Assembly (NCBI GenBank): GCA_937891825.1
Contig: CALAHN010000154.1
Coordinates: 1 to 55,424 of the forward strand
DNA: 55,424 bases
DNA from: an uncultured Alphaproteobacteria bacterium
GTDB taxonomy: Bacteria; Pseudomonadota; Alphaproteobacteria; Bin95
Reading direction: 5' to 3'
Shown here: positions 1 to 55,424 of the stretch, piece after piece
Position numbering within the stretch: the first letter of the stretch is position 1
Layout of the letters: every line of letters begins with the position of its first letter
Notes under the pieces: model-generated
Database searches by the model: none
What the model was told of the DNA's origin: nothing
Seen by the model: only the letters and a program-made list of their open reading frames with translations
Translations under genes and position numbers: made by a program

Positions 1-1479
1 TCCGCGCAGGATGCATCTGTGCAGGACGCGCCCAAGCATGACGCGCCGCCTGAAGGCAAGCCGGATGATACGGCGGCTCAGCCGGATCAGGCGGCCATGG
101 CGGATGGCGGCGCGGAGAAGCGTGACGCTGTCGATGCGCCGGAAGACGTGATCGAAGCGGAGTGGCGCGACGCAACGGATCCCGAGCCGGAAACCGCCGC
201 CGCCGATGAGCGGCCAGAATCGTCCCCTCAATCGCCGCCAGAATCGCCATACGATCAGCCCGAGCCGTCGGGCCGTCCGGAGCGGGACGGCGCCGATGCG
301 GCCTCCGGCGCCGCGGCGCTGGCGATGGCCGCCGCCGCCGGGTCGGATGGCGGGGACGCGGATGAGCCGGGCCGGGGCGTTAGGCGCATCATGCTGGTCT
401 GGCTCGTCGTCGTGACGGCGGGCTTGCTCTATGTGCTGTACGTCCTGATCGCGGCGCCCGAAGGCTTGCGGAGCCGGATGGCGCTCGAGACCCTGCCGGC
501 GGTGCAGCGGAGCCTTACCGACAGCGCCGCCGCCGCGAAGTCGGCCAAGGCGAGCGCCGACGCGGTCGCGGCGATCCAGGAAAGCCAGACCAGGCAGGCG
601 GCGAAGGACGCCGAGTTCGGGGCGCGCGTCGCGTCGATGATGCGGGGCTTCGCGGCCGATCTGACCGATTTCAAGAAAGAGCTGGCGGCCTTGCGCGAAC
701 AGGCGGGCGGCGGCGCGGCCGCGGTCGCGGCGTCCTCGGAACTGACCGAAGCCGTCAGCGCGGCGCGGGGCGCCGCCGCCGACGCCGAAGCGGCCGCGGC
801 GGCGAACGCCAGGACGCTTGGCGAGCTGACGTCGCGCCTGACCGAGATGACGGCGCGGCATGGCGAACTGTCGGCGCGGCTTGCAGCGATGGCCGCGCTG
901 GAAGAGCGTCTGGCCGCCCTGGAAGCGCGGTCGGGCAAGTCCAGCGTGCAGGCCCTGGCGAAAGCGATCCTCGCCTTGAACGATCTCAGGACGGGCGTTG
1001 CCTCCGGCAAACCGTTCGACCAGTTGCTGACCCGCGCCCAGGCCGTGCTGCCCGATGCGAAACCCTTGACCGAAGGCCCGTGGACAGCGTTCGCCACGAG
1101 CGGGCTGCCGGGCGCGGACGCGCTGCTCGCGGAGATTCAGGCGATTTCGGTCGCGATCGGGCAGGATGAACTGAAGGGTCGGTTGAGCTCCGGCGAAAGC
1201 TGGCTCGACCGGGCGGTCGGGGGCGTCGTCGATCGGGTGAAGGTCCGCCGGGTCGGCGCGGGCGTCGAAGGCGACGGCGCTGCGGCAGTCGCGGCCCGCG
1301 CCGAAGCGGCGCTGACCGATGGCGATCTGCCGAAGGCCATCGCCGAGGTCGAGCAGCTTGAAGGCTCGGACGCGGCGCGGTTCGCCGCGTGGTTGGAGCG
1401 GGCCAGGGCGGCCGACGCCGCGCCCCGCGATCTGGACGCCGTAGAAGAGGCGGCCATCCTGGCCGCCGATGGGGCTTAA
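1..1479 (+). CDS. Mitofilin (alphaproteobacterial Mic60-like) membrane protein, 5' partial
   Basis: The frame is open from base 1, so the true start probably lies upstream; the first in-window start is a GTG at 19. The N-terminal ~120 residues are acidic, Pro/Ala/Glu-rich and probably disordered. One transmembrane segment follows (about residues 123-147 from the GTG), then a long Ala-rich helical/coiled-coil region and a compact C-terminal domain. This architecture and the position 3 bp before hemY match the mitofilin-domain proteins of alphaproteobacterial heme operons, homologues of mitochondrial Mic60, which shape inner-membrane invaginations. hemC/hemD would be expected just upstream, outside the window. 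Family assignment rests on architecture and synteny rather than a catalytic motif. Confidence 0.8.
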   Translation, partial: SAQDASVQDAPKHDAPPEGKPDDTAAQPDQAAMADGGAEKRDAVDAPEDVIEAEWRDATDPEPETAAADERPESSPQSPPESPYDQPEPSGRPERDGADAASGAAALAMAAAAGSDGGDADEPGRGVRRIMLVWLVVVTAGLLYVLYVLIAAPEGLRSRMALETLPAVQRSLTDSAAAAKSAKASADAVAAIQESQTRQAAKDAEFGARVASMMRGFAADLTDFKKELAALREQAGGGAAAVAASSELTEAVSAARGAAADAEAAAAANARTLGELTSRLTEMTARHGELSARLAAMAALEERLAALEARSGKSSVQALAKAILALNDLRTGVASGKPFDQLLTRAQAVLPDAKPLTEGPWTAFATSGLPGADALLAEIQAISVAIGQDELKGRLSSGESWLDRAVGGVVDRVKVRRVGAGVEGDGAAAVAARAEAALTDGDLPKAIAEVEQLEGSDAARFAAWLERARAADAAPRDLDAVEEAAILAADGA

Positions 1480-1482
1480 AAC

Positions 1483-2952
1483 ATGCTGCGCGCACTTCTC
1501 TTTTTTGCCGTCGCCGCCGTCGTCATCTGGGGCGTCTACCTGCTGAGCGGCGTCAATGCGCCGGTCACGCTGACCTGGGGCGACCGCATCTTCGGCCCCT
1601 ATGCGCCGTTCGAGGCCGCCGTCGCCGCCACCGTGTTGATCGTCCTGGCGCTGGTCGTCTGGAATATCGTGGCGTGGCTGTTCTGGCGGAAGCCCAAGGA
1701 CATCATCGAAGGCATGGGCAGGCGGCGGCGCGAGCACGGCTATCTGGCGCTGTCGCGCGGCATGGTCGCCCTGGCCGTCGGCGATACGCGGGAAGCCGCG
1801 CGCCAGCAATTGCGCGCCGAAGCCCGGCTCTCGCCGGATCAGCCGTTGAACCGCATGCTGTCCGCCCAGATCGCCCAGAAGAATGGCGACGATGCGGCGG
1901 CGATCGCGCAATTCGAAGCCATGACCGAACTGGACGAGACCCGGTTCCTCGGGCTTCAGGGCCTCTATCAGCAGTCCCGCAAAGCGGGCGACATGGGCCG
2001 CGCCCTCGCGATCCTCGAGGAGGCCAACAGCGCCCAGCCCGGCACGCCCTGGGTGCTGGACGCCTTGTTCCGGGTCCAGGCGCTCGCCGGCCGCTGGGAA
2101 GCGGCGCGGGAAAGCTTGAAGCAGCTTGAACGCAAGAAGCTCGTCGAACCGGCCCAGGCCAAGCACTGGCGCGCCGTCGTCGATGTCGAGGCCAGCCGGG
2201 CGCGCGCCGCCGCCGATGACGGCAAGGAAGCCCTGGCCTTGGCCAAGGAGTCCTATCAGGCGCATCCGGAATTCCTGCCGGCCGCCATCCAGTTTGCGGA
2301 CATGGAAAGCCGGTACGGGCGCCTCGGCCGCTCCGATAAGATCGTCTACGACATCTGGTCGGTCAATCCGCATCCCGACCTCGTGCCGATCTATGAGCGC
2401 ATCACCGAAATCTATGCGCCAAATAAGCAGTTCGAGAAGTTCAAGAAGCTGGCGGCCGCCAATCCGGGCAGCCCGGAAACCCGCATCATGATCGCGCGGC
2501 AGGCCGTGCGGATCGGCGATTACGAGGCCGCGAAAGAGCAACTCGCCCCGCTTGCGGCCGCCAATCCCGACGCGCGCGTCTGCCGCCTGATGGCGGATAT
2601 CGAGCTTGCGTCCGGCGGCGACCGCGCGATCGCCCGCGACTGGCTGGCGCGGGCCGCCGTCGCGGCGCCCGACCCGGTCTGGGTCTGCCGCGAATCCGGC
2701 GCGGTCGCCATGACGTGGTCGGCGATCAGCCCGACAGGGCATTTCGACTCGATGGAATGGCGCCGTCCGAACTATGTCCCGGCCGCGGAACTGCCGAACC
2801 CGATCGACGCCGTCGCCCTGCTTGACGGGCCTGCGAATGCGGAGGATCTCGCCGACGACGCCCCGCTCGAAGGCGTCGACGTGGAATTTCTGCCGCCGCC
2901 CGACGCGCCGGCCGCCGAGGCCGATGCGTCCAAACCCGCCAAATCGGTCTGA
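1483..2952 (+). CDS. hemY: HemY-type tetratricopeptide membrane protein
   Basis: A 489-residue protein with two N-terminal membrane helices (about residues 1-20 and 40-65), a basic stretch (GRRRREHG) and then tandem TPR-like helical repeats to about residue 400. This is the HemY_N plus TPR layout of the protein encoded next to hem genes in Proteobacteria; its biochemical role in heme synthesis is not settled and it is unrelated to protoporphyrinogen oxidase. The C-terminal tail is acidic and Pro/Ala-rich. It starts 3 bp after the mitofilin stop, so the two are co-transcribed. Its last codons lie in the first unit of an 18-bp imperfect tandem repeat. Confidence 0.88.
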   Translation: MLRALLFFAVAAVVIWGVYLLSGVNAPVTLTWGDRIFGPYAPFEAAVAATVLIVLALVVWNIVAWLFWRKPKDIIEGMGRRRREHGYLALSRGMVALAVGDTREAARQQLRAEARLSPDQPLNRMLSAQIAQKNGDDAAAIAQFEAMTELDETRFLGLQGLYQQSRKAGDMGRALAILEEANSAQPGTPWVLDALFRVQALAGRWEAARESLKQLERKKLVEPAQAKHWRAVVDVEASRARAAADDGKEALALAKESYQAHPEFLPAAIQFADMESRYGRLGRSDKIVYDIWSVNPHPDLVPIYERITEIYAPNKQFEKFKKLAAANPGSPETRIMIARQAVRIGDYEAAKEQLAPLAAANPDARVCRLMADIELASGGDRAIARDWLARAAVAAPDPVWVCRESGAVAMTWSAISPTGHFDSMEWRRPNYVPAAELPNPIDAVALLDGPANAEDLADDAPLEGVDVEFLPPPDAPAAEADASKPAKSV

Positions 2953-2970
2953 CCCGCCAAATCGATCCGA
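2935..2970 (+). repeat. 18-bp imperfect tandem duplication over the hemY stop
   Basis: Two adjacent 18-bp units, 2935-2952 and 2953-2970, share 16 of 18 bases and both begin CCCGCCAAATCG. The hemY stop codon is the last three bases of the first unit. The second unit lies in the short gap before the thioesterase gene. Confidence 0.75.
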
Positions 2971-2993
2971 CCCGAACGAAAGTCCCTGCAATC

Positions 2994-3422
2994 GTGAGCC
3001 ATAAAAACTTTATCGAAGCCCTCGGCATTGTCTTTGTCGAGGTCTCCAAGACGCGCATCCTGGCGGAGATGGAGGCGCGGGAAGAGCATACCAACGGCGC
3101 CGACGCCGTTCATGGCGGCATCTATATGGCGTTTGCCGATACGCTCGGCGCGCGCGGCGCGATCATGAACCTGCCCGACGGCGCCGTGACCTCGACGCTG
3201 GAATCGAAAACCAACTTCCTGCGCGGCGCCCGGCCCGGCAAGCTGATCGGCGAAGCGACGCCGGTGCATGTCGGCCGCACGACGCAAGTCTGGCAGACCG
3301 TCGTCACCGACGCGGCCGGCAAGAAGCTGGCGGTCATCTCCCAGACCCAGATCGTCATGCCCGGCAATGGCAGCCCCCAGGCCGAACGCCAGCAGGCGAT
3401 GCGCGACGGCAAGACCCTCTGA
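2994..3422 (+). CDS. PaaI-family hotdog thioesterase
   Basis: A 142-residue single-hotdog protein, the usual length for the PaaI/acyl-CoA thioesterase family. The central helix motif NGADAVHGGIYMAFADTLGA carries the conserved HGG and the downstream Asp that position and activate water for thioester hydrolysis. Starts at a GTG with no strong Shine-Dalgarno; no better in-frame start is visible. It follows hemY by 41 bp on the same strand and converges with lptD. The acyl substrate cannot be told from the sequence. Confidence 0.82.
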   Translation: MSHKNFIEALGIVFVEVSKTRILAEMEAREEHTNGADAVHGGIYMAFADTLGARGAIMNLPDGAVTSTLESKTNFLRGARPGKLIGEATPVHVGRTTQVWQTVVTDAAGKKLAVISQTQIVMPGNGSPQAERQQAMRDGKTL

Positions 3423-3453
3423 TCGAGGCGCCGCCGCCGCAAATGGCGTCGAT

Positions 3454-5694
3454 TTACGGCTGATCGCCGCTCTGGCTGGCGACGCCCTGGCTGATGCCGA
3501 TGCCGCCCAGGTGCTTGAACGTCACCCGGATGAAGACCGTATCCTCGCTGCCGCCGCCATCGGCCTGGCTCGCGAAATCGCGTTCGATGCCGAAGTCGAT
3601 CGACAGGCATTCGTCGGAATATCCGGTCGAGGCGCTCCATAGCAGGGAGCGGCCCGTATCCAGGTCGCGGCGATGGCGCGCGCCGATGCGCCAGTATGGG
3701 TCCGGCTGGGCGGAGAAGCCGATGTCGAGCTGCTCGCCGGCGGTCGAGAATTCCGGCCCCTGGGCTTCCTGATCGACTTTCACGTAAGCGGCGCGGCCCT
3801 GCAGCCAGGTCGGCCCCGCCACGACCGCGACTTCCTGCTGGCGAACCCCGGAGGCGTCCTTCTCCAGCCGCATGCGCCAGGAAAGGTCGAGCCAGGGGGC
3901 GGGCGAGAACGCCGCCGCCGCCGCCACGTCCGACCAATGGCCGGTCATGCCGGCGGCCGCGGCGAAGGCGCCGGGCTTGCGGGCCATGCTCTGGCCGATA
4001 AAGCCGCGGACCCGGCCGCCATCGGCGAACAGGCCCGTCGCCGACAGGCCATAGTCGATCCGCTGGCCGTCATCGACCAGATCCCGTCCGGGAAAGCGGT
4101 CGGGACTGAAGATATTGCTGTCGTCGAACTCGATGGCGCGGCTGTCTTCGTTCGGAATATCGTTGCTGCGGATATTGTCGAGGGACAGCACCGCCTGGGC
4201 GCGCGGCTCCAGGATCAAGGCGCCCCAGCTATTTTCCTGCAGCAGCGGATAGCGCCAGCCGGCGACGGCGCGCGGAACGGCGCGGGTCGCGGTCCCGTCA
4301 TTGGCGGCGCCGATCGCCTGGCCGTCGCGGGTATCGTAGAAGTCGCCCCTGAGGCTCGCCTGAAAATCGAAGAGGTGGCCGCCGGCCGTGGTGATCGGCA
4401 GTTCCCATCCGACGGTCGCCGACACGCTTTCGCCGTCGGCGCCCCTGTTGCGCCCCAGGACGCGGGCGTCGGTCTGGCCGAAGGCGTTGCCATAGGGGCC
4501 GGCAGCGCCCCGATAGGCGGCGAACAGTTCCGGCAGGGCATAGGGCGTGTCGTTCTGACTGGTGGACTCCCGCAGGTCCTGAACGCCGAAGCCGCCGATC
4601 CGGGCGTAGCTGTCATCCCAGAAGCCTTCGACGAACGCCTGATTGCGCAGCACGTCGGCGTCGTCGATGTGGAACGTTTCGAGGTAGCTGTCGTCGGACG
4701 CCAGGCGGCCGACCAGGGTCGCCCGCCATGTGTCGTCGAGCGCGAACTGGCCGTCGAGGAAGGCATGGCCGCGGGTCGTATCCTCCACCCGGTCGCCGCT
4801 GTTCGACGTGCGATCCAACTGGCCGATGCTGCCGTCGAAGCGGATCGCGCCGCTTTCGAACAGATGGCGGTACTCCAGGGCCGCGACCGGCAGCGACTCT
4901 GCCGTGACGAATGGCTTGAAGGTCAGGTCGATATTGGGCGCGATCGACCAGTAATACGGAATCTGGGCGATCGCATCGAACTCGCCGCCGAAAAACAAGG
5001 TCGGCGAGAGGAACCCGGTCCGCCGGTCGACGGTCGGGTCGGGGTGGCTGAAATAGGGCAGGTACATGACCGGGACGCCGGCGATATCGAGCGTCACGTC
5101 CTCGTAGTTGATGTCGTGGGCGACCTCGTCATGCTCGACCTTGCGCGCCCGTAGCCGCCAGATCGGCGCTTCCTCCGGCTTGTCGGCGCAGAGCGTGCAG
5201 GGAGTGAAGGCGGCGTCGGTCAGGATGGTGCGGTCGCCGGCGATCCGGTCGACCGTCCGCCCGACCAGGCGGGAGCCGTCGGAAAGCCTGAGGCCAAGCT
5301 CGCTCGCGACCGCGCGTTTCATGCCGTCGGTGAGTTCGGCGCGATCGGCGCTGATGACCTCGCCGCCAGGCTCAAGCACCGTGACCGATCCGGTCGCGAC
5401 CACCCTGTCCGCGCCGACGAAATACTCGATGCGATCGGCGGCAAGGGCGCGGGCGCCCTGCACGACCGTCACATTGCCGGTCGCGGTCACGACATCGCGG
5501 TCCTTGTCGTAGACCATGGCGTCCGCGTCGATCAGCGCCGGCGCGCCGCCATCGGGCGCGGTCGAAAACCCGAACGGCGAAGGCGAAACAGCGCCTGGGA
5601 CAGGCGTCTGGGCCGCAGCGCCATGGCTCATGCCCGCGGTCAGCCCGAGAGCGAGAGCCAGCGTTGCGGCGGCATGTCCAGGGCGTTCGGCCAT
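3454..5694 (-). CDS. lptD: LPS-assembly outer membrane protein LptD
   Basis: A 746-residue protein with an N-terminal signal peptide (cleavage likely after the GAAAQ region), an OstA/LptA-like beta-jellyroll domain at about residues 55-160 (repeats such as VTATGNVTVVQGARALAADRI), then the LptD plug and barrel. The CTLC cysteine pair at the jellyroll-barrel junction and the stretch VPVMYLPYFSHPDPTVDRR are typical of LptD. In the outer membrane it inserts LPS delivered by the Lpt bridge. The usual alphaproteobacterial neighbours lptF, lptG, surA and pdxA are absent; it lies 21 bp downstream of a gamma-glutamyltransferase gene and may share its transcript. Confidence 0.93.
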   Translation of the reverse strand: MAERPGHAAATLALALGLTAGMSHGAAAQTPVPGAVSPSPFGFSTAPDGGAPALIDADAMVYDKDRDVVTATGNVTVVQGARALAADRIEYFVGADRVVATGSVTVLEPGGEVISADRAELTDGMKRAVASELGLRLSDGSRLVGRTVDRIAGDRTILTDAAFTPCTLCADKPEEAPIWRLRARKVEHDEVAHDINYEDVTLDIAGVPVMYLPYFSHPDPTVDRRTGFLSPTLFFGGEFDAIAQIPYYWSIAPNIDLTFKPFVTAESLPVAALEYRHLFESGAIRFDGSIGQLDRTSNSGDRVEDTTRGHAFLDGQFALDDTWRATLVGRLASDDSYLETFHIDDADVLRNQAFVEGFWDDSYARIGGFGVQDLRESTSQNDTPYALPELFAAYRGAAGPYGNAFGQTDARVLGRNRGADGESVSATVGWELPITTAGGHLFDFQASLRGDFYDTRDGQAIGAANDGTATRAVPRAVAGWRYPLLQENSWGALILEPRAQAVLSLDNIRSNDIPNEDSRAIEFDDSNIFSPDRFPGRDLVDDGQRIDYGLSATGLFADGGRVRGFIGQSMARKPGAFAAAAGMTGHWSDVAAAAAFSPAPWLDLSWRMRLEKDASGVRQQEVAVVAGPTWLQGRAAYVKVDQEAQGPEFSTAGEQLDIGFSAQPDPYWRIGARHRRDLDTGRSLLWSASTGYSDECLSIDFGIERDFASQADGGGSEDTVFIRVTFKHLGGIGISQGVASQSGDQP

Positions 5695-5715
5695 CGCGAC
5701 GGTTCCGCGGCCGGC

Positions 5716-7500
5716 CTAGCGGCCGACAGCGTAGCCCTGCATCAGGCGCGGATTGGCCGCCGCCTTCAGCAGGGCGCCGTCTTTGGCGCAGGCGCTGATG
5801 CGTCCTTGCGTCCATGGGCCGGCGACTTCGACGCCATGCCCCAGGCGCTTCAGCGCGTCGACCGTGGCGTCGGGATACCGGCCTTCCAGCACCAGCCGGC
5901 CGGGCTCGGCCTGACGGGGGAAGAAGGAGGACGGGAAATGATGGCTCTGGAAAGTCGGCGCGTCGATGGCCTCCTGGAGATTGTAGCCATGCAGGATATG
6001 GCGCAGGAAGAAGATCAGGGTCCACTGGTCCTGGCCGTCGCCGCCGGGCGTGCCGAAGGGCATGTAGGCCTCGCCGCGGCGGAGCGCGAAGGAGGGCGAG
6101 AGCGTCGTGCGCGGGCGCTTGCCGGGCGCGAGCGAGCCTGGCAGCCCCTCTTCCAGCCAGAACATCTGGGCGCGCGTGCCGAGGCAGCAGCCAAGCGCAG
6201 GAATGGCGGGCGAGGATTGCAGCCAACCGCCGGAGGGCGTCGCGGAGACCATGTTGCCGTGCCGGTCGATCACGTCGATATGGCAGGTATCGCCGTCGAC
6301 CGGGCCGGAGGTCGCGCCTTCCAGCTTGTCCATCGTCGGTTCGCCGACGCCGGGGCCGAAGGCGCGCTCGGCGCGGCCCTTGCCGATCTTGTTGCCGAAG
6401 CCCTCGATCTGGCCGGGGCGCAGCTCCATCGATGCGGATTGCGGATCGATCAGGCGCCGGCGCGCGTCGTTGTAGTCGGACGAAAGCAGCGTCTCCATCG
6501 GGACATCGACAAAATCCGGGTCGCCGTAGAAAGCTTCCCGGTCGGCATAGGCCAGCTTCGCCGCCTCCGTCACCGTATGCACGAATTCGGGGCCCATCGG
6601 GTCCATGGCCTCAAGCCCCATGCCCTCGAGCAGCGCGAGTTGCTGGAGGAAGACCGGGCCTTGCGACCAGGGGCCGGGTTTTGCGACCGTGTAGTCGCCG
6701 AAGGTCTGCAACAGCGGCTCTTCGTAGCTGGCTTCCCAACCGGCGAGATCGTCGCCGGTCAACAGCCCCTTGTTGCGTTTGCCCGAGACATCCATGGCGG
6801 AAGTCGAGCGGATGAAGCGGTCGATCGCCTCGGCGACGAACCCGGTCTTCAGGCATTGCCGCGCCTTGTCGATCCGCGTTTCGTGGTCGCCGCTGGCGCC
6901 TGCTTCGATCAGGCGTTCGTAAAAGCCCGCCTGGCCGGGGTTCTTCCAGAGGCGGCCCGGTTGCGGCGCGGCGCCGCCGTCGAGCCAGAGGGTGGCCGAG
7001 GTCGTCCATTCATCCTGGAAGAGCGTCGCGACCGAATCGATCGTGCTGGTCATGTGCTGGACGACCGGAAAGCCGCCCGCGGCAAGCTCGATCGCCGGGC
7101 GGAGCGCCGCCTCAAGCGAGATCGTGCCGTAGTCGCGCAGCATCAAGAGCCAGGCGTCGGTCGCGCCCGGCACGCAGGGCGCCAGCAGGCCGGAGCCTGG
7201 GATGACGTCAAGCCCGAGCGCCTTCATGGCGGGGATCGTCGCCGCCGCCGGGGCGGGACCCTGGCCGCAGATGACCCGGGTCCTGCCCTCGGCCGCCGGC
7301 CAGATCAGCGCCGGCATGTCGCCCAGGGGGCCGTTCAGATGCGGTTCGACCACCTGCAGCACGAAGCCGCCGGTGACGGCGGCGTCAAAGGCGTTGCCGC
7401 CCTTCTCCAGAACCGCCATCGCGTGCTGGCTGGCGAGCCAGTGGGTGGAGCCGACGACGCCGAAGACGCCGTGCAATTCCGGCCGCGTGGTAAACGCCAT
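5716..7500 (-). CDS. Gamma-glutamyltransferase family Ntn-hydrolase
   Basis: A 594-residue gamma-glutamyltranspeptidase family protein. The autoprocessing site and nucleophile Thr is in GDTCHIDV (about residue 405 from this start), and the oxyanion/substrate motif GTPGGDGQ is at about 483-490. The start at 7500 is preferred over an upstream one at 7605 because AGGAG lies 9 nt before it and the intervening 35 residues look unlike the family. No signal peptide is visible, so it may be a cytoplasmic acylase-like member rather than the classical periplasmic glutathione-degrading enzyme. It sits just upstream of lptD. Confidence 0.88.
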   Translation of the reverse strand: MAFTTRPELHGVFGVVGSTHWLASQHAMAVLEKGGNAFDAAVTGGFVLQVVEPHLNGPLGDMPALIWPAAEGRTRVICGQGPAPAAATIPAMKALGLDVIPGSGLLAPCVPGATDAWLLMLRDYGTISLEAALRPAIELAAGGFPVVQHMTSTIDSVATLFQDEWTTSATLWLDGGAAPQPGRLWKNPGQAGFYERLIEAGASGDHETRIDKARQCLKTGFVAEAIDRFIRSTSAMDVSGKRNKGLLTGDDLAGWEASYEEPLLQTFGDYTVAKPGPWSQGPVFLQQLALLEGMGLEAMDPMGPEFVHTVTEAAKLAYADREAFYGDPDFVDVPMETLLSSDYNDARRRLIDPQSASMELRPGQIEGFGNKIGKGRAERAFGPGVGEPTMDKLEGATSGPVDGDTCHIDVIDRHGNMVSATPSGGWLQSSPAIPALGCCLGTRAQMFWLEEGLPGSLAPGKRPRTTLSPSFALRRGEAYMPFGTPGGDGQDQWTLIFFLRHILHGYNLQEAIDAPTFQSHHFPSSFFPRQAEPGRLVLEGRYPDATVDALKRLGHGVEVAGPWTQGRISACAKDGALLKAAANPRLMQGYAVGR

Positions 7501-7683
7501 CAGCGGCCGCTCCTGGCGGGCCTGCGCTTCGACTGAATGGCCATGATCTCGGCGTTCCTTGTCTTTGGGCGGGCGAAAAGGCGCTTCGCTCAATATCGCC
7601 CGCAACTTAGCCCGAAGCGCCGCCCCTGGGAAAGTGCCGTTTCGCCAGGTTGATCTGGCCCGGGAAACCGTCCGCGCGGCGTG

Positions 7684-8526
7684 TCAGCTTTGGCGATTGC
7701 CAGCTTCGGCGGCGCCCTCGTACAAAATTGTCTCGCGGCGCTCGATGTCGGCGGCGACGGCCGCGAAATCGGCGGCGTCCATGCGGCTCCTGGGCGGCGG
7801 GACGATGGCGAAGTGGCCGAAGCGATCCTCCCCGGTCGCCAGCGCCACCTCGGTCGCGGGGCCGGAGCGGGCGCGCATGGCGGGCGTGATGTAGCGGATT
7901 GCGGCGCCGATGCGCCTGTCGCCCGTCGTGTTCGGGCCGGATGCGTGAAAGAGATGGCCATGATGGAGCGAGGCCTGGCCCGGCGCCAAGGTCACATCGA
8001 CGGCTTGCGCCTCATCGACAGCGACCGCGAGCTCCTGGCCGCGGCTCAGGAGGTTGTCGGCGCCGAAGCTGTCGGCATGGGGCAGGATGCGCTCGCGGTG
8101 GCTGCCGGGCACGAACCGCATGCAGCCGCTGGCGACCGTCGCCGGCGAGAGCGCGACCCAGAGCGTGACCTCGTCGGCCCGGTCGAGGCCCCAATAGGTC
8201 AGGTCCTGGTGCCATGAGACGTAGTGCGGGCTGTTCGCCTCTTTGATGAACAGGCCCGAGCCCCAGACCAGCACGTCCGGCCCCAGGATGGCTGCGGCGG
8301 CGGCGACCATGGCCGGATGCCGGGTCAGCCGGTCGAACGACGGCAGCAGGCGGGCCGGGTAGCCGCGAAGCATGCCCAGGCGCTTCCGGTCGCCGGCGAG
8401 CGCCGCCTCGCCCGCCTCGAGGTCGGCGCGGAGGTCCGCCGCTTCGGCCGCTGAAAGAATGTCAAGAGGAAAGACGAAACCGTCGCGCTCGTAATCCGCT
8501 TTCAGGCTGGAGGCGATATGGTTCAC
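7684..8526 (-). CDS. PhyH-family Fe(II)/2-oxoglutarate dioxygenase
   Basis: A 280-residue phytanoyl-CoA dioxygenase family protein. The iron-binding HxD is in YVSWHQDLTYW (about residues 103-113), the distal His is in HHGHLFHASGPN (about 187-198), and the 2-oxoglutarate-binding Arg is probably in DRRIGAAIRYI. SGCMRFVPGSHR is a typical conserved core strand. The substrate is unknown: this family hydroxylates lipids, antibiotics, ectoine and small alcohols. It lies 114 bp downstream of the KAS gene on the same strand, which is compatible with, but does not show, an acyl substrate. Confidence 0.85.
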   Translation of the reverse strand: MNHIASSLKADYERDGFVFPLDILSAAEAADLRADLEAGEAALAGDRKRLGMLRGYPARLLPSFDRLTRHPAMVAAAAAILGPDVLVWGSGLFIKEANSPHYVSWHQDLTYWGLDRADEVTLWVALSPATVASGCMRFVPGSHRERILPHADSFGADNLLSRGQELAVAVDEAQAVDVTLAPGQASLHHGHLFHASGPNTTGDRRIGAAIRYITPAMRARSGPATEVALATGEDRFGHFAIVPPPRSRMDAADFAAVAADIERRETILYEGAAEAGNRQS

Positions 8527-8640
8527 AGCGGATCTCCCATGCAGAACGCGCTCGACGCGGGAGAAAGTGTGCGGCTGAACGTCAGCGCCTGCAAGCCGCT
8601 GCTTTCGCCCGGACGCGCCATGCGCAAGAGCCAGCGCCTG

Positions 8641-9837
8641 TCAGACGGCGCGGATCGCGAGGACAGCGTTCAGGCCGCCGAAGGCGAAGCTGTTGGAGAC
8701 GGCGGCGGCGATGCGGCGTTCCCTGGCGACGTTCGGCACATAGTCCAGGTCGCATTCCGGATCGGCCTCGGTGAAATTGATCGTCGGCGGGATGATGCCG
8801 GACTGCAGCGCCCCGATGGTCGCGACCAGTTCCAGCGCGCCGGCGGCGCCTAGCCCGTGCCCGTGCATCGCTTTCGTCGAGGACACGAGCAGCTTGTCCG
8901 CCGCCGCCCCAAAGACATGGCGGATGGCCTTGGTTTCCGTCGGGTCGTTCGCCGGCGTGCCGGTGCCGTGGGCGTTGATATAGCCGATGTCTTCCGGGTT
9001 CATGCCGGCGGAGGCGAGCGCCTGGGCGATGGCGCGCGCCGCGCCCGCCATCGACGGCTGCACCATGTCCATCGCATCCGACGACATGCCGAAGCCGGCG
9101 AGCTCGGCATGGATCGTGGCGCCGCGGGCCCGGGCGCGGTCCATGTCCTCCAGCAGCACGATGCCGGCGCCGTCGCCGAGGATCATGCCGCGCCGGTCCC
9201 GCGAAAACGGCCGGCAGACATCGGGCGCGATGACCCGAAGCGCTTCCCAGCCCTTCAGGCCCGCGAAGGTGATCGAGGCTTCGGCGCCGCCCGCGACCGC
9301 GACATCGACCTCGCCCCGGCGGATCATGCCGAACGCCATGCCGATCGAATGGTTCGAGGAGGAGCAGGCGCTGGAGATGGCGAATCCGGGTCCGGTGATG
9401 CCGAATTCCATGCTGATCAGGCTGGGCGGCCCGTTCGCCATCAGCCGGGGGATCGAGAACGGATGCACCCGCTGCTGGCCGTCGCGCCAGACCCGGTCGT
9501 AGGCTTCCTCGATGGTGGTGGCGCCGCCGACGCCGGTGCCGACGATGACGGCCGTGCGCTCGCCCGAAATGTCGCCGGCGTCGGCGACGGCCTGTTGGGC
9601 GGCCGCGACCGCGAACTGGCTGAAGCGGTCGGCGAGGTTCAGCTTTTTCTTGCCGAGCGTCGCGGCGCCGTCCCAGTTCTTGACCTCGGCGACATAGCGC
9701 GCGCTCAGCAGCTCAGCGTTGGGCAAGGTGGTCAGCGCGACGCCGGAACGGCCCTCGCGCGTGCCTTCGATCAAGCTCTGGACATCATGTCCAAGGGATG
9801 ACACTGCCCCTAGTCCGGTAATGGCGACCCTGCGCAT
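8641..9837 (-). CDS. Beta-ketoacyl-ACP synthase (KAS II/FabF-like)
   Basis: A 398-residue thiolase-fold condensing enzyme. The Cys-His-His triad is visible: C158 in SSACSSSNHS, H290 in NAHGTGTP and H327 in STKAMHGHGLGA. It is a little shorter than housekeeping FabF (about 413) and is paired only with an ACP gene 18 bp upstream; fabD and fabG are not adjacent. The HGHG wording of the last motif is more like specialised KAS enzymes than FabF of the main fatty-acid operon. I infer elongation of an acyl chain on the dedicated ACP for a special lipid or secondary product. Confidence 0.85.
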   Translation of the reverse strand: MRRVAITGLGAVSSLGHDVQSLIEGTREGRSGVALTTLPNAELLSARYVAEVKNWDGAATLGKKKLNLADRFSQFAVAAAQQAVADAGDISGERTAVIVGTGVGGATTIEEAYDRVWRDGQQRVHPFSIPRLMANGPPSLISMEFGITGPGFAISSACSSSNHSIGMAFGMIRRGEVDVAVAGGAEASITFAGLKGWEALRVIAPDVCRPFSRDRRGMILGDGAGIVLLEDMDRARARGATIHAELAGFGMSSDAMDMVQPSMAGAARAIAQALASAGMNPEDIGYINAHGTGTPANDPTETKAIRHVFGAAADKLLVSSTKAMHGHGLGAAGALELVATIGALQSGIIPPTINFTEADPECDLDYVPNVARERRIAAAVSNSFAFGGLNAVLAIRAV

Positions 9838-9855
9838 GAACTGCGGGTATCCGCC

Positions 9856-10101
9856 TTAGCCGGCCGCAGCGACGAGGCGCTGGATAGCCGCTGTGACTTC
9901 GCCGACCGTTTCGATGTCAAGGCTCATGTCGTTCTCGCCGATCGAGATGCCGAACTCTTCCTCGATGGCGAACATGACCTGCACCATATCGACCGAAGAG
10001 ATGCCCACATCTTCGAGGCGCGCATCGTCGGAGAGCGCGGCCCGATCAGCCTCGCACTCTTCGGCGAGTATGTCTTTCACACGGTCAGCGACGTCAGTCA
10101 T
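9856..10101 (-). CDS. Acyl carrier protein, non-canonical attachment motif
   Basis: An 81-residue acidic four-helix ACP. The phosphopantetheine serine is probably S36, in DVGISSVDMVQ; housekeeping AcpP has DSL here, whereas this protein has SSV. The length and acidic helix II (MFAIEEEFGI) fit the family. It heads the minus-strand run ACP-KAS-PhyH-GGT-LptD and diverges from the DenD-like gene across a 146-bp gap that must hold promoters for both. It is probably a dedicated carrier rather than the main AcpP. Confidence 0.87.
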   Translation of the reverse strand: MTDVADRVKDILAEECEADRAALSDDARLEDVGISSVDMVQVMFAIEEEFGISIGENDMSLDIETVGEVTAAIQRLVAAAG

Positions 10102-10247
10102 CGGCGTCTGGCCGCTCCCAATCGGACTAATTTGTCAGTGGAGTCCCTTTTACGCGGGGCGAGTATGCGGCGTCCAGTGTCTTCGCAGTCGCGCCGGGCC
10201 TCAGGCTTCGCTAGGGTCAGACCCGGGATTGCAAAGGAGGGTGCGGC

Positions 10248-11177
10248 ATGCGCCATGTTTTGATTACCGGCGGCGGCGGGTTTCTGGGGCGCAAGCTGGC
10301 GACGGCGTTGTCGGCGCGCGCCGATGTGGCGAGGATCACGCTGTTCGATCAGGCGCCGATGCCCGACCTGCCGCCCAAGGCGACCGCCATTGTCGGCGAC
10401 CTTCTGGCGCCGGGCATGCTGGCCAGGATCGCGCCGCCGGACGTCGACGCCGTCGTGCATCTGGCGGCCGTCGTCTCCTCGGGCGCCGAGGCGGACTTCG
10501 ACCTTGGCATGCGCGTCAACATCGACGGCTTGCGCCTGATGCTGGAGCATCTGCGCGGCCTTGGGACCTGCCCGAAGGTGCTGTTCACAAGCTCCGTCGC
10601 CGCATTCGGCGCGACGCCGCCCGTGGTCGACGACGACACGCCGACCCGGCCGCAATCCAGCTACGGCGCCCAGAAGGCGATCGGCGAATATCTCATCAAT
10701 GACATGAGCCGGAAGGGCTTCATCGACGGCCGCGTCCTCCGGCTGCCGACGGTGGTGATCCGGCCGGGCAAACCGAACAAGGCGGCGTCCTCGTTCGCCT
10801 CGGGCATTCTGCGGGAGCCCTTGAACGGCGTCGCGACGACCTGTCCCGTCAGCCGCGACCTGCCGCTCTGGATCGCCAGCCCGCGCGCGGTGACGGCGGC
10901 GCTGGCGCACGCGCTCGATACGCCGGCCGACCTCTGGGCGCCGTGGCGGACGATCAATCTCGCCGGCGTCACCGTGACCGTCGCGGAAATGGTCGAAGCG
11001 CTCGCTCGCGCCGGCGGCGATCCGGGCTTGATTGACTGGACCCCCGACCCGGCCATCGCCGCGATCGTCGAAACCTGGCCGGCGCGCTTCAAGACCGCCC
11101 GGTCGGACGCCATGGGCTTCAAGCGGGATCGCACCATGGATGAGATCATTGAAAACTATAAAACCGACGATATGTAG
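10248..11177 (+). CDS. DenD-like (D-erythronate dehydrogenase) extended SDR
   Basis: A 309-residue NAD-dependent epimerase/dehydratase-type SDR. The Rossmann motif GGGGFLG is at residues 8-14, the catalytic YGAQK is near residue 142, and RPGKPNKAASSFASG in the C-terminal half is characteristic of the D-erythronate dehydrogenase group. A strong AGGAGG lies 7 nt before the ATG. DenD oxidises D-erythronate to 2-oxo-tetronate in four-carbon acid sugar catabolism, but the usual partner kinase (DUF1537) and OtnC/OtnI genes are absent here, so the substrate is uncertain. Ceramide-reductase-type SDRs also occur beside ACP genes in some Alphaproteobacteria and are a less likely alternative. Confidence 0.72.
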   Translation: MRHVLITGGGGFLGRKLATALSARADVARITLFDQAPMPDLPPKATAIVGDLLAPGMLARIAPPDVDAVVHLAAVVSSGAEADFDLGMRVNIDGLRLMLEHLRGLGTCPKVLFTSSVAAFGATPPVVDDDTPTRPQSSYGAQKAIGEYLINDMSRKGFIDGRVLRLPTVVIRPGKPNKAASSFASGILREPLNGVATTCPVSRDLPLWIASPRAVTAALAHALDTPADLWAPWRTINLAGVTVTVAEMVEALARAGGDPGLIDWTPDPAIAAIVETWPARFKTARSDAMGFKRDRTMDEIIENYKTDDM

Positions 11178-11258
11178 AGGGGGACGCAGCGTTGGCGCCG
11201 TCCTGCGCGGGCGACGGCAGGCAGGCGGGTAACCAACCAAGCAGGAGCGGCCGCCACA

Positions 11259-12515
11259 ATGAAAATCGTATTTCTGATCGCCGTTCTGCTCGCGGCCGCG
11301 GTCGTCGTCGGCATTATCGTTTCGCGGCGGAAGGACCGCCGCGCCGGCCCGTCAGGCCCGCCGGCCCGCCTTGCCGGCCCGGCGTCGGGCGCCGGCGGGA
11401 CCGCCGATGCCGCGACGCCCGACGAGGCGCCGTTCGCGGCCGGGTCCGATGCGGCGCCCATGCCCGAACTTGCGGGCCTTCGGACCCTGCCGCGGCTTGC
11501 CGGCGCTGTCGGAGCCATGAGTATCAGCCTGGATGGCCGGGAGGTTCTGGCGATCCACGGCACGGAGTCGGCGACCTTGCTCGACTGCGCCACGGGCGCC
11601 GTGCTCAAGACCTGGTCCGACATCTGCCCGCCGGGCATGCTGGAGCACTTCAGCAATGCGTCTTTCGTGCATTGCGGGAGCCGGCGCCTGATGGTCGAGA
11701 GCCATGACGATTCCGACGGCCAGGACCGGACGACCAATTATCTGATCGATCTGGACAAGCAGTCCGTCAACCCGATCTATGACGTCGAGGATGGGGGGGA
11801 CGCGATCGCGACGGGCTCCGTCTCCGGCGATGGCCGGTTCTTTGCCGGGTTCGTCGTCTACGGCAAAGAGCATCCTTTGCTGAACCTCGAACTCGGCCGC
11901 CGCGACAGCTTCGGCGACCATCAGCTCGAGCCGGGCACGCTGTGGCAGCCGACGGCCATGTCCCGCGACGGCCGGTGGTTCGCCACCGACCAGGGCGATG
12001 ACGATGTCTATATCTTCGAGCGCAAGCCCTACGTCTATCAAGGCGAACCCGATGGCGAGACGCTCGGTTTCTATTTTGCCGCGACCTGCGAGACGTCGCC
12101 GATAGCCCTCGATTTCTCCGAGGACGGGCAGTCCTTGCTGATCGTCCAGGATGACGGCGCCATCGTCATCGTCGACCTGGCGGCGAAGTCCTGTCGGACG
12201 ATCGCGCCCTTCGGCGAAGCGGACGATACGGGCGAGGGCCGCGCGGTCGTCGATGCGACCTGGCTGAACGGCCGGAACCAGGCGATGGCGCGCCTTGACG
12301 CGCCTGCGCCGGGCGTCGCGCTGATCGATCTGGAGGGCGCCGGCGGCGTCCTGCGGGAATGGCCGCTGACCGCGGAGCTGACCGCACGGCTGCTGATCGC
12401 CCGGACGGGCGGCTTCGGTCTGGCGATCGGGCCGGACCATCTTATCCACGTCGTGCCCTTGCTTGATGACGATGCGGCGGCGGAAAGCGATGCGGCGGAA
12501 GCGGAGATCGGCTAG
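11259..12515 (+). CDS. Unknown membrane-anchored protein, beta-propeller-like
   Basis: A 418-residue protein I do not recognise. Residues 2-22 form one transmembrane anchor followed by basic residues (SRRKDRR) and a Gly/Pro/Ala-rich linker to about residue 70. The remainder has repeated blade-like strands of the SxDGRxF/DLD type (MSISLDGREVLAI, SVSGDGRFFAG, AMSRDGRWFATD, DFSEDGQSLLIV), suggesting a six- or seven-bladed WD40-like propeller on the cytoplasmic side, or periplasmic if the anchor is a signal anchor. The C-terminus is acidic. It lies 81 bp after the DenD-like gene and may be co-transcribed with it. Confidence 0.6.
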   Translation: MKIVFLIAVLLAAAVVVGIIVSRRKDRRAGPSGPPARLAGPASGAGGTADAATPDEAPFAAGSDAAPMPELAGLRTLPRLAGAVGAMSISLDGREVLAIHGTESATLLDCATGAVLKTWSDICPPGMLEHFSNASFVHCGSRRLMVESHDDSDGQDRTTNYLIDLDKQSVNPIYDVEDGGDAIATGSVSGDGRFFAGFVVYGKEHPLLNLELGRRDSFGDHQLEPGTLWQPTAMSRDGRWFATDQGDDDVYIFERKPYVYQGEPDGETLGFYFAATCETSPIALDFSEDGQSLLIVQDDGAIVIVDLAAKSCRTIAPFGEADDTGEGRAVVDATWLNGRNQAMARLDAPAPGVALIDLEGAGGVLREWPLTAELTARLLIARTGGFGLAIGPDHLIHVVPLLDDDAAAESDAAEAEIG

Positions 12516-12563
12516 ACATCCTGGGCATCGTTCCGTCGCCCGCCCCTGGAGCCGCCGCTTCCC

Positions 12564-13247
12564 GTGACCCCAATGACCCTGAATGGCGAGAGCTTGCTGC
12601 TGACGCCGGAAGGCGCCGCGTTCCGCCCGGCCTGCCGCACGCTCGTCGTCGCCGATCTGCATTTCGAGAAAGGCTCGGCGATGGCGGCCCGGTCGCGCCG
12701 GCTGGCGCCGCCCTACGACACGGCAGCGACCCTGGAGCGTCTGGCGCTGACCATGCGCCGGACCCGCCCGGCCCGGGTCGTGGCGCTTGGCGACAGCTTC
12801 CACGATGCGGACGGCCCGGCGCGGCTCGCGCCGCTGGAACGGAGCCGGATCGCCGCCTTGACGGCCAGCGTCGAGTGGGTCTGGGCGGCGGGCAATCACG
12901 ATCCCGCGCCGCCGGCCGACCTTGGCGGCAAGGGCGCCGCCGAGATCGCCCTCGGCAATCTGATCCTCCGCCATCAGCCGCGGCCCGGCGCGGCGCCGGG
13001 GGAGGTGGCGGGCCACTTGCACCCGAAGGCTTCGGTCGCGACGGCGGCCCGCCGGGTCTCCGCCTTCTGTTTCGTCACTGACGGCGCCAGGATGGTGCTG
13101 CCGGCCTTCGGCGCCTACACCGGCGGGCTCGATGTGCAGGCGCCGCCGATCCGCAGCTTGTTCCGCCGGGGCTTTCGGATCTTTCTGTTGGGGCGGGAAC
13201 GCCTCTATGCGTTTCCCATGGCGTCGCTGGCAGGCGGCGGCCGCTGA
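12564..13247 (+). CDS. pdeM: PdeM-type metallophosphoesterase (ligase-associated)
   Basis: A 227-residue calcineurin-like phosphoesterase. All metal motifs are present: VADLHFEKG (DxH), LGDSFHD (GDxxHD), AGNHD (GNHD) and AGHLHPK (GHxHP). The sequence around the first motif and GAYTGGLDVQ match PdeM, the putative endonuclease usually encoded with an ATP-dependent DNA ligase, an exonuclease and an Lhr helicase. Those partners are not in the window, so this copy is an orphan. The start may be the GTG at 12564 or the ATG three codons later at 12573. Confidence 0.82.
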   Translation: MTPMTLNGESLLLTPEGAAFRPACRTLVVADLHFEKGSAMAARSRRLAPPYDTAATLERLALTMRRTRPARVVALGDSFHDADGPARLAPLERSRIAALTASVEWVWAAGNHDPAPPADLGGKGAAEIALGNLILRHQPRPGAAPGEVAGHLHPKASVATAARRVSAFCFVTDGARMVLPAFGAYTGGLDVQAPPIRSLFRRGFRIFLLGRERLYAFPMASLAGGGR

Positions 13248-13271
13248 ACTCTCGCCAGGCGGCGCTGAGCC

Positions 13272-13280
13272 TGTGGATAA
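13272..13280 (-). promoter_or_regulatory. Perfect DnaA box between pdeM and aroQ
   Basis: TGTGGATAA is the exact reverse complement of the DnaA consensus TTATCCACA. It lies in the 173-bp gap before aroQ. A perfect match is rarely expected by chance in GC-rich DNA, but a single box does not make an origin. Confidence 0.4.
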
Positions 13281-13420
13281 TCCGACAGATCGCATGAAGC
13301 TGCAGCATAAACGCCGCGCTCGAATGGCCGCGCCATGCTCCGGCCGGATTTGCGGGGCGGCAGGCGATCCGCTATCACCGGCGGCGATTGCGTTCCCTCG
13401 AACAATTGGCGGACAGCGGA

Positions 13421-13876
13421 ATGTCGAAGACGGCCCTGATCCTGAACGGCCCGAACCTGAATATGCTTAGCGTGCGCCAGCCGGAAATCTATGGGCGCCA
13501 GACGCTTGGCGATATCGAGGCCATGGCCGCGCAGAAAGCGGCGTCGCTTGGCCTTGTATCGGACTTCCGGCAATCCAACTATGAAGGCGAACTCATTGGT
13601 TGGCTGCATGAAGCGCGCGGCAAGATCGCGGGCGTCATCATCAACGGCGCCGGCCTGACCCATACTTCGGTCGCCTTGATGGACGCCCTGATGCTGATGG
13701 ATTGCCCGGTTCTGGAAGTGCATCTCTCCAATATTCACAAGCGTGAGCCTTTCCGTCACGTCTCCTATATCGCCAAGGCCGCGACCGGATCGATCGCTGG
13801 CTTCGGCGCGCATACCTATATTTTGGCCCTGGATGCGCTGGCCGCGCTCCTGGCCGACGCTCCAAAGGACAAGTGA
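13421..13876 (+). CDS. aroQ: Type II 3-dehydroquinate dehydratase
   Basis: A 151-residue shikimate-pathway enzyme that dehydrates 3-dehydroquinate to 3-dehydroshikimate. The N-terminal LILNGPNLNML, the lid region with RQPEIYG (Arg and catalytic Tyr), the QSNYEGELIGWLHEA strand, IINGAGLTHTSVAL and the catalytic His region VHLSNIHKRE are all present. The ATG at 13421 gives the usual family length; an upstream TTG at 13388 would add 11 unlikely residues. It is 3 bp from accB, the common alphaproteobacterial arrangement aroQ-accB-accC. Confidence 0.95.
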   Translation: MSKTALILNGPNLNMLSVRQPEIYGRQTLGDIEAMAAQKAASLGLVSDFRQSNYEGELIGWLHEARGKIAGVIINGAGLTHTSVALMDALMLMDCPVLEVHLSNIHKREPFRHVSYIAKAATGSIAGFGAHTYILALDALAALLADAPKDK

Positions 13877-13879
13877 CCC

Positions 13880-14317
13880 ATGGCGATGAAGATCGATGCC
13901 GAGGCGGTGCGGACGCTCGCGGCGCTGCTTGAAGAAACCGGCCTCGGCGAAATCGAGTACCAGGACGGCGAACGGCGCATCCGGATCGCCATGCCCGTCG
14001 TGCAGGCCCCTGCGCTGGCCGCCGCGGCCCCTGTCATGGCGGCCCCGGCGAACGGCGCGTCCGCCGCCCCTGAGGGCCCGCCCGCGGGCTCGGTGCCGTC
14101 CCCCATGGTCGGCACGGTCTACCTGCAGACGGGTCCCGGCGAGCCGGCGTTCGTGAAGGTCGGCGACCGGGTCGCCGCCGGCGACATCCTGTTCATCATC
14201 GAAGCCATGAAGGTCATGAACCAGGTGCCGTCGCCGCGCAGCGGCACCGTCCGCTCGATCGAGGTCGAGAACGGCCAGGCCGTCGAGTATGGCGAGCCGG
14301 TCATGGTCGTCGAGTAA
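13880..14317 (+). CDS. accB: Biotin carboxyl carrier protein of acetyl-CoA carboxylase
   Basis: A 145-residue BCCP. An N-terminal helical region (residues 1-35) is followed by an Ala/Pro-rich linker (about 45-75) and the C-terminal biotinyl domain, with the acceptor lysine in EAMKVMNQVPSP. It carries CO2 between biotin carboxylase and carboxyltransferase in the first step of fatty-acid synthesis. It is preceded by aroQ (3 bp) and followed by accC (9 bp). Confidence 0.96.
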   Translation: MAMKIDAEAVRTLAALLEETGLGEIEYQDGERRIRIAMPVVQAPALAAAAPVMAAPANGASAAPEGPPAGSVPSPMVGTVYLQTGPGEPAFVKVGDRVAAGDILFIIEAMKVMNQVPSPRSGTVRSIEVENGQAVEYGEPVMVVE

Positions 14318-14326
14318 GCCCCGGAC

Positions 14327-15664
14327 ATGTTCAAGAAAGTATTGATCGCGAACCGCGGGGACGTAGCGCTCCGGGTGATTCGCGCCTGTCGGGAGATGGG
14401 CATCCAGACGGTCGCGGTGCACTCCACCGCCGACGCGGAGGCCATGCATGTCCGGCTGGCAGACGAGTCCGTCTGCATCGGCCCGCCCGCGGCCAAGGAC
14501 AGTTATCTGAACGTCCCGGCGATCCTGACGGCGGCGGACGTGACCGGCGCCGAGGCGATCCATCCGGGCCTGGGCTTCCTGGCCGAGAACGCTCGTTTCG
14601 CCGAAATCGTCGAAGGCCATGGCCTGACGTTCATCGGCCCGACGCCGGCCCAGATCGCGATGCTCGGCGACAAGATTCAGGCGAAGCAAGCCGCGCTCAA
14701 GGCGAAACTGCCGCTGGTTCCGGGCGGCACGGAATTGATCGGCAGCGTCGCCTCGGCCCAGCGCGCCGCCCTGGCCGCCGGGTTCCCCGTGCTGATCAAG
14801 GCGGCCGCCGGCGGCGGCGGCCGGGGCATGCAGCGCGTCGAGCGCAAGGAGGATCTGGCCCGGGCGTTCGAGGTCGCGACTTCGGAAGCGACGGCGGCGT
14901 TCGGCGACGGCTCGGTCTATGTCGAAAAGGCCATCGACCGGCCGCGCCATATCGAAGTGCAGGTCTTGGGCGACGGCAAGGGCCATGCGGTGCACCTGGG
15001 CGAGCGCGACTGCACGGTGCAGCGCCGCTTCCAGAAGCTGATCGAGGAAGCGCCCTCGCCGGTGCTGTCGCCCGAGCAGCGGGATCATGTCGGGCGGCTC
15101 GCCGCCGGCCTCGCGGCGTCGATCGATTATCGCGGCGCGGGCACGGTCGAGTTTCTGTATGCGGGCGGCGAATTTTATTTCATCGAGATGAACGCCCGGC
15201 TGCAGGTCGAGCATCCGGTGACGGAGCTGGTCTCCGGCGTCGATATCGTCGAAGCCCAGCTCAAGGTCGCGGCGGGCGTCGGGCTCGATCTCCGCCAGGA
15301 CGATATCCGCGCCAATGGCCATGCCATCGAAGTGCGGGTGAACGCTGAGGATTCGATCACCTTCGCGCCGTCGCCCGGAACCGTGAAACTGTTCCATCCG
15401 CCCGGCGGGCCTGGGGTCAGGGTGGACAGCCACATGTTCCAGGGCGCCAAGGTGCCGCCCTATTACGACAGCTTGATCGCCAAGCTGATCGTGCATGCGG
15501 CCGACCGGACGGCGGCGCTCGCCCGGATGCGGCGGGCGCTCGACGAGTTCGTCATCGAAGGCGTCTCGACCAATCTGAACCTGCAGCGCCGCATCATCCG
15601 ATCCAGCGATTTCGTGGCGAACACCATCGACGTCGTCTGGCTGGAGCGATGGCTCGCCGCTTGA
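14327..15664 (+). CDS. accC: Biotin carboxylase subunit of acetyl-CoA carboxylase
   Basis: A 445-residue ATP-grasp enzyme of typical length. Visible motifs are the glycine-rich ATP loop KAAAGGGGRGMQ, ERDCTVQRRFQKLIEEAPSP, EMNARLQVEHPVTE (metal and biotin/bicarbonate residues) and the C-terminal biotin carboxylase domain. It carboxylates the biotin on AccB using bicarbonate and ATP. Its stop codon overlaps the predicted -35 element of rpmB. The aat gene that often follows accC in related genomes is absent. Confidence 0.96.
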   Translation: MFKKVLIANRGDVALRVIRACREMGIQTVAVHSTADAEAMHVRLADESVCIGPPAAKDSYLNVPAILTAADVTGAEAIHPGLGFLAENARFAEIVEGHGLTFIGPTPAQIAMLGDKIQAKQAALKAKLPLVPGGTELIGSVASAQRAALAAGFPVLIKAAAGGGGRGMQRVERKEDLARAFEVATSEATAAFGDGSVYVEKAIDRPRHIEVQVLGDGKGHAVHLGERDCTVQRRFQKLIEEAPSPVLSPEQRDHVGRLAAGLAASIDYRGAGTVEFLYAGGEFYFIEMNARLQVEHPVTELVSGVDIVEAQLKVAAGVGLDLRQDDIRANGHAIEVRVNAEDSITFAPSPGTVKLFHPPGGPGVRVDSHMFQGAKVPPYYDSLIAKLIVHAADRTAALARMRRALDEFVIEGVSTNLNLQRRIIRSSDFVANTIDVVWLERWLAA

Positions 15665-15690
15665 CGATCCGGGGCATAATCTCGTATAAG
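15661..15690 (+). promoter_or_regulatory. Candidate sigma-70 promoter for rpmB
   Basis: TTGACG at 15661-15666 and TATAAG at 15685-15690 are separated by 18 bp, giving a start near 15697 and a leader of about 38 nt. The -35 hexamer overlaps the accC stop codon. Confidence 0.45.
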
Positions 15691-15734
15691 CCGCGGCTTC
15701 ATCGATCATCGATCCGACAATCTGGGAATAGGCC

Positions 15735-16037
15735 ATGGCTCGTCGCTGCGCCATCAACGGCAAAGGCGTCATGGTTGGCAATAATGTCAGCCATGCGAAT
15801 AACAAGACAAAGCGGACCTTCCGCCCGAATCTGCAGAACGTGACGCTGATGTCCGAGGCGCTTGGCGCCGCGGTCAAGCTGCGCGTCTCGACCAACGGCC
15901 TGCGCACGATCGAGCATAATGGCGGCCTTGACGCCTACCTGCTCGGGACCGGCTCTTCCAAGCTCTCCGACGACGCGCGGAAGCTGAAGCGGCAAGTCAC
16001 CCGCGCCAAAGCCAAGCGGGACGCCGCCGCAGCCTGA
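15735..16037 (+). CDS. rpmB: 50S ribosomal protein bL28
   Basis: A 100-residue bL28 with the characteristic N-terminus [20 protein letters not shown], then [12 protein letters not shown] and the C-terminal basic helix. Alphaproteobacterial bL28 is about 95-100 residues, longer than the 78-residue E. coli form. It appears to be its own transcription unit, with a promoter at the accC stop and a strong terminator 30 bp downstream. Confidence 0.97.
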
Positions 16038-16066
16038 TCCGGCTGACGGCGCGCCGCTTCGCGCGA

Positions 16067-16098
16067 ACCCGCCAGGGAGCATCCCCGGCGGGTTTTTT
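16067..16098 (+). terminator. Rho-independent terminator after rpmB
   Basis: The arms ACCCGCC (16067-16073) and GGCGGGT (16087-16093) pair, with an inner GGG/CCC extension around a short AGCAT loop, and T-rich sequence runs through 16093-16098. The reverse strand lacks a comparable T-run, so it mainly serves the plus-strand rpmB transcript at the junction with the convergent tyrC operon. Confidence 0.85.
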
Positions 16099-16112
16099 GC
16101 GTTTGAATAGCT

Positions 16113-17000
16113 TTATGCCTGCTTGGCCTCGATCAAGGCGCGGCGGATGCCCCGGGCGCGGTTGATCAGGGCTTCGATCTCCTCGCCCTCGCCCCAGCGA
16201 ATCGCGCGCTGCAGCCGGGCCAGATCCTCCGACAGGCGCGCCGCCGACTCGAGCAGCGCTTCCTTGTTGTTCAGGAACACGTCCCGCCACATCACCGGAT
16301 CGGACGCCGCGATGCGGGTGAAATCCCGGAAGCCCGAGGCGGAGAACTTGATGACCTCCTGGGTCAGCTGCGCCTCCAGGTCCGTCGCCGTGCCGACGAT
16401 CGTGAACGCGATCAGATGCGGCAGATGCGAGGTGATCGCCAGCACCTGGTCGTGATGCCGCGGCTCCATTTCTTCCAGCAGGGAGCCGCAGGCTTCCCAG
16501 AACGCCCGTATCCGCTGGACGGCGGCGACATTGGCGCCGGGCGGCGGCGTCAGGATGCACCAGCGGTCCTCGAACAGTTTCAGGAAGCCGGCGTCCGGGC
16601 CGGAATATTCCGTGCCGGCGATGGGATGGGCCGGGACGAAATGCACGCCGGAGGGAATGCTCGGCCCCAGATCGCGGATGACCGATTGCTTGGTCGACCC
16701 GGTGTCGGTGACGATGGCGCCAGGCTTCAGGGCCGGGCCGATGGCCTCGCCCACCGCCGCCATAGCGCCGAGCGGCACGGCGACGAACACCGCGTCGGAG
16801 CCTTCGACCGCCGCCGCCAGATCCTGGGTCGCCATCTGGCCAAGCCCGATTTCGAGGGCGCGGTCGCAGTGCGCCTTCGAGATATCGCCGATATGGATGC
16901 GCCTGGCGAGGCCGCGTTCCCGGGCGTTGATCGCGATCGAGGCGCCTTGCAGCCCGATGCCGATGATCGTGATTTGCTCGAAGGCTTGAAAATCGGTCAT
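16113..17000 (-). CDS. tyrC: Prephenate/arogenate (cyclohexadienyl) dehydrogenase
   Basis: A 295-residue TyrA-family enzyme. The NAD-binding motif IIGIGLQGASIA is at about residues 12-23, and TDTGSTKQSV, HFVPAHPIAGTEYSGP (catalytic His) and the helical dimer domain with SHLPHLIAF follow. It converts prephenate or arogenate to the tyrosine precursor. No fused chorismate mutase or ACT domain is present. The start at 17000 overlaps the hisC stop by ATGA, so translation is coupled. Cofactor and substrate preference cannot be read from sequence. Confidence 0.92.
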   Translation of the reverse strand: MTDFQAFEQITIIGIGLQGASIAINARERGLARRIHIGDISKAHCDRALEIGLGQMATQDLAAAVEGSDAVFVAVPLGAMAAVGEAIGPALKPGAIVTDTGSTKQSVIRDLGPSIPSGVHFVPAHPIAGTEYSGPDAGFLKLFEDRWCILTPPPGANVAAVQRIRAFWEACGSLLEEMEPRHHDQVLAITSHLPHLIAFTIVGTATDLEAQLTQEVIKFSASGFRDFTRIAASDPVMWRDVFLNNKEALLESAARLSEDLARLQRAIRWGEGEEIEALINRARGIRRALIEAKQA

Positions 17001-18106
17001 CGGGCCTGGCCCGCCTGCATGAAATCGGTGAGCGCGGCGACGACCTTGTCGTTCTCGGCGGCCGTGCCGACGGTGATGCGCAGGCACTGGGGCAACCCGT
17101 AGCCGGCGACCCGGCGCGGGATCACGCCGGCGCGGTTCATGGCTTCCAGCGCAGCCGTCGCGGCGGCGGCGTCGGCGAAGCGGATCAGCAGGAAATTCCC
17201 GTGGCTCTCCGGCCCGGTCAGGCCAAGCTGGCCAAGCCGGTCGGCAAGGCGCTTGCGCTCGACGGCGTTGTGCTTCCGGCTCCGGTCCACATGGGCCGTG
17301 TCGGCGATGGCCGCGGCGCCGGCGGCGAGCGCGGCGGAGGTCACGTTGAACGGCCCGCGAATGCGTTGCAGCACGGCGATGACGCTCGCCGGCGCATAGC
17401 ACCAGCCCAGGCGCACCGCGGCGAGGCCGTGGATCTTCGAGAAGGTGCGCGTCATCACCGTGTTCTCGCCGGCGTCGACCAGGCTGACGCCCGCGTCATA
17501 GTCGGGGTGATCCACATATTCGGCATAGGCCGCGTCGATCACCAGCAGCACGTCGTCCGGCAGGCCGGCGCGCAGGCGCTGCATCTCCCGCGCCGACAGC
17601 ATGGAGCCGGTGGGGTTGTTCGGGTTCGCCACGAAGACGATGCGCGTCTTCGGCGTGACGGCGGCGAGCAGATTGTCGACGCTCGCGGCGAGGTCGACCT
17701 CGGGCGCGGTCACCGGCGTCGCGCCGACCGTCCGGGCGATGATCGGGTACATCAGGAAGCCGTGGGCGGAATACAGGACCTCGTCGCCGGGGCCCGCATA
17801 GGCGCGGCCGAGGAAGGAGAGCAGCTCGTCCGAGCCCGCGCCGCAGACGATCCGGGCGGGGTCAAGCCCATGGGCCTTGCCGATCGCCTGGACGAGCGCC
17901 GTCGCCCCGCCATCGGGATAGCGATGCAAGCTGCCGGCGCCGGCCTGATATGCGGCCACCGCGGCCGCGCCCGGCCCCAGGGCATTTTCGTTGGCGGCGA
18001 GCTGGGCCGGTTCGGCATGGCCGGCGATCCTGGCTTCGCCCGGCACATAGGGGGCGATCTCCATGATGCCGGGGCGGGGCGTCAGCGACTTCGGACGATC
18101 GGACAT
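16997..18106 (-). CDS. hisC: Histidinol-phosphate/aromatic aminotransferase
   Basis: A 369-residue class I/II PLP aminotransferase. The N-terminal IAPYVPGE, the substrate-binding YPDGG, NPNNPTGS, and the PLP lysine in TRTFSKIHGLAAVRLGW are typical of HisC. Clustered with chorismate mutase and tyrC, it probably transaminates aromatic keto acids (phenylpyruvate, prephenate or hydroxyphenylpyruvate) as well as, or instead of, histidinol phosphate. The start at 18106 is preferred: an AAGGG lies 12 nt before it but touches the alternative ATG at 18118. Confidence 0.9.
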   Translation of the reverse strand: MSDRPKSLTPRPGIMEIAPYVPGEARIAGHAEPAQLAANENALGPGAAAVAAYQAGAGSLHRYPDGGATALVQAIGKAHGLDPARIVCGAGSDELLSFLGRAYAGPGDEVLYSAHGFLMYPIIARTVGATPVTAPEVDLAASVDNLLAAVTPKTRIVFVANPNNPTGSMLSAREMQRLRAGLPDDVLLVIDAAYAEYVDHPDYDAGVSLVDAGENTVMTRTFSKIHGLAAVRLGWCYAPASVIAVLQRIRGPFNVTSAALAAGAAAIADTAHVDRSRKHNAVERKRLADRLGQLGLTGPESHGNFLLIRFADAAAATAALEAMNRAGVIPRRVAGYGLPQCLRITVGTAAENDKVVAALTDFMQAGQAR

Positions 18107-18172
18107 TTCGGATCGCATCCCTTCAACGATGGGGCAGTGAAAGACTTGGAAAACAGCAGCGCTGGACCGGTA

Positions 18173-19018
18173 TCAGGCAATGCCAATCGGCGCCGGGTAC
18201 CCGCCGATTGGCGTGACGTGGCGGATGGCCGGGTTCTTGATCGCGCCCGTCCAGCCGCTCGTGACCTCGGCCAGATAAAGCCCCGCCGCGGCCGGCGACG
18301 AGAGCAACGGCTCCGCCCGGATGCCGGCCTCCGCCAGCGCCGCCGCGACCCGGTCGCGGGCGACGCCCTGGGCGGCTTCGATCGCCAGATAATGGCTGTC
18401 GGCGGCCTCGGCCTCGGGGCCTGGCAGGATCAGCGCCACATGGGGGCGCGCCGCCGGGGCCTGCGAGGAGCGCAGAACCGGCAATTTCAGGACGATGCGC
18501 GGGAGAGTGTCTGTATCTGCGGCCAGCGACGGCCACCAGGGGTCCTCGCCGTCTTCAGCGCCGGGGGCGGGCAGGACGCCGATGCCGGCCTGGCCGTCCC
18601 GGACAGCGACGACGACGTCCCGCGCCCGGCGCATGGGCAGATAGGACATGCCGAGGCCGAAATGATCCCGCGCCATGTCCCAGCCCGCGCCGTCGCCCTT
18701 GTCGGGGCGATGCACGGCGACTGTCACATGCTGTTGAATGCGCGTATTGCCGGAGATGATCTCCCGCCAGATGCGGACCAGCGACGGCACCGGAAACGGG
18801 CCGTCATGGCGCCCGGCCAGCGCCCGCAGCACATCCGCCTCGCGCGCCGCGCGGAAAGCCGGGGCGGGGCCGTCGGATGCGGACGCGCTCGCGGCCTTCG
18901 CCTTGGCGACATGGGTCACCACCTCCGCTCGGGCGCGGAGCAGGGCGTGGATCTTGCCGTCGATCTTGTCGATCTCCTGGCGAAGCGCATCAAGGGTCGG
19001 CGGCGTGGCCTCGGACAT
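18173..19018 (-). CDS. Chorismate mutase with divergent dehydratase-like C-terminal half
   Basis: A 281-residue protein. Residues ~8-95 are an AroQ-class chorismate mutase domain (LRQEIDKIDGKIHALLRARA, a downstream KAKA, and the helix VPSLVRIWREIISG). The C-terminal ~180 residues keep fragments resembling prephenate dehydratase (GQAGIGVLPAPGAEDG, compare the PiENS..G stretch) and perhaps a vestigial ACT end, but the essential Thr-Arg-Phe triad of PheA is not visible. It heads the operon with hisC and tyrC, feeding chorismate to prephenate. The start at 19018 is chosen because longer versions run into the probable promoter. Confidence 0.8.
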   Translation of the reverse strand: MSEATPPTLDALRQEIDKIDGKIHALLRARAEVVTHVAKAKAASASASDGPAPAFRAAREADVLRALAGRHDGPFPVPSLVRIWREIISGNTRIQQHVTVAVHRPDKGDGAGWDMARDHFGLGMSYLPMRRARDVVVAVRDGQAGIGVLPAPGAEDGEDPWWPSLAADTDTLPRIVLKLPVLRSSQAPAARPHVALILPGPEAEAADSHYLAIEAAQGVARDRVAAALAEAGIRAEPLLSSPAAAGLYLAEVTSGWTGAIKNPAIRHVTPIGGYPAPIGIA

Positions 19019-19059
19019 GGGCCTTTTGAACTCGGCGCAAGAATATTGAACGAAAGTCT

Positions 19060-19088
19060 TCTTTAGGCTGCATGGGCGGGAAAAGCAA
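19060..19088 (-). promoter_or_regulatory. Candidate promoter of the chorismate mutase-hisC-tyrC operon
   Basis: On the minus strand TTGCTT (19088-19083) and TAAAGA (19065-19060) are separated by 17 bp. Transcription would start near 19053, giving a leader of about 35 nt before the ATG at 19018. Confidence 0.4.
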
Positions 19089-19112
19089 AACCCCTCCATC
19101 ATCCCCAAGGGG
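19081..19112 (-). terminator. Weak terminator-like hairpin after the methyltransferase gene
   Basis: On the minus strand a CCCCT/AGGGG stem with a 12-nt loop (19112-19091) is followed by TTTTGCTTTT. The stem is only 5 bp and the T-tract overlaps the candidate promoter, so this is tentative. Confidence 0.3.
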
Positions 19113-19132
19113 CGATCCGGGGCGGCGTCGGG

Positions 19133-19903
19133 TCAGTCGATGCCGGGCGGCCGCTCGGCCTTGGCCTTGCCGATATCCGTCGCCGGGGCCGGCACGGCCT
19201 GAGGCTGGCGCCGGACGGCGCTGCGGCCTTGCGTCGGGGCCGCGCCATAGAGGCTCTTGGCGGCGTCGATCGCGACGACGCCGCCGAACGCCAGCGCATG
19301 GCGCCGCCCGAAGCGCTCGACCGTGTCCGCCGACCAGAGCGTCAGCGCCCGCCGGCTCGGCGGGACGTAAAGCGCGACGGTTTCCTGCTCGATCGCGAAC
19401 ATGGCGGACTCGAGGGTGCTCCGCAATTGTCCGATCGAATAGGGCCGGCCATGGCCGAAGGGCGTGGCGTCGGTTCGCGACCAGAGGCCGCGCCGATTGG
19501 CGGCGATCACCAGCAGGCGCCCGGAATCCGAGAGGGTGCGCCAGATTTCGCGGAGGAAGGGCTGGATCGGCCCGACATCTTCCAGCGCATGCAGCAGCAG
19601 TATCCGGTCGGCGGCGCTGTCGGCGAGGGGGATCTGGCTTTCCCGCATCAGCGCCGTGCGGCTCGGCCGGTCGCTCGGCCAGGGCCAGGCGCCTTGCTCG
19701 GCCGGCATCAGCGCGACGGCGCGGGCGGCGCCCGATGTCGCGGCGATGCGGTCGAGGATCGGGGCCGGATAGCCGATGCCGACGACGGTCTGGCCTGAGA
19801 GATCGGGCCAGAGTTCGGCGACCATGCGGGCCAGTTGGCGGGCTGCGACTTCGCCTAACTGGCTGCCATAAAAGGCCTTCATCGCGGTGACATCTGTGCG
19901 CAT
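19133..19903 (-). CDS. Class I SAM-dependent methyltransferase-like protein
   Basis: A 256-residue protein with a Methyltransf_11-like core: motif I VVGIGYPAPILDRI (about residues 40-53), a post-I acidic region, and the strand-4/5 stretch ADRILLLHALEDVGP then LREIWRTLSDSGRLLVIAANRRGLWSR split across helices D and E. Motif I is degenerate (GIGYPAP in place of GxGxG), so catalytic competence is uncertain. It is divergent from gloB across 67 bp, a pairing common in Alphaproteobacteria. Substrate unknown. The C-terminal 40 residues are Pro/Arg-rich and probably disordered. Confidence 0.78.
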   Translation of the reverse strand: MRTDVTAMKAFYGSQLGEVAARQLARMVAELWPDLSGQTVVGIGYPAPILDRIAATSGAARAVALMPAEQGAWPWPSDRPSRTALMRESQIPLADSAADRILLLHALEDVGPIQPFLREIWRTLSDSGRLLVIAANRRGLWSRTDATPFGHGRPYSIGQLRSTLESAMFAIEQETVALYVPPSRRALTLWSADTVERFGRRHALAFGGVVAIDAAKSLYGAAPTQGRSAVRRQPQAVPAPATDIGKAKAERPPGID

Positions 19904-19970
19904 GGGCTTTCGTGTATCCCAGTGTTAGCTTGGCGGCTACCATCTTGTGCAATGATTGGGAGGCTAGGCC

Positions 19971-20735
19971 ATGGCGCTCGAAATCGAGCTCGTCCCCGCC
20001 TTGAGCGATAATTACGTCTATCTCGTCCGCGACGCGGCGACCGGCACGGTTGCGGTCATCGACCCCGCCGAACCCGATCCGGTCGACGCCGCCTTGACGG
20101 CGCGCGGCTGGAAGCCCTCGTTGATCTTCAACACCCATCATCACGGCGATCATATTGGGGGCAATGCCGCCCTGATCCAGAAATATGGCTGCCGCCTGAT
20201 CGGTCCAGCCGCCGAAGCCCACCGCATACCGGGCATGGACGCCATGGTGAAGGAAGGCGACCGGGTCGAGATCGGCGCGGAGCAAGGCGTCGTCTTCGAA
20301 ACGCCGGGCCATACCAAGGGCCATATCGCGCTGCACTTTCCGGGCGGGCCGGCGCTGTTTGCGGGCGACACGCTGTTCGCCCTTGGCTGCGGACGGATGT
20401 TTGAAGGCACGCCCAGGGAATTCTGGACGTCGCTCCTGAAGCTCCGCGCGCTGCCGGATGCGACCAAGGTTTACTGCGGGCATGAATATACCCAGTCGAA
20501 CGCGCGGTTCGCGCTCTCGGTCGATCCCGGCAACGCCGCCCTGGTCGCGCAGGTCGCGGAAGTCGATCGCAAGCGCAGCCAGAATTTGCCGACCGTGCCG
20601 TCATTGCTCGGCGACGAAAAGCTGGCGAACCCGTTCCTCCGCGCCGACAATCCCGACCTGGCGCGGCGCATGGGCGCGCCCGACGATCCGGTCGCGGCCT
20701 TCGCCGAGATCCGCAAACGCAAGGACAATTTCTGA
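19971..20735 (+). CDS. gloB: Hydroxyacylglutathione hydrolase (glyoxalase II)
   Basis: A 254-residue metallo-beta-lactamase fold enzyme of typical length. The metal site THHHGDHIGGN (about residues 53-63), GHTKGHIALHF, FAGDTLFALGCGRMFEG and GHEYTQSNARFA are all present, as is the C-terminal HAGH domain ending RKRKDNF. It hydrolyses S-lactoylglutathione to lactate and glutathione. GGGAGG precedes the ATG. Its TGA overlaps the ATG of the next gene by one base (TGATG). Confidence 0.95.
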   Translation: MALEIELVPALSDNYVYLVRDAATGTVAVIDPAEPDPVDAALTARGWKPSLIFNTHHHGDHIGGNAALIQKYGCRLIGPAAEAHRIPGMDAMVKEGDRVEIGAEQGVVFETPGHTKGHIALHFPGGPALFAGDTLFALGCGRMFEGTPREFWTSLLKLRALPDATKVYCGHEYTQSNARFALSVDPGNAALVAQVAEVDRKRSQNLPTVPSLLGDEKLANPFLRADNPDLARRMGAPDDPVAAFAEIRKRKDNF

Positions 20736-21337
20736 TGAAGCTCTTTCATTCCCCGACCTCGCCGTTCGTTCGCAAGGTCATGGTGGCCGCGCTGGAAAGC
20801 GGCCAGGCCGATGCGATCGAGGTCGTGGCCGCCAACCCCCAGGCGCTCGATCCCGCCCTGGTCGACGTCAACGCCATTTCGAAAGTTCCGGCGCTGATTA
20901 CCGATGAAGGCGTCGCCCTGCCCGAATCGGATGCGATCTGCCTGTATCTCGCCGAGCGGTCCGGCGGCGACGTTCTGTTGCCTCGGTCCGGCAAGGCGCG
21001 TTGGCAGGTCATCCGCCAGCAGGCGCTCGCCGACGGGTTCATGGAGGCCGCGGTCGCCCGGCGCGGCGAGGACATGCGTCCGGCGGGCGAACGCAGCCAG
21101 CCGACGGTCGACAAGCTGATGGACCGGATGCTGCGCTGCCTGGATGCGCTCGACGCCGAAGCCGCCAGCTTTGGATCGTCCGTCGATCTGGGCGCCATCT
21201 CCACGGCCTGCGCATGCGGCTATGCCGAATTCCGGTATGGCGATCTGGACTGGCGGACCGGCCGGCCGGCGCTGGCGGACTTCTACGCAAGCTTCGCGGC
21301 GCGCCCGTCCATGCAGGCGACGCTGCCGCCGGCGTGA
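20735..21337 (+). CDS. Glutathione S-transferase family protein
   Basis: A 200-residue GST. It has an N-terminal thioredoxin-like domain (MKLFHSPTSPFVRKVMVAA, the SPFVRK active-site helix), the cis-Pro stretch ISKVPALIT and the glutathione-binding PESDAICLYLA, then an all-helical C-terminal domain. Translationally coupled to gloB upstream and overlapping the cupin gene downstream, suggesting a small glutathione-linked detoxification operon. Substrate not predictable. Confidence 0.9.
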   Translation: MKLFHSPTSPFVRKVMVAALESGQADAIEVVAANPQALDPALVDVNAISKVPALITDEGVALPESDAICLYLAERSGGDVLLPRSGKARWQVIRQQALADGFMEAAVARRGEDMRPAGERSQPTVDKLMDRMLRCLDALDAEAASFGSSVDLGAISTACACGYAEFRYGDLDWRTGRPALADFYASFAARPSMQATLPPA

Positions 21338-21798
21338 CCGACCGTCGCCCGCCTGACGGCGAGGCGGGGCGGCTGATCCGGCGCCTCGATCTCGAGCCGC
21401 ACCCCGAAGGCGGCTGGTTCCGTGAGACGTGGCGCGCGCCAGCGCCAGGCGGCGCGCGCCCGGCCTCGACCGCGATCCTGTTCCTCCTCGCGGCCGGCGA
21501 GCGCTCGCACTGGCATACGGTCGACGCCGATGAAATCTGGCTGCATCAGGCGGGCGCGCCTCTGGCGCTTGCCTATGGCGCGCCGGGGCGGATCACGACG
21601 ATCGAGCTCTGGAACGGCGGCGCGGAAGGGGCTGCCTTTCAGGCCACGGTTCCTGCGACACAGTGGCAGGCGGCGCGGAGTCTCGGGGCCTGGAGTCTGG
21701 CCTCCTGCGTTGTGGCGCCCGGATTCGCCTTCGCCGGGTTCACCCTGGCGCCGCCGGATTGGGCGCCGGAGGGCGGCGAGGGTTTCTTTCGAAAATAA
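21334..21798 (+). CDS. Cupin_5 (DUF985) family protein
   Basis: A 154-residue single-domain cupin. The conserved start RLDLEPHPEGGWFRETWR, the core STAILFLLAAGERSHWH and DEIWLHQAGAPL, and PGFAFAGFTLAP near the end identify the DUF985/cupin_5 family. Starts at a GTG at 21334 that overlaps the GST stop (GTGA). Function in bacteria is poorly known; a carbohydrate- or metal-binding role is inferred from the fold. Last gene before the 458-bp gap upstream of rpsB. Confidence 0.85.
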   Translation: MTDRRPPDGEAGRLIRRLDLEPHPEGGWFRETWRAPAPGGARPASTAILFLLAAGERSHWHTVDADEIWLHQAGAPLALAYGAPGRITTIELWNGGAEGAAFQATVPATQWQAARSLGAWSLASCVVAPGFAFAGFTLAPPDWAPEGGEGFFRK

Positions 21799-22012
21799 CG
21801 ACTTGTCGCAGTCTCTTGGCCACGCCGGTCAAGCGCTATGCACAAAGGACGGGGAGGGCGCGGGAATGCAGTGTCAAGGCAGTTTTGCCGCGACCTTAAT
21901 CAAACGGTCACAAATGAAGCCAGCAATTTCATATAGATAGTGAACTGGCGGATTCTCGGAGCCCTGCTTGGGGCGGCCGCAGAAAGCGTTTAAAACCGTT
22001 GGACAGCAGCTT

Positions 22013-22033
22013 TTATCCGCAGACTTATCCACA
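22013..22033 (+). promoter_or_regulatory. Pair of DnaA boxes
   Basis: TTATCCGCA (22013-22021, one mismatch) and TTATCCACA (22025-22033, perfect) lie in the same orientation 12 bp apart in the AT-richer part of the rpsB upstream region. They could bind DnaA to regulate the ribosomal operon, titrate DnaA, or belong to a cryptic origin. Confidence 0.5.
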
Positions 22034-22093
22034 CGCCGAAGCACTGGCGCGACGCGGCTTTTTCCTGGCGGCGTTTCTACGGCTGTCGGCCGC

Positions 22094-22217
22094 GCGCGGG
22101 GTTGCAATTCCCGCGCCGGGGCAGTATCACCCGGCCCATTACGCACGCGGGCCAAAACCCGCGGCGGTCATGCGCGACCGCCGTATCTCCGGTGTTCGGG
22201 ATTGTCCCGAACTCCGG
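22094..22217 (+). promoter_or_regulatory. Structured 5' leader of rpsB
   Basis: Consecutive stems are visible: GCGCGGG/CCCGCGC (22094-22116), an alternative GCCGGG/CCCGGC (22115-22135) that overlaps the first, CGCGGG/CCCGCG with a CCAAAA loop (22146-22163), CGGCGGTC/GACCGCCG (22162-22183, 8 bp), and CCGG-T-GTTCGGG/CCCGAAC-T-CCGG (22189-22217, 11 paired bases around one T-T mismatch). The last stem ends 40 nt before the rpsB ATG. In other Proteobacteria S2 represses its own mRNA through the 5' leader; a similar role here is inference. Confidence 0.55.
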
Positions 22218-22256
22218 CCCGCGGAGGCTTAACCGGACCAGGGAGCGCCAAACGCT

Positions 22257-23069
22257 ATGATGCCGACCTTTACCATGCGCCAGTTGCTTGAATCTGGCGT
22301 CCATTTCGGACACCACACCCGTCGTTGGAATCCGAAGATGAAGCCGTTCATCTTCGGCGTGCGGAACAACACCCACATCATCGACCTGCAGCAGACCGTG
22401 CCGATGCTGCATCAATCCCTGCAAGCCCTGCGCGATGTCGCGGCGAGCGGCGGCCGCGTGCTGTTTGTCGGCACGAAGCGCCAGGGCCGCGAATTGATCG
22501 CCCAGCACGCCGAGCGCTGCGGCCAGTATTTCGTCAACGACCGTTGGCTGGGCGGCATGCTCACCAACTGGACGACGATCAGCCATTCGATCAAGCGCCT
22601 GAAGGACCTGACCGCCGAGCTGGAGCAGGATACCTCCTCCCGCAACAAGCGCGAGGTGCTGGAGCTGACCCGGACGCGCGACAAGCTGGAGCGGACCCTG
22701 GGCGGCATCAAGGACATGGCCGGCCTGCCGAATATCCTGTTCGTCATCGACACCGTGAAAGAGCATCTGGCGATCGCGGAAGCGAAGACGCTGGGCATCC
22801 CGGTGGTCGCTGTCGTCGACAGCAATTCCGATCCGAGCGGCGTCGCCTACCCGATCCCCGGCAATGACGACGCCATCCGCGCCGTCAATCTGTATTGCCA
22901 GCTTGCGGGCGACGCGGTGCTGGACGGCCTGCAGAAGGGCATGATGGATTCGGGCGTCGACCTGGGCGCGGCCGAAGTCGCGCCGATGGAAGACTACGCC
23001 CCCGTCGCGGAAGACGATGCGGCCCCCGCGCCGGACGCGACGGCGCTTGAGCCGACGGCGGGCGCCTGA
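22257..23069 (+). CDS. rpsB: 30S ribosomal protein uS2
   Basis: A 270-residue uS2. [53 protein letters not shown] and [12 protein letters not shown] are conserved family segments. The acidic Ala/Pro-rich tail (about residues 245-270) is an extension. Translation may start at 22257 or at the adjacent ATG at 22260; AGGGAG lies about 11 nt upstream. First gene of the long growth operon and probably the autoregulator of the leader. Its stop codon sits in the loop of a perfect 9-bp hairpin. Confidence 0.97.
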
Positions 23070-23078
23070 GGCGCCCGC
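23058..23078 (+). promoter_or_regulatory. Perfect hairpin with the rpsB stop codon as its loop
   Basis: GCGGGCGCC (23058-23066) pairs with GGCGCCCGC (23070-23078); the 3-nt loop is the TGA stop. No T-run follows, so it is not a typical terminator. It may act as a processing or attenuation stem between rpsB and tsf. Confidence 0.6.
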
Positions 23079-23119
23079 TGCCCACCTGTTTCGAGAGCTT
23101 ATAGAAGAGAGCAAGACTG

Positions 23120-24046
23120 ATGGCGGCGATTACAGCGAGCCTCGTCAAGGATCTGCGCGAAAAGACCGGCGCGGGCATGATGGACTGCAAGAAAGCACTG
23201 ACGGAAACCGACGGCGACCTGGAGGCGGCGGTCGATTGGCTGCGCGCCAAGGGTCTCGCCGCCGCCCAGAAGAAGGCCGGCCGCGTCGCGGCGGAAGGCT
23301 TGGTGGCGGTTGCGGTCGACGGCAAGACCGGCGCCGTGATCGAACTGAACTCCGAGACCGACTTCGTCTCGCGCAATGACGATTTCCAGGCGCTGGTCGA
23401 AAGCTTCGCCGCGCTCGGCTTGACCGCCGGCGGCGATCTCGACGCCCTCAAGGCAGCGAAGACCGCGGGCGGCAAGACCGTCGAGGAAGCGCTGCAAAGC
23501 GCGATCGCGACGATCGGCGAGAACATGAACCTTCGCCGCTACCAGACGATTTCGGTCGCTCAGGGCGCGATCGTCGCCTATGTGCATGGCGCCGTGAAGC
23601 CGGGCATGGGCCGGATCGGCGTGCTGGTCGCGCTTGAATCGACCGCTGGCGCCGATGCGCTTGAAGCGATCGGCAAGCAGGTCGCGATGCATGTCGCCGC
23701 CGCCGCGCCGAAAGCGGCGACGCGGGCCGAGATCGACCCGGCCGACGTGCAGCGCGAGCGCGAAGTCCTGATCGCCCAGGCCCGCGAATCCGGCCGGCCC
23801 GAGAACATCATCGAAAAGATGGTCGAAGGCCGCCTGCGCAAGTTCTATGAAGAATCGGTGCTGCTGGAGCAGGCTTTCGTGATCGACCCCGAGAAGACCG
23901 TCGGCAAGGCGGTCGAGGCGGCGGCGGCGGCGGCAGGCGCCCCGATCGCGGTGACGGGCTTCTTGCGCCTCGCCATCGGCGAAGGCATCGAGAAGGAAGC
24001 CAGCGACTTCGCATCCGAAGTCGCCGCGGTCGCTAAAAAAGGCTGA
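23120..24046 (+). CDS. tsf: Translation elongation factor Ts
   Basis: A 308-residue EF-Ts, the nucleotide exchange factor of EF-Tu. The N-terminal UBA-like domain with [20 protein letters not shown], the TDFVSRN motif in the core (Asp and Phe that insert into EF-Tu) and the C-terminal [16 protein letters not shown] are conserved. Separated from rpsB by 50 bp containing a strong hairpin; pyrH follows after 49 bp with another hairpin. Confidence 0.97.
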
Positions 24047-24051
24047 CGTTT

Positions 24052-24075
24052 GACGGGGCCGCGGCGCGGCCCGTC
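24052..24075 (+). promoter_or_regulatory. Intercistronic hairpin between tsf and pyrH
   Basis: GAC plus GGGCCGC pairs with GCGGCCC plus GTC with one bulged G and a GGC loop, giving about 10 bp. No T-run follows. It lies a few bases after the tsf stop codon. Confidence 0.5.
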
Positions 24076-24095
24076 CGCTATGGAGTAGGGAAATC

Positions 24096-24824
24096 ATGGC
24101 TGGGAAGCCGCTCTATCGTCGGGTGCTGTTGAAGGTATCCGGCGAGGCGATGATGGGCAGCCAGCCTTACGGCATCGATCCTCAGGTCATTTCTCGTATC
24201 GCCCAGGATGTGGCGGCGGTGCGGGCGTCCGGCGTCGAAGTGGCGCTGGTCGTCGGCGGCGGCAACATCTTCCGCGGCGTTTCGGGCGCGACGGCCGGGA
24301 TCGAGCGCTCCACCGCCGACTACATGGGCATGCTCGCGACCGTCATGAACGCGCTCGCCTTGCAGGCGGCGCTGGAGAATGTCGGCGCGCCGACGCGGGT
24401 CCTGTCGGCGATCCCGATGTCGGCTGTGTGCGAGCCCTATATCCGTCGGCGGGCGGAACGGCACCTGGAAAAGGGCCGTGTCGTGATCTTCGCGGCCGGG
24501 TCGGGCAATCCCTATTTCACGACCGATACGGCGGCGGCCCTGCGCGCCTCGGAGATCGGCTGCGACGCCTTGTTCAAGGGCACCCAGGTCGACGGCGTCT
24601 ATGCCGCCGACCCGAAACTGGAGCCCGACGCCGAACGCTTCGACCGCCTGACCTATCTCGAGGTCCTGTCACGCGACCTGAATGTCATGGATGCGTCGGC
24701 GATTTCGCTGGCCCGTGAAAACAAGATTCCAATCGTCGTATTCTCGATCCATAAACCGGGCGGGTTTGCGGATGTCGTCGCGGGCGAAGGCGCCTATACT
24801 ATCGTGACGGACGAACCGGCCTGA
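24096..24824 (+). CDS. pyrH: UMP kinase
   Basis: A 242-residue amino-acid-kinase-fold enzyme phosphorylating UMP to [16 protein letters not shown] (phosphate-binding Lys and Gly residues), [37 protein letters not shown] and [15 protein letters not shown] are standard PyrH motifs. TAGGGAAATC precedes the ATG. Order tsf-pyrH-frr is conserved across bacteria. Confidence 0.97.
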
Positions 24825-24842
24825 TCCCGCAAGCGGCGGGTC
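24823..24842 (+). promoter_or_regulatory. Intercistronic hairpin over the pyrH stop codon
   Basis: CCCGC (24826-24830) pairs with GCGGG (24836-24840), extendable by GA/TC (23-24 with 41-42) across a bulged T. The pyrH TGA lies in the left flank. This is the third successive stop-codon hairpin in the operon and the weakest. Confidence 0.4.
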
Positions 24843-24889
24843 CGGGCCGTCGCAGCGCTTCGCCGACCGAAAATCTGAGGTAGAACGCC

Positions 24890-25443
24890 ATGGCTGAGCT
24901 TGACCTAGACGACATCGAGCGCCGCATGCAGGGGGCGGTCGATGCCTTGCGGCGCGAATATCAGGGCTTGCGCACGGGCCGCGCGTCGACGGGCCTGCTG
25001 GAGCCGATCACGGTCGAGGCCTACGGCGCCAGGATGCCGCTCAACCAGGTCGGCACGATCGGCGCGCCGGAGCCCCGGATGCTGACGGTTCAGGTCTGGG
25101 ACAAGAGCATGGCCACGGCGGTCGACAAGGCGATCCGGGAGTCCGGGCTCGGTCTGAACCCGATGAAGGACGGCCAGCTTATCCGCATCCCGATTCCGGA
25201 ACTGTCCGGCGAACGCCGCCAGGAACTGACCAAGATCGCCGGGCGCTACGCCGAGCAAGCGCGCATCGCCGTCCGGAATGTGCGCCGGGAAGGCATGGAC
25301 GGCCTTAAAAAGGCCGAAAAGGACGGCGATCTCTCCCAGGACGATCACAAGATGTATGCCGACGAGGTCCAGACCCTGACCGACAAGTATGTCGCCGAAG
25401 TCGACGAGACCGCACGGCAGAAGGAAGCGGAGATCCTGCAGGT

Positions 25444-25447
<4 letters not shown>
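24890..25447 (+). CDS. frr: Ribosome recycling factor
   Basis: A 185-residue RRF, exactly family length. The three-helix-bundle signature is present: [52 protein letters not shown] split over domain II, and [25 protein letters not shown] in helix 3. With EF-G it splits post-termination ribosomes. Its TGA overlaps the TTG start of uppS. Confidence 0.97.
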
Positions 25448-26184
<737 letters not shown>

Positions 26185-26213
26185 ATCGACCCTGCGTTTG
26201 GCGGACTCGCCAG

Positions 26214-27143
26214 ATGCGGAATAAGTCGATCTTTATCGATAAGGTCGAGCACGGGCCGCGCGTCCATCCGGACGCGCCGGCCGCCAAGCCGCTCGGCGCT
26301 GGCGATCTCGGCGTGCGCGCTGCGACCGCGGTCGCGCTCGCAGGGTTCGCGATGCTGGAGATCTGGGCGGGCGGCATCCCCTTCGCCGCCCTGACGCTCG
26401 CCGGTCTGGCCCTGCTGATCTGGGAATGGATGGGCCTGGTCGCGCCGGCCGCTGTCCGGGCCGGACGGGCGCTTTTCTGCCTGGCGGGCGTGCTGGGCGC
26501 CGGTCTGGCGCTCTATGCCTTCGGATGGACCGGTCTGGCCGCCCCGGCCGCGCCGGTCTGGTTCCTGCTCGCCGGCGGTCTGGCGTTCGCGCTTCTTGCC
26601 GCCGCCGGGATGACGTGGCCGGCGCGCGCTGTCGGACCCGCGCCCGCGGCGTGGCGCCTGCGGTTCGCGGCGCTGGGCTGGGCGCCGTGGTTCCTGCCGG
26701 CGGCTTTCGCCGCCCCCTATCTCCGCGCCGAGCATGGCATGGCCGGGCTGCTGTTTCCCTGCATCGTCGTGATCGCGAACGATATTGGCGCCTATGGGGT
26801 CGGGCGCACGCTGGGCGGGCCGAAGCTCGCGCCCCGGATCAGCCCGGGCAAGACCTGGAGTGGCTGCATCGGCGGCGTCGCCTGCGGCGTGGCGGCTGGC
26901 CTGGGCTTCGCCTGGGCGGCCGGTTGGGGCCTCACGGCCGCCTGCGGCGTCGCGGCGGCCGGGCTCGCGAGCCTCAGCGTGCTCGGCGATCTCGGCGAGT
27001 CGGCGGTGAAGCGCCATGCCGGCGTCAAGGATAGCGGGCGCCTGTTGCCCGGCCATGGCGGGCTGTTCGACCGGCTGGACGGCATCCTGATCGGCATCCC
27101 GACGTTCGCGTCGATCGCCGTCGCCTTCGGATGGCCCCTATGA
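26214..27143 (+). CDS. cdsA: Phosphatidate cytidylyltransferase
   Basis: A 309-residue polytopic membrane enzyme making CDP-diacylglycerol. About seven or eight hydrophobic helices are visible, and the C-terminal signature SVLGDLGESAVKRHAGVKD then GRLLPGHGGLFDRLDG carries the catalytic acidic residues. Start at 26214 (MRNKSIF); the 54 codons open upstream in this frame overlap uppS and are Arg/Pro-rich shadow sequence. Its stop overlaps the dxr start. Confidence 0.93.
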   Translation: MRNKSIFIDKVEHGPRVHPDAPAAKPLGAGDLGVRAATAVALAGFAMLEIWAGGIPFAALTLAGLALLIWEWMGLVAPAAVRAGRALFCLAGVLGAGLALYAFGWTGLAAPAAPVWFLLAGGLAFALLAAAGMTWPARAVGPAPAAWRLRFAALGWAPWFLPAAFAAPYLRAEHGMAGLLFPCIVVIANDIGAYGVGRTLGGPKLAPRISPGKTWSGCIGGVACGVAAGLGFAWAAGWGLTAACGVAAAGLASLSVLGDLGESAVKRHAGVKDSGRLLPGHGGLFDRLDGILIGIPTFASIAVAFGWPL

Positions 27144-28306
27144 CGCAGAAACGGGTCAGCATTCTGGGCGCGACCGGATCTGTCGGACTGGCGGCGGTCG
27201 ACCTGATCCAGGGCGCGCCGGAGCGGTTTCGGACGGAAGCGGTCGCCGGCGGCAGCAATGCGGCGGCGTTGGCGGCGGTCGCCAGGACGACCGGCGCCCG
27301 GTTCGTCGCCATCGCCGATCCCGGCCAGTACGGCGCCCTGCGCGCCGCATGCGCCGGCCTCGACGCCGAGCTTGCCGCCGGCCCGGATGCGGTGATCGAG
27401 GCGGCGCTTCGGCCGGCCGATGTCGTCATCGCGGCCATCGTCGGGATCGCGGGCCTCGCCTCGACGCTGGCGGCGTGCCGGCCGGGGGTCACGATCGCGC
27501 TGGCGAACAAGGAAGCGCTCGTCTCGGCTGGTCCGGTCGTGCTGGCGCGGGCGGCGGCGGCCGGCGCGACGATCCTGCCCGTCGATTCCGAGCATAGCGC
27601 GCTCTTTCAGGTCTATGAACCGACGCGCGCCCATGCGGTCGCGTCCTTGACGCTGACCGCCTCGGGCGGGCCGTTCCGGGACTGGTCGACCGCCCGGATG
27701 GCCGAAGTCCGGGTCGAGGACGCCTTGAAGCACCCGAACTGGGACATGGGCGCGAAGATCACCATCGACAGCGCGACGATGTTCAACAAGGGCCTGGAGC
27801 TGATCGAGGCCGCGCGCTTGTTTCCGTTGCCGGAAGACCGGATCGAGATCGTCGTCCATCCGCAGTCGATCATTCATGGCTTCGCCACATACCGGGATGG
27901 CTCGGTGATGGCGCAGATGGGCGCGCCCGACATGCGGACGCCGATCGCCGTGGCGCTCGCCTGGCCGGACCGGATGGAAACGCCGGTGGCGCGGCTGAAC
28001 CTGGCCGCGATCGGCAGCCTCACCTTCGAAGCGCCGGATCCCGAGCGCTTCCCGGCGCTGGCCCTGGCGCGGGCGGCGCTCAGGGCCGGGGCGGACAGGC
28101 CGGCGATCCTGAATGCCGCCAATGAAGCCGCCGTCGCCGCGTTTCTCGACCGGCGGATCGCATTCCTCGATATTGCCGCAATCGTGGCCGAAACCTTGGC
28201 GGCGGTTCCGCAAGGCCCAGCCGCCACGCTCGATGACGTGATGGCGGCGGACGCCGCCGCTCGTCGTTTCGCCGCCGCCGCCATCAATCGCCGCCGCGCG
28301 GCTTAA
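27140..28306 (+). CDS. dxr: 1-deoxy-D-xylulose 5-phosphate reductoisomerase
   Basis: A 388-residue MEP-pathway enzyme. ILGATGSVG (NADPH), ANKEALVSAG, VDSEHSALFQ (metal), TASGGPFRDW (flexible loop) and KHPNWDMGAKITIDSATMFN in the catalytic region are all present. The ATG at 27140 overlaps the cdsA stop (ATGA); an in-frame ATG at 27131 would add three residues. Together with UppS it supplies isoprenoid carrier lipid. Confidence 0.95.
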   Translation: MTQKRVSILGATGSVGLAAVDLIQGAPERFRTEAVAGGSNAAALAAVARTTGARFVAIADPGQYGALRAACAGLDAELAAGPDAVIEAALRPADVVIAAIVGIAGLASTLAACRPGVTIALANKEALVSAGPVVLARAAAAGATILPVDSEHSALFQVYEPTRAHAVASLTLTASGGPFRDWSTARMAEVRVEDALKHPNWDMGAKITIDSATMFNKGLELIEAARLFPLPEDRIEIVVHPQSIIHGFATYRDGSVMAQMGAPDMRTPIAVALAWPDRMETPVARLNLAAIGSLTFEAPDPERFPALALARAALRAGADRPAILNAANEAAVAAFLDRRIAFLDIAAIVAETLAAVPQGPAATLDDVMAADAAARRFAAAAINRRRAA

Positions 28307-28321
28307 GCAGGGGACCAGTCG

Positions 28322-29701
28322 ATGTCGATCGTCATAGATTATCTGCCGTGGTTCCTCGGTCTGTTGACCGTACTGGTCTTCGTGCACGAACTTGGGCATT
28401 ACACGGCCGCCCGTCTGGTCGGCGTGCATGCGGAAGCATTTTCAATCGGTTTCGGCCCGGAACTGTTCGGCTATACCGACCGGCGGGGCTGCCGCTGGCG
28501 TTTCGCCCTGATCCCGCTCGGCGGCTATGTGAAGATGCAGGGCGATGTCGATCCCGCGAGCACCGGCCATGACGAGCGCGCCGAGCAGGCGGGCGGTCTG
28601 TTGTCCGCTTCCGTCGGCGCCCGGGCGCTGATCTTCGCCGCCGGGCCGGCCGCGAATTTCCTGCTGGCCGGCCTTGTCGCCGCCGTGCTGTACGCGACCG
28701 TCGGCCAGCCGGTGACGCAGCCGGTGATCGGCGCGGTCGCGGCCGAAGGCGCCGCCGCGACCGCGGGCCTCAGGCCCGGCGACCGCATCGCGGCGATCGA
28801 CGGCGAGGCGATCGACCGCTTCGAGCAGGTCCGGGATATCGAGCTGATGTCGGCCGGGCGGACGTTGATGTTCACGGTCGAGCGGGACGGCGGCGCGGTC
28901 GATCTCGCGGTCGAGCCGAAGAACCTGGCGCTCGAGGATCGGTTCGGCAATCGCTATGACCGGGGCGATCTGGGCATTCGGGCCGAAGTGCCGCCGCGGC
29001 TCGGCGTCATCGAAGCTGGGGCGGCGGGCGCGGCGGGCGGCCTTGAGGCTGGCGATCTGATCGTCAGGATCGACGGCAGCCCGATCCGCGATTTCGGCGT
29101 GCTGGCCGATTATGTGCGCGCGCGCCCCGATAAGGCGCTCGCCGTGACGGTCGAGCGCGCCGGCGCCCTGGTCGATCTGACGATCCGGCCGCGTCCGGTC
29201 AGCGAAACGACGCCAGCCGGCGAGCGGACGATCGGCCGCATCGGCGTCAGCGCCGCCCAGCCGGACCCTGTACGCCTCGCGCCCCATGCGGCTTTGGGCC
29301 AGGGCGCGGTATTCGTCTGGGAGAAATCCGGGCTGATCCTCGATTATCTCTGGCAGATCGTCGCCGGGGTGCGGCCGGTCGATGAAATCGGCGGCATTCT
29401 CCGGATCGCGCAGATCGCCGGCGACACGGCGGCGATCAGTTTCCTGGCGCTCGTCGGCTTCGGCATGATGCTGTCGCTCAATCTCGGCCTGATCAACCTG
29501 TTTCCGATTCCGATGCTGGATGGCGGCCATCTGGTCTATCTGGCGATCGAGTGGGCCAGGGGACGGCGCTTGAGCGATCGTGCGGAAGAGTTTGGCTACC
29601 GGGTTGGATTTGCTATGGTCATCAGCGTAATGCTATTTGCCACATGGAACGACTTGGCGCACTTCCAAGTCTTCGAGCGACTTAAAACCTGGATCGGTTG
29701 A
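28322..29701 (+). CDS. rseP: Site-2 protease RseP
   Basis: A 459-residue intramembrane zinc metalloprotease. HELGH is in the first helix (about residues 22-26), with two tandem PDZ domains (about 135-205 and 225-295, both with the GLxxGDxI/IDG pattern) and the C-terminal NLGLINLFPIPMLDGGHL carrying the third zinc ligand. It cleaves anti-sigma factors and remnant signal peptides. Its last codons overlap a possible TTG start of bamA. Confidence 0.95.
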   Translation: MSIVIDYLPWFLGLLTVLVFVHELGHYTAARLVGVHAEAFSIGFGPELFGYTDRRGCRWRFALIPLGGYVKMQGDVDPASTGHDERAEQAGGLLSASVGARALIFAAGPAANFLLAGLVAAVLYATVGQPVTQPVIGAVAAEGAAATAGLRPGDRIAAIDGEAIDRFEQVRDIELMSAGRTLMFTVERDGGAVDLAVEPKNLALEDRFGNRYDRGDLGIRAEVPPRLGVIEAGAAGAAGGLEAGDLIVRIDGSPIRDFGVLADYVRARPDKALAVTVERAGALVDLTIRPRPVSETTPAGERTIGRIGVSAAQPDPVRLAPHAALGQGAVFVWEKSGLILDYLWQIVAGVRPVDEIGGILRIAQIAGDTAAISFLALVGFGMMLSLNLGLINLFPIPMLDGGHLVYLAIEWARGRRLSDRAEEFGYRVGFAMVISVMLFATWNDLAHFQVFERLKTWIG

Positions 29702-29706
29702 CCGAC

Positions 29707-32295
29707 ATGATATCTCCGCGCTTGAGCAGCGTTCTAGGCGGCGCATTGGCGCTTGTGTTCAGCGCCGCTTTGGCCATGGCGGGGCCGGCGTCGGCGCAAA
29801 GCGGCAGCGTCGTGCTGGCCGCGGCGGCCGCGCCTTCGGCGGAGCCGGTATTCTCCCCCTGGCGCACGCCCGCGCAGCATGCCGAAGTCCGCGCCGCGGC
29901 GGCGCGCGCCCTGGCGGAAGCTTCGGCGGCGCAGACGCCTGCGCCTCCGTCGAGCTTGCAGCCCATCGCGCGCTCCAGTTCGGGCGGCCGCATCCTGATC
30001 GCGCAGTCGCCGCCGCCTGGCGGCGCCGGGCTGCAGGCCGCGCCGTCGTTCGAGCCGCAGCCGGGCCAGTCGCCCTTCAGCTTGCAGCCGACGCCGCAGC
30101 CGCTGTCCGACATCATCACGCGGATTGAGGTCGTGGGCAGCCAGCGGGTCGATCCCGGCACCGTCCGCTCCTATATGCGCATCCGCGAAGGCGACCGGTT
30201 CGATCGGTCGCGGCTGGACGAATCGCTGAAAGCGCTGTTCGCGACCGGCTATTTTCAGGATGTCGACATCCGCCGCGAGGGCGGCGCGCTGATCGTCGTC
30301 GTCAAGGAGAATCCGGTCATCAACCGGATCGCCTTCGAAGGCAACAAGCGGATCGACGACGACGCGCTGCTCGCCGAACTGCAGTTGAAGCCCCGGCTCG
30401 TCTACACCATCGCCCGCGCCCAGGCGGACGCCCAACGCATTGTCGAGGTCTATCGGCGCAGCGGCCGGTTCTCCGTCACCGTCGAACCGAAACTGATCGA
30501 GCTTGAGCAGAACCGCGTCGATCTCGTGTTCGAAATATCGGAGGGCGAGCTTACCGAAATTCACCGCATCGTCTTCATCGGCAACAAGCGCTTTAGCGAC
30601 GGCGCCCTGCGCAGCGAGATCAACACGGAAGAATCGCGCTGGTACCGCTTCCTGTCCTCGGATGACATCTACGATCCGGACCGGCTGGCGTTCGACCAGG
30701 AGCAGCTCAGGAAGTTCTATCTGCGCAATGGCTATGTCGACTTCCGCGTAATCTCCGCGATCGCGGAACTGGCGCCGGACAAGGAAGGCTTCATCGTCAC
30801 CTTCACCGTGGAGGAAGGCGAGCGGTACGATGTCGGCAGCGTCACGATCGAAAGCCGGCTGCCCGATCTGCCGCCGGAATCCCTGCAGTCCCTGATCACG
30901 ATCTCCGAAGGCGATCACTACAACATCGAGGACGTGGACGAGACCGTCGACGACATGACGAACGAAGTCGGCAAGTTTGGCTACGCCTTTGTCGATGTCC
31001 GCCCCAGGGTCAACCGCCGCCAGGACGAAAAGCTGGTCGATATCGTCTTCGAGATCGGCGAGGGCCCGAAGGTGTATGTCGAGCGGATCGACGTCGTCGG
31101 CAATGTGCGCACGCTGGACGAAGTCATTCGCCGGGAAATGCGCCTCTCGGAGGGCGATGCGTTCAACCGCGCCAAGGTCAGGGAGTCCGAACGCCGCATT
31201 CGCCGCCTTGGCTTCTTCGAGAGCGTGAAGATCGAGAACGTCCCCGGCGTCGAGCCGGACCGCACGCGCCTGATCGTCGAGGTGAGCGAGAAATCGACCG
31301 GCGAATTGTCGGTCGGCGCTGGCGTGTCGTCGGATTCCGGCGTGTTGGCGCAAGCGTCGATCCGGGAGCGCAATCTCCTGGGGCGCGGGCAGGACCTGTC
31401 GCTGACCTTCGGCATTTCCTTTGAAAGCACCGAGCTCGATCTTTCCTTCACGGAGCCCTACTTCCTGAACCGGCCGCTTTCCGCCGGCTTCGACATTTTC
31501 GCCGCCAACCGGGATCTGACCGATCAATCGAATTTCGAGCAGGAATCGATCGGCGCCGGCGTGCGGTTCGGCTATGAGCTCAGCCGGCATTGGCGGCAGA
31601 CCGTCGGCTACCAGGTGAGTCAGGACGATATTCAGGCCGACGCGGGCGCGTCCCGTTTCATCCTTGCCCAGGAAGGCAAGGCGATCACCTCGAAAGTTCA
31701 ACAGAAGCTCGCGTACGACAATACGGATAATTTCTTCGATCCGACCGAAGGCTACCGGTTCTCGTTCGCCAACGGCCTGGCGGGCCTTGGCGGCGATGTC
31801 GCCTATTTCAGCACGGATGTCCGGTCGGCGGTGTTCTTTCCGGTATTCGATGAAACCGTGTTCACGCTGTCCGGCCGGGCCAGCGCCATCTTCGGCCTGG
31901 ATGACGACGTGCGGCTGAACGATCGGTATTTCCTTGGCGGCACGACATTCCGCGGCTTCGCCGTTTCGGGCGTCGGCGCCAGGGACGCCGCGACCGATGA
32001 CGCGCTCGGCGGCAATTATCTCTATCTCGGCACGGCCGAACTCCAGTTTCCGCTTGGCCTGCCGAAGGAGATCGGCTTGAAGGGCCGGGTCTTCACCGAA
32101 GCTGGCGCGGTCTTCGATGTCGACGATTCCGGCGCCGGCATCGACGACAGCTCCAGCCCGCGCGTGTCGGTCGGCTTCGGCCTGACCTGGGGATCGCCGC
32201 TTGGGCCGCTGCGTATCGACTTCGGCTATGCGCTGATCAAGGAAGACTTCGACGACACCGAAACCATTTCCTTCACATTCGGCACCAGGTTCTGA
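29707..32295 (+). CDS. bamA: Outer membrane assembly factor BamA
   Basis: An 862-residue Omp85 protein. A signal peptide (about residues 1-28) is followed by an unusual Ala/Pro/Ser-rich linker of roughly 105 residues before POTRA1 (starting [12 protein letters not shown], about residue 135). Five POTRA domains extend to about 510 and the 16-strand barrel ends in FTFGTRF with the C-terminal Phe. The barrel loop motif [11 protein letters not shown] is an Omp85 hallmark (the RGF of loop 6). ATG at 29707 is preferred; a TTG at 29698 overlaps the rseP stop. Confidence 0.95.
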
Positions 32296-32299
32296 TCAT

Positions 32300-32746
32300 A
32301 TGACTGGCTTCACGCTCGATATCGGCCGCATCATGCAACTGCTGCCGCACCGTTATCCGTTGCTTCTGGTCGATCGGATTGAGGATGTCGTGCCGGGGGA
32401 AAGCGCCGTCGGGATCAAGAATGTCACGTTCAACGAACCGCATTTCCAGGGCCATTTTCCGAACGCGCCGATCATGCCGGGCGTCCTGATCGTCGAAGCC
32501 ATGGCGCAGACGGCGGCGGCCTTGGTCATCGAAACCCTGGGCGCCGAGGCCGAAGGCAAGCTCGTCTACTTCATGACGATCGAGCAGGCCCGCTTCCGCC
32601 GGCAGGTCGTCCCAGGCGACCAGTTGCGGATGCATGTTCAGAAGACCCGGGCGCGGTCCCGCGTCTGGAAGTTCGACGGCGTCGCCTATGTCGGCGACGC
32701 GGTTGCGACCGAGGCGAGCTTCAGCGCCATGATCGCCGACAAATAG
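32300..32746 (+). CDS. fabZ: 3-hydroxyacyl-ACP dehydratase FabZ
   Basis: A 148-residue hotdog dehydratase. [14 protein letters not shown] carries the catalytic His, [20 protein letters not shown] carries the Glu, and [13 protein letters not shown] is conserved. It follows bamA by 4 bp. In most Proteobacteria skp and lpxD lie between bamA and fabZ and lpxA follows; here all are missing, and the next gene is an unrelated FAD oxidoreductase one base away. Confidence 0.96.
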
Positions 32747-32747
32747 G

Positions 32748-34100
32748 ATGCCGGCCGTCATCCGCGAACCCGCCCGGGATATCCCGATCATCGCCGCGGC
32801 GGATGTCGTCGTTCTGGGCGGCGGCCCGGCCGGGATCGCGGCGGCGACGGCGGCGGCCCGCACCGGCGCCGAGACCCTGCTGCTGGAGCGTTACGGCTTC
32901 CTTGGCGGCATGGGCACAGCCGCCATGGTCACGAATTTCTGCGGGCTGCACGCGGGGTCGAACGGCGAGGTCACCCAGGTCGTGCACGGCATCGCCGACG
33001 ATATCCTGGACCGCCTGAAAGCCCTCGACGGGCTCGCGCCCTGGCATGTCGTGCCGGGGCCGGACGGGCTGAAGACCGGCGCCCAGGCCTATGACACGGC
33101 GGCCTTCAAGGAGGTCGCGGACGCCATCGTCACTGAAGCGGGCGCCAGGATCCGCTTCCACACCTTCGCCTGCGGCGCCATCGTCGCCGATGCCCGCATC
33201 CAGGCGATCCTGATCGAAACCAAATCGGGCCGCGGCGCGGTCCAGGGCCGGACCTTCATCGATTGCTCGGGCGACGCCGATCTGGCGCACTGGGCCGGCG
33301 CGCCGACGGCGACCGGCGGCGCGGACGGGTTCATGGCCTATCCGACGATGATGTTCCGCATCGCCGGCGTCGATGACGCCGTCGCCATGGCCGAGGCGCG
33401 GCCGCGCATCCGGGACTTGATCGCGGAGGCCAACGCCAGCGGCAAATATGCCCTGCCCCGCAAGGTCGGCATCATGCGGACCCAGGCGCATGCGGGCGAA
33501 TGGCGCGCCAACTTGACCCAGATCAGCCGCAATGGCGCGCCCCTGAACGGCGCCGACGCTGACGATCTTTCCTTCGCCGAACTGGAAGGCCGCCGTCAGG
33601 TCCGGGAATATTTCCGCTTCCTGAAGGACATGGCGCCAGGCTTCGCTGACGCCTATCTCCTGGAAACCGCGCCGCAGATCGGCATTCGCGAGACCCGGCG
33701 CATCCTCGGCGACTACCAGATGACCGGCGACGACGTGCTGGAATGCCGGGATTTCGACGACGCCATCGGCGTCAACGGCTGGCCGCTGGAAACCCACGAG
33801 TTCGGCGATGTCGCCTGGAAATTCATTCCAGGCCGCGGCTATGCCCAGATCCCGTTTTCGACGACGCTGCCCAGGGGCGTCGACAATCTCCTGGTCGCGG
33901 GACGCTGCGCTTCGACGACCCAGGACGGCCAGGCGTCGCTCCGGGTGAGCGGCCCCTGTTTCGTCATGGGGCAAGCGGCGGGAACGGCGGCTGTGCTGGC
34001 CGATCGCTCAGGCGTCGCGCCCAGGGACCTGGCGATCCGCGATCTCCAGCGTCAACTCCGCAGCGACGGCGTCTTCCTCGGCGACGTCCCGGGCTTGTAA
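32748..34100 (+). CDS. FAD-dependent oxidoreductase (FAD_oxidored family)
   Basis: A 450-residue flavoprotein. VVVLGGGPAGIAAATAAARTG is the N-terminal dinucleotide fold, LLERYGFLGGMGTAAMV the second FAD contact with the GG-x-G pattern, and LLVAGRCASTTQDGQASLR then GQAAGTAA the C-terminal FAD region. This is the FAD-dependent oxidoreductase group of thiazole-type/heterodisulfide-reductase-like proteins; no Cys motif or partner points to a substrate. One base after the fabZ stop, so part of the operon, in the place normally held by lpxA. Confidence 0.85.
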   Translation: MPAVIREPARDIPIIAAADVVVLGGGPAGIAAATAAARTGAETLLLERYGFLGGMGTAAMVTNFCGLHAGSNGEVTQVVHGIADDILDRLKALDGLAPWHVVPGPDGLKTGAQAYDTAAFKEVADAIVTEAGARIRFHTFACGAIVADARIQAILIETKSGRGAVQGRTFIDCSGDADLAHWAGAPTATGGADGFMAYPTMMFRIAGVDDAVAMAEARPRIRDLIAEANASGKYALPRKVGIMRTQAHAGEWRANLTQISRNGAPLNGADADDLSFAELEGRRQVREYFRFLKDMAPGFADAYLLETAPQIGIRETRRILGDYQMTGDDVLECRDFDDAIGVNGWPLETHEFGDVAWKFIPGRGYAQIPFSTTLPRGVDNLLVAGRCASTTQDGQASLRVSGPCFVMGQAAGTAAVLADRSGVAPRDLAIRDLQRQLRSDGVFLGDVPGL

Positions 34101-34107
34101 GACCGGA

Positions 34108-35208
34108 TCAGACGTTGAAGCGGAACAGCATCACGTCGCCGTCCTTGACGATGTAATTGCGGCCTTCCTGCCGCATCTTGCCGGCTTCCTTGGCGCCGGT
34201 TTCGCCGCCCAGCTTCACGTAATCCTCGAACGCGATGGTTTCGGCGGCGATGAAGCCGCGCTCGAAGTCCGAGTGGATTTCGCCCGCCGCTTCCGGGGCG
34301 GCCGCGCCGGCGCGCACGGTCCAGGCGCGCGCTTCCTTCGGGCCGGCGGTAAAGAACGTCAGCAAGCCCAGCAACGCGTAGCCGGTGCGGATGACGCGGT
34401 TGAGGCCCGGCTCTTCCAGGCCCAATGTCTCCAGGAACTCGCGCTTTTCGGCTTCGGAGCCAAGCTGGGCGATCTCGGACTCGATCGCGGCCGAGACGAC
34501 GACATGGCCAGCCCCTTCCGCCTCCGCCTTCAGGCGCACCCGCTCGGACAAGGCGTTGCCTTCGGCGGCGGCGCTTTCCTCGACATTGCAGACATACATG
34601 ACCGGCTTGTAGGTCAGCAGCTGCAGGCCCTTGGCGATCCTGTGGCGGTCCTTGTCGAACGTGACGGTGCGGGCGGGACGGCCGGCTTTCAGGGCCTCGA
34701 CCAGGGGCTCCATCACTTCCGCGAGCAGCTTGGCGTCCTTGTCGCCTTGCTGGCCGCGTTTCCGCGCCTGCTCGAAGCGGCGTTCCAGGCTGTCGAGATC
34801 GGCCAGCATCAGTTCGGTTTCGACCGTCTCCGCGTCCCGGATCGGATCGATCGAGCCTTCGACATGGGTGATGTCGCCTTCCTCGAAGCAGCGCACCACA
34901 TGGACGATGGCGTCGACCTCGCGGATGTTGCCAAGGAACTGGTTGCCCAGGCCCTCGCCCCGGCTGGCGCCCCGGACGAGGCCGGCGATATCGACGAACT
35001 CCAACTGGGTCGCCACGATCTTCTGGGATTTCGCGGTCTCGGCGAGGCGGGTCAACCGGGCGTCCGGCACGGCGACGCGGCCGACATTCGGCTCAATCGT
35101 GCAAAAGGGATAGTTGGCGCTTTCCGCCGCCGCCGTTGCGGTCAACGCATTGAAGAGTGTGGACTTGCCGACGTTCGGCAGCCCGACGATGCCGCAATTG
35201 AAACCCAT
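34108..35208 (-). CDS. ychF: Redox-regulated ATPase/GTPase YchF
   Basis: A 366-residue Obg-family P-loop protein. G1 GLPNVGKSTLFNALT, the G3 region VDIAGLVRGASRGEGLGNQFL, and CNVEES in place of NKxD (the ATP-preferring YchF signature) are present, with a C-terminal TGS domain ending VMLFRFNV. It is linked to translation and oxidative stress. It converges with the FAD oxidoreductase gene (7-bp gap). The common neighbours pth and rplY are not here. Confidence 0.96.
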   Translation of the reverse strand: MGFNCGIVGLPNVGKSTLFNALTATAAAESANYPFCTIEPNVGRVAVPDARLTRLAETAKSQKIVATQLEFVDIAGLVRGASRGEGLGNQFLGNIREVDAIVHVVRCFEEGDITHVEGSIDPIRDAETVETELMLADLDSLERRFEQARKRGQQGDKDAKLLAEVMEPLVEALKAGRPARTVTFDKDRHRIAKGLQLLTYKPVMYVCNVEESAAAEGNALSERVRLKAEAEGAGHVVVSAAIESEIAQLGSEAEKREFLETLGLEEPGLNRVIRTGYALLGLLTFFTAGPKEARAWTVRAGAAAPEAAGEIHSDFERGFIAAETIAFEDYVKLGGETGAKEAGKMRQEGRNYIVKDGDVMLFRFNV

Positions 35209-35251
35209 TTCGATGCCCTTGGGATGGAATTCAAGCGAGCGCGCTTGGCGC

Positions 35252-36235
35252 TCAGCCCCACAAAGCCGCTGAAGGCGGCGCGATTTCGGACCCCGTATAG
35301 CAGAGGCCGGGGTCGCGGTCTTTCGCTAACAGCAGGGGACCGTCCAGATCGACGAACCGCGCGCCCGCCGCCGCCAGCATCGCCGGCGCCATGCCGAGCG
35401 AGGTGCCGAGCATGCAGCCGACCATCACGCCCATGTTGGCGGACCGGATCGCGGCCGCGAACTTCAGGGCTTCCGTCAGGCCGCCGGTCTTGTCGAGCTT
35501 GATGTTGACCACGTCATATCGACCCTGCAGCCGGTCGATATCGTCGGATGTATGGGCGCTTTCGTCGGCGCAAAGCGGGATCGGATGCGGCAGATCGGCC
35601 AGCGCCGCGTCGGCGTCGGCGGGCAGGGGCTGCTCGATCATGGCGACGCCGAGGCCCGCCAGTTGCTCGGAGAACGGCGCGACCATCGCGGGCGTCCAGC
35701 CTTCGTTGGCGTCGACGATCAGGGCGGCGTCCGGCGCATTCCGGCGGATCGCGGCGACGCGCTCCAGGTCGCCCTCGCCCGCAAGCTTGATCTTCAGGAG
35801 CGGGCGATCCTTGGCCGCCGCCGCCGCCGCGCCCATGGCCTCGGCGCTGTCGAGGCTGAGGGTGAAGGCGGTGACGATGCCGGTCGGCTCCGGCAGACCG
35901 ACGATTTCCCAGGCCCGCCGTCCGGCGCGTTTCGCCTCCAGGTCCCAGAAGGCGCAATCGACGGCGTTGCGCGCCGCGCCCGGCGGCAGCAGGGCCTGCA
36001 GGCCCTGGCGGTCGGCCCCGGCGGCGATGGCCCCGGCGACGCTGGCGATCTGGTCGCGGACGCTTTCGACGGTTTCGCCGTAGCGGGCATAGGGCACGCA
36101 TTCGCCGCGCCCGCGGAAGGGACCGTGCGTCAGCGTCGCCGTGACGACGCGGCTTTCGGTGCGCGCGCCCCGGCTGATGCGAAACACGCCGCGGATCGGA
36201 AAGACGTCTTCCTGATGGGTCAGTGTGATTGTCAC
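35252..36235 (-). CDS. dgcA: N-acetyl-D-glutamate racemase/dipeptide epimerase, DgcA-like
   Basis: A 327-residue enolase-superfamily enzyme of the L-Ala-D/L-Glu epimerase subgroup. The acid/base lysine pair LLKIKLAG, metal ligands LIVDANEGW, MIEQPLP and LCADESAH, and the second lysine in NIKLDKTGG are in the expected order. Adjacency to dgcN argues for the N-acetyl-D-glutamate racemase role rather than murein dipeptide epimerisation. The GTG start at 36235 overlaps the VOC stop (GTGA); an upstream TTG at 36250 is less likely. Confidence 0.85.
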   Translation of the reverse strand: MTITLTHQEDVFPIRGVFRISRGARTESRVVTATLTHGPFRGRGECVPYARYGETVESVRDQIASVAGAIAAGADRQGLQALLPPGAARNAVDCAFWDLEAKRAGRRAWEIVGLPEPTGIVTAFTLSLDSAEAMGAAAAAAKDRPLLKIKLAGEGDLERVAAIRRNAPDAALIVDANEGWTPAMVAPFSEQLAGLGVAMIEQPLPADADAALADLPHPIPLCADESAHTSDDIDRLQGRYDVVNIKLDKTGGLTEALKFAAAIRSANMGVMVGCMLGTSLGMAPAMLAAAGARFVDLDGPLLLAKDRDPGLCYTGSEIAPPSAALWG

Positions 36236-36645
36236 CGTGCGTCCGCCCAAGGGTCATAGGAGCCGAAGCTCCATAATTGGCCTTCCGGGTCGCGGCAGAC
36301 GAAGCCGCGGCCGCCATAGTCGGCATCAGTCAGGTCCTCGACGATTTCGGCTCCGGCGGCGTCGGCGCTTTCATAAAGCGCGTCCGGGTCCTCGACGACG
36401 AGATAGGCGCTTTGGTTGACCGGCTGGCCCCGTTGCGCCGGCTGCTGATGGGCGCCGAAGGCGTCGTCGCGCGCGTCGCCGATCATGATCATGGCGTCGC
36501 CCAGGATGAGTTGCGCATGGGCCACGCCGCCGTCCTCGCCGTCGACGATCAGGACGGGCCGGAAGCCGAACGCATCCTCAAGCCAGCCGATCATGCGCCG
36601 GGCATCGTGATAACGCATGGTCGGGATGATGGCGGAGGCGCTCAT
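36232..36645 (-). CDS. VOC-superfamily (glyoxalase-like) protein
   Basis: A 137-residue PhnB/glyoxalase-type VOC protein with two beta-alpha-beta-beta-beta modules: PTMRYHDARRMIGWLEDAFGF and GGRGFVCRDPEGQLWSFGSYDPW. Potential metal ligands (His in VAHAQLIL, Glu/Asp near the end) are partly present. Wedged between dgcN and dgcA with 4-nt overlaps on both sides, so it is made together with them. Its job in D-glutamate metabolism is unknown; binding or scavenging of a pathway intermediate is speculative. Confidence 0.8.
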   Translation of the reverse strand: MSASAIIPTMRYHDARRMIGWLEDAFGFRPVLIVDGEDGGVAHAQLILGDAMIMIGDARDDAFGAHQQPAQRGQPVNQSAYLVVEDPDALYESADAAGAEIVEDLTDADYGGRGFVCRDPEGQLWSFGSYDPWADAR

Positions 36646-37655
36646 GCGCCTGACATCGCCATCAGCGCATCGACGATGCGGCCGGGGCCCTGGCGGATCG
36701 GGTCGACGGTCGGCAGGCCGAATTTCTGTTCGATCTCGCCCATGATCCGGTCGCCCTCGGCCGGCGCGACGCCTGCGGTATTGACCGAAATCCCGACGAA
36801 CCTGACCGCCGGATTGGTCAGGCGGGCGAGCGTCAGATAAGGCTCGAACACATCCGCCATGTTCGGGATCGGCATATGCGGCAGGCCGCGCATGTGGGTG
36901 CGCGTCGGCTCGTGGCAGAGGATCAGCGCATCGGGCTGGGACCCGTGCATCAGGCCGAGCGTGACGCCGGCATAGGCTGCGTGAAACAGCGAGCCCTGGC
37001 CTTCGATCACATCCCAATGGTCGGGGTCGTTCGCGGGCGACAGCCATTCGGCGGCGCCGGCGATGAAGTCGGACACGATGGCGTCGATGGCGATGCCGCG
37101 TTCGGCGATCAGCACGCCGGTCTGCCCGGTCGCGCGGAAGCTTGACTTGACGCCGCGCGCCTCAAGCTCCCTTGCGACGGCGAGGGCGGTGTACTTCTTC
37201 CCGATGGAGCAATCCATGCCGACGGTCAGGGCGCGCATGCCCGGCCGCTTGACGCCCTTGCCGGTGCCGAAATCCCGGGTCGGATGGCGGAGGTCGTGGA
37301 GGGTCCGGCCATGCTCCTCGGCCGCCGCTTTAATCGCGGGGAAGGAACCCAGCCGCGCATGCAGGCCGGACGCCACATCCATGCCCGACGCGATCGCCTC
37401 GACGATGGTCGCGATCCAGTGGTCGGGCAGAAAGCCGCCCTGATTGACGACGCCGACGACCAGCGTCTTGCCGCCTTTGGCGACGCCCTCGGCGACCGTC
37501 ATGTCGGGCAGGCCGCAATCGGCGCCGCAGCCGGGCAGGCGCACCTGGCCGATGCACCAGTCGGGCCGCCAGTCGGCGATGCCGTCGCCGGTCTTTGCGG
37601 CCAGCTGATCCGGCACGTCGCCGAGGAACAGAACGTAGGGCTTTTGAATATTCAT
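36642..37655 (-). CDS. dgcN: DUF1611 protein, D-glutamate N-acetyltransferase DgcN-like
   Basis: A 337-residue DUF1611 protein. PYVLFLGDVPDQLAAKTGDG at the N-terminus, the P-loop-like TVGMDCSIGKKYTALA (about residues 144-159), VIEGQGSLFHAAYAG and FVGISVNTAG are family hallmarks. In Proteobacteria and haloarchaea DgcN acetylates D-glutamate to N-acetyl-D-glutamate, which DgcA then epimerises. Here the gene lies 5 bp after the M20 deacylase and overlaps the VOC gene by ATGA. Confidence 0.87.
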   Translation of the reverse strand: MNIQKPYVLFLGDVPDQLAAKTGDGIADWRPDWCIGQVRLPGCGADCGLPDMTVAEGVAKGGKTLVVGVVNQGGFLPDHWIATIVEAIASGMDVASGLHARLGSFPAIKAAAEEHGRTLHDLRHPTRDFGTGKGVKRPGMRALTVGMDCSIGKKYTALAVARELEARGVKSSFRATGQTGVLIAERGIAIDAIVSDFIAGAAEWLSPANDPDHWDVIEGQGSLFHAAYAGVTLGLMHGSQPDALILCHEPTRTHMRGLPHMPIPNMADVFEPYLTLARLTNPAVRFVGISVNTAGVAPAEGDRIMGEIEQKFGLPTVDPIRQGPGRIVDALMAMSGA

Positions 37656-37660
37656 GGCTC

Positions 37661-38830
37661 TCAGCGCTTCGGTTGGAGGTCTTCGACCAGCCGGGCGAGC
37701 ACGCTCGCGCCGATCGGCAGGATGGCGTCGTTGAAGTCATATTGCGGATGGTGGACGTTTTCCGAGGGTGCGCCGCCGCCGCCGCCGAGCCAGAGGTAGC
37801 AGCCCGGCTTTTCCTGCAGCATGAAGGAAAAATCTTCCGCGCCCATCGTCGGCTCGACGTCCTGGCGCACATTCTCCGCGCCGACGACGCCGGCGGCGAC
37901 GCTGCGCGCCAGCTCGGTCTCGCGCGCATGGTTGACGGTCGCGGGATAGCCCCGGCGATAGTCGACCTCGGCGCGGCCGCCCATGCCCGTTGCAATGCCC
38001 TCGGCGATGGATTTCATGCCGGCCTCGATCCGGTCCTGCACCCGCCCGTCGAAGGTGCGGACCGTGCCCGACAGCACCGCGTGATCGGGAATGACGTTAT
38101 AGGCATTGCCGGCCTTGAACATGGTGACGCTGATGACGGCGGTGCGGATCGGGTCGGTCGTGCGGCTGACCAGGCTTTGCAGGGCGGTCACGATCTGGGC
38201 GCCGATGACGACCGGGTCGACGCCGTTATGGGGCATCGCGCCGTGGGCGCCCTTGCCGCGGATGGTGATGTCGAACTTGTCGGCGGCGGCCATGATCGGC
38301 CCCGGCACGGCGGCGATCGAACCGGCCGGCATCTGCGGCCAGTTGTGCAGGCCGTAAACCTGATCGCACGGGAAATCCCTGAACAGGCCGTCGTCGATCA
38401 TCGCCTTGGCCCCGGCGAAGCCTTCCTCGGCGGGCTGGAAGATCACATTGACGGTCCCGGCGAAATTCCGGGTCTCCGCCAGATATTTGGCCGCGCCCAG
38501 CAGCATGGTCGTGTGGCCGTCATGGCCGCAGGCATGCATGACGCCGGCGGTCCGGGACTTCCAGGGCGTGTCGTTGTGTTCGTCCATCGGCAGCGCGTCC
38601 ATGTCGGCGCGGAGCCCGATCGACGGGCCGTCGCCGGCGCCCCGGATCACGCCGACGACGCCGGTCTTGCCGATCTCGGTTTTGACCTCGATGCCCCAGG
38701 ACTTCAGCTTCTCCGCCACGATGCCGGCCGTCCGGGTTTCCTGGTAGGCCAGTTCCGGATGCATGTGGAAGTCCCGCCGCCAGGCGGTCATTTCCTCTTC
38801 CATGGCGGCGATCGAGTTGATGACGGGCAT
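37661..38830 (-). CDS. M20-family amidohydrolase (N-acyl amino acid deacylase)
   Basis: A 389-residue di-zinc amidohydrolase of the hippurate/N-acyl-amino-acid hydrolase type. MHACGHDGHTTMLLGAA, FQPAEEGFAGA, the catalytic-domain His in LHNWPQ, the lid domain GKGAHGAMPHNGVDP and MGAEDFSFML are present. As first gene of the operon with dgcN and dgcA, it is well placed to release acetate from N-acetyl-L-glutamate and finish the conversion of D-glutamate to L-glutamate. That substrate is inference from context. Confidence 0.88.
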   Translation of the reverse strand: MPVINSIAAMEEEMTAWRRDFHMHPELAYQETRTAGIVAEKLKSWGIEVKTEIGKTGVVGVIRGAGDGPSIGLRADMDALPMDEHNDTPWKSRTAGVMHACGHDGHTTMLLGAAKYLAETRNFAGTVNVIFQPAEEGFAGAKAMIDDGLFRDFPCDQVYGLHNWPQMPAGSIAAVPGPIMAAADKFDITIRGKGAHGAMPHNGVDPVVIGAQIVTALQSLVSRTTDPIRTAVISVTMFKAGNAYNVIPDHAVLSGTVRTFDGRVQDRIEAGMKSIAEGIATGMGGRAEVDYRRGYPATVNHARETELARSVAAGVVGAENVRQDVEPTMGAEDFSFMLQEKPGCYLWLGGGGGAPSENVHHPQYDFNDAILPIGASVLARLVEDLQPKR

Positions 38831-38901
38831 GGGGGGAAGTCCTCCTCAAAACAGCGGGCGTTTCGTGCTAATTCTTCTACAGCGAATCTGGATGAGAGGC
38901 T

Positions 38902-41601
38902 ATGGACGGCGCCCGAGCAACCCCAAATTCCGTCGCGGCCCAGCCGACGCCGATGATGGCCCAGTATCTTGCCCTCAGGGCGGCGCATCCAGGCTATCTC
39001 CTGTTCTATCGCATGGGCGACTTCTACGAGCTGTTCTTCGATGACGCTGTAAAAGCCGCTGAAACCCTGGACATTACGCTGACCCAGCGCGGCCAGCATG
39101 ACGGCGACCCGATCCCGATGGCGGGCGTGCCGGTCAAAAGCCATGAAGCCTATCTGGAACGGCTGATCCGCGCCGGCCACCGGATCGCCATCTGCGAGCA
39201 GACCGAGGACCCGGCCGAGGCGAAGAAGCGCGCCGGCAAGACCCTGGTCGCCCGGGATGTCGTGCGCCTCGTGACGCCCGGCACGCTGACCGAGGACACC
39301 CTGCTCGACGCGCGCCGCCATAACTACCTCGCGGCGCTCGCCGAAGCCGGCGGCAAGCTCGGCCTCGCCTGGCTCGATCTCTCGACGGGCGCCTTCGAGA
39401 CCGAGGCCCTGGCGCTTCCGGATCTGGCCGAAGCGCTCGCCCGGATCGACCCGCAGGAGTTGATCGCCCCCGACCGCCTGCTGGCCCGGCCCCAGGTCGC
39501 CGCCGCGCTCGCCGAGACGGCGGCGACGCTGACGGACCTGCCGGCCGCCCGGTTCGACAGCACGGCCGCCGAACGGCGCCTGCAGCGGGCGTTCGGCGTC
39601 AGCTCGCTCGAGGGGTTCGGCGCGTTCGAGCGGGCGGAGATCGCGGCTGCGGGCGTCCTGGTCGACTATGTCGAAGCGACCCAGAAAGGCCAGATGCCGC
39701 GGCTCGACCCGCCCGCCCGGTTTCAGCCGGGCCGCGTCATGCAGATCGATCCGGCGACCCGGCGGAGTTTGGAGCTGTTCCGCACCCAGGCGGGCGAGCG
39801 GCAGGGCGCGCTCCTGACCGCGATCGACCGCACCCGGACCAGCGCCGGCGCGCGCCTTCTCGCCGGCTGGCTCGCGGCGCCGCTGACCGACGCGGCGGCG
39901 ATCGGCGCGCGCCAGGATGCGGTCGCGCTCTTCGTCGAGCAGCCGGCGCTTGGCGCGGCGGTCGCCGATGCGCTTGGGCAGGCGCCGGATCTGGCCCGCG
40001 CGCTTTCCCGGCTGGCGCTCGGGCGCGGCGGTCCGCGCGACCTGAAGTCCGTCGGCGCCAGCCTGAAGGCGGCCGACACGGTTCAAGCGGCCCTGGCGGC
40101 GGGACCGGCGAGCCTCGCCGCCGCCGGCCTGCCACCGCTGCTGCGCGAGGCCGCGCTTCGCCTGCAAGGCCACGACGCCCTGGCGGCGGCGCTCCAGGCT
40201 GCGCTGGCCGACGATCTGCCATTGCTCCAGCGCGACGGCGGGTTCATTCGCCCTGGCCATGACGGGGAGTTGGACGAGCTCCGGGCGCTCCGCGACGACA
40301 GCCGCCGGCTGATCGCGGCGCTCCAGGCCCGCTATGCGACGGCGACCGGCATCGCCAATCTGAAGCTGAAGCACAATGCGGTTTTGGGCTATTTCATCGA
40401 AACGACGCCCGCCCATGAGGCGAAGCTTGCGAATGACGAGCAATTCATCCGCCGCCAGACCATGGCGAACGCCGTCCGGTTCTCCACGGTCGAACTGTCG
40501 GACCTGGAGGCGCGCATCGCCCAGGCGGCGGACCGGGCGCTGGCGCGGGAGCTGGAGCTGTTCGACGGGCTTGTCGGGGCCGTGGTCGCGGCCGGCGAAG
40601 GCCTGGCGCGCGTCGCGGGCGCCCTGGCGCTGATCGATGTCGCCCAGGGCCTGGGGCGCCTCGCGGCCGAGCGGCGCTACGCCCGCCCCAGGGTCGATGA
40701 CAGCCTGGCCTTCCGCATCGAGCAGGGGCGGCATCCGGTCGTCGAGCCCGCCTTGCCGTCCGGCGGGTTCGTGCCCAACGACTGCGATCTCTCGGTCGAG
40801 GACGCCAAACGCCTGTGGCTCGTCACCGGCCCGAACATGGCCGGCAAGAGCACCTATTTGCGCCAGAATGCGCTGATCGCCGTGCTCGCCCAGATCGGCG
40901 CCTTCGTTCCGGCGACGGCGGCCCATATCGGCGTCGTCGACCGCCTGTTCAGCCGGGTCGGCGCGTCGGACGATCTGGCGCGGGGCCGCTCGACTTTCAT
41001 GGTGGAGATGGTGGAGACGGCCGCCATCCTCAATCAGGCCGGGCCGCGCTCGCTGGTCATCCTGGATGAGATCGGCCGCGGCACCGCCACATATGACGGC
41101 CTCTCGATCGCCTGGGCGGCGGTCGAACGCCTGCATGACAAGAACCGGAGCCGGGGCCTGTTCGCGACCCATTACCACGAGCTGACGCAACTGGCGGAGA
41201 AGCTGGACGGCCTTGGCCTCGCCTCGATGCGGGTCAAGGAATGGCAGGGCGATATCGCGTTCCTGCATGAAGTGGCGCCGGGCGCCGCCGACCGCTCCTA
41301 TGGGGTGCATGTCGCCCGGCTGGCGGGCTTGCCGAAGGATGTCGTCCGTCGCGCCGCGGCCGTGCTCGTCCGGCTTGAGGCGGGCGAAGGCCCCGATGGC
41401 GGCCGGCTCGCCGACGACATGCCGCTGTTCGCCCATCGCCCGGCCGCCGCGGCCCTGCGGGAGCCCGACCCTCCGGCGCTGACGCCCGGCGAAGAGGCGG
41501 CGCTCGCCGACATCCGGTCGGCCGACCCCGACGCCTTGACGCCGCGGGCCGCGCTGGATTTGCTCTACCGATTGAAGTCACGCCTGACAGGAGATGCATG
41601 A
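38902..41601 (+). CDS. mutS: DNA mismatch repair protein MutS
   Basis: An 899-residue MutS. The mismatch-binding [15 protein letters not shown] carries the Phe-X-Glu wedge (about residues 37-51), followed by connector, lever and clamp domains. The ATPase has the Walker [10 protein letters not shown] (about residue 643), [12 protein letters not shown], and Walker [17 protein letters not shown]. The C-terminal [18 protein letters not shown] is the tetramerisation helix region. It diverges from the M20 operon across 71 bp. glnD, often nearby in Alphaproteobacteria, is absent. Confidence 0.97.
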
Positions 41602-41897
41602 TGCTCGCGATATCGCCCCGGTTCCTGGCCGACTGCGACGCCGAATTGGCGCGCATCGAAGCCGTTCGCATACAGATCGCGGCCGAGATCCGCGCGTTCC
41701 CGACGCCGTTTCCGGCCTGCGATGTGCATTTCACCCGGCTCTCGGAGGAACGCCTGAGGCTCAGCCGGCTGGCGGCCTCGCTCCGGGCCTTCAAGGCCGC
41801 CGCGACCGCGTCCGAGCCGCCGCTGATCCATCCCCGGGACACGGTCTTCACCCCCGACGGCGGCAAACGCTATCAGCCGGAGCCGGTCGCCGGGTAG
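41598..41897 (+). CDS. Small hypothetical helical protein downstream of mutS
   Basis: A 99-residue protein I do not recognise. An amphipathic helix-turn-helix segment (about residues 8-70, rich in Ala, Arg and Glu, with one Cys) is followed by a short extended tail. ACAGGAG lies 4-7 nt before two adjacent ATGs; the first overlaps the mutS stop (ATGA), which supports real translation. Its role beside mutS is unknown. Confidence 0.6.
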
Positions 41898-41906
41898 CCC
41901 GGCGCC

Positions 41907-42362
41907 ATGGCGCGCCGACGGCGCGCGCGGCCCCGGTCGATGCCGGCTGCGATGCTGATGGCGGCGCCGGCCGGCTTTCTGCCGTCGGCGGCGCTGGCGG
42001 CGGCGTGCGATCAGGCGGCGCCCGCATGGCAGCCGAGCATGGGGCCGGCCTCGGTCATCGACGCCATGACGGCGTTCGCTTTCAGCCCGCTTGGGCTGGC
42101 GATCCTCGCCTTGATGTTTGCGACCGCAGTCTCCCGCATCCGGATCTTTCCCATTCTGGCGGCGCTTCTGGCATTGCTCGGCGCGGCGATGCTGACCAGC
42201 CACTGGGCCGCCGGGGACGGCGTCTACGCCGCCGCCATCCGCGAAGGCTGCCGGGCGTCGCCGCTGGCGTTGATCGTCTGTCTTGGGCTGATCGCCCTGG
42301 GCATGCTTGGCCTGGCATTGCGCCGCGCCATGCGCCGGAAGCCCGACGAAGATCCTGCTTAA
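41907..42362 (+). CDS. Hypothetical membrane protein
   Basis: A 151-residue protein with a basic N-terminus, a signal-peptide-like hydrophobic stretch (about 13-32), then three further hydrophobic segments (about 52-72, 76-95 and 118-138) and a basic tail. It has Cys in the first mature segment and in the loop before the last helix. No family recognised. It follows the preceding small gene by 9 bp on the same strand. Confidence 0.5.
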   Translation: MARRRRARPRSMPAAMLMAAPAGFLPSAALAAACDQAAPAWQPSMGPASVIDAMTAFAFSPLGLAILALMFATAVSRIRIFPILAALLALLGAAMLTSHWAAGDGVYAAAIREGCRASPLALIVCLGLIALGMLGLALRRAMRRKPDEDPA

Positions 42363-42418
42363 GCCCAGCCATCAAACCAATTGCGCAAGTTGTCTATCCC
42401 CCTATAGTCTGCCGCGCC

Positions 42419-43216
42419 ATGCAAACGGATATGACAAACCGCGACAGGTCCCGGCCGGTCCGCCTCGAAATCGCCGTCGCCAGCTTCGATGATGTGAAGC
42501 AGGCGTTGCGCGCCGGCGTGCGCGATCTGATGCTCCGGCCGGGGCTCAGCCTCTTTTTCGGCCTCGTCTATGCGGCGTTCGGCGGGCTATTGATCGCGGG
42601 CCTGGTGGTCTTCGATCAGTTCTGGATCGCGATCGCCGCCGGCATCGGGTTTCCGCTGGTCGCGCCCTTTCTCGCCGCCGGGCTTTACGAAATGTCGCGC
42701 CGGCTGGGGCGAGGGGAGCCGTTCACGGCGGCGGACATCTTTCTGGTCGTCTTTCGCCAGCAACGGCGGGAATTCGGCTGGATGTCGTTCGTGGTGCTGT
42801 TCGTCTTCTGGATCTGGGCCTATCAGGTCCGGCTCGTGCTCGCGATTACGCTGCAATATCAGGGCTATCAGTCGATCGAGCATCTGATCGCGACCATGTT
42901 CACGACCGTCGATGGCGCCGTGTTTCTGGCGATCGGCACGCTCGTGGGCGCCGTGCTGTCGACTATCCTCTATTGCATCACGGTGATTGCGATGCCGTTG
43001 CTCCTGGACCGGGACGTGGACTTCGTCACGGCGATGATCGCGAGCGTGCAGACCGTGCTGAAAAGCCCGGTCGTCATGTTGACCTGGGGGGCGATCGTCG
43101 GGGCGCTGACCATCCTTGCGGCTGCGCCGTGCTTCATCGGGATCATTTTCATCTTCCCGGTGCTCGGCCACACGACCTGGCGGCTGTATGAGCGCGTGAT
43201 CTCCGCTTCGACCTGA
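42419..43216 (+). CDS. DUF2189 integral membrane protein
   Basis: A 265-residue protein with six hydrophobic helices and the conserved opening FDDVKQALRAGVRDLMLRPGLSLFFGLVY typical of DUF2189 when split around the first helix. LLLDRDVDFVTAMIASV in the second half is also characteristic. Family members are annotated as cytochrome-oxidase-related membrane proteins, without firm function. Start chosen at 42419; the reading frame is open about 275 codons further upstream, but that part overlaps two other genes and mutS and is Arg/Gly-rich shadow. Confidence 0.78.
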   Translation: MQTDMTNRDRSRPVRLEIAVASFDDVKQALRAGVRDLMLRPGLSLFFGLVYAAFGGLLIAGLVVFDQFWIAIAAGIGFPLVAPFLAAGLYEMSRRLGRGEPFTAADIFLVVFRQQRREFGWMSFVVLFVFWIWAYQVRLVLAITLQYQGYQSIEHLIATMFTTVDGAVFLAIGTLVGAVLSTILYCITVIAMPLLLDRDVDFVTAMIASVQTVLKSPVVMLTWGAIVGALTILAAAPCFIGIIFIFPVLGHTTWRLYERVISAST

Positions 43217-43230
43217 AGCGATCTCCCGGG

Positions 43231-44046
43231 TCAGACCGCGCGGTCGCCCCAGGCGGCGACCTTCAGTTCGCTGACGGTCTTGCCCTCGCCATTGCGCGCC
43301 CGGAAATCCCGGTCGCCGCGGGCTTCCAGGGTCAACGCATCGTCCCAGAAAATCGGCCGGGTAAAGCGGGCGTCGATGTCGAAGCTGTCCGCTGTCCCAA
43401 GCCGCATGCGTTCGGCGAGCAGCAAGGTGAAGCCCATCAGGCCCTGGGCGATGCCGGCGCGCATGCCGATGGCGCGGGCGGCGGCCCGGTCGTGGTGGGC
43501 GTCCAGATGCGGAAACTCGTAACTGTAGCCGCTGACCATCGCGGGCGTGAGCGGCAAGCGGCGCAGCAGCTTGAACCCCTCGTCCCGTGGCGGGGCTGGG
43601 GCCTTGCCGCCGGGCGGCAGCGGCGTCGGGTCGAGGATCAGGCTCCGATGGTCGATCCGGATTGGCGTCGCGCCGTCGTCCGTCTGAAACGCAAAGTCGA
43701 TTGTGATGATCCGGCCGCGCTTGGCGGGCATGAGCTGGCCGACGACGCCCCGGACCGTCAGCGCGGCGCCGAGCGGCACGGCCGCCGATTGCCGGACGCG
43801 CACGCCCATGTGCAGGCGCTTGGCGCCGAGGGCGTCTTTCGGCCGGGCGCCCATCAGGCAGTCGTTCGCCAGAACCGACACATCGACCCGGTCGCCATAA
43901 AGCGCGCCGTCGACGGCCGCCGCCGCATGATACCGGCGCTGGCGGGTCCCGTTGACCTTCGTCCGCCAGACCGGCAGGGCGTGGCCCGGCATCTCATGGG
44001 GCGGCGGCGCTTCAAGCGGGGCGGCGTCAGGCTGGGGGCTGGACAT
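43231..44046 (-). CDS. MaoC-like (double hotdog) hydratase/dehydrogenase-domain protein
   Basis: A 271-residue protein with two hotdog halves. The second half holds YEFPHLDAHHDRAAARAIG followed by AGIAQGLMGFTLLLAER, resembling the MaoC hydratase signature (Asp and His active site, then the GxxxxG helix), though the classical NPLH is altered to FPHLD. Such proteins hydrate enoyl thioesters or serve as subunits of enoyl-CoA hydratases. Divergent from the nitronate monooxygenase gene (87 bp). Active-site deviation leaves activity uncertain. Confidence 0.7.
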   Translation of the reverse strand: MSSPQPDAAPLEAPPPHEMPGHALPVWRTKVNGTRQRRYHAAAAVDGALYGDRVDVSVLANDCLMGARPKDALGAKRLHMGVRVRQSAAVPLGAALTVRGVVGQLMPAKRGRIITIDFAFQTDDGATPIRIDHRSLILDPTPLPPGGKAPAPPRDEGFKLLRRLPLTPAMVSGYSYEFPHLDAHHDRAAARAIGMRAGIAQGLMGFTLLLAERMRLGTADSFDIDARFTRPIFWDDALTLEARGDRDFRARNGEGKTVSELKVAAWGDRAV

Positions 44047-44133
44047 GGCGGCGGGCGTTCCTTGCGGCTCTGGACCGGACGGGCTTCTGGCGGCAGTCTA
44101 CCCGAAACATAAAAACTGTGGAGAGACGCCGTC

Positions 44134-45261
44134 ATGACGCGCACCGCGATCTGCGAACTCTTTGGGATCGAGCATCCGATCCTGCTCGCCGGCATGGGCA
44201 CGGCCAGCACGCCGGAGCTGGCGGCCGCCGTATCGAACGCTGGCGGGCTTGGCATCATGGGCGCGGCGGGGCTAGGGCCGCGCGGGCTCAGGGATTGGAT
44301 CGCCCGCTGCCGCGCGCTCACCGACAAGCCGTTCGGCATCGATACGCTGCTGCCGGCCTCCGTCCGCCGGGGCGCGAACCTGAAGCCCTTGAGCAACGGC
44401 CCGCTGCCCCAGGACCTGGTGCCGCAATACCGGGCGATGGCGGCTGGCTTCCTTGCCGACGAAGGCATTCAGCCCGCGACCGACGACCAGATCTGGCCGG
44501 AGCCGGACGGCCCGCCGATGTTCTCCAAGGACTTCTTCGAAGCGCAGATGGACGTGATCATTGAGGAGCGCGTGCCGGTCTATGCCTCCGGCCTCGGCAG
44601 TCCCGGCCCCTGGATTGAGCGGCTGCACGCCAACGGCGCCAAGGTGCTGGCGGTCGTCGGCACGGTCCGCCACGCCAGGCAGGTCGTGCCCGACGGCATC
44701 GACGCCATCGTCGCCCAGGGCCATGATGGCGGCGGGCATAATTCGCCCATCGGCACGATGGCGTTAATCCCCCAGGTGGTCGATGCGGTCGGCGACCGGG
44801 TGCCGGTGCTGGGGGCCGGGGGCATTGTCGACGGGCGCGGCATCGCGGCCGCCCTGATGTTGGGCGCGTCCGGCGTCTGGGTGGGCTCCGCGTTCCTGGC
44901 GTCGGAGGAAGCAGGCCTCTTCGACGGCCAGAAGCAGGCGATCGTCGATGCGACCGAGGAAGGCACCACGGTTTCCCGCGCCGTCACCGGGAAGCCAGCA
45001 CGGATGATCCAGTCGAAATGGACGAAGTTCTGGGAGGAGAGCGAGCATGAGCCATTGCCGATGCCGTTCCAGACCCAGGTCGCGCGCCCGGCGCTGACCG
45101 CCGCCAACCTTGCGGGACGCTCGCAGGAGATTAATCCTGGCTTCGCGGGACAGGGCATTGGCATGATCAAGGCTGTCCGCCCCGCCGCCGCCATCATGGC
45201 CGACCTGATCGCCGGCATGGACGAGACATTGGACGCGCGCTTCAAGGCGCTTCGGGGATGA
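44134..45261 (+). CDS. Nitronate monooxygenase (2-nitropropane dioxygenase family)
   Basis: A 375-residue FMN-dependent TIM-barrel flavoprotein. EHPILLAGMGTASTPELAAAVSNAGGLGIMG at the N-terminus (interrupted by variable residues) and the FMN/active-site loop QGHDGGGHNSPIGTM are diagnostic, followed by GAGGIVDGRGIAAALMLGA and WVGSAFLAS. It oxidises nitronates such as propionate 3-nitronate, or related substrates. A 4-nt overlap with the next frame and a shared strand suggest co-expression with the Baeyer-Villiger monooxygenase. Confidence 0.9.
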   Translation: MTRTAICELFGIEHPILLAGMGTASTPELAAAVSNAGGLGIMGAAGLGPRGLRDWIARCRALTDKPFGIDTLLPASVRRGANLKPLSNGPLPQDLVPQYRAMAAGFLADEGIQPATDDQIWPEPDGPPMFSKDFFEAQMDVIIEERVPVYASGLGSPGPWIERLHANGAKVLAVVGTVRHARQVVPDGIDAIVAQGHDGGGHNSPIGTMALIPQVVDAVGDRVPVLGAGGIVDGRGIAAALMLGASGVWVGSAFLASEEAGLFDGQKQAIVDATEEGTTVSRAVTGKPARMIQSKWTKFWEESEHEPLPMPFQTQVARPALTAANLAGRSQEINPGFAGQGIGMIKAVRPAAAIMADLIAGMDETLDARFKALRG

Positions 45262-45275
45262 AGGGAAAAACACGC

Positions 45276-46877
45276 ATGTCGACCGATCTGGATGTCATCA
45301 TTGTCGGCGCGGGCGTCGCCGGACTCTATGCGATTCACAAGCTGCGCGGCCTCGGCTTCAAGGTGCGCGCCTATGAGGCCGGCGACGGCGTCGGCGGCAC
45401 CTGGTACTGGAACCGCTATCCCGGTTGCCGCTGCGACGTGGAAAGCCTGGAATATTCGTTCGCTTTCGATAACGATCTCCAGCAGGACTGGCGCTGGCCG
45501 GAACGCTATGGGGGCCAGCCCGCGATCCTGGACTACGTCAACCATGTGGCGGACCGGTTCGACCTGCGCCGGGACATCGTCTTTGAAACCCGGATCGCGT
45601 CGGCCCTGTATGACAGCGACGCCGCGCTTTGGACGATCCGGACCGACAAGGGCGAAACCGTCGTCGCGCCCTATTGCATCATGGCGACAGGCAACCTCTC
45701 GACGCCCCGGAATCCGGACATTCCCGGCATCGACAGCTTCAAGGGCGACTGGCATCACACCGGCCTCTGGCCCCATGAGGGCGTGGATTTCGCCGGCAAG
45801 CGCGTCGGCGTGATCGGCACCGGCTCCTCCGGGGTCCAGTCGATCCCCCATATCGCGGAACAGGCGGACGAGCTTTACGTCTTCCAGCGGACCGCGAATT
45901 TCAGCTTGCCCGCCCGCAACGAACCGATGACCGACGCCCGCGAACGGCCGCACAAGGCGACCTACGAGGAACGACGGATCGCCGCCTACGACACGCCCTT
46001 CGGCATCGCCGGATATCCGCCGCCGACCCATTCCGCGCTCGAGGTTTCTGAGGCGGAGCGGAACCGGACCTATGAGGAGAAATGGGCCCAGGGCGGCAGC
46101 ATCAGCTTCCTCTATGCCTTCAACGATCTTCTGACCAACAAGGCGGCCAACGACACGGCGTCCGAGTTCGTGCGCAACAAGATCCGCGCCATTGTGAAGG
46201 ACCCGGCGACGGCCGAACTGCTGTGCCCGAACGATCATCCGATCGGCACGAAGCGCCTGATCCTCGATACGAACTATTACGAGACCTACAACCGGAACAA
46301 TGTGCATCTGGTCGACATCCGCTCGGCGCCGATCGAGGCGATCACGGAGACCGGCATCCGGACGGCGGACGGCCAGCATTACGCGCTCGACGCCATCGTC
46401 TTCGCGACCGGGTTCGACGCCATGACCGGCGCGATGAAGGAAATCGATATCCGCACCGACGCCGGCGCCGACATCAAGCGGAAATGGGCGGATGGCCCGC
46501 AGACCTATCTCGGCATCATGATGGCGGACTTCCCGAACCTGTTCATGATCACCGGCCCGCAAAGCCCCGGCGTCAAAAGCCAGATGATCCTCTCCTGCGA
46601 GCAGCATGTGAACTGGATCGCCGACTGCCTCGTCGCCCAGCGCGACGAAGGCAAGCGCCGGATCGAGCCGGAGCCGGCGGCCGAGCAGAACTGGGTCGCG
46701 CACAACAACGCGGTCGCGGACGCGACGCTCTATCCGCTGGCGAACTCCTGGTATGTGGGCGCGAATATTCCAGGCAAGCCGCGCATCTTCATGCCCTATG
46801 TCGGCGGCGTGACCCGCTACAAGGCGAAGTGCGACGCGGTCGCGGCCAACGGCTACGAAGGCTTCCGGCGCGCCTGA
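45276..46877 (+). CDS. Baeyer-Villiger-type flavin monooxygenase
   Basis: A 533-residue FAD/NADPH monooxygenase. DVIIVGAGVAGLYAIHKL is the FAD fold, GGTWYWNRYPGCRCDVES the second conserved block, FKGDWHHTGLWP the Baeyer-Villiger fingerprint (FxGxxxHxxxWP), GVIGTGSSGVQSI the NADPH fold and FATGFDAMTGAM the late motif. These enzymes insert oxygen next to ketones to give esters or lactones. Start at 45276 gives the standard N-terminus; an ATG at 45258 overlaps the upstream stop and would add six residues. Confidence 0.92.
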   Translation: MSTDLDVIIVGAGVAGLYAIHKLRGLGFKVRAYEAGDGVGGTWYWNRYPGCRCDVESLEYSFAFDNDLQQDWRWPERYGGQPAILDYVNHVADRFDLRRDIVFETRIASALYDSDAALWTIRTDKGETVVAPYCIMATGNLSTPRNPDIPGIDSFKGDWHHTGLWPHEGVDFAGKRVGVIGTGSSGVQSIPHIAEQADELYVFQRTANFSLPARNEPMTDARERPHKATYEERRIAAYDTPFGIAGYPPPTHSALEVSEAERNRTYEEKWAQGGSISFLYAFNDLLTNKAANDTASEFVRNKIRAIVKDPATAELLCPNDHPIGTKRLILDTNYYETYNRNNVHLVDIRSAPIEAITETGIRTADGQHYALDAIVFATGFDAMTGAMKEIDIRTDAGADIKRKWADGPQTYLGIMMADFPNLFMITGPQSPGVKSQMILSCEQHVNWIADCLVAQRDEGKRRIEPEPAAEQNWVAHNNAVADATLYPLANSWYVGANIPGKPRIFMPYVGGVTRYKAKCDAVAANGYEGFRRA

Positions 46878-46996
46878 CGCCGGCAAGTTGGAGGAGGCGT
46901 TCGGCCATGCGCCGCGCCCGCTGGATGCGCCGCTGACAGAAGGCCCGATAGCGCCTATATGGCGGCAGGAATTTCAGCGGGCGGGCGGCGGCGGCA

Positions 46997-48942
46997 ATGG
47001 TTCACAAGCATCCTGGCGTGCATGCAAGGTTTGGCGCGGTGTTGGGGATGGGGCCCGGCGGCGTGCCGGTCTATTCCTCGGACTACGATAGCGCCGACCG
47101 GGCCGAATTGCCGACCCGCCAGTCCTATCGCAGCATGCTCGACGGCGTTTACATGGGCCACAAATGGCAGTGCGTCGAGCTTGCGCGCCGGTGGATGTAC
47201 CTGACCCATGGCTACATCTTCGACGATATCGCCATGGCTTACGATATTTTCCGGCTGCGTCAGGTCCGTGTCGTCGCCGACAACTCGACCTTGCCGCTCC
47301 ATTCCTTCCGGAACGGCGCCCAGCGGCCGCCGGTCCCGGGCTGCCTGATGATCTGGAACGAGGGCGGCGAGTTCGAGGTGACCGGGCATGTCGCCGTCGC
47401 GACCGAGATCGGCGCGGATTTCGTCCGCGTGATCGAGCAGAACGTCGACGATGCGATCTGGCCCGAAGGCCATCGCTGGTCGCGGGAGCTGCCGATGCGG
47501 CGCATGGCCGATGGCGGCTATTGGGTCGATTGCACCTTCAGCGACGCCAGCATCCTCGGCTGGGTGATCCAGACCGACGACGCAGCCCATGCCGAGACCG
47601 AGCTTGCGGACGATCCGGCCCTGTTCGAGATCATCCGCCGCACGCTTCCGGCGGCGACCGACCGCCGGACGGCGGATTGGCTCGATCCGAGCGACCCGAT
47701 GCAGGCGAGCTTCATCGCGCTGATGGGCGGGCAGAATCTGTCCCGCGACCCGGCCGACATGGCGGCTTATTACTGCATCAGCGAAACCGCGCTCCGGGAA
47801 GCGCAGCGGGCGACGAACGAACTGCACCGGATGTTCCTGCATGCGACCAATGCCGTGCTGGAGGACGATGGGCTGCTGGCGCGCTTCAAGCTGCCGCCGG
47901 CGCTCTGGCCGCGCATCCGACAGTCCTGGGCCAATCGCCGGAATGAGATGATCACCGGCCGCTTCGACTTCGCGCTGAAGTCGGAAGGCCCGAAGGCCCG
48001 AAGGCCTATGAGTACAACGCCGACTCGGCCTCCTGCTACATGGAATCCGGTTTCCTTCTGGGGCGCTGGGCCGAAGCCTTTGGCTGCACGGCCGGCCGCG
48101 ATCCGGGCGCGGGCCTGACCGCGGCGCTGGTCGAGGCCTGGCGCGCGAGCGCCGTCGACGGCGTGCTGCACATCATGCAGGACCATGACCTGGAGGAGGA
48201 TTATCACGCCCGCTACATGCACAACGCGCTTGAGCAGGCCGGCGTCGCCTGCAAGATCCTGAAAGGCGTCGGCGACCTCCGCTGGGGCGATGACGGCCTG
48301 GTTCACGATGCGGAAGGGCTGCCGATCGCCTGGGTCTGGAAGACCTGGGCCTGGGAGACGGCGCTCGATCAGATCCGCCACGATCTCGACGAGGACGAAG
48401 AGAACCTCCGGCTGCACAAGACCATCGACCGCAAGACCCAGCCGCCGCGCATCGTCGACGTGCTGCTGCGGGAAGGGGTCATGGTGTTCGAGCCGCTCTG
48501 GACGCTGGTGACGAGCAACAAGGCGATCATGCCGGTCGTCAAACAGATGTTTCCAAGCAGCCGCTTCCTGCTGAACACCAGCTTCGAGTTGACGGACGAC
48601 CTGAAGCGGCGCGGCTATGCGGCGAAGCCCATCGTCGGGCGCTGCGGCGCGAATGTCGCCTTGTATCATCGGCGCGACGGCCTGGTCGCGGAAACCGCCG
48701 GCCAGTTCGACGACCGCGACACGATCTATCAGGAACTCTGTCGCCTGCCGACGGTCGACGGCCGGAGCGCCCAGCTGCAAACCTTCGCGGTCGCGGGCAA
48801 TTTCGCCGGCGCTGGCATCCGCGTCGACCTCTCGCCGATCATCACGACCGACAGCGACCTGCTGCCGCTCCGCGTCCTGCCGGACGATGAATTCCTGGCG
48901 GCGAAGGTCATCGTCGAACCGAAAAAGGCGTCGCTAGCTTGA
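46997..48942 (+). pseudogene. gss: Glutathionylspermidine synthetase/amidase, frameshifted by an 8-bp duplication
   Basis: Two adjacent frames together encode the bifunctional GspSA enzyme. The first (46997-48118) has the CHAP amidase with its nucleophile C59 in GHKWQCVELARR and continues through TNELHRMFLHAT and LWPRIRQSWANRRNEMITGRFDF. The frame then breaks at 47984-48006, where GAAGGCCC is present nearly three times. The second frame (to 48942) continues YEYNADSASC, HIMQDHDLEEDYHA, VWKTWAWETALDQIR, VLVFEP-like VMVFEPLWT and PIVGRCGAN of the ATP-grasp synthetase. Removing one octamer gives a 645-residue intact protein. As written only the amidase half would be made; sequencing error or true phase variation are both possible. 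Confidence 0.88.
47984..48006 (+). repeat. Octamer tandem repeat (GAAGGCCC x 2.9) at the gss frameshift
   Basis: Units lie at 47984-47991 and 47992-47999, with seven bases of a third at 48000-48006. The family sequence expects one unit fewer: deletion of 8 bp restores the codons for SEGPKAYEYNADSAS. Short tandem repeats of this kind arise by slipped-strand replication or assembly error. Confidence 0.9.
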
Positions 48943-48956
48943 CCTGACCGCCTTTT
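48923..48956 (+). terminator. Possible weak terminator at the end of gss
   Basis: AAAAGGCG (48923-48930) pairs with CGCCTTTT (48949-48956); the 18-nt loop contains the gss stop codon. Only four of the pairs are G-C, so it is tentative. Confidence 0.3.
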
Positions 48957-49017
48957 GCCGAAAGCGCCGAAATGCGGCTAAGCTCTGCCGGACAAGAAAT
49001 CAGGGTTGGGGGATGCC

Positions 49018-49656
49018 ATGGCGCGCGGGCTGTTGATCGCGGCGTTCAATTTCAAGAACGCCCATGCCGATGAATTTCACGATTGGTACGACCTGGAGCA
49101 TGTGCCGGAACGCGAAGCCGTGCCGGGCTTCGGCGCCTGCGAGCGCTGGATCGGCGTCGACGATCCGTTTGTCTCGGTAGCGACCTACGACCTGGAGTCC
49201 GTCGATGTCCTGCGCGGGGCCGATTACAAGGCGATCGCGGGGGAGAACCTGAGCGTCTGGTCGAAGCGCGTGACGGCGATGTGCGACCGGGTGCTGCGCT
49301 TCGAAGGCGCGCAAACCCTGCCCGGCGAGGCCGAAGCGCCGGCGGGCGCGGGCGGCCTGCTGCTGAACGCCATGAACGTCACGCCCGAGGGCGAGGCCGA
49401 CTTCAACGCCTGGTACGACGAGGAGCATATTCCCGCGCTCGCTGGCGTGCCCGGCTGCCTGGCGGCCCGGCGCTATCTCTCCGATCCGCGCATCGAGGGC
49501 ACGCATAAATATGTGGCGATCTATCATCTGGCGACGCCGGAGGTGACCCGGTCCGACGCCTGGGCGAAGGCCGTCGACACGCCCTGGAGCGCCCGGGTCC
49601 GGCCGCATTTCCGGGACCGTTTGCGTGTGCTGACCGGGCGCTACGCGCGCGGCTGA
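49018..49656 (+). CDS. Tandem ferredoxin-like (EthD/DUF4286-type) protein
   Basis: A 212-residue protein made of two homologous ~100-residue halves. Each carries the motif (F)xxWYDxEHxP...VPGfxAxxRw: FHDWYDLEHVPEREAVPG in half one and FNAWYDEEHIPALAGVPG in half two, each followed by a strand ending ATYDLES or AIYHLAT. This is the dimeric alpha+beta barrel fold, often in degradation pathways. ATG at 49018 is chosen, with a GGGGGA six bases upstream; a TTG at 49006 is less likely. Ligand unknown. Confidence 0.7.
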   Translation: MARGLLIAAFNFKNAHADEFHDWYDLEHVPEREAVPGFGACERWIGVDDPFVSVATYDLESVDVLRGADYKAIAGENLSVWSKRVTAMCDRVLRFEGAQTLPGEAEAPAGAGGLLLNAMNVTPEGEADFNAWYDEEHIPALAGVPGCLAARRYLSDPRIEGTHKYVAIYHLATPEVTRSDAWAKAVDTPWSARVRPHFRDRLRVLTGRYARG

Positions 49657-49698
49657 CAGGCAGCGCGACGCAGCCTCGCCAGCGAATTGAATTGCGGT

Positions 49699-50586
49699 TC
49701 AGGCGGGCGGCAGCCTGAGGGCGGTGATCTGCAGCCATTGTTCCGGGCGGCGGCGAACGGCGGCGTCGAGCAGCGCTTCGACGGCGTCGACGGTCGCATC
49801 GGCGTCTCCCGGCGTCAGGGGGACGGCGGTGAAGGTCACCCGGAAGCGGGCGCCGCCAATTCGCTCGCACGAGCCGAAGACCAGGGGGCAGCCCGTGCGC
49901 TCCGCCAGACGGACGGCGATCCGGATATTGCCGTTGAGCGGCATGTCCCGACCGAGCCTGGGCGCCCGGACGACCCGGTCGACATACTCGTCCACATAAG
50001 CGCAGAAGGCGCCGCCGGCATCCATGTGCCGGATCGCGGGGCGCACGGGCCTATCGTCGGCCGCCAGGCCGATCCAGCCAAGCGATCGACGTTCGCCCAA
50101 GGCTATGTCGAGGCGGGTCTTGTTGCCGATCGGCTCATAGAAGCCTGCGACGCTGTGGCCCGGCGCGCTGATGGCGATGGAAATCGTCTCCCAGCTTCCG
50201 GTGTGCGAGGCGGCGACGACGACCGGCGAGCCGGCCGGCGGCAAGGCGTCCAGGCCGGATATCTCGATCCGGCCGGCGAGCAGCAGGCGGCGGAGGCAGG
50301 AATACTCCGTCATGACCCGGCCCATATGTCGCCAGTGCGCGGCAAGCATGCGGCGGCGTTCGGCCTCCGTCGCCTCGGGGCGGATGTGGCGGAGGGCGGC
50401 CATCGCCCGCGCGCTGCCGACTTTCTGGAAGAAGGCGCCGGAGATCGCGCCAAGCACGGCCCCGACCGCCGAAGCGACCGGGATCGGCGCATGGCGGAGC
50501 GTCCGATAGATCGCCAGATCGGCCGCCGCCGCCAGCCGCTTCTTCCAGGGCAGGCGCGGCGCGGCAGGGACTTCCCGGCGGCTCAT
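49699..50586 (-). CDS. LpxL/HtrB-like lysophospholipid acyltransferase
   Basis: A 295-residue membrane-associated acyltransferase. The catalytic HX4E is in AASHTGSWET (about residues 126-135), with the family's downstream FCAYVDEYVDR and an N-terminal hydrophobic segment. It belongs to the LPLAT group including lipid A late acyltransferases LpxL/LpxM, but also acyltransferases for ornithine-type or aryl lipids. Its start overlaps the P450 stop (ATGA), making it the last gene of an operon with three oxygenases, which favours a specialised lipid product over lipid A. Confidence 0.82.
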   Translation of the reverse strand: MSRREVPAAPRLPWKKRLAAAADLAIYRTLRHAPIPVASAVGAVLGAISGAFFQKVGSARAMAALRHIRPEATEAERRRMLAAHWRHMGRVMTEYSCLRRLLLAGRIEISGLDALPPAGSPVVVAASHTGSWETISIAISAPGHSVAGFYEPIGNKTRLDIALGERRSLGWIGLAADDRPVRPAIRHMDAGGAFCAYVDEYVDRVVRAPRLGRDMPLNGNIRIAVRLAERTGCPLVFGSCERIGGARFRVTFTAVPLTPGDADATVDAVEALLDAAVRRRPEQWLQITALRLPPA

Positions 50587-51947
50587 GGCCGACGCTCCAG
50601 GCGGAGATGCATGCCGCCCTTGGGGCGGAGCGTCAGCCGGCAGTCGATCTCGGGGCTGTGTCCCGGCGGCGCGATCAGGCGGAAGCGCTGGGCCAGGGTC
50701 GCGATCGTCAAAACGGCTTCAACCAGCCCGAAACGGGCGCCAAGGCAGATGCGGGCGCCGCCGGAAAAGGGGATATAGGCGAACTTCGGCGGCTTTTCCT
50801 CGGACCCGGCGAGAAACCGTTCCGGGCGGAAGGCGTCCGGCTCCCGCCAATAGGCCTTGTGACGATGCACCAGCCAGGGCGCCACGACGATGATGTCGCC
50901 GGGCGAAACCGTGTGCCCGCGCAGCACGTCGGGCGCCAGGGCCTCCCGGGAGAGCAAGGGCACCGGCGGATAAAGCCTGAGCGCCTCCTCGAAGATCGCG
51001 CGCGTGTAGGGCAGGGCCGTGAAGTCGGCCAGGGTCGGGCTGCGGCCGCCGAGCACGGCCGCCAGTTCCGCATGCAGCCTGGCTTCGACGTCGGGCGCGT
51101 GGGCGATCAGGCTCCAGGTCCAGGCGAGCGCGTTGGCCGTCGTTTCATGGCCGGCCATGAACAGGACGATCGCCTCATTGCGGATCGCGGCAGCGGGGTC
51201 GTCCTCGACGCCCTCGGCGGCGGCGAGCAGGCTGGCCGCGAGGCGCATGTTCCGGGCGTCCGCCCCGGCGCGCTTCAGGATCAGGTCGACCATGCCCTGA
51301 ACCTCGCTCGCGGCGGCGACCGCCTTGCGGTTCGGCCGGCCCGACGACAGCCAGGAGGGGCCGCCGAGCATGCTGAGGATATCCATCTGCTCGATGACCG
51401 CCTGATAGGCGGAGAAGCCGCGGACCACCCGTGCGGCTTCGGCGTCCGTGATGCCGTCGCCGAAGACCGTGCGGCCGATGATCCTGGCGGTCAGGATCGC
51501 CATTTCTTCCAGGAGATCGAGGGTCGATCCTGCCGGCGCCTGCTCCCAGCGCGCCGCGGTCTGTTCGGCGCAGGCGACCATCAGCGGCGCGTAGTTCGGC
51601 AACTGGGCGGACTCGATGGCGGGCGCGACCATCGCCCGCCGCCGCCGCCAGACATCGCCGTCGCTGACGAACAGCCCGTCCCCCAGGAGCGGCGTCAACG
51701 CCTTCCGCATCTGCGGGCTCTTGGCGTTGTAAGTGTCGTGGTTGTCGAGGAAGACGCGCTTGATGGCGTCGACGCCGTTCACGACCAGGATTTTGCGGCC
51801 GGGCAGCACGGCCGGCATGATGAAGCGCTCGAACGCGCCTTCATGCCAGATCGACAGGAGATTGCGCCGCGCCTTGACCAGCGCCGACAGGGGATTGAGC
51901 GCCTTGGCCGGCCGCGCCGGAAAGGGCGGGACGTAGGCCGCGCTCAT
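50583..51947 (-). CDS. Cytochrome P450
   Basis: A 454-residue soluble P450. The I-helix AGHETTANAL (oxygen activation), K-helix EEALR (ExxR), PERF-type FRPERFLAG, and the heme loop FSGGARICLGARF with the cysteine ligand are all intact. No membrane anchor is visible. Start at 51947, one base after the stop of the Fe/2OG dioxygenase gene. Redox partners (ferredoxin or reductase) are not encoded nearby. The substrate may be an acyl chain given the downstream acyltransferase, which is inference. Confidence 0.95.
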   Translation of the reverse strand: MSAAYVPPFPARPAKALNPLSALVKARRNLLSIWHEGAFERFIMPAVLPGRKILVVNGVDAIKRVFLDNHDTYNAKSPQMRKALTPLLGDGLFVSDGDVWRRRRAMVAPAIESAQLPNYAPLMVACAEQTAARWEQAPAGSTLDLLEEMAILTARIIGRTVFGDGITDAEAARVVRGFSAYQAVIEQMDILSMLGGPSWLSSGRPNRKAVAAASEVQGMVDLILKRAGADARNMRLAASLLAAAEGVEDDPAAAIRNEAIVLFMAGHETTANALAWTWSLIAHAPDVEARLHAELAAVLGGRSPTLADFTALPYTRAIFEEALRLYPPVPLLSREALAPDVLRGHTVSPGDIIVVAPWLVHRHKAYWREPDAFRPERFLAGSEEKPPKFAYIPFSGGARICLGARFGLVEAVLTIATLAQRFRLIAPPGHSPEIDCRLTLRPKGGMHLRLERRP

Positions 51948-51948
51948 C

Positions 51949-52635
51949 TCAGAGGTCCGACCACATCCGGGAGAGGTTCGCATACACTTTCTGCAGCCGG
52001 ATGGTCTCGGGATGTTCGGTGCCCTGCTTCAGATTGTTCTGCAGGAACCCGAGGCCCTGGGCGACATCGAGCAGGATCTGGCGCTGGTTGGGGTCGCGCA
52101 CCATGCTTTGCGCCCAGCCGACCGCCGCCCGCCGTTCGCCGCTCCTGACCGGGTTGACCCGGTGCAGCACGATCGTCGAATAGATCACCATATGCCCCGC
52201 CGGCAGCTTGATCTCCTCGGGCCGCATGTCGGTGTTGAGCACAAGCTCGCCGCCTTCGTAGCTTGCAGGGTCGGACAGGAAGATCGTGAACGACAGGTCG
52301 GACCGCCAGGGTTTCGCCGACTTGGCGCCCATGACCGTGTTGTCGACATGATCGCCGTAGAACATCCCCTGCCGGTAGCGGCTGAGCAGGATGCTCCCGA
52401 CATGCTTCGCCTGGGTGATGAGGTTGAAATCGTTGTTGGCGAGGAGGGCGAGCCGGGTCTCCTCCGCCAGCGCCTGCCGGACGGGGCTGGTCGCGTTGAT
52501 TTCCTCGTTCAGCTTGCGCTTGTTGTTCGTCGGCCCGGCGGTTTGCAATCCGCTGACGAAATCCGCCGTCTCGAACGCGCCTTGGAGTTTCTGGATCAGC
52601 GTCGGCGGCAGGATGCTGGGCAGGACATAGATCAT
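51949..52635 (-). CDS. PiuC/YbiX-type Fe(II)/2OG dioxygenase
   Basis: A 228-residue PKHD-type hydroxylase. Iron ligands HxD in YGDHVDNTV and the distal His in YSTIVLHRV, with 2OG Arg in RSGERRAAVGWAQSMVRD, fit the PiuC/YbiX family, including the C-terminal helical PKHD_C domain. Family members usually neighbour TonB siderophore receptors; here the context is different, between an LLM flavoprotein and a P450. The ATG at 52635 overlaps the LLM stop (ATGA). Confidence 0.88.
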   Translation of the reverse strand: MIYVLPSILPPTLIQKLQGAFETADFVSGLQTAGPTNNKRKLNEEINATSPVRQALAEETRLALLANNDFNLITQAKHVGSILLSRYRQGMFYGDHVDNTVMGAKSAKPWRSDLSFTIFLSDPASYEGGELVLNTDMRPEEIKLPAGHMVIYSTIVLHRVNPVRSGERRAAVGWAQSMVRDPNQRQILLDVAQGLGFLQNNLKQGTEHPETIRLQKVYANLSRMWSDL

Positions 52636-53588
52636 GGCTGGGTCCATTCGAAATCGAGCAAGGGGCGGACTTCGGCGGCGAACCGCCGGGTTTGTTCGAT
52701 ACGCTCTTCGGCGGAGCCAAGGAAATCGAACTCGAAATGGCGGACCCCGGCCTTGTGGAACGCCGCGAGCGTCGCCGCCACGTCCTCGGGCCGGCCGAGC
52801 GCCGCATAGCGCTTGGTCGCCCGGCTGAAATCCATGGCGTAGCGCTCCGACAGCAGCGCGTTGGCCCGGTCGAACGCCGCCTCATAGCTGTCGCCCAGGC
52901 GCACGAACAACAGGTGGCTCGCGCCATAGGTTTTCAGGTCGCGGCCGCTCGCGGCATATTCCCGGGCGATGGCTTCCAGGCCGTCGCGATATTGCTCCGG
53001 GGTCACGACATAGGAAATCCAGCCGTCGGCCAGATGTCCGGCGCGCCGGAACGCGGCGGCGGAGCGTCCGCCGACCCAGATCGGCGGCCCGCCCAAGGGC
53101 TCGGGCGTGGGCCGAAGCTGGGTTTCGGGAAACGGGTAGAACTTGCCCGTGTGGGCGACGGGCGCGCCGGTCCAGAGCTTGCGCAGGACCTGGATGCCTT
53201 CGTTCAGGCGGGCGCCGCGCTCGCCATGGGGCACGCCGGCGAAGGCGAACTCGCCGGGAAACTCGCCGCCGACGCCGACGCCGAATATGAACCGTCCGGG
53301 CGCCATGCGCGCCAGGGTGATCGTCTGTTTGGCGACCAGGCCCGGATGGCGCAGCGCGAGCAGGTAGACCGAGGTCGCGATCGTCAGCGTCTTCGAAAGC
53401 GTCGCCGCCATCGCCAGGCCGAGCAAGCTGTCGTCGATCGGCAGGGCGAAGGCCAGATGGTCGCCGACGGCCAGCGTCGTCATGCCGGTCGTCTCGGCCA
53501 ACTGGACCAGGGTCCGGGCCGCGTCGGGGTCCGGAATGCGGGCGTGCAGGCCGAACGTGGCGGCCCGATCCAGCGGCAGATCGACCAT
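52632..53588 (-). CDS. LLM-class F420/FMN-dependent oxidoreductase
   Basis: A 318-residue luciferase-like monooxygenase-fold protein. LAMAATLSKTLTIATSV, ALRHPGLVAKQ, FIFGVGVGGEFPGEF, GPPIWVGGRS and the C-terminal RFAAEVRPLLD fit the family. Cofactor (FMN or F420) cannot be told from sequence. Start at 53588 with AGGAG 8 nt upstream. First gene of a four-gene overlapping operon, divergent from the aminotransferase gene across 72 bp that must contain both promoters. Confidence 0.88.
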   Translation of the reverse strand: MVDLPLDRAATFGLHARIPDPDAARTLVQLAETTGMTTLAVGDHLAFALPIDDSLLGLAMAATLSKTLTIATSVYLLALRHPGLVAKQTITLARMAPGRFIFGVGVGGEFPGEFAFAGVPHGERGARLNEGIQVLRKLWTGAPVAHTGKFYPFPETQLRPTPEPLGGPPIWVGGRSAAAFRRAGHLADGWISYVVTPEQYRDGLEAIAREYAASGRDLKTYGASHLLFVRLGDSYEAAFDRANALLSERYAMDFSRATKRYAALGRPEDVAATLAAFHKAGVRHFEFDFLGSAEERIEQTRRFAAEVRPLLDFEWTQP

Positions 53589-53660
53589 GGCGGAAACTCC
53601 TGACAGCATGTCGAGCATTTGGTCTATCATCAGCAGCGACAGTTTGGGAGGTCCGACCCC

Positions 53661-54995
53661 ATGAGCAAGGTGCTGCATCGCAATCTGAAAGCCCCGCCGC
53701 CGCCGACGGCGGTGGCCGCATCCGGCGTCTACATCACCGATGCGGACGGCAAGCGCTATATCGACGCGGCGGGCGGCGCCGCCGTCTCCTGCCTTGGCCA
53801 CGGCCATCCGCGCGTCCTGGCGGCGCTGCATGCGGCGGTGGACAAGCTGCAATATCTCCACACCGGCTCGTTCACCCATGGACCGCAGGAAGCCCTGGCG
53901 GACGCCTTGCTGGCGACCGCGCCGCCGGGCCTGAGCCATGCGTTCTTCGTCTCCAGCGGCTCGGAGGCCGTCGAGTCGGCCCTGAAGCTGGCGCGCCAGT
54001 ATTTCCTCGAAATCGGCGAACCGGCGCGCTGCCGCTTCATCGCGCGGCGGCAAAGCTATCACGGCAACACCCTGGGCGCGCTCGCGGTCGGCGGCAATGC
54101 GATGCGGCGGGCGCCCTATGGGCCGCTCCTGATGCAGGCCAGCCATATCGCGCCCTGTTACGCCTACCGGGAGCAATTGCCCGGCGAGAGCCTGGAAGCG
54201 TATGGGCTGCGCGCCGCGAACGAACTGGAGGCCGAGATCCTGCGTCTCGGCCCCGAAACCGTCGCAGCGTTCATCGCCGAGCCGGTGGTCGGCGCGACGC
54301 TTGGGTCCGTCGCCGCGGCGCCGGGCTATTTCAAGCGCATCCGGGAAATCTGCGACGCCCATGGCGTGCTCTTCATCGCCGATGAGATCATGTGCGGCAT
54401 GGGGCGGACGGGCGTGATGTTCGCGCTCGAGGCGGAGGGCGTCGAGCCGGACATCGTCACGGTCGCGAAGGGCCTGGGCGGCGGCTATCAGCCGATCGGC
54501 GCGATGCTGGCGTCGGGGCGGATCGTCGATGCGATCCGGGACGGCTCCGGCGGGTTCATGCATGGCCATACATATCTCGGCCATCCGCTCGCCTGCGCCG
54601 CCGCGCTCGCGGTGCAGGATGCGATCCGGGAGGACGATCTGCTGGCGGCGGTCCGGCGTCAGGGCGACCGGCTGATGGCCGGGCTCGAAGCGGCGCTCGG
54701 CCAGCATGCCCATGTCGGGGATATTCGCGGGCGCGGGCTGCTGCTCGGCCTCGAACTGGTAGCTGACCGGGACAGCAAGCAGCCCTTCGATCCGGCGCTG
54801 AAGCTCAACCAGCGGGTTCAGGCGGAAACCAGGGCGCGGGGCGTCATCGTCTATCCGATGCCGGGCACGATCGACGGCGTGCGCGGCGATCACATCGTGC
54901 TGGCGCCGCCCTATATCGCCGCCGACGCGGAAATCGACCGGATCGTCGAAGTGCTGGCGGAAGCCGTGCCGGCCGCGATTGCGGGCGCGCGCTGA
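53661..54995 (+). CDS. Class III PLP-dependent aminotransferase
   Basis: A 444-residue ornithine/omega-amino-acid aminotransferase family protein. SSGSEAVESALKLARQY (PLP phosphate), YHGNTLGALA, FIADEIMCGMGRTG and the PLP lysine in TVAKGLGGGYQPIGAML are present. The ATG at 53661 has GGGAGG 9 nt upstream. It is likely to act on an omega-amino acid, diamine or beta-amino acid; the exact substrate is unknown. Divergent from the LLM operon. Confidence 0.92.
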   Translation: MSKVLHRNLKAPPPPTAVAASGVYITDADGKRYIDAAGGAAVSCLGHGHPRVLAALHAAVDKLQYLHTGSFTHGPQEALADALLATAPPGLSHAFFVSSGSEAVESALKLARQYFLEIGEPARCRFIARRQSYHGNTLGALAVGGNAMRRAPYGPLLMQASHIAPCYAYREQLPGESLEAYGLRAANELEAEILRLGPETVAAFIAEPVVGATLGSVAAAPGYFKRIREICDAHGVLFIADEIMCGMGRTGVMFALEAEGVEPDIVTVAKGLGGGYQPIGAMLASGRIVDAIRDGSGGFMHGHTYLGHPLACAAALAVQDAIREDDLLAAVRRQGDRLMAGLEAALGQHAHVGDIRGRGLLLGLELVADRDSKQPFDPALKLNQRVQAETRARGVIVYPMPGTIDGVRGDHIVLAPPYIAADAEIDRIVEVLAEAVPAAIAGAR

Positions 54996-55027
54996 CGCCC
55001 GCCGCACTCCGGCGACGCGGCAAAGCG

Positions 55028-55055
55028 TTGATAAGTTGATCGCGAACCGTAAAGT
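55028..55055 (+). promoter_or_regulatory. Candidate promoter for the terminal secreted protein gene
   Basis: TTGATA (55028-55033) and TAAAGT (55050-55055) are 16 bp apart, in a locally AT-richer stretch about 58 bp before the ATG at 55114. Confidence 0.3.
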
Positions 55056-55113
55056 AGAGCACGGACAGCGCTTTCACACGAACGCGCCGCGCTCGATGGA
55101 GGATCCCGGCCCC

Positions 55114-55424
55114 ATGCGTTTGCTTGGACCAGCCCTGGCGCTCGCCGTCGTCGGCGGGCTTTTCGCCGCGCCGCAACCGGCCGCCGCGTCGCCGAAAGGC
55201 TACGACATCGAGCATCTGTTGCGTCAGGGTTTGCCGCAATGGCGCCTTGAGGAAGCCGCCCCGGCGCCTGAGGCGGCCCCTCGGCCAGCGCCTGGACCGG
55301 CGCCGGCGCTCGCGCCGATCGTGCGGCCGCTGGAGCGATTGCCGAACGTGCCCGCCCCGGCTTACGTGCCGGCGCCGGGCGGGTCGGGCGATCTGACCGC
55401 GCCGCCGCCCTTGCCTGCCGACGC
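55114..55424 (+). CDS. Secreted Pro/Ala-rich protein, 3' partial
   Basis: The frame is open from an ATG at 55114 to the window end (at least 103 codons). GGAGGA lies about 10 nt upstream. It starts with a clear signal peptide (MRLLGPALALAVVGGLFAAP, cleavage near AAAS), then a short helical stretch (YDIEHLLRQGLPQWRLEEA) and a low-complexity Pro/Ala/Val-rich region. No family recognised from this fragment; the rest lies beyond the window. Confidence 0.6.
   Translation, partial: MRLLGPALALAVVGGLFAAPQPAAASPKGYDIEHLLRQGLPQWRLEEAAPAPEAAPRPAPGPAPALAPIVRPLERLPNVPAPAYVPAPGGSGDLTAPPPLPAD

Follow-up and report, generated by a model that had tools for sequence, protein, structure and literature searches.

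An M20D aminoacylase gene ahead of dgcN in an uncultured alphaproteobacterial genus: a candidate addition to the DgcN-DgcA route

Genes and products of the locus

The window, by which we mean the whole stretch of DNA analysed (55,424 nucleotides from an uncultured alphaproteobacterium), contains a run of four open frames that are all co-directional on the minus strand. The first encodes an M20D aminoacylase/amidohydrolase of 389 aa (37661–38830). Its ATG start is preceded by GAGGAGG, and it is divergent from mutS (38902–41601, plus strand), a neighbour that marks the locus throughout the genus. After a gap of 5 bp (37656–37660) follows dgcN (36642–37655), encoding a predicted D-glutamate N-acetyltransferase (DUF1611) of 337 aa. 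Between dgcN and dgcA lies a gene for a VOC/glyoxalase-fold protein of 137 aa (36232–36645), which overlaps dgcN by 4 nt (ATGA) and dgcA by another 4 nt (GTGA). Given the latter overlap, dgcA (35252–36235) probably starts with the GTG at 36235; its product of 327 aa is a predicted N-acetyl-D-glutamate racemase of the enolase superfamily. GC3 ranges from 0.81 to 0.89 across the four genes, which fits real genes. The order of the run, its positions, the 5-bp gap and both overlaps had been described in the initial annotation and are borne out by the ORF coordinates. Its description as a "complete" operon is too strong, as the run includes no transporter or regulator gene and is followed on the same strand by the GTPase gene ychF (34108–35208), which starts 43 bp downstream of dgcA and keeps this position in the genus. 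Between dgcA and ychF, a search of the minus strand revealed no hairpin resembling a terminator. Beyond ychF, the window contains a plus-strand gene for an FAD-dependent oxidoreductase (32748–34100; 378 bits to Pfam FAD_oxidored). It closely follows a fabZ-like gene and matched no specific NCBIfam equivalog.

Together, the activities of DgcN and DgcA convert D-glutamate to N-acetyl-L-glutamate (PMC11747546), and D-glutamate use in Shewanella is probably served by the same pathway (PMC10845958). In the window, DgcN scored 507.8 bits against NCBIfam NF041892 (cut-off 480; profile positions 1–326 of 326) and has a solved relative in 7xrj (E-value of 7 × 10−125). DgcA scored 481.7 bits against NF042940 (cut-off 400; profile positions 2–323 of 323), with 4gfi as its closest solved chain and 1jpd as a further relative. 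The DgcA motifs KIK, DAN, EQP, ADES and NIKLDK align with both structures, and we take them to represent the catalytic lysines and metal ligands of the enolase superfamily. With both proteins above curated equivalog cut-offs, their earlier assignment to these families holds, and their likely functions are those of a D-glutamate N-acetyltransferase (EC 2.3.1.312) and an N-acetyl-D-glutamate racemase (EC 5.1.1.25).

DgcA also resembles the E. coli L-Ala-D/L-Glu epimerase (YcjG), which belongs to the same enolase subgroup. It aligns almost end to end with the E. coli structure 1jpd, shares the catalytic lysines and the DLDG motif, and scores 332.6 bits against the epimerase model PRK15129, just under the cut-off of 343. 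If DgcA were mainly a dipeptide epimerase, the run might recycle peptidoglycan peptides with the M20 protein as a dipeptidase or carboxypeptidase, and the match of the latter to the carboxypeptidase CpsA model (400.9 bits, below the cut-off of 500) could be read in the same way. We consider this highly improbable: DgcA exceeds the cut-off of its own model by more than 80 bits while falling short of that of the epimerase, and in almost all loci, a set itself chosen by DgcN, it is encoded next to DgcN, which its family marks as an N-acetyltransferase.

The M20 protein contains the Pfam domains Peptidase_M20 and M20_dimer and matches the TIGR01891 amidohydrolase model over its full length (390.6 bits, cut-off 153.75). 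This broad model alone was passed in NCBIfam. No specific equivalog fits, since the CpsA match and that to the DoeB2 model (361.3 bits, cut-off 550) both remain below their cut-offs. Residues C101, H103, E135, E136, H162 and H361 do not vary among four members of the genus. By analogy with the M20D family and by alignments to solved relatives, we take E135 to be the catalytic residue and the other five to be metal ligands. The protein thus resembles the M20D aminoacylases/amidohydrolases of TIGR01891 in its full-length match, its catalytic and dimerisation domains and its metal ligands. Solved relatives include YxeP, ILL2, 4ewt and the N-alpha-acyl-glutamine aminoacylase 6slf, the last of which suggests that a glutamate-like acyl substrate would suit the family. 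Among the family matches to this protein, none is a characterised enzyme with proven activity on N-acetylglutamate.

Genomic distribution of the M20 and VOC genes

We determined how widespread these genes are in a class-wide search of 385 genomes. DgcN was found above the cut-off in 94 of these, and a full-length relative in 97. In nearly all of the 80 named loci, dgcA closely follows dgcN; as these loci were picked by DgcN, they show only that dgcA follows dgcN. The two genes are adjacent and co-directional, and often overlap, in the window as in most alphaproteobacteria examined. Hence, dgcN-dgcA is a two-gene core that occurs commonly among alphaproteobacteria, in agreement with the literature. 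The locus in the window differs from this core in the M20 gene joined upstream, in this genus only, and in the VOC gene between dgcN and dgcA, in this genome only.

Within the genus, the arrangement M20-dgcN-dgcA-ychF facing mutS was found in five of five genomes. It is whole in the window's genome (G000, with the VOC gene), G011 and G013; in G010 and G012, the contigs are broken and each half is seen separately. Compared to the window, the other members have 78–79% identity in DgcN and 81–84% in M20. Despite this clear divergence, the spacing between M20 and dgcN has stayed at 5–15 bp. The co-directional placement of M20 just upstream of dgcN, pointed out in the initial annotation, is therefore conserved across the genus.

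Outside the genus, this linkage dissolves. Seven of the eight genomes of a sister genus contain an M20 ortholog (65–66% identity), and dgcN is absent from all eight. In G009, of the same family, dgcN-dgcA and the M20 ortholog are located on different contigs (C242 and C173, respectively). In G107, from another family, an M20 relative with 66% identity also faces mutS, and dgcN is not its neighbour (L226:4297–6501, contig C1). M20 identity between the window's genus and other members of its family (64–66%) is similar to that of MutS (62–67%), which suggests that M20 descended vertically and that its linkage to dgcN came later. The occurrence of the ortholog in a sister genus without dgcN, and its separation from dgcN in G009, indicate that M20 is an older, general aminoacylase-type gene that was recruited into the operon, its substrate being putative.

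We also looked for M20, VOC, mutS and ychF near dgcN across the 80 named loci and 30 shorter loci from the class-wide search. Among the 79 other named loci and the 30 shorter ones, none outside the window's genus had an M20 gene inside the dgcN-dgcA operon. An M20 gene within 6 kb of dgcN was present in 2 of the 79 (L032 and L080), where 0.3–0.7 would be expected (P = 0.05–0.15). Both were rejected as operon members, as they are on the opposite strand or separated by other genes and their number is near chance. A third candidate, in G352, was likewise rejected: it is convergent with dgcA at a distance of about 0.9 kb and sits beside typA-like and enoyl-CoA hydratase-like genes. At L222:427–4500 and L032:9431–12987, an M20 gene has a typA-like and an enoyl-CoA hydratase-like gene as neighbours and lies downstream of dgcA, on the opposite strand. 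At the level of whole genomes, a close M20 homolog was found in 76 of 97 dgcN genomes versus 72 of 288 others (odds ratio 10.9), leaving 21 dgcN genomes without one; we do not take this co-occurrence as proof, since genome size and relatedness are confounders.

These distributions bear on whether M20 shares a substrate with its neighbours at all. It could be a general aminoacylase or peptidase with a role of its own, behind which dgcN-dgcA came to lie and share a promoter. This is a serious possibility, to which we give rather less than an even chance. Its ortholog is present across the family whether or not dgcN is, it faces mutS in the absence of dgcN in G107, it never shares an operon with dgcN in the loci examined outside the genus, and even a housekeeping gene, ychF, rides on the same strand. 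The tight spacing maintained through the divergence of the genus argues against such independence, as does the class-wide co-occurrence with dgcN, within the limits of its confounding.

The VOC gene has a much narrower distribution. It was absent from between dgcN and dgcA in the other genus genomes with a readable junction, where the two genes are adjacent and in some cases joined by an ATGA-type overlap, and in all other dgcN loci examined. Thus, when the four-gene order was checked in relatives, M20-dgcN-dgcA recurred at the genus level only, and the VOC gene was confined to the window's genome. G013 contained no VOC relatives at an E-value of 10−20 or better. The closest relatives in the class share at most 58% identity with the VOC protein of the window, and no dgc or M20 gene lies within 1.5 kb of them. 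The protein itself matches Pfam Glyoxalase (E-value of 3 × 10−14), and its best solved relative is TioX (3itw). By hand alignment to the motif, the usual glyoxalase metal positions seem to have no ligands.

We also weighed whether the VOC protein could function in the pathway, perhaps by binding or epimerising an acylated intermediate. The intact frame and the neat overlaps on both sides, which imply translational coupling, would fit such a role. The absence of the gene from the operon in every other locus, its close homologs away from dgc and M20 genes, TioX as the closest solved chain and the seemingly ligand-free metal positions all speak against it and make it very unlikely. The earlier inclusion of the VOC protein in the pathway thus finds no comparative support. 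Judged by its distribution, the gene is probably a recent genome-specific insertion that kept the coupling on both sides, and a passenger. It would then be an example of a gene entering a tightly coupled operon while leaving translation unbroken.

A predicted route to L-glutamate

We consider the best explanation of the locus, with a probability of roughly 0.55, to be the established DgcN-DgcA route to which an M20 deacylase has been added. By curated family membership, DgcN would acetylate D-glutamate with acetyl-CoA to N-acetyl-D-glutamate, which DgcA would racemise to N-acetyl-L-glutamate. The M20D metalloenzyme would then most likely remove the acetyl group to release L-glutamate, a step suggested by its operon position, family chemistry and metal ligands. 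The VOC protein probably performs no step. Of the pathway interpretation in the initial annotation, the identity of dgcN and dgcA and the placement of M20 upstream of dgcN stand, and the VOC role and completeness do not. Overall, the locus departs only modestly from a known pathway.

We put the odds that M20 acts as a deacetylase on N-acetyl-L-glutamate at about even. ArgJ is present in the window's genome and its relatives, which allows arginine synthesis to draw on N-acetyl-L-glutamate with no deacetylase involved. ArgJ cycles the acetyl group and yields no net deacetylation, and catabolic use with net formation of L-glutamate therefore needs a hydrolase. Against a pathway role of M20 stand its ortholog in relatives that lack dgcN, the missing close copy in part of the dgcN genomes and the lack of an equivalog fit. 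More tentatively, at somewhat short of an even chance, M20 may be devoted to deacetylating N-acetyl-L-glutamate, so that a single transcriptional unit would encode the DgcN-DgcA route and its closing step in this uncultured genus. If true, the last step of the pathway would gain a dedicated gene. In the literature covered, whose scope excluded the original DgcN paper, no dedicated gene was found for the conversion of N-acetyl-L-glutamate to L-glutamate. A deacylase gene fixed ahead of dgcN in one genus is a concrete candidate for this step.

Other genes near dgcN

Tallying the genes near dgcN by Pfam returned hexapeptide-repeat proteins and MlaA, and no deacylase partner appeared in these tallies, which derive from a simple gene caller that misses some genes and calls some shadow frames. 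In several alphaproteobacterial lineages, the hexapeptide-repeat gene (gamma-carbonic-anhydrase-like, about 195–200 aa) immediately precedes dgcN, overlapping it by 4 nt in some loci, and it is a more widespread neighbour of dgcN than M20. It was found at L023:5395–5982, L030:5328–5930, L037:5373–5972, L067:2211–2813, L071:5387–5989, L222:6542–7132 and L223:6453–7043. Several dgcN genomes (G341, G263, G199, G208, G276 and others) also contain a second, more distant DUF1611 homolog, which scores about 145–177 bits over profile positions of about 58–325.

Follow-up and report, generated by a model that had tools for sequence, protein, structure and literature searches.

A gss gene split over two reading frames at an octamer tandem array, and its probable origin by recent replication slippage

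The window, a stretch of 55,424 nucleotides from an uncultured Alphaproteobacteria bacterium, contains a gss gene for the bifunctional glutathionylspermidine synthetase/amidase that is split over two reading frames at a GAAGGCCC tandem array. This gene is a broken member of the bifunctional Gss family, not a working one, and it is probably a standard gss gene that has suffered a recent loss-of-function mutation by slippage. Among the three alternatives offered for the break in the preliminary description (a phase-variable switch, a recent mutation or an assembly error), the recent mutation is the best supported. The lesion is an ordinary kind of mutation, without sign of a purpose-built genetic switch. 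It has the features of a recent slippage pseudogene, being isolated, located in a repeat, absent from relatives and, except for one proline change described below, accompanied by no general decay.

The two frames together account for the family profile NF007801 (619 positions), with positions 6–327 covered by the upstream frame and positions 329–617 by the downstream frame; therefore, the frame change coincides with the array and no other part of the gene is missing, as had been proposed when the locus was described as one gss gene with one frame change at the octamers. Both the CHAP and the synthetase domains are present, whereas the scores of the separate frames (451 and 402.7 bits) do not reach the curated cut-off of 882 bits, slightly below which the intact orthologue from genome G006 likewise falls (879.7 bits). 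Similar to the known Gss/GspSA enzymes (NF007801/PRK10507; PDB 2IO7 and 3O98), the window gene has the same kind of domain order with full, albeit two-frame, profile coverage and keeps the Cys59 equivalent and synthetase residues on either side of the break, but it is split by a frame change at about E. coli position 328 and neither frame alone covers the whole enzyme. The TGC codon at 47171–47173 aligns with E. coli Cys59 in an ungapped alignment to 2io7, E. coli position 59 being confirmed as Cys. The native part of the upstream ORF comprises the entire amidase domain and the start of the synthetase domain (Table 1). Removal of one unit was said to restore a 645-residue enzyme, and the arithmetic holds, as 1946 bp minus 8 gives 646 codons including the stop. 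The downstream frame is open from 47947, overlapping the upstream frame at 47947–48118. Re-initiation of translation in this frame is not supported, since its first ATG, GTG or TTG codon is at 48040, past the active-site motif with E330, N332 and Ser337, and no Shine-Dalgarno sequence is evident before that position.

Table 1. Coordinates of the split gss gene, its parts and its neighbours in the window
Feature	Position	Strand	Basis or remark
FMO-like monooxygenase gene flanking gss	45258-46874		
Upstream frame of gss, 373-aa ORF	46997..48118	+	~334 native + ~39 out-of-frame residues
CHAP (amidase) domain	47150..47443	+	Pfam PF05257, residues 52-149
Synthetase domain, N-terminal part	47759..47992	+	Pfam PF03738, residues 255-332; GSP_synth profile 24-99
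GAAGGCCC array, frame-change site	47984..48006	+	sequence, Tandem Repeats Finder, homologue comparison
Downstream frame, rest of synthetase domain	48004..48942	+	GSP_synth profile 103-369
Out-of-frame tail of upstream ORF	48007..48118	+	stop at 48116-48118
EthD/ABM-like protein gene flanking gss	49018-49653		

Direct reading of the sequence gives 2.88 copies of the octamer, and Tandem Repeats Finder reports a period of 8, 2.9 copies and a 100% match, confirming the count and position of the octamers noted earlier. We further surveyed 314,176 bases, comprising the window and 13 further stretches from its genome, about 7% of the total, for tandem repeats of a period of 5–40 that is not a multiple of three. 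The array is the only such repeat with at least 15 consecutive matching bases, and a run of this length appeared in 1 of 20 order-4 Markov simulations of 314,176 bases each; chance does not account for the array. When all non-triplet repeats of this period range with at least two copies were counted, the sample contained five, compared with three to nine across the 20 simulated runs; within the sampled part of the genome, false or hypermutable repeats are not generally overrepresented.

The AlphaFold2 model of the intact orthologue places the break in the turn of a predicted beta-hairpin, between strands 325–333 and 336–343. By alignment, the former strand carries the counterparts of E. coli R316 and D318, which are kept upstream of the break, and the latter carries those of E330 and N332, kept downstream of it; we take these four to be catalytic residues of the synthetase. 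Because the break parts two strands carrying active-site residues, neither fragment should act as a synthetase. The equivalents of Ser337 and Glu391, presented as key residues in PMC6272389, are also kept, both downstream of the break. The upstream ORF would leave an intact amidase domain, provided that its 373-residue product is stable; for E. coli, the same source reports an activity of the isolated amidase domain about 10-fold above that of the full enzyme. A glutathione synthetase gene and a SpeE-family gene are present in the genome, so the substrates of Gss can probably be made in this host.

The break site was compared with 27 distinct homologues, after three duplicate loci had been dropped by identity. 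None of them has an octamer repeat there, a six-base repeat occurs in two, and the G006 orthologue (74% DNA identity) has a net eight bases fewer at the site; comparison with related genomes had been suggested as a check in the preliminary description, and its outcome agrees with a gain of one unit in the window. All but one of the homologues (26/27) are open throughout. The exception, from the complete chromosome of Kordiimonadales bacterium IMCC3096 (CP018227; locus L037, also L050), carries an in-frame TAG at 5341–5346 in place of a conserved Trp of the synthetase half (WVWKT*AWET). Like the window gene, it is damaged only once, in the synthetase half, and its amidase half is intact, but the lesion is a nonsense codon and not a repeat, an event independent of that in the window. 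Two further damaged copies were observed. In E. coli 13P477T (NZ_CP019273.1, locus L144, 2202–3512), gss is cut beside an IS26 transposase gene with only the CHAP end left, and is annotated as an incomplete pseudogene. Genome G492 has, besides an intact copy elsewhere, a partial second copy with a TAG codon (C2:328708–329226, locus L139; profile positions 422–594).

A whole-genome search found gss in 2 of the 14 genomes of the family, where the G006 copy is the sole orthologue besides that of the window. A full gss, over one or two frames, is present in 4 of the 385 genomes of the class sample, in three of the nine genomes of the family of G208 and, the window genome counted, in 13 of 398 genomes of the phylum sample. 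A scan of named genomes yielded 14 loci; it used two peptide patterns, one of which adjoins the break site, and therefore favours copies bearing that motif. A megablast search of 5426 E. coli genomes matched 3341, all but one (3340) with coverage of at least 80% of the query; this search does not show frameshift status, and its query is only about 81% identical, so that unmatched genomes may lie below the reach of the method. At overview level, the literature on glutathionylspermidine amidase/synthetase pseudogenes, frameshifts, gene loss and reversion of 8-bp duplications contained no gss break of this kind and no such allele.

Outside the array, both halves of the gene are well conserved. 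Amino acid identity to the closest orthologue is 73% before the break and 76% after it, and the NG86 dN/dS ratios are 0.149 for the upstream part and 0.152 for the downstream part, with dS near saturation (0.65–1.4). Of the columns that are invariant in the other 27 rows, the window differs at 0 of 53 on the amidase side and at 1 of 58 on the synthetase side, within the range of intact copies (0–5 before the break, 0–3 after), and general decay of the gene is thus not supported. There is likewise no excess of lineage-specific replacements that would indicate relaxed selection on the synthetase half (7/158 vs 9/162, P = 0.80), nor does the comparison against the orthologue reveal one (9/162 vs 6/159, P = 0.60). 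On the scale of these comparisons, this conservation on both sides points to a recent break, as had been claimed from the window alone; the test has little power for very recent events and gives no date.

The repeat tract itself carries a second unusual change. The CCG codon at 47990–47992, inside the array, specifies Pro where all 27 homologues have Leu (15), Ile (10) or Val (2); in the AlphaFold2 model of the G006 orthologue (mean pLDDT 84), this position is the second residue of strand 336–343. The preliminary description is right as regards the good conservation on both sides, whereas its 'alone' and 'no decay' need correction: the proline shows that more than one lesion is involved, which counts against a single-lesion account. 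The base C is the eighth base of units one and two, while a T follows the third, partial unit. A substitution followed by duplication takes two steps and the reverse order needs two identical substitutions; by parsimony, the change to C, which gives a perfect repeat and the Pro codon, therefore most likely preceded the duplication. The gene could already have been impaired before the octamer was duplicated.

The following scenario would account for these observations. The ancestral lineage presumably carried about two units, that is, a seven-base direct repeat at a spacing of eight, to which replication slippage would have added one octamer unit. Translation would now proceed in frame through the amidase domain and the initial third of the synthetase domain, continue out of frame from the hairpin onwards and terminate after about 39 more residues. 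Glutathionylspermidine synthesis from this gene would thereby be lost to the cell, while the amidase domain could persist if the truncated protein is stable. The locus illustrates neatly how slippage can shift the frame of a metabolic gene, and it carries a caution for annotation, where such a site would be called two genes or a pseudogene. If the population is mixed for the two alleles, it would also allow the reported interdomain control of the amidase to be tested in nature.

It is unlikely, though the draft state of the assembly (163 contigs) has to be considered, that the consensus contig carries an octamer missing from most cells, either as an artefact or as an allele of a minority strain. 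An artefact would be expected to appear as just such a lone lesion, with the remainder of the gene conserved. To our knowledge, however, duplication of an octamer is not a usual sequencing error, and since non-triplet repeats in the 314-kb sample occur at the simulated level, false duplications are not a general weakness of the assembly. Gss is a cytosolic metabolic enzyme and not a surface structure, which counts against the phase-variable switch suggested earlier, where fast change in unit number would toggle between the amidase alone and the full enzyme. The array is exact, gain or loss of one unit shifts the frame, and the truncated form retains the amidase domain; as in the simple-sequence contingency loci of Haemophilus influenzae (PMC2651432), a tandem unit not divisible by three lies inside an ORF. 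Nevertheless, the 2.88 units fall short of the minimum of three that the permissive survey of that species sets for octamers (PMC2651432). Unlike those loci, moreover, the array is not conserved in relatives (0/27 homologues) and gives no evidence of variation, and the sample, with repeats at the random level, contains no other long non-triplet repeat. Such a switch is therefore highly improbable.

We see an equally slim chance for a selected conversion to an amidase-only enzyme, in which loss of the synthetase would be useful to these bacteria. Both broken copies among the 28 loci, those of the window and IMCC3096, were struck in the synthetase half, the IS26-associated gene of E. coli 13P477T retains only the CHAP end, and the isolated amidase domain is the more active form according to PMC6272389. 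However, the synthetase makes up about two thirds of gss, so chance alone predicts lesions there; the synthetase half shows no relaxation; and the share of broken copies, 2/6 in Alphaproteobacteria versus 0/12 elsewhere, gives a Fisher P of only 0.098. A broader version, in which some Alphaproteobacteria repeatedly make a free and more active amidase by breaking the synthetase half only, in this case by way of an octamer whose gain is still reversible, is very doubtful. Scarcely credible is a recoding event, by which ribosomal or transcriptional slippage would at some rate yield the complete protein. In its favour, conservation of the synthetase half persists and the frames overlap at 47947–48118, but this conservation is just as well explained by a recent lesion, and the array is missing from the relatives. 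In addition, the slippery heptamer X XXY YYZ, our criterion for a programmed -1 frameshift in the frame overlap, does not occur at 47947–48110, and the overlap has no homopolymer of at least five bases.

Both genes flanking gss have homologues of 65–80% identity in genomes G001, G002, G004 and G006, where the two are found on different contigs; an insertion of gss or a rearrangement of the region may lie behind this. The gss orthologue of G006 has neighbours different from those in the window. The only other PF03738 copy in the window genome encodes a 388-residue single-domain protein on another contig (C31:11255–12373, locus L001). It was considered as a replacement for gss and rejected, since a protein without the amidase half and with about 36% identity over part of its length only is not a second gss. 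Copies similar to this single-domain protein are common in the class sample.
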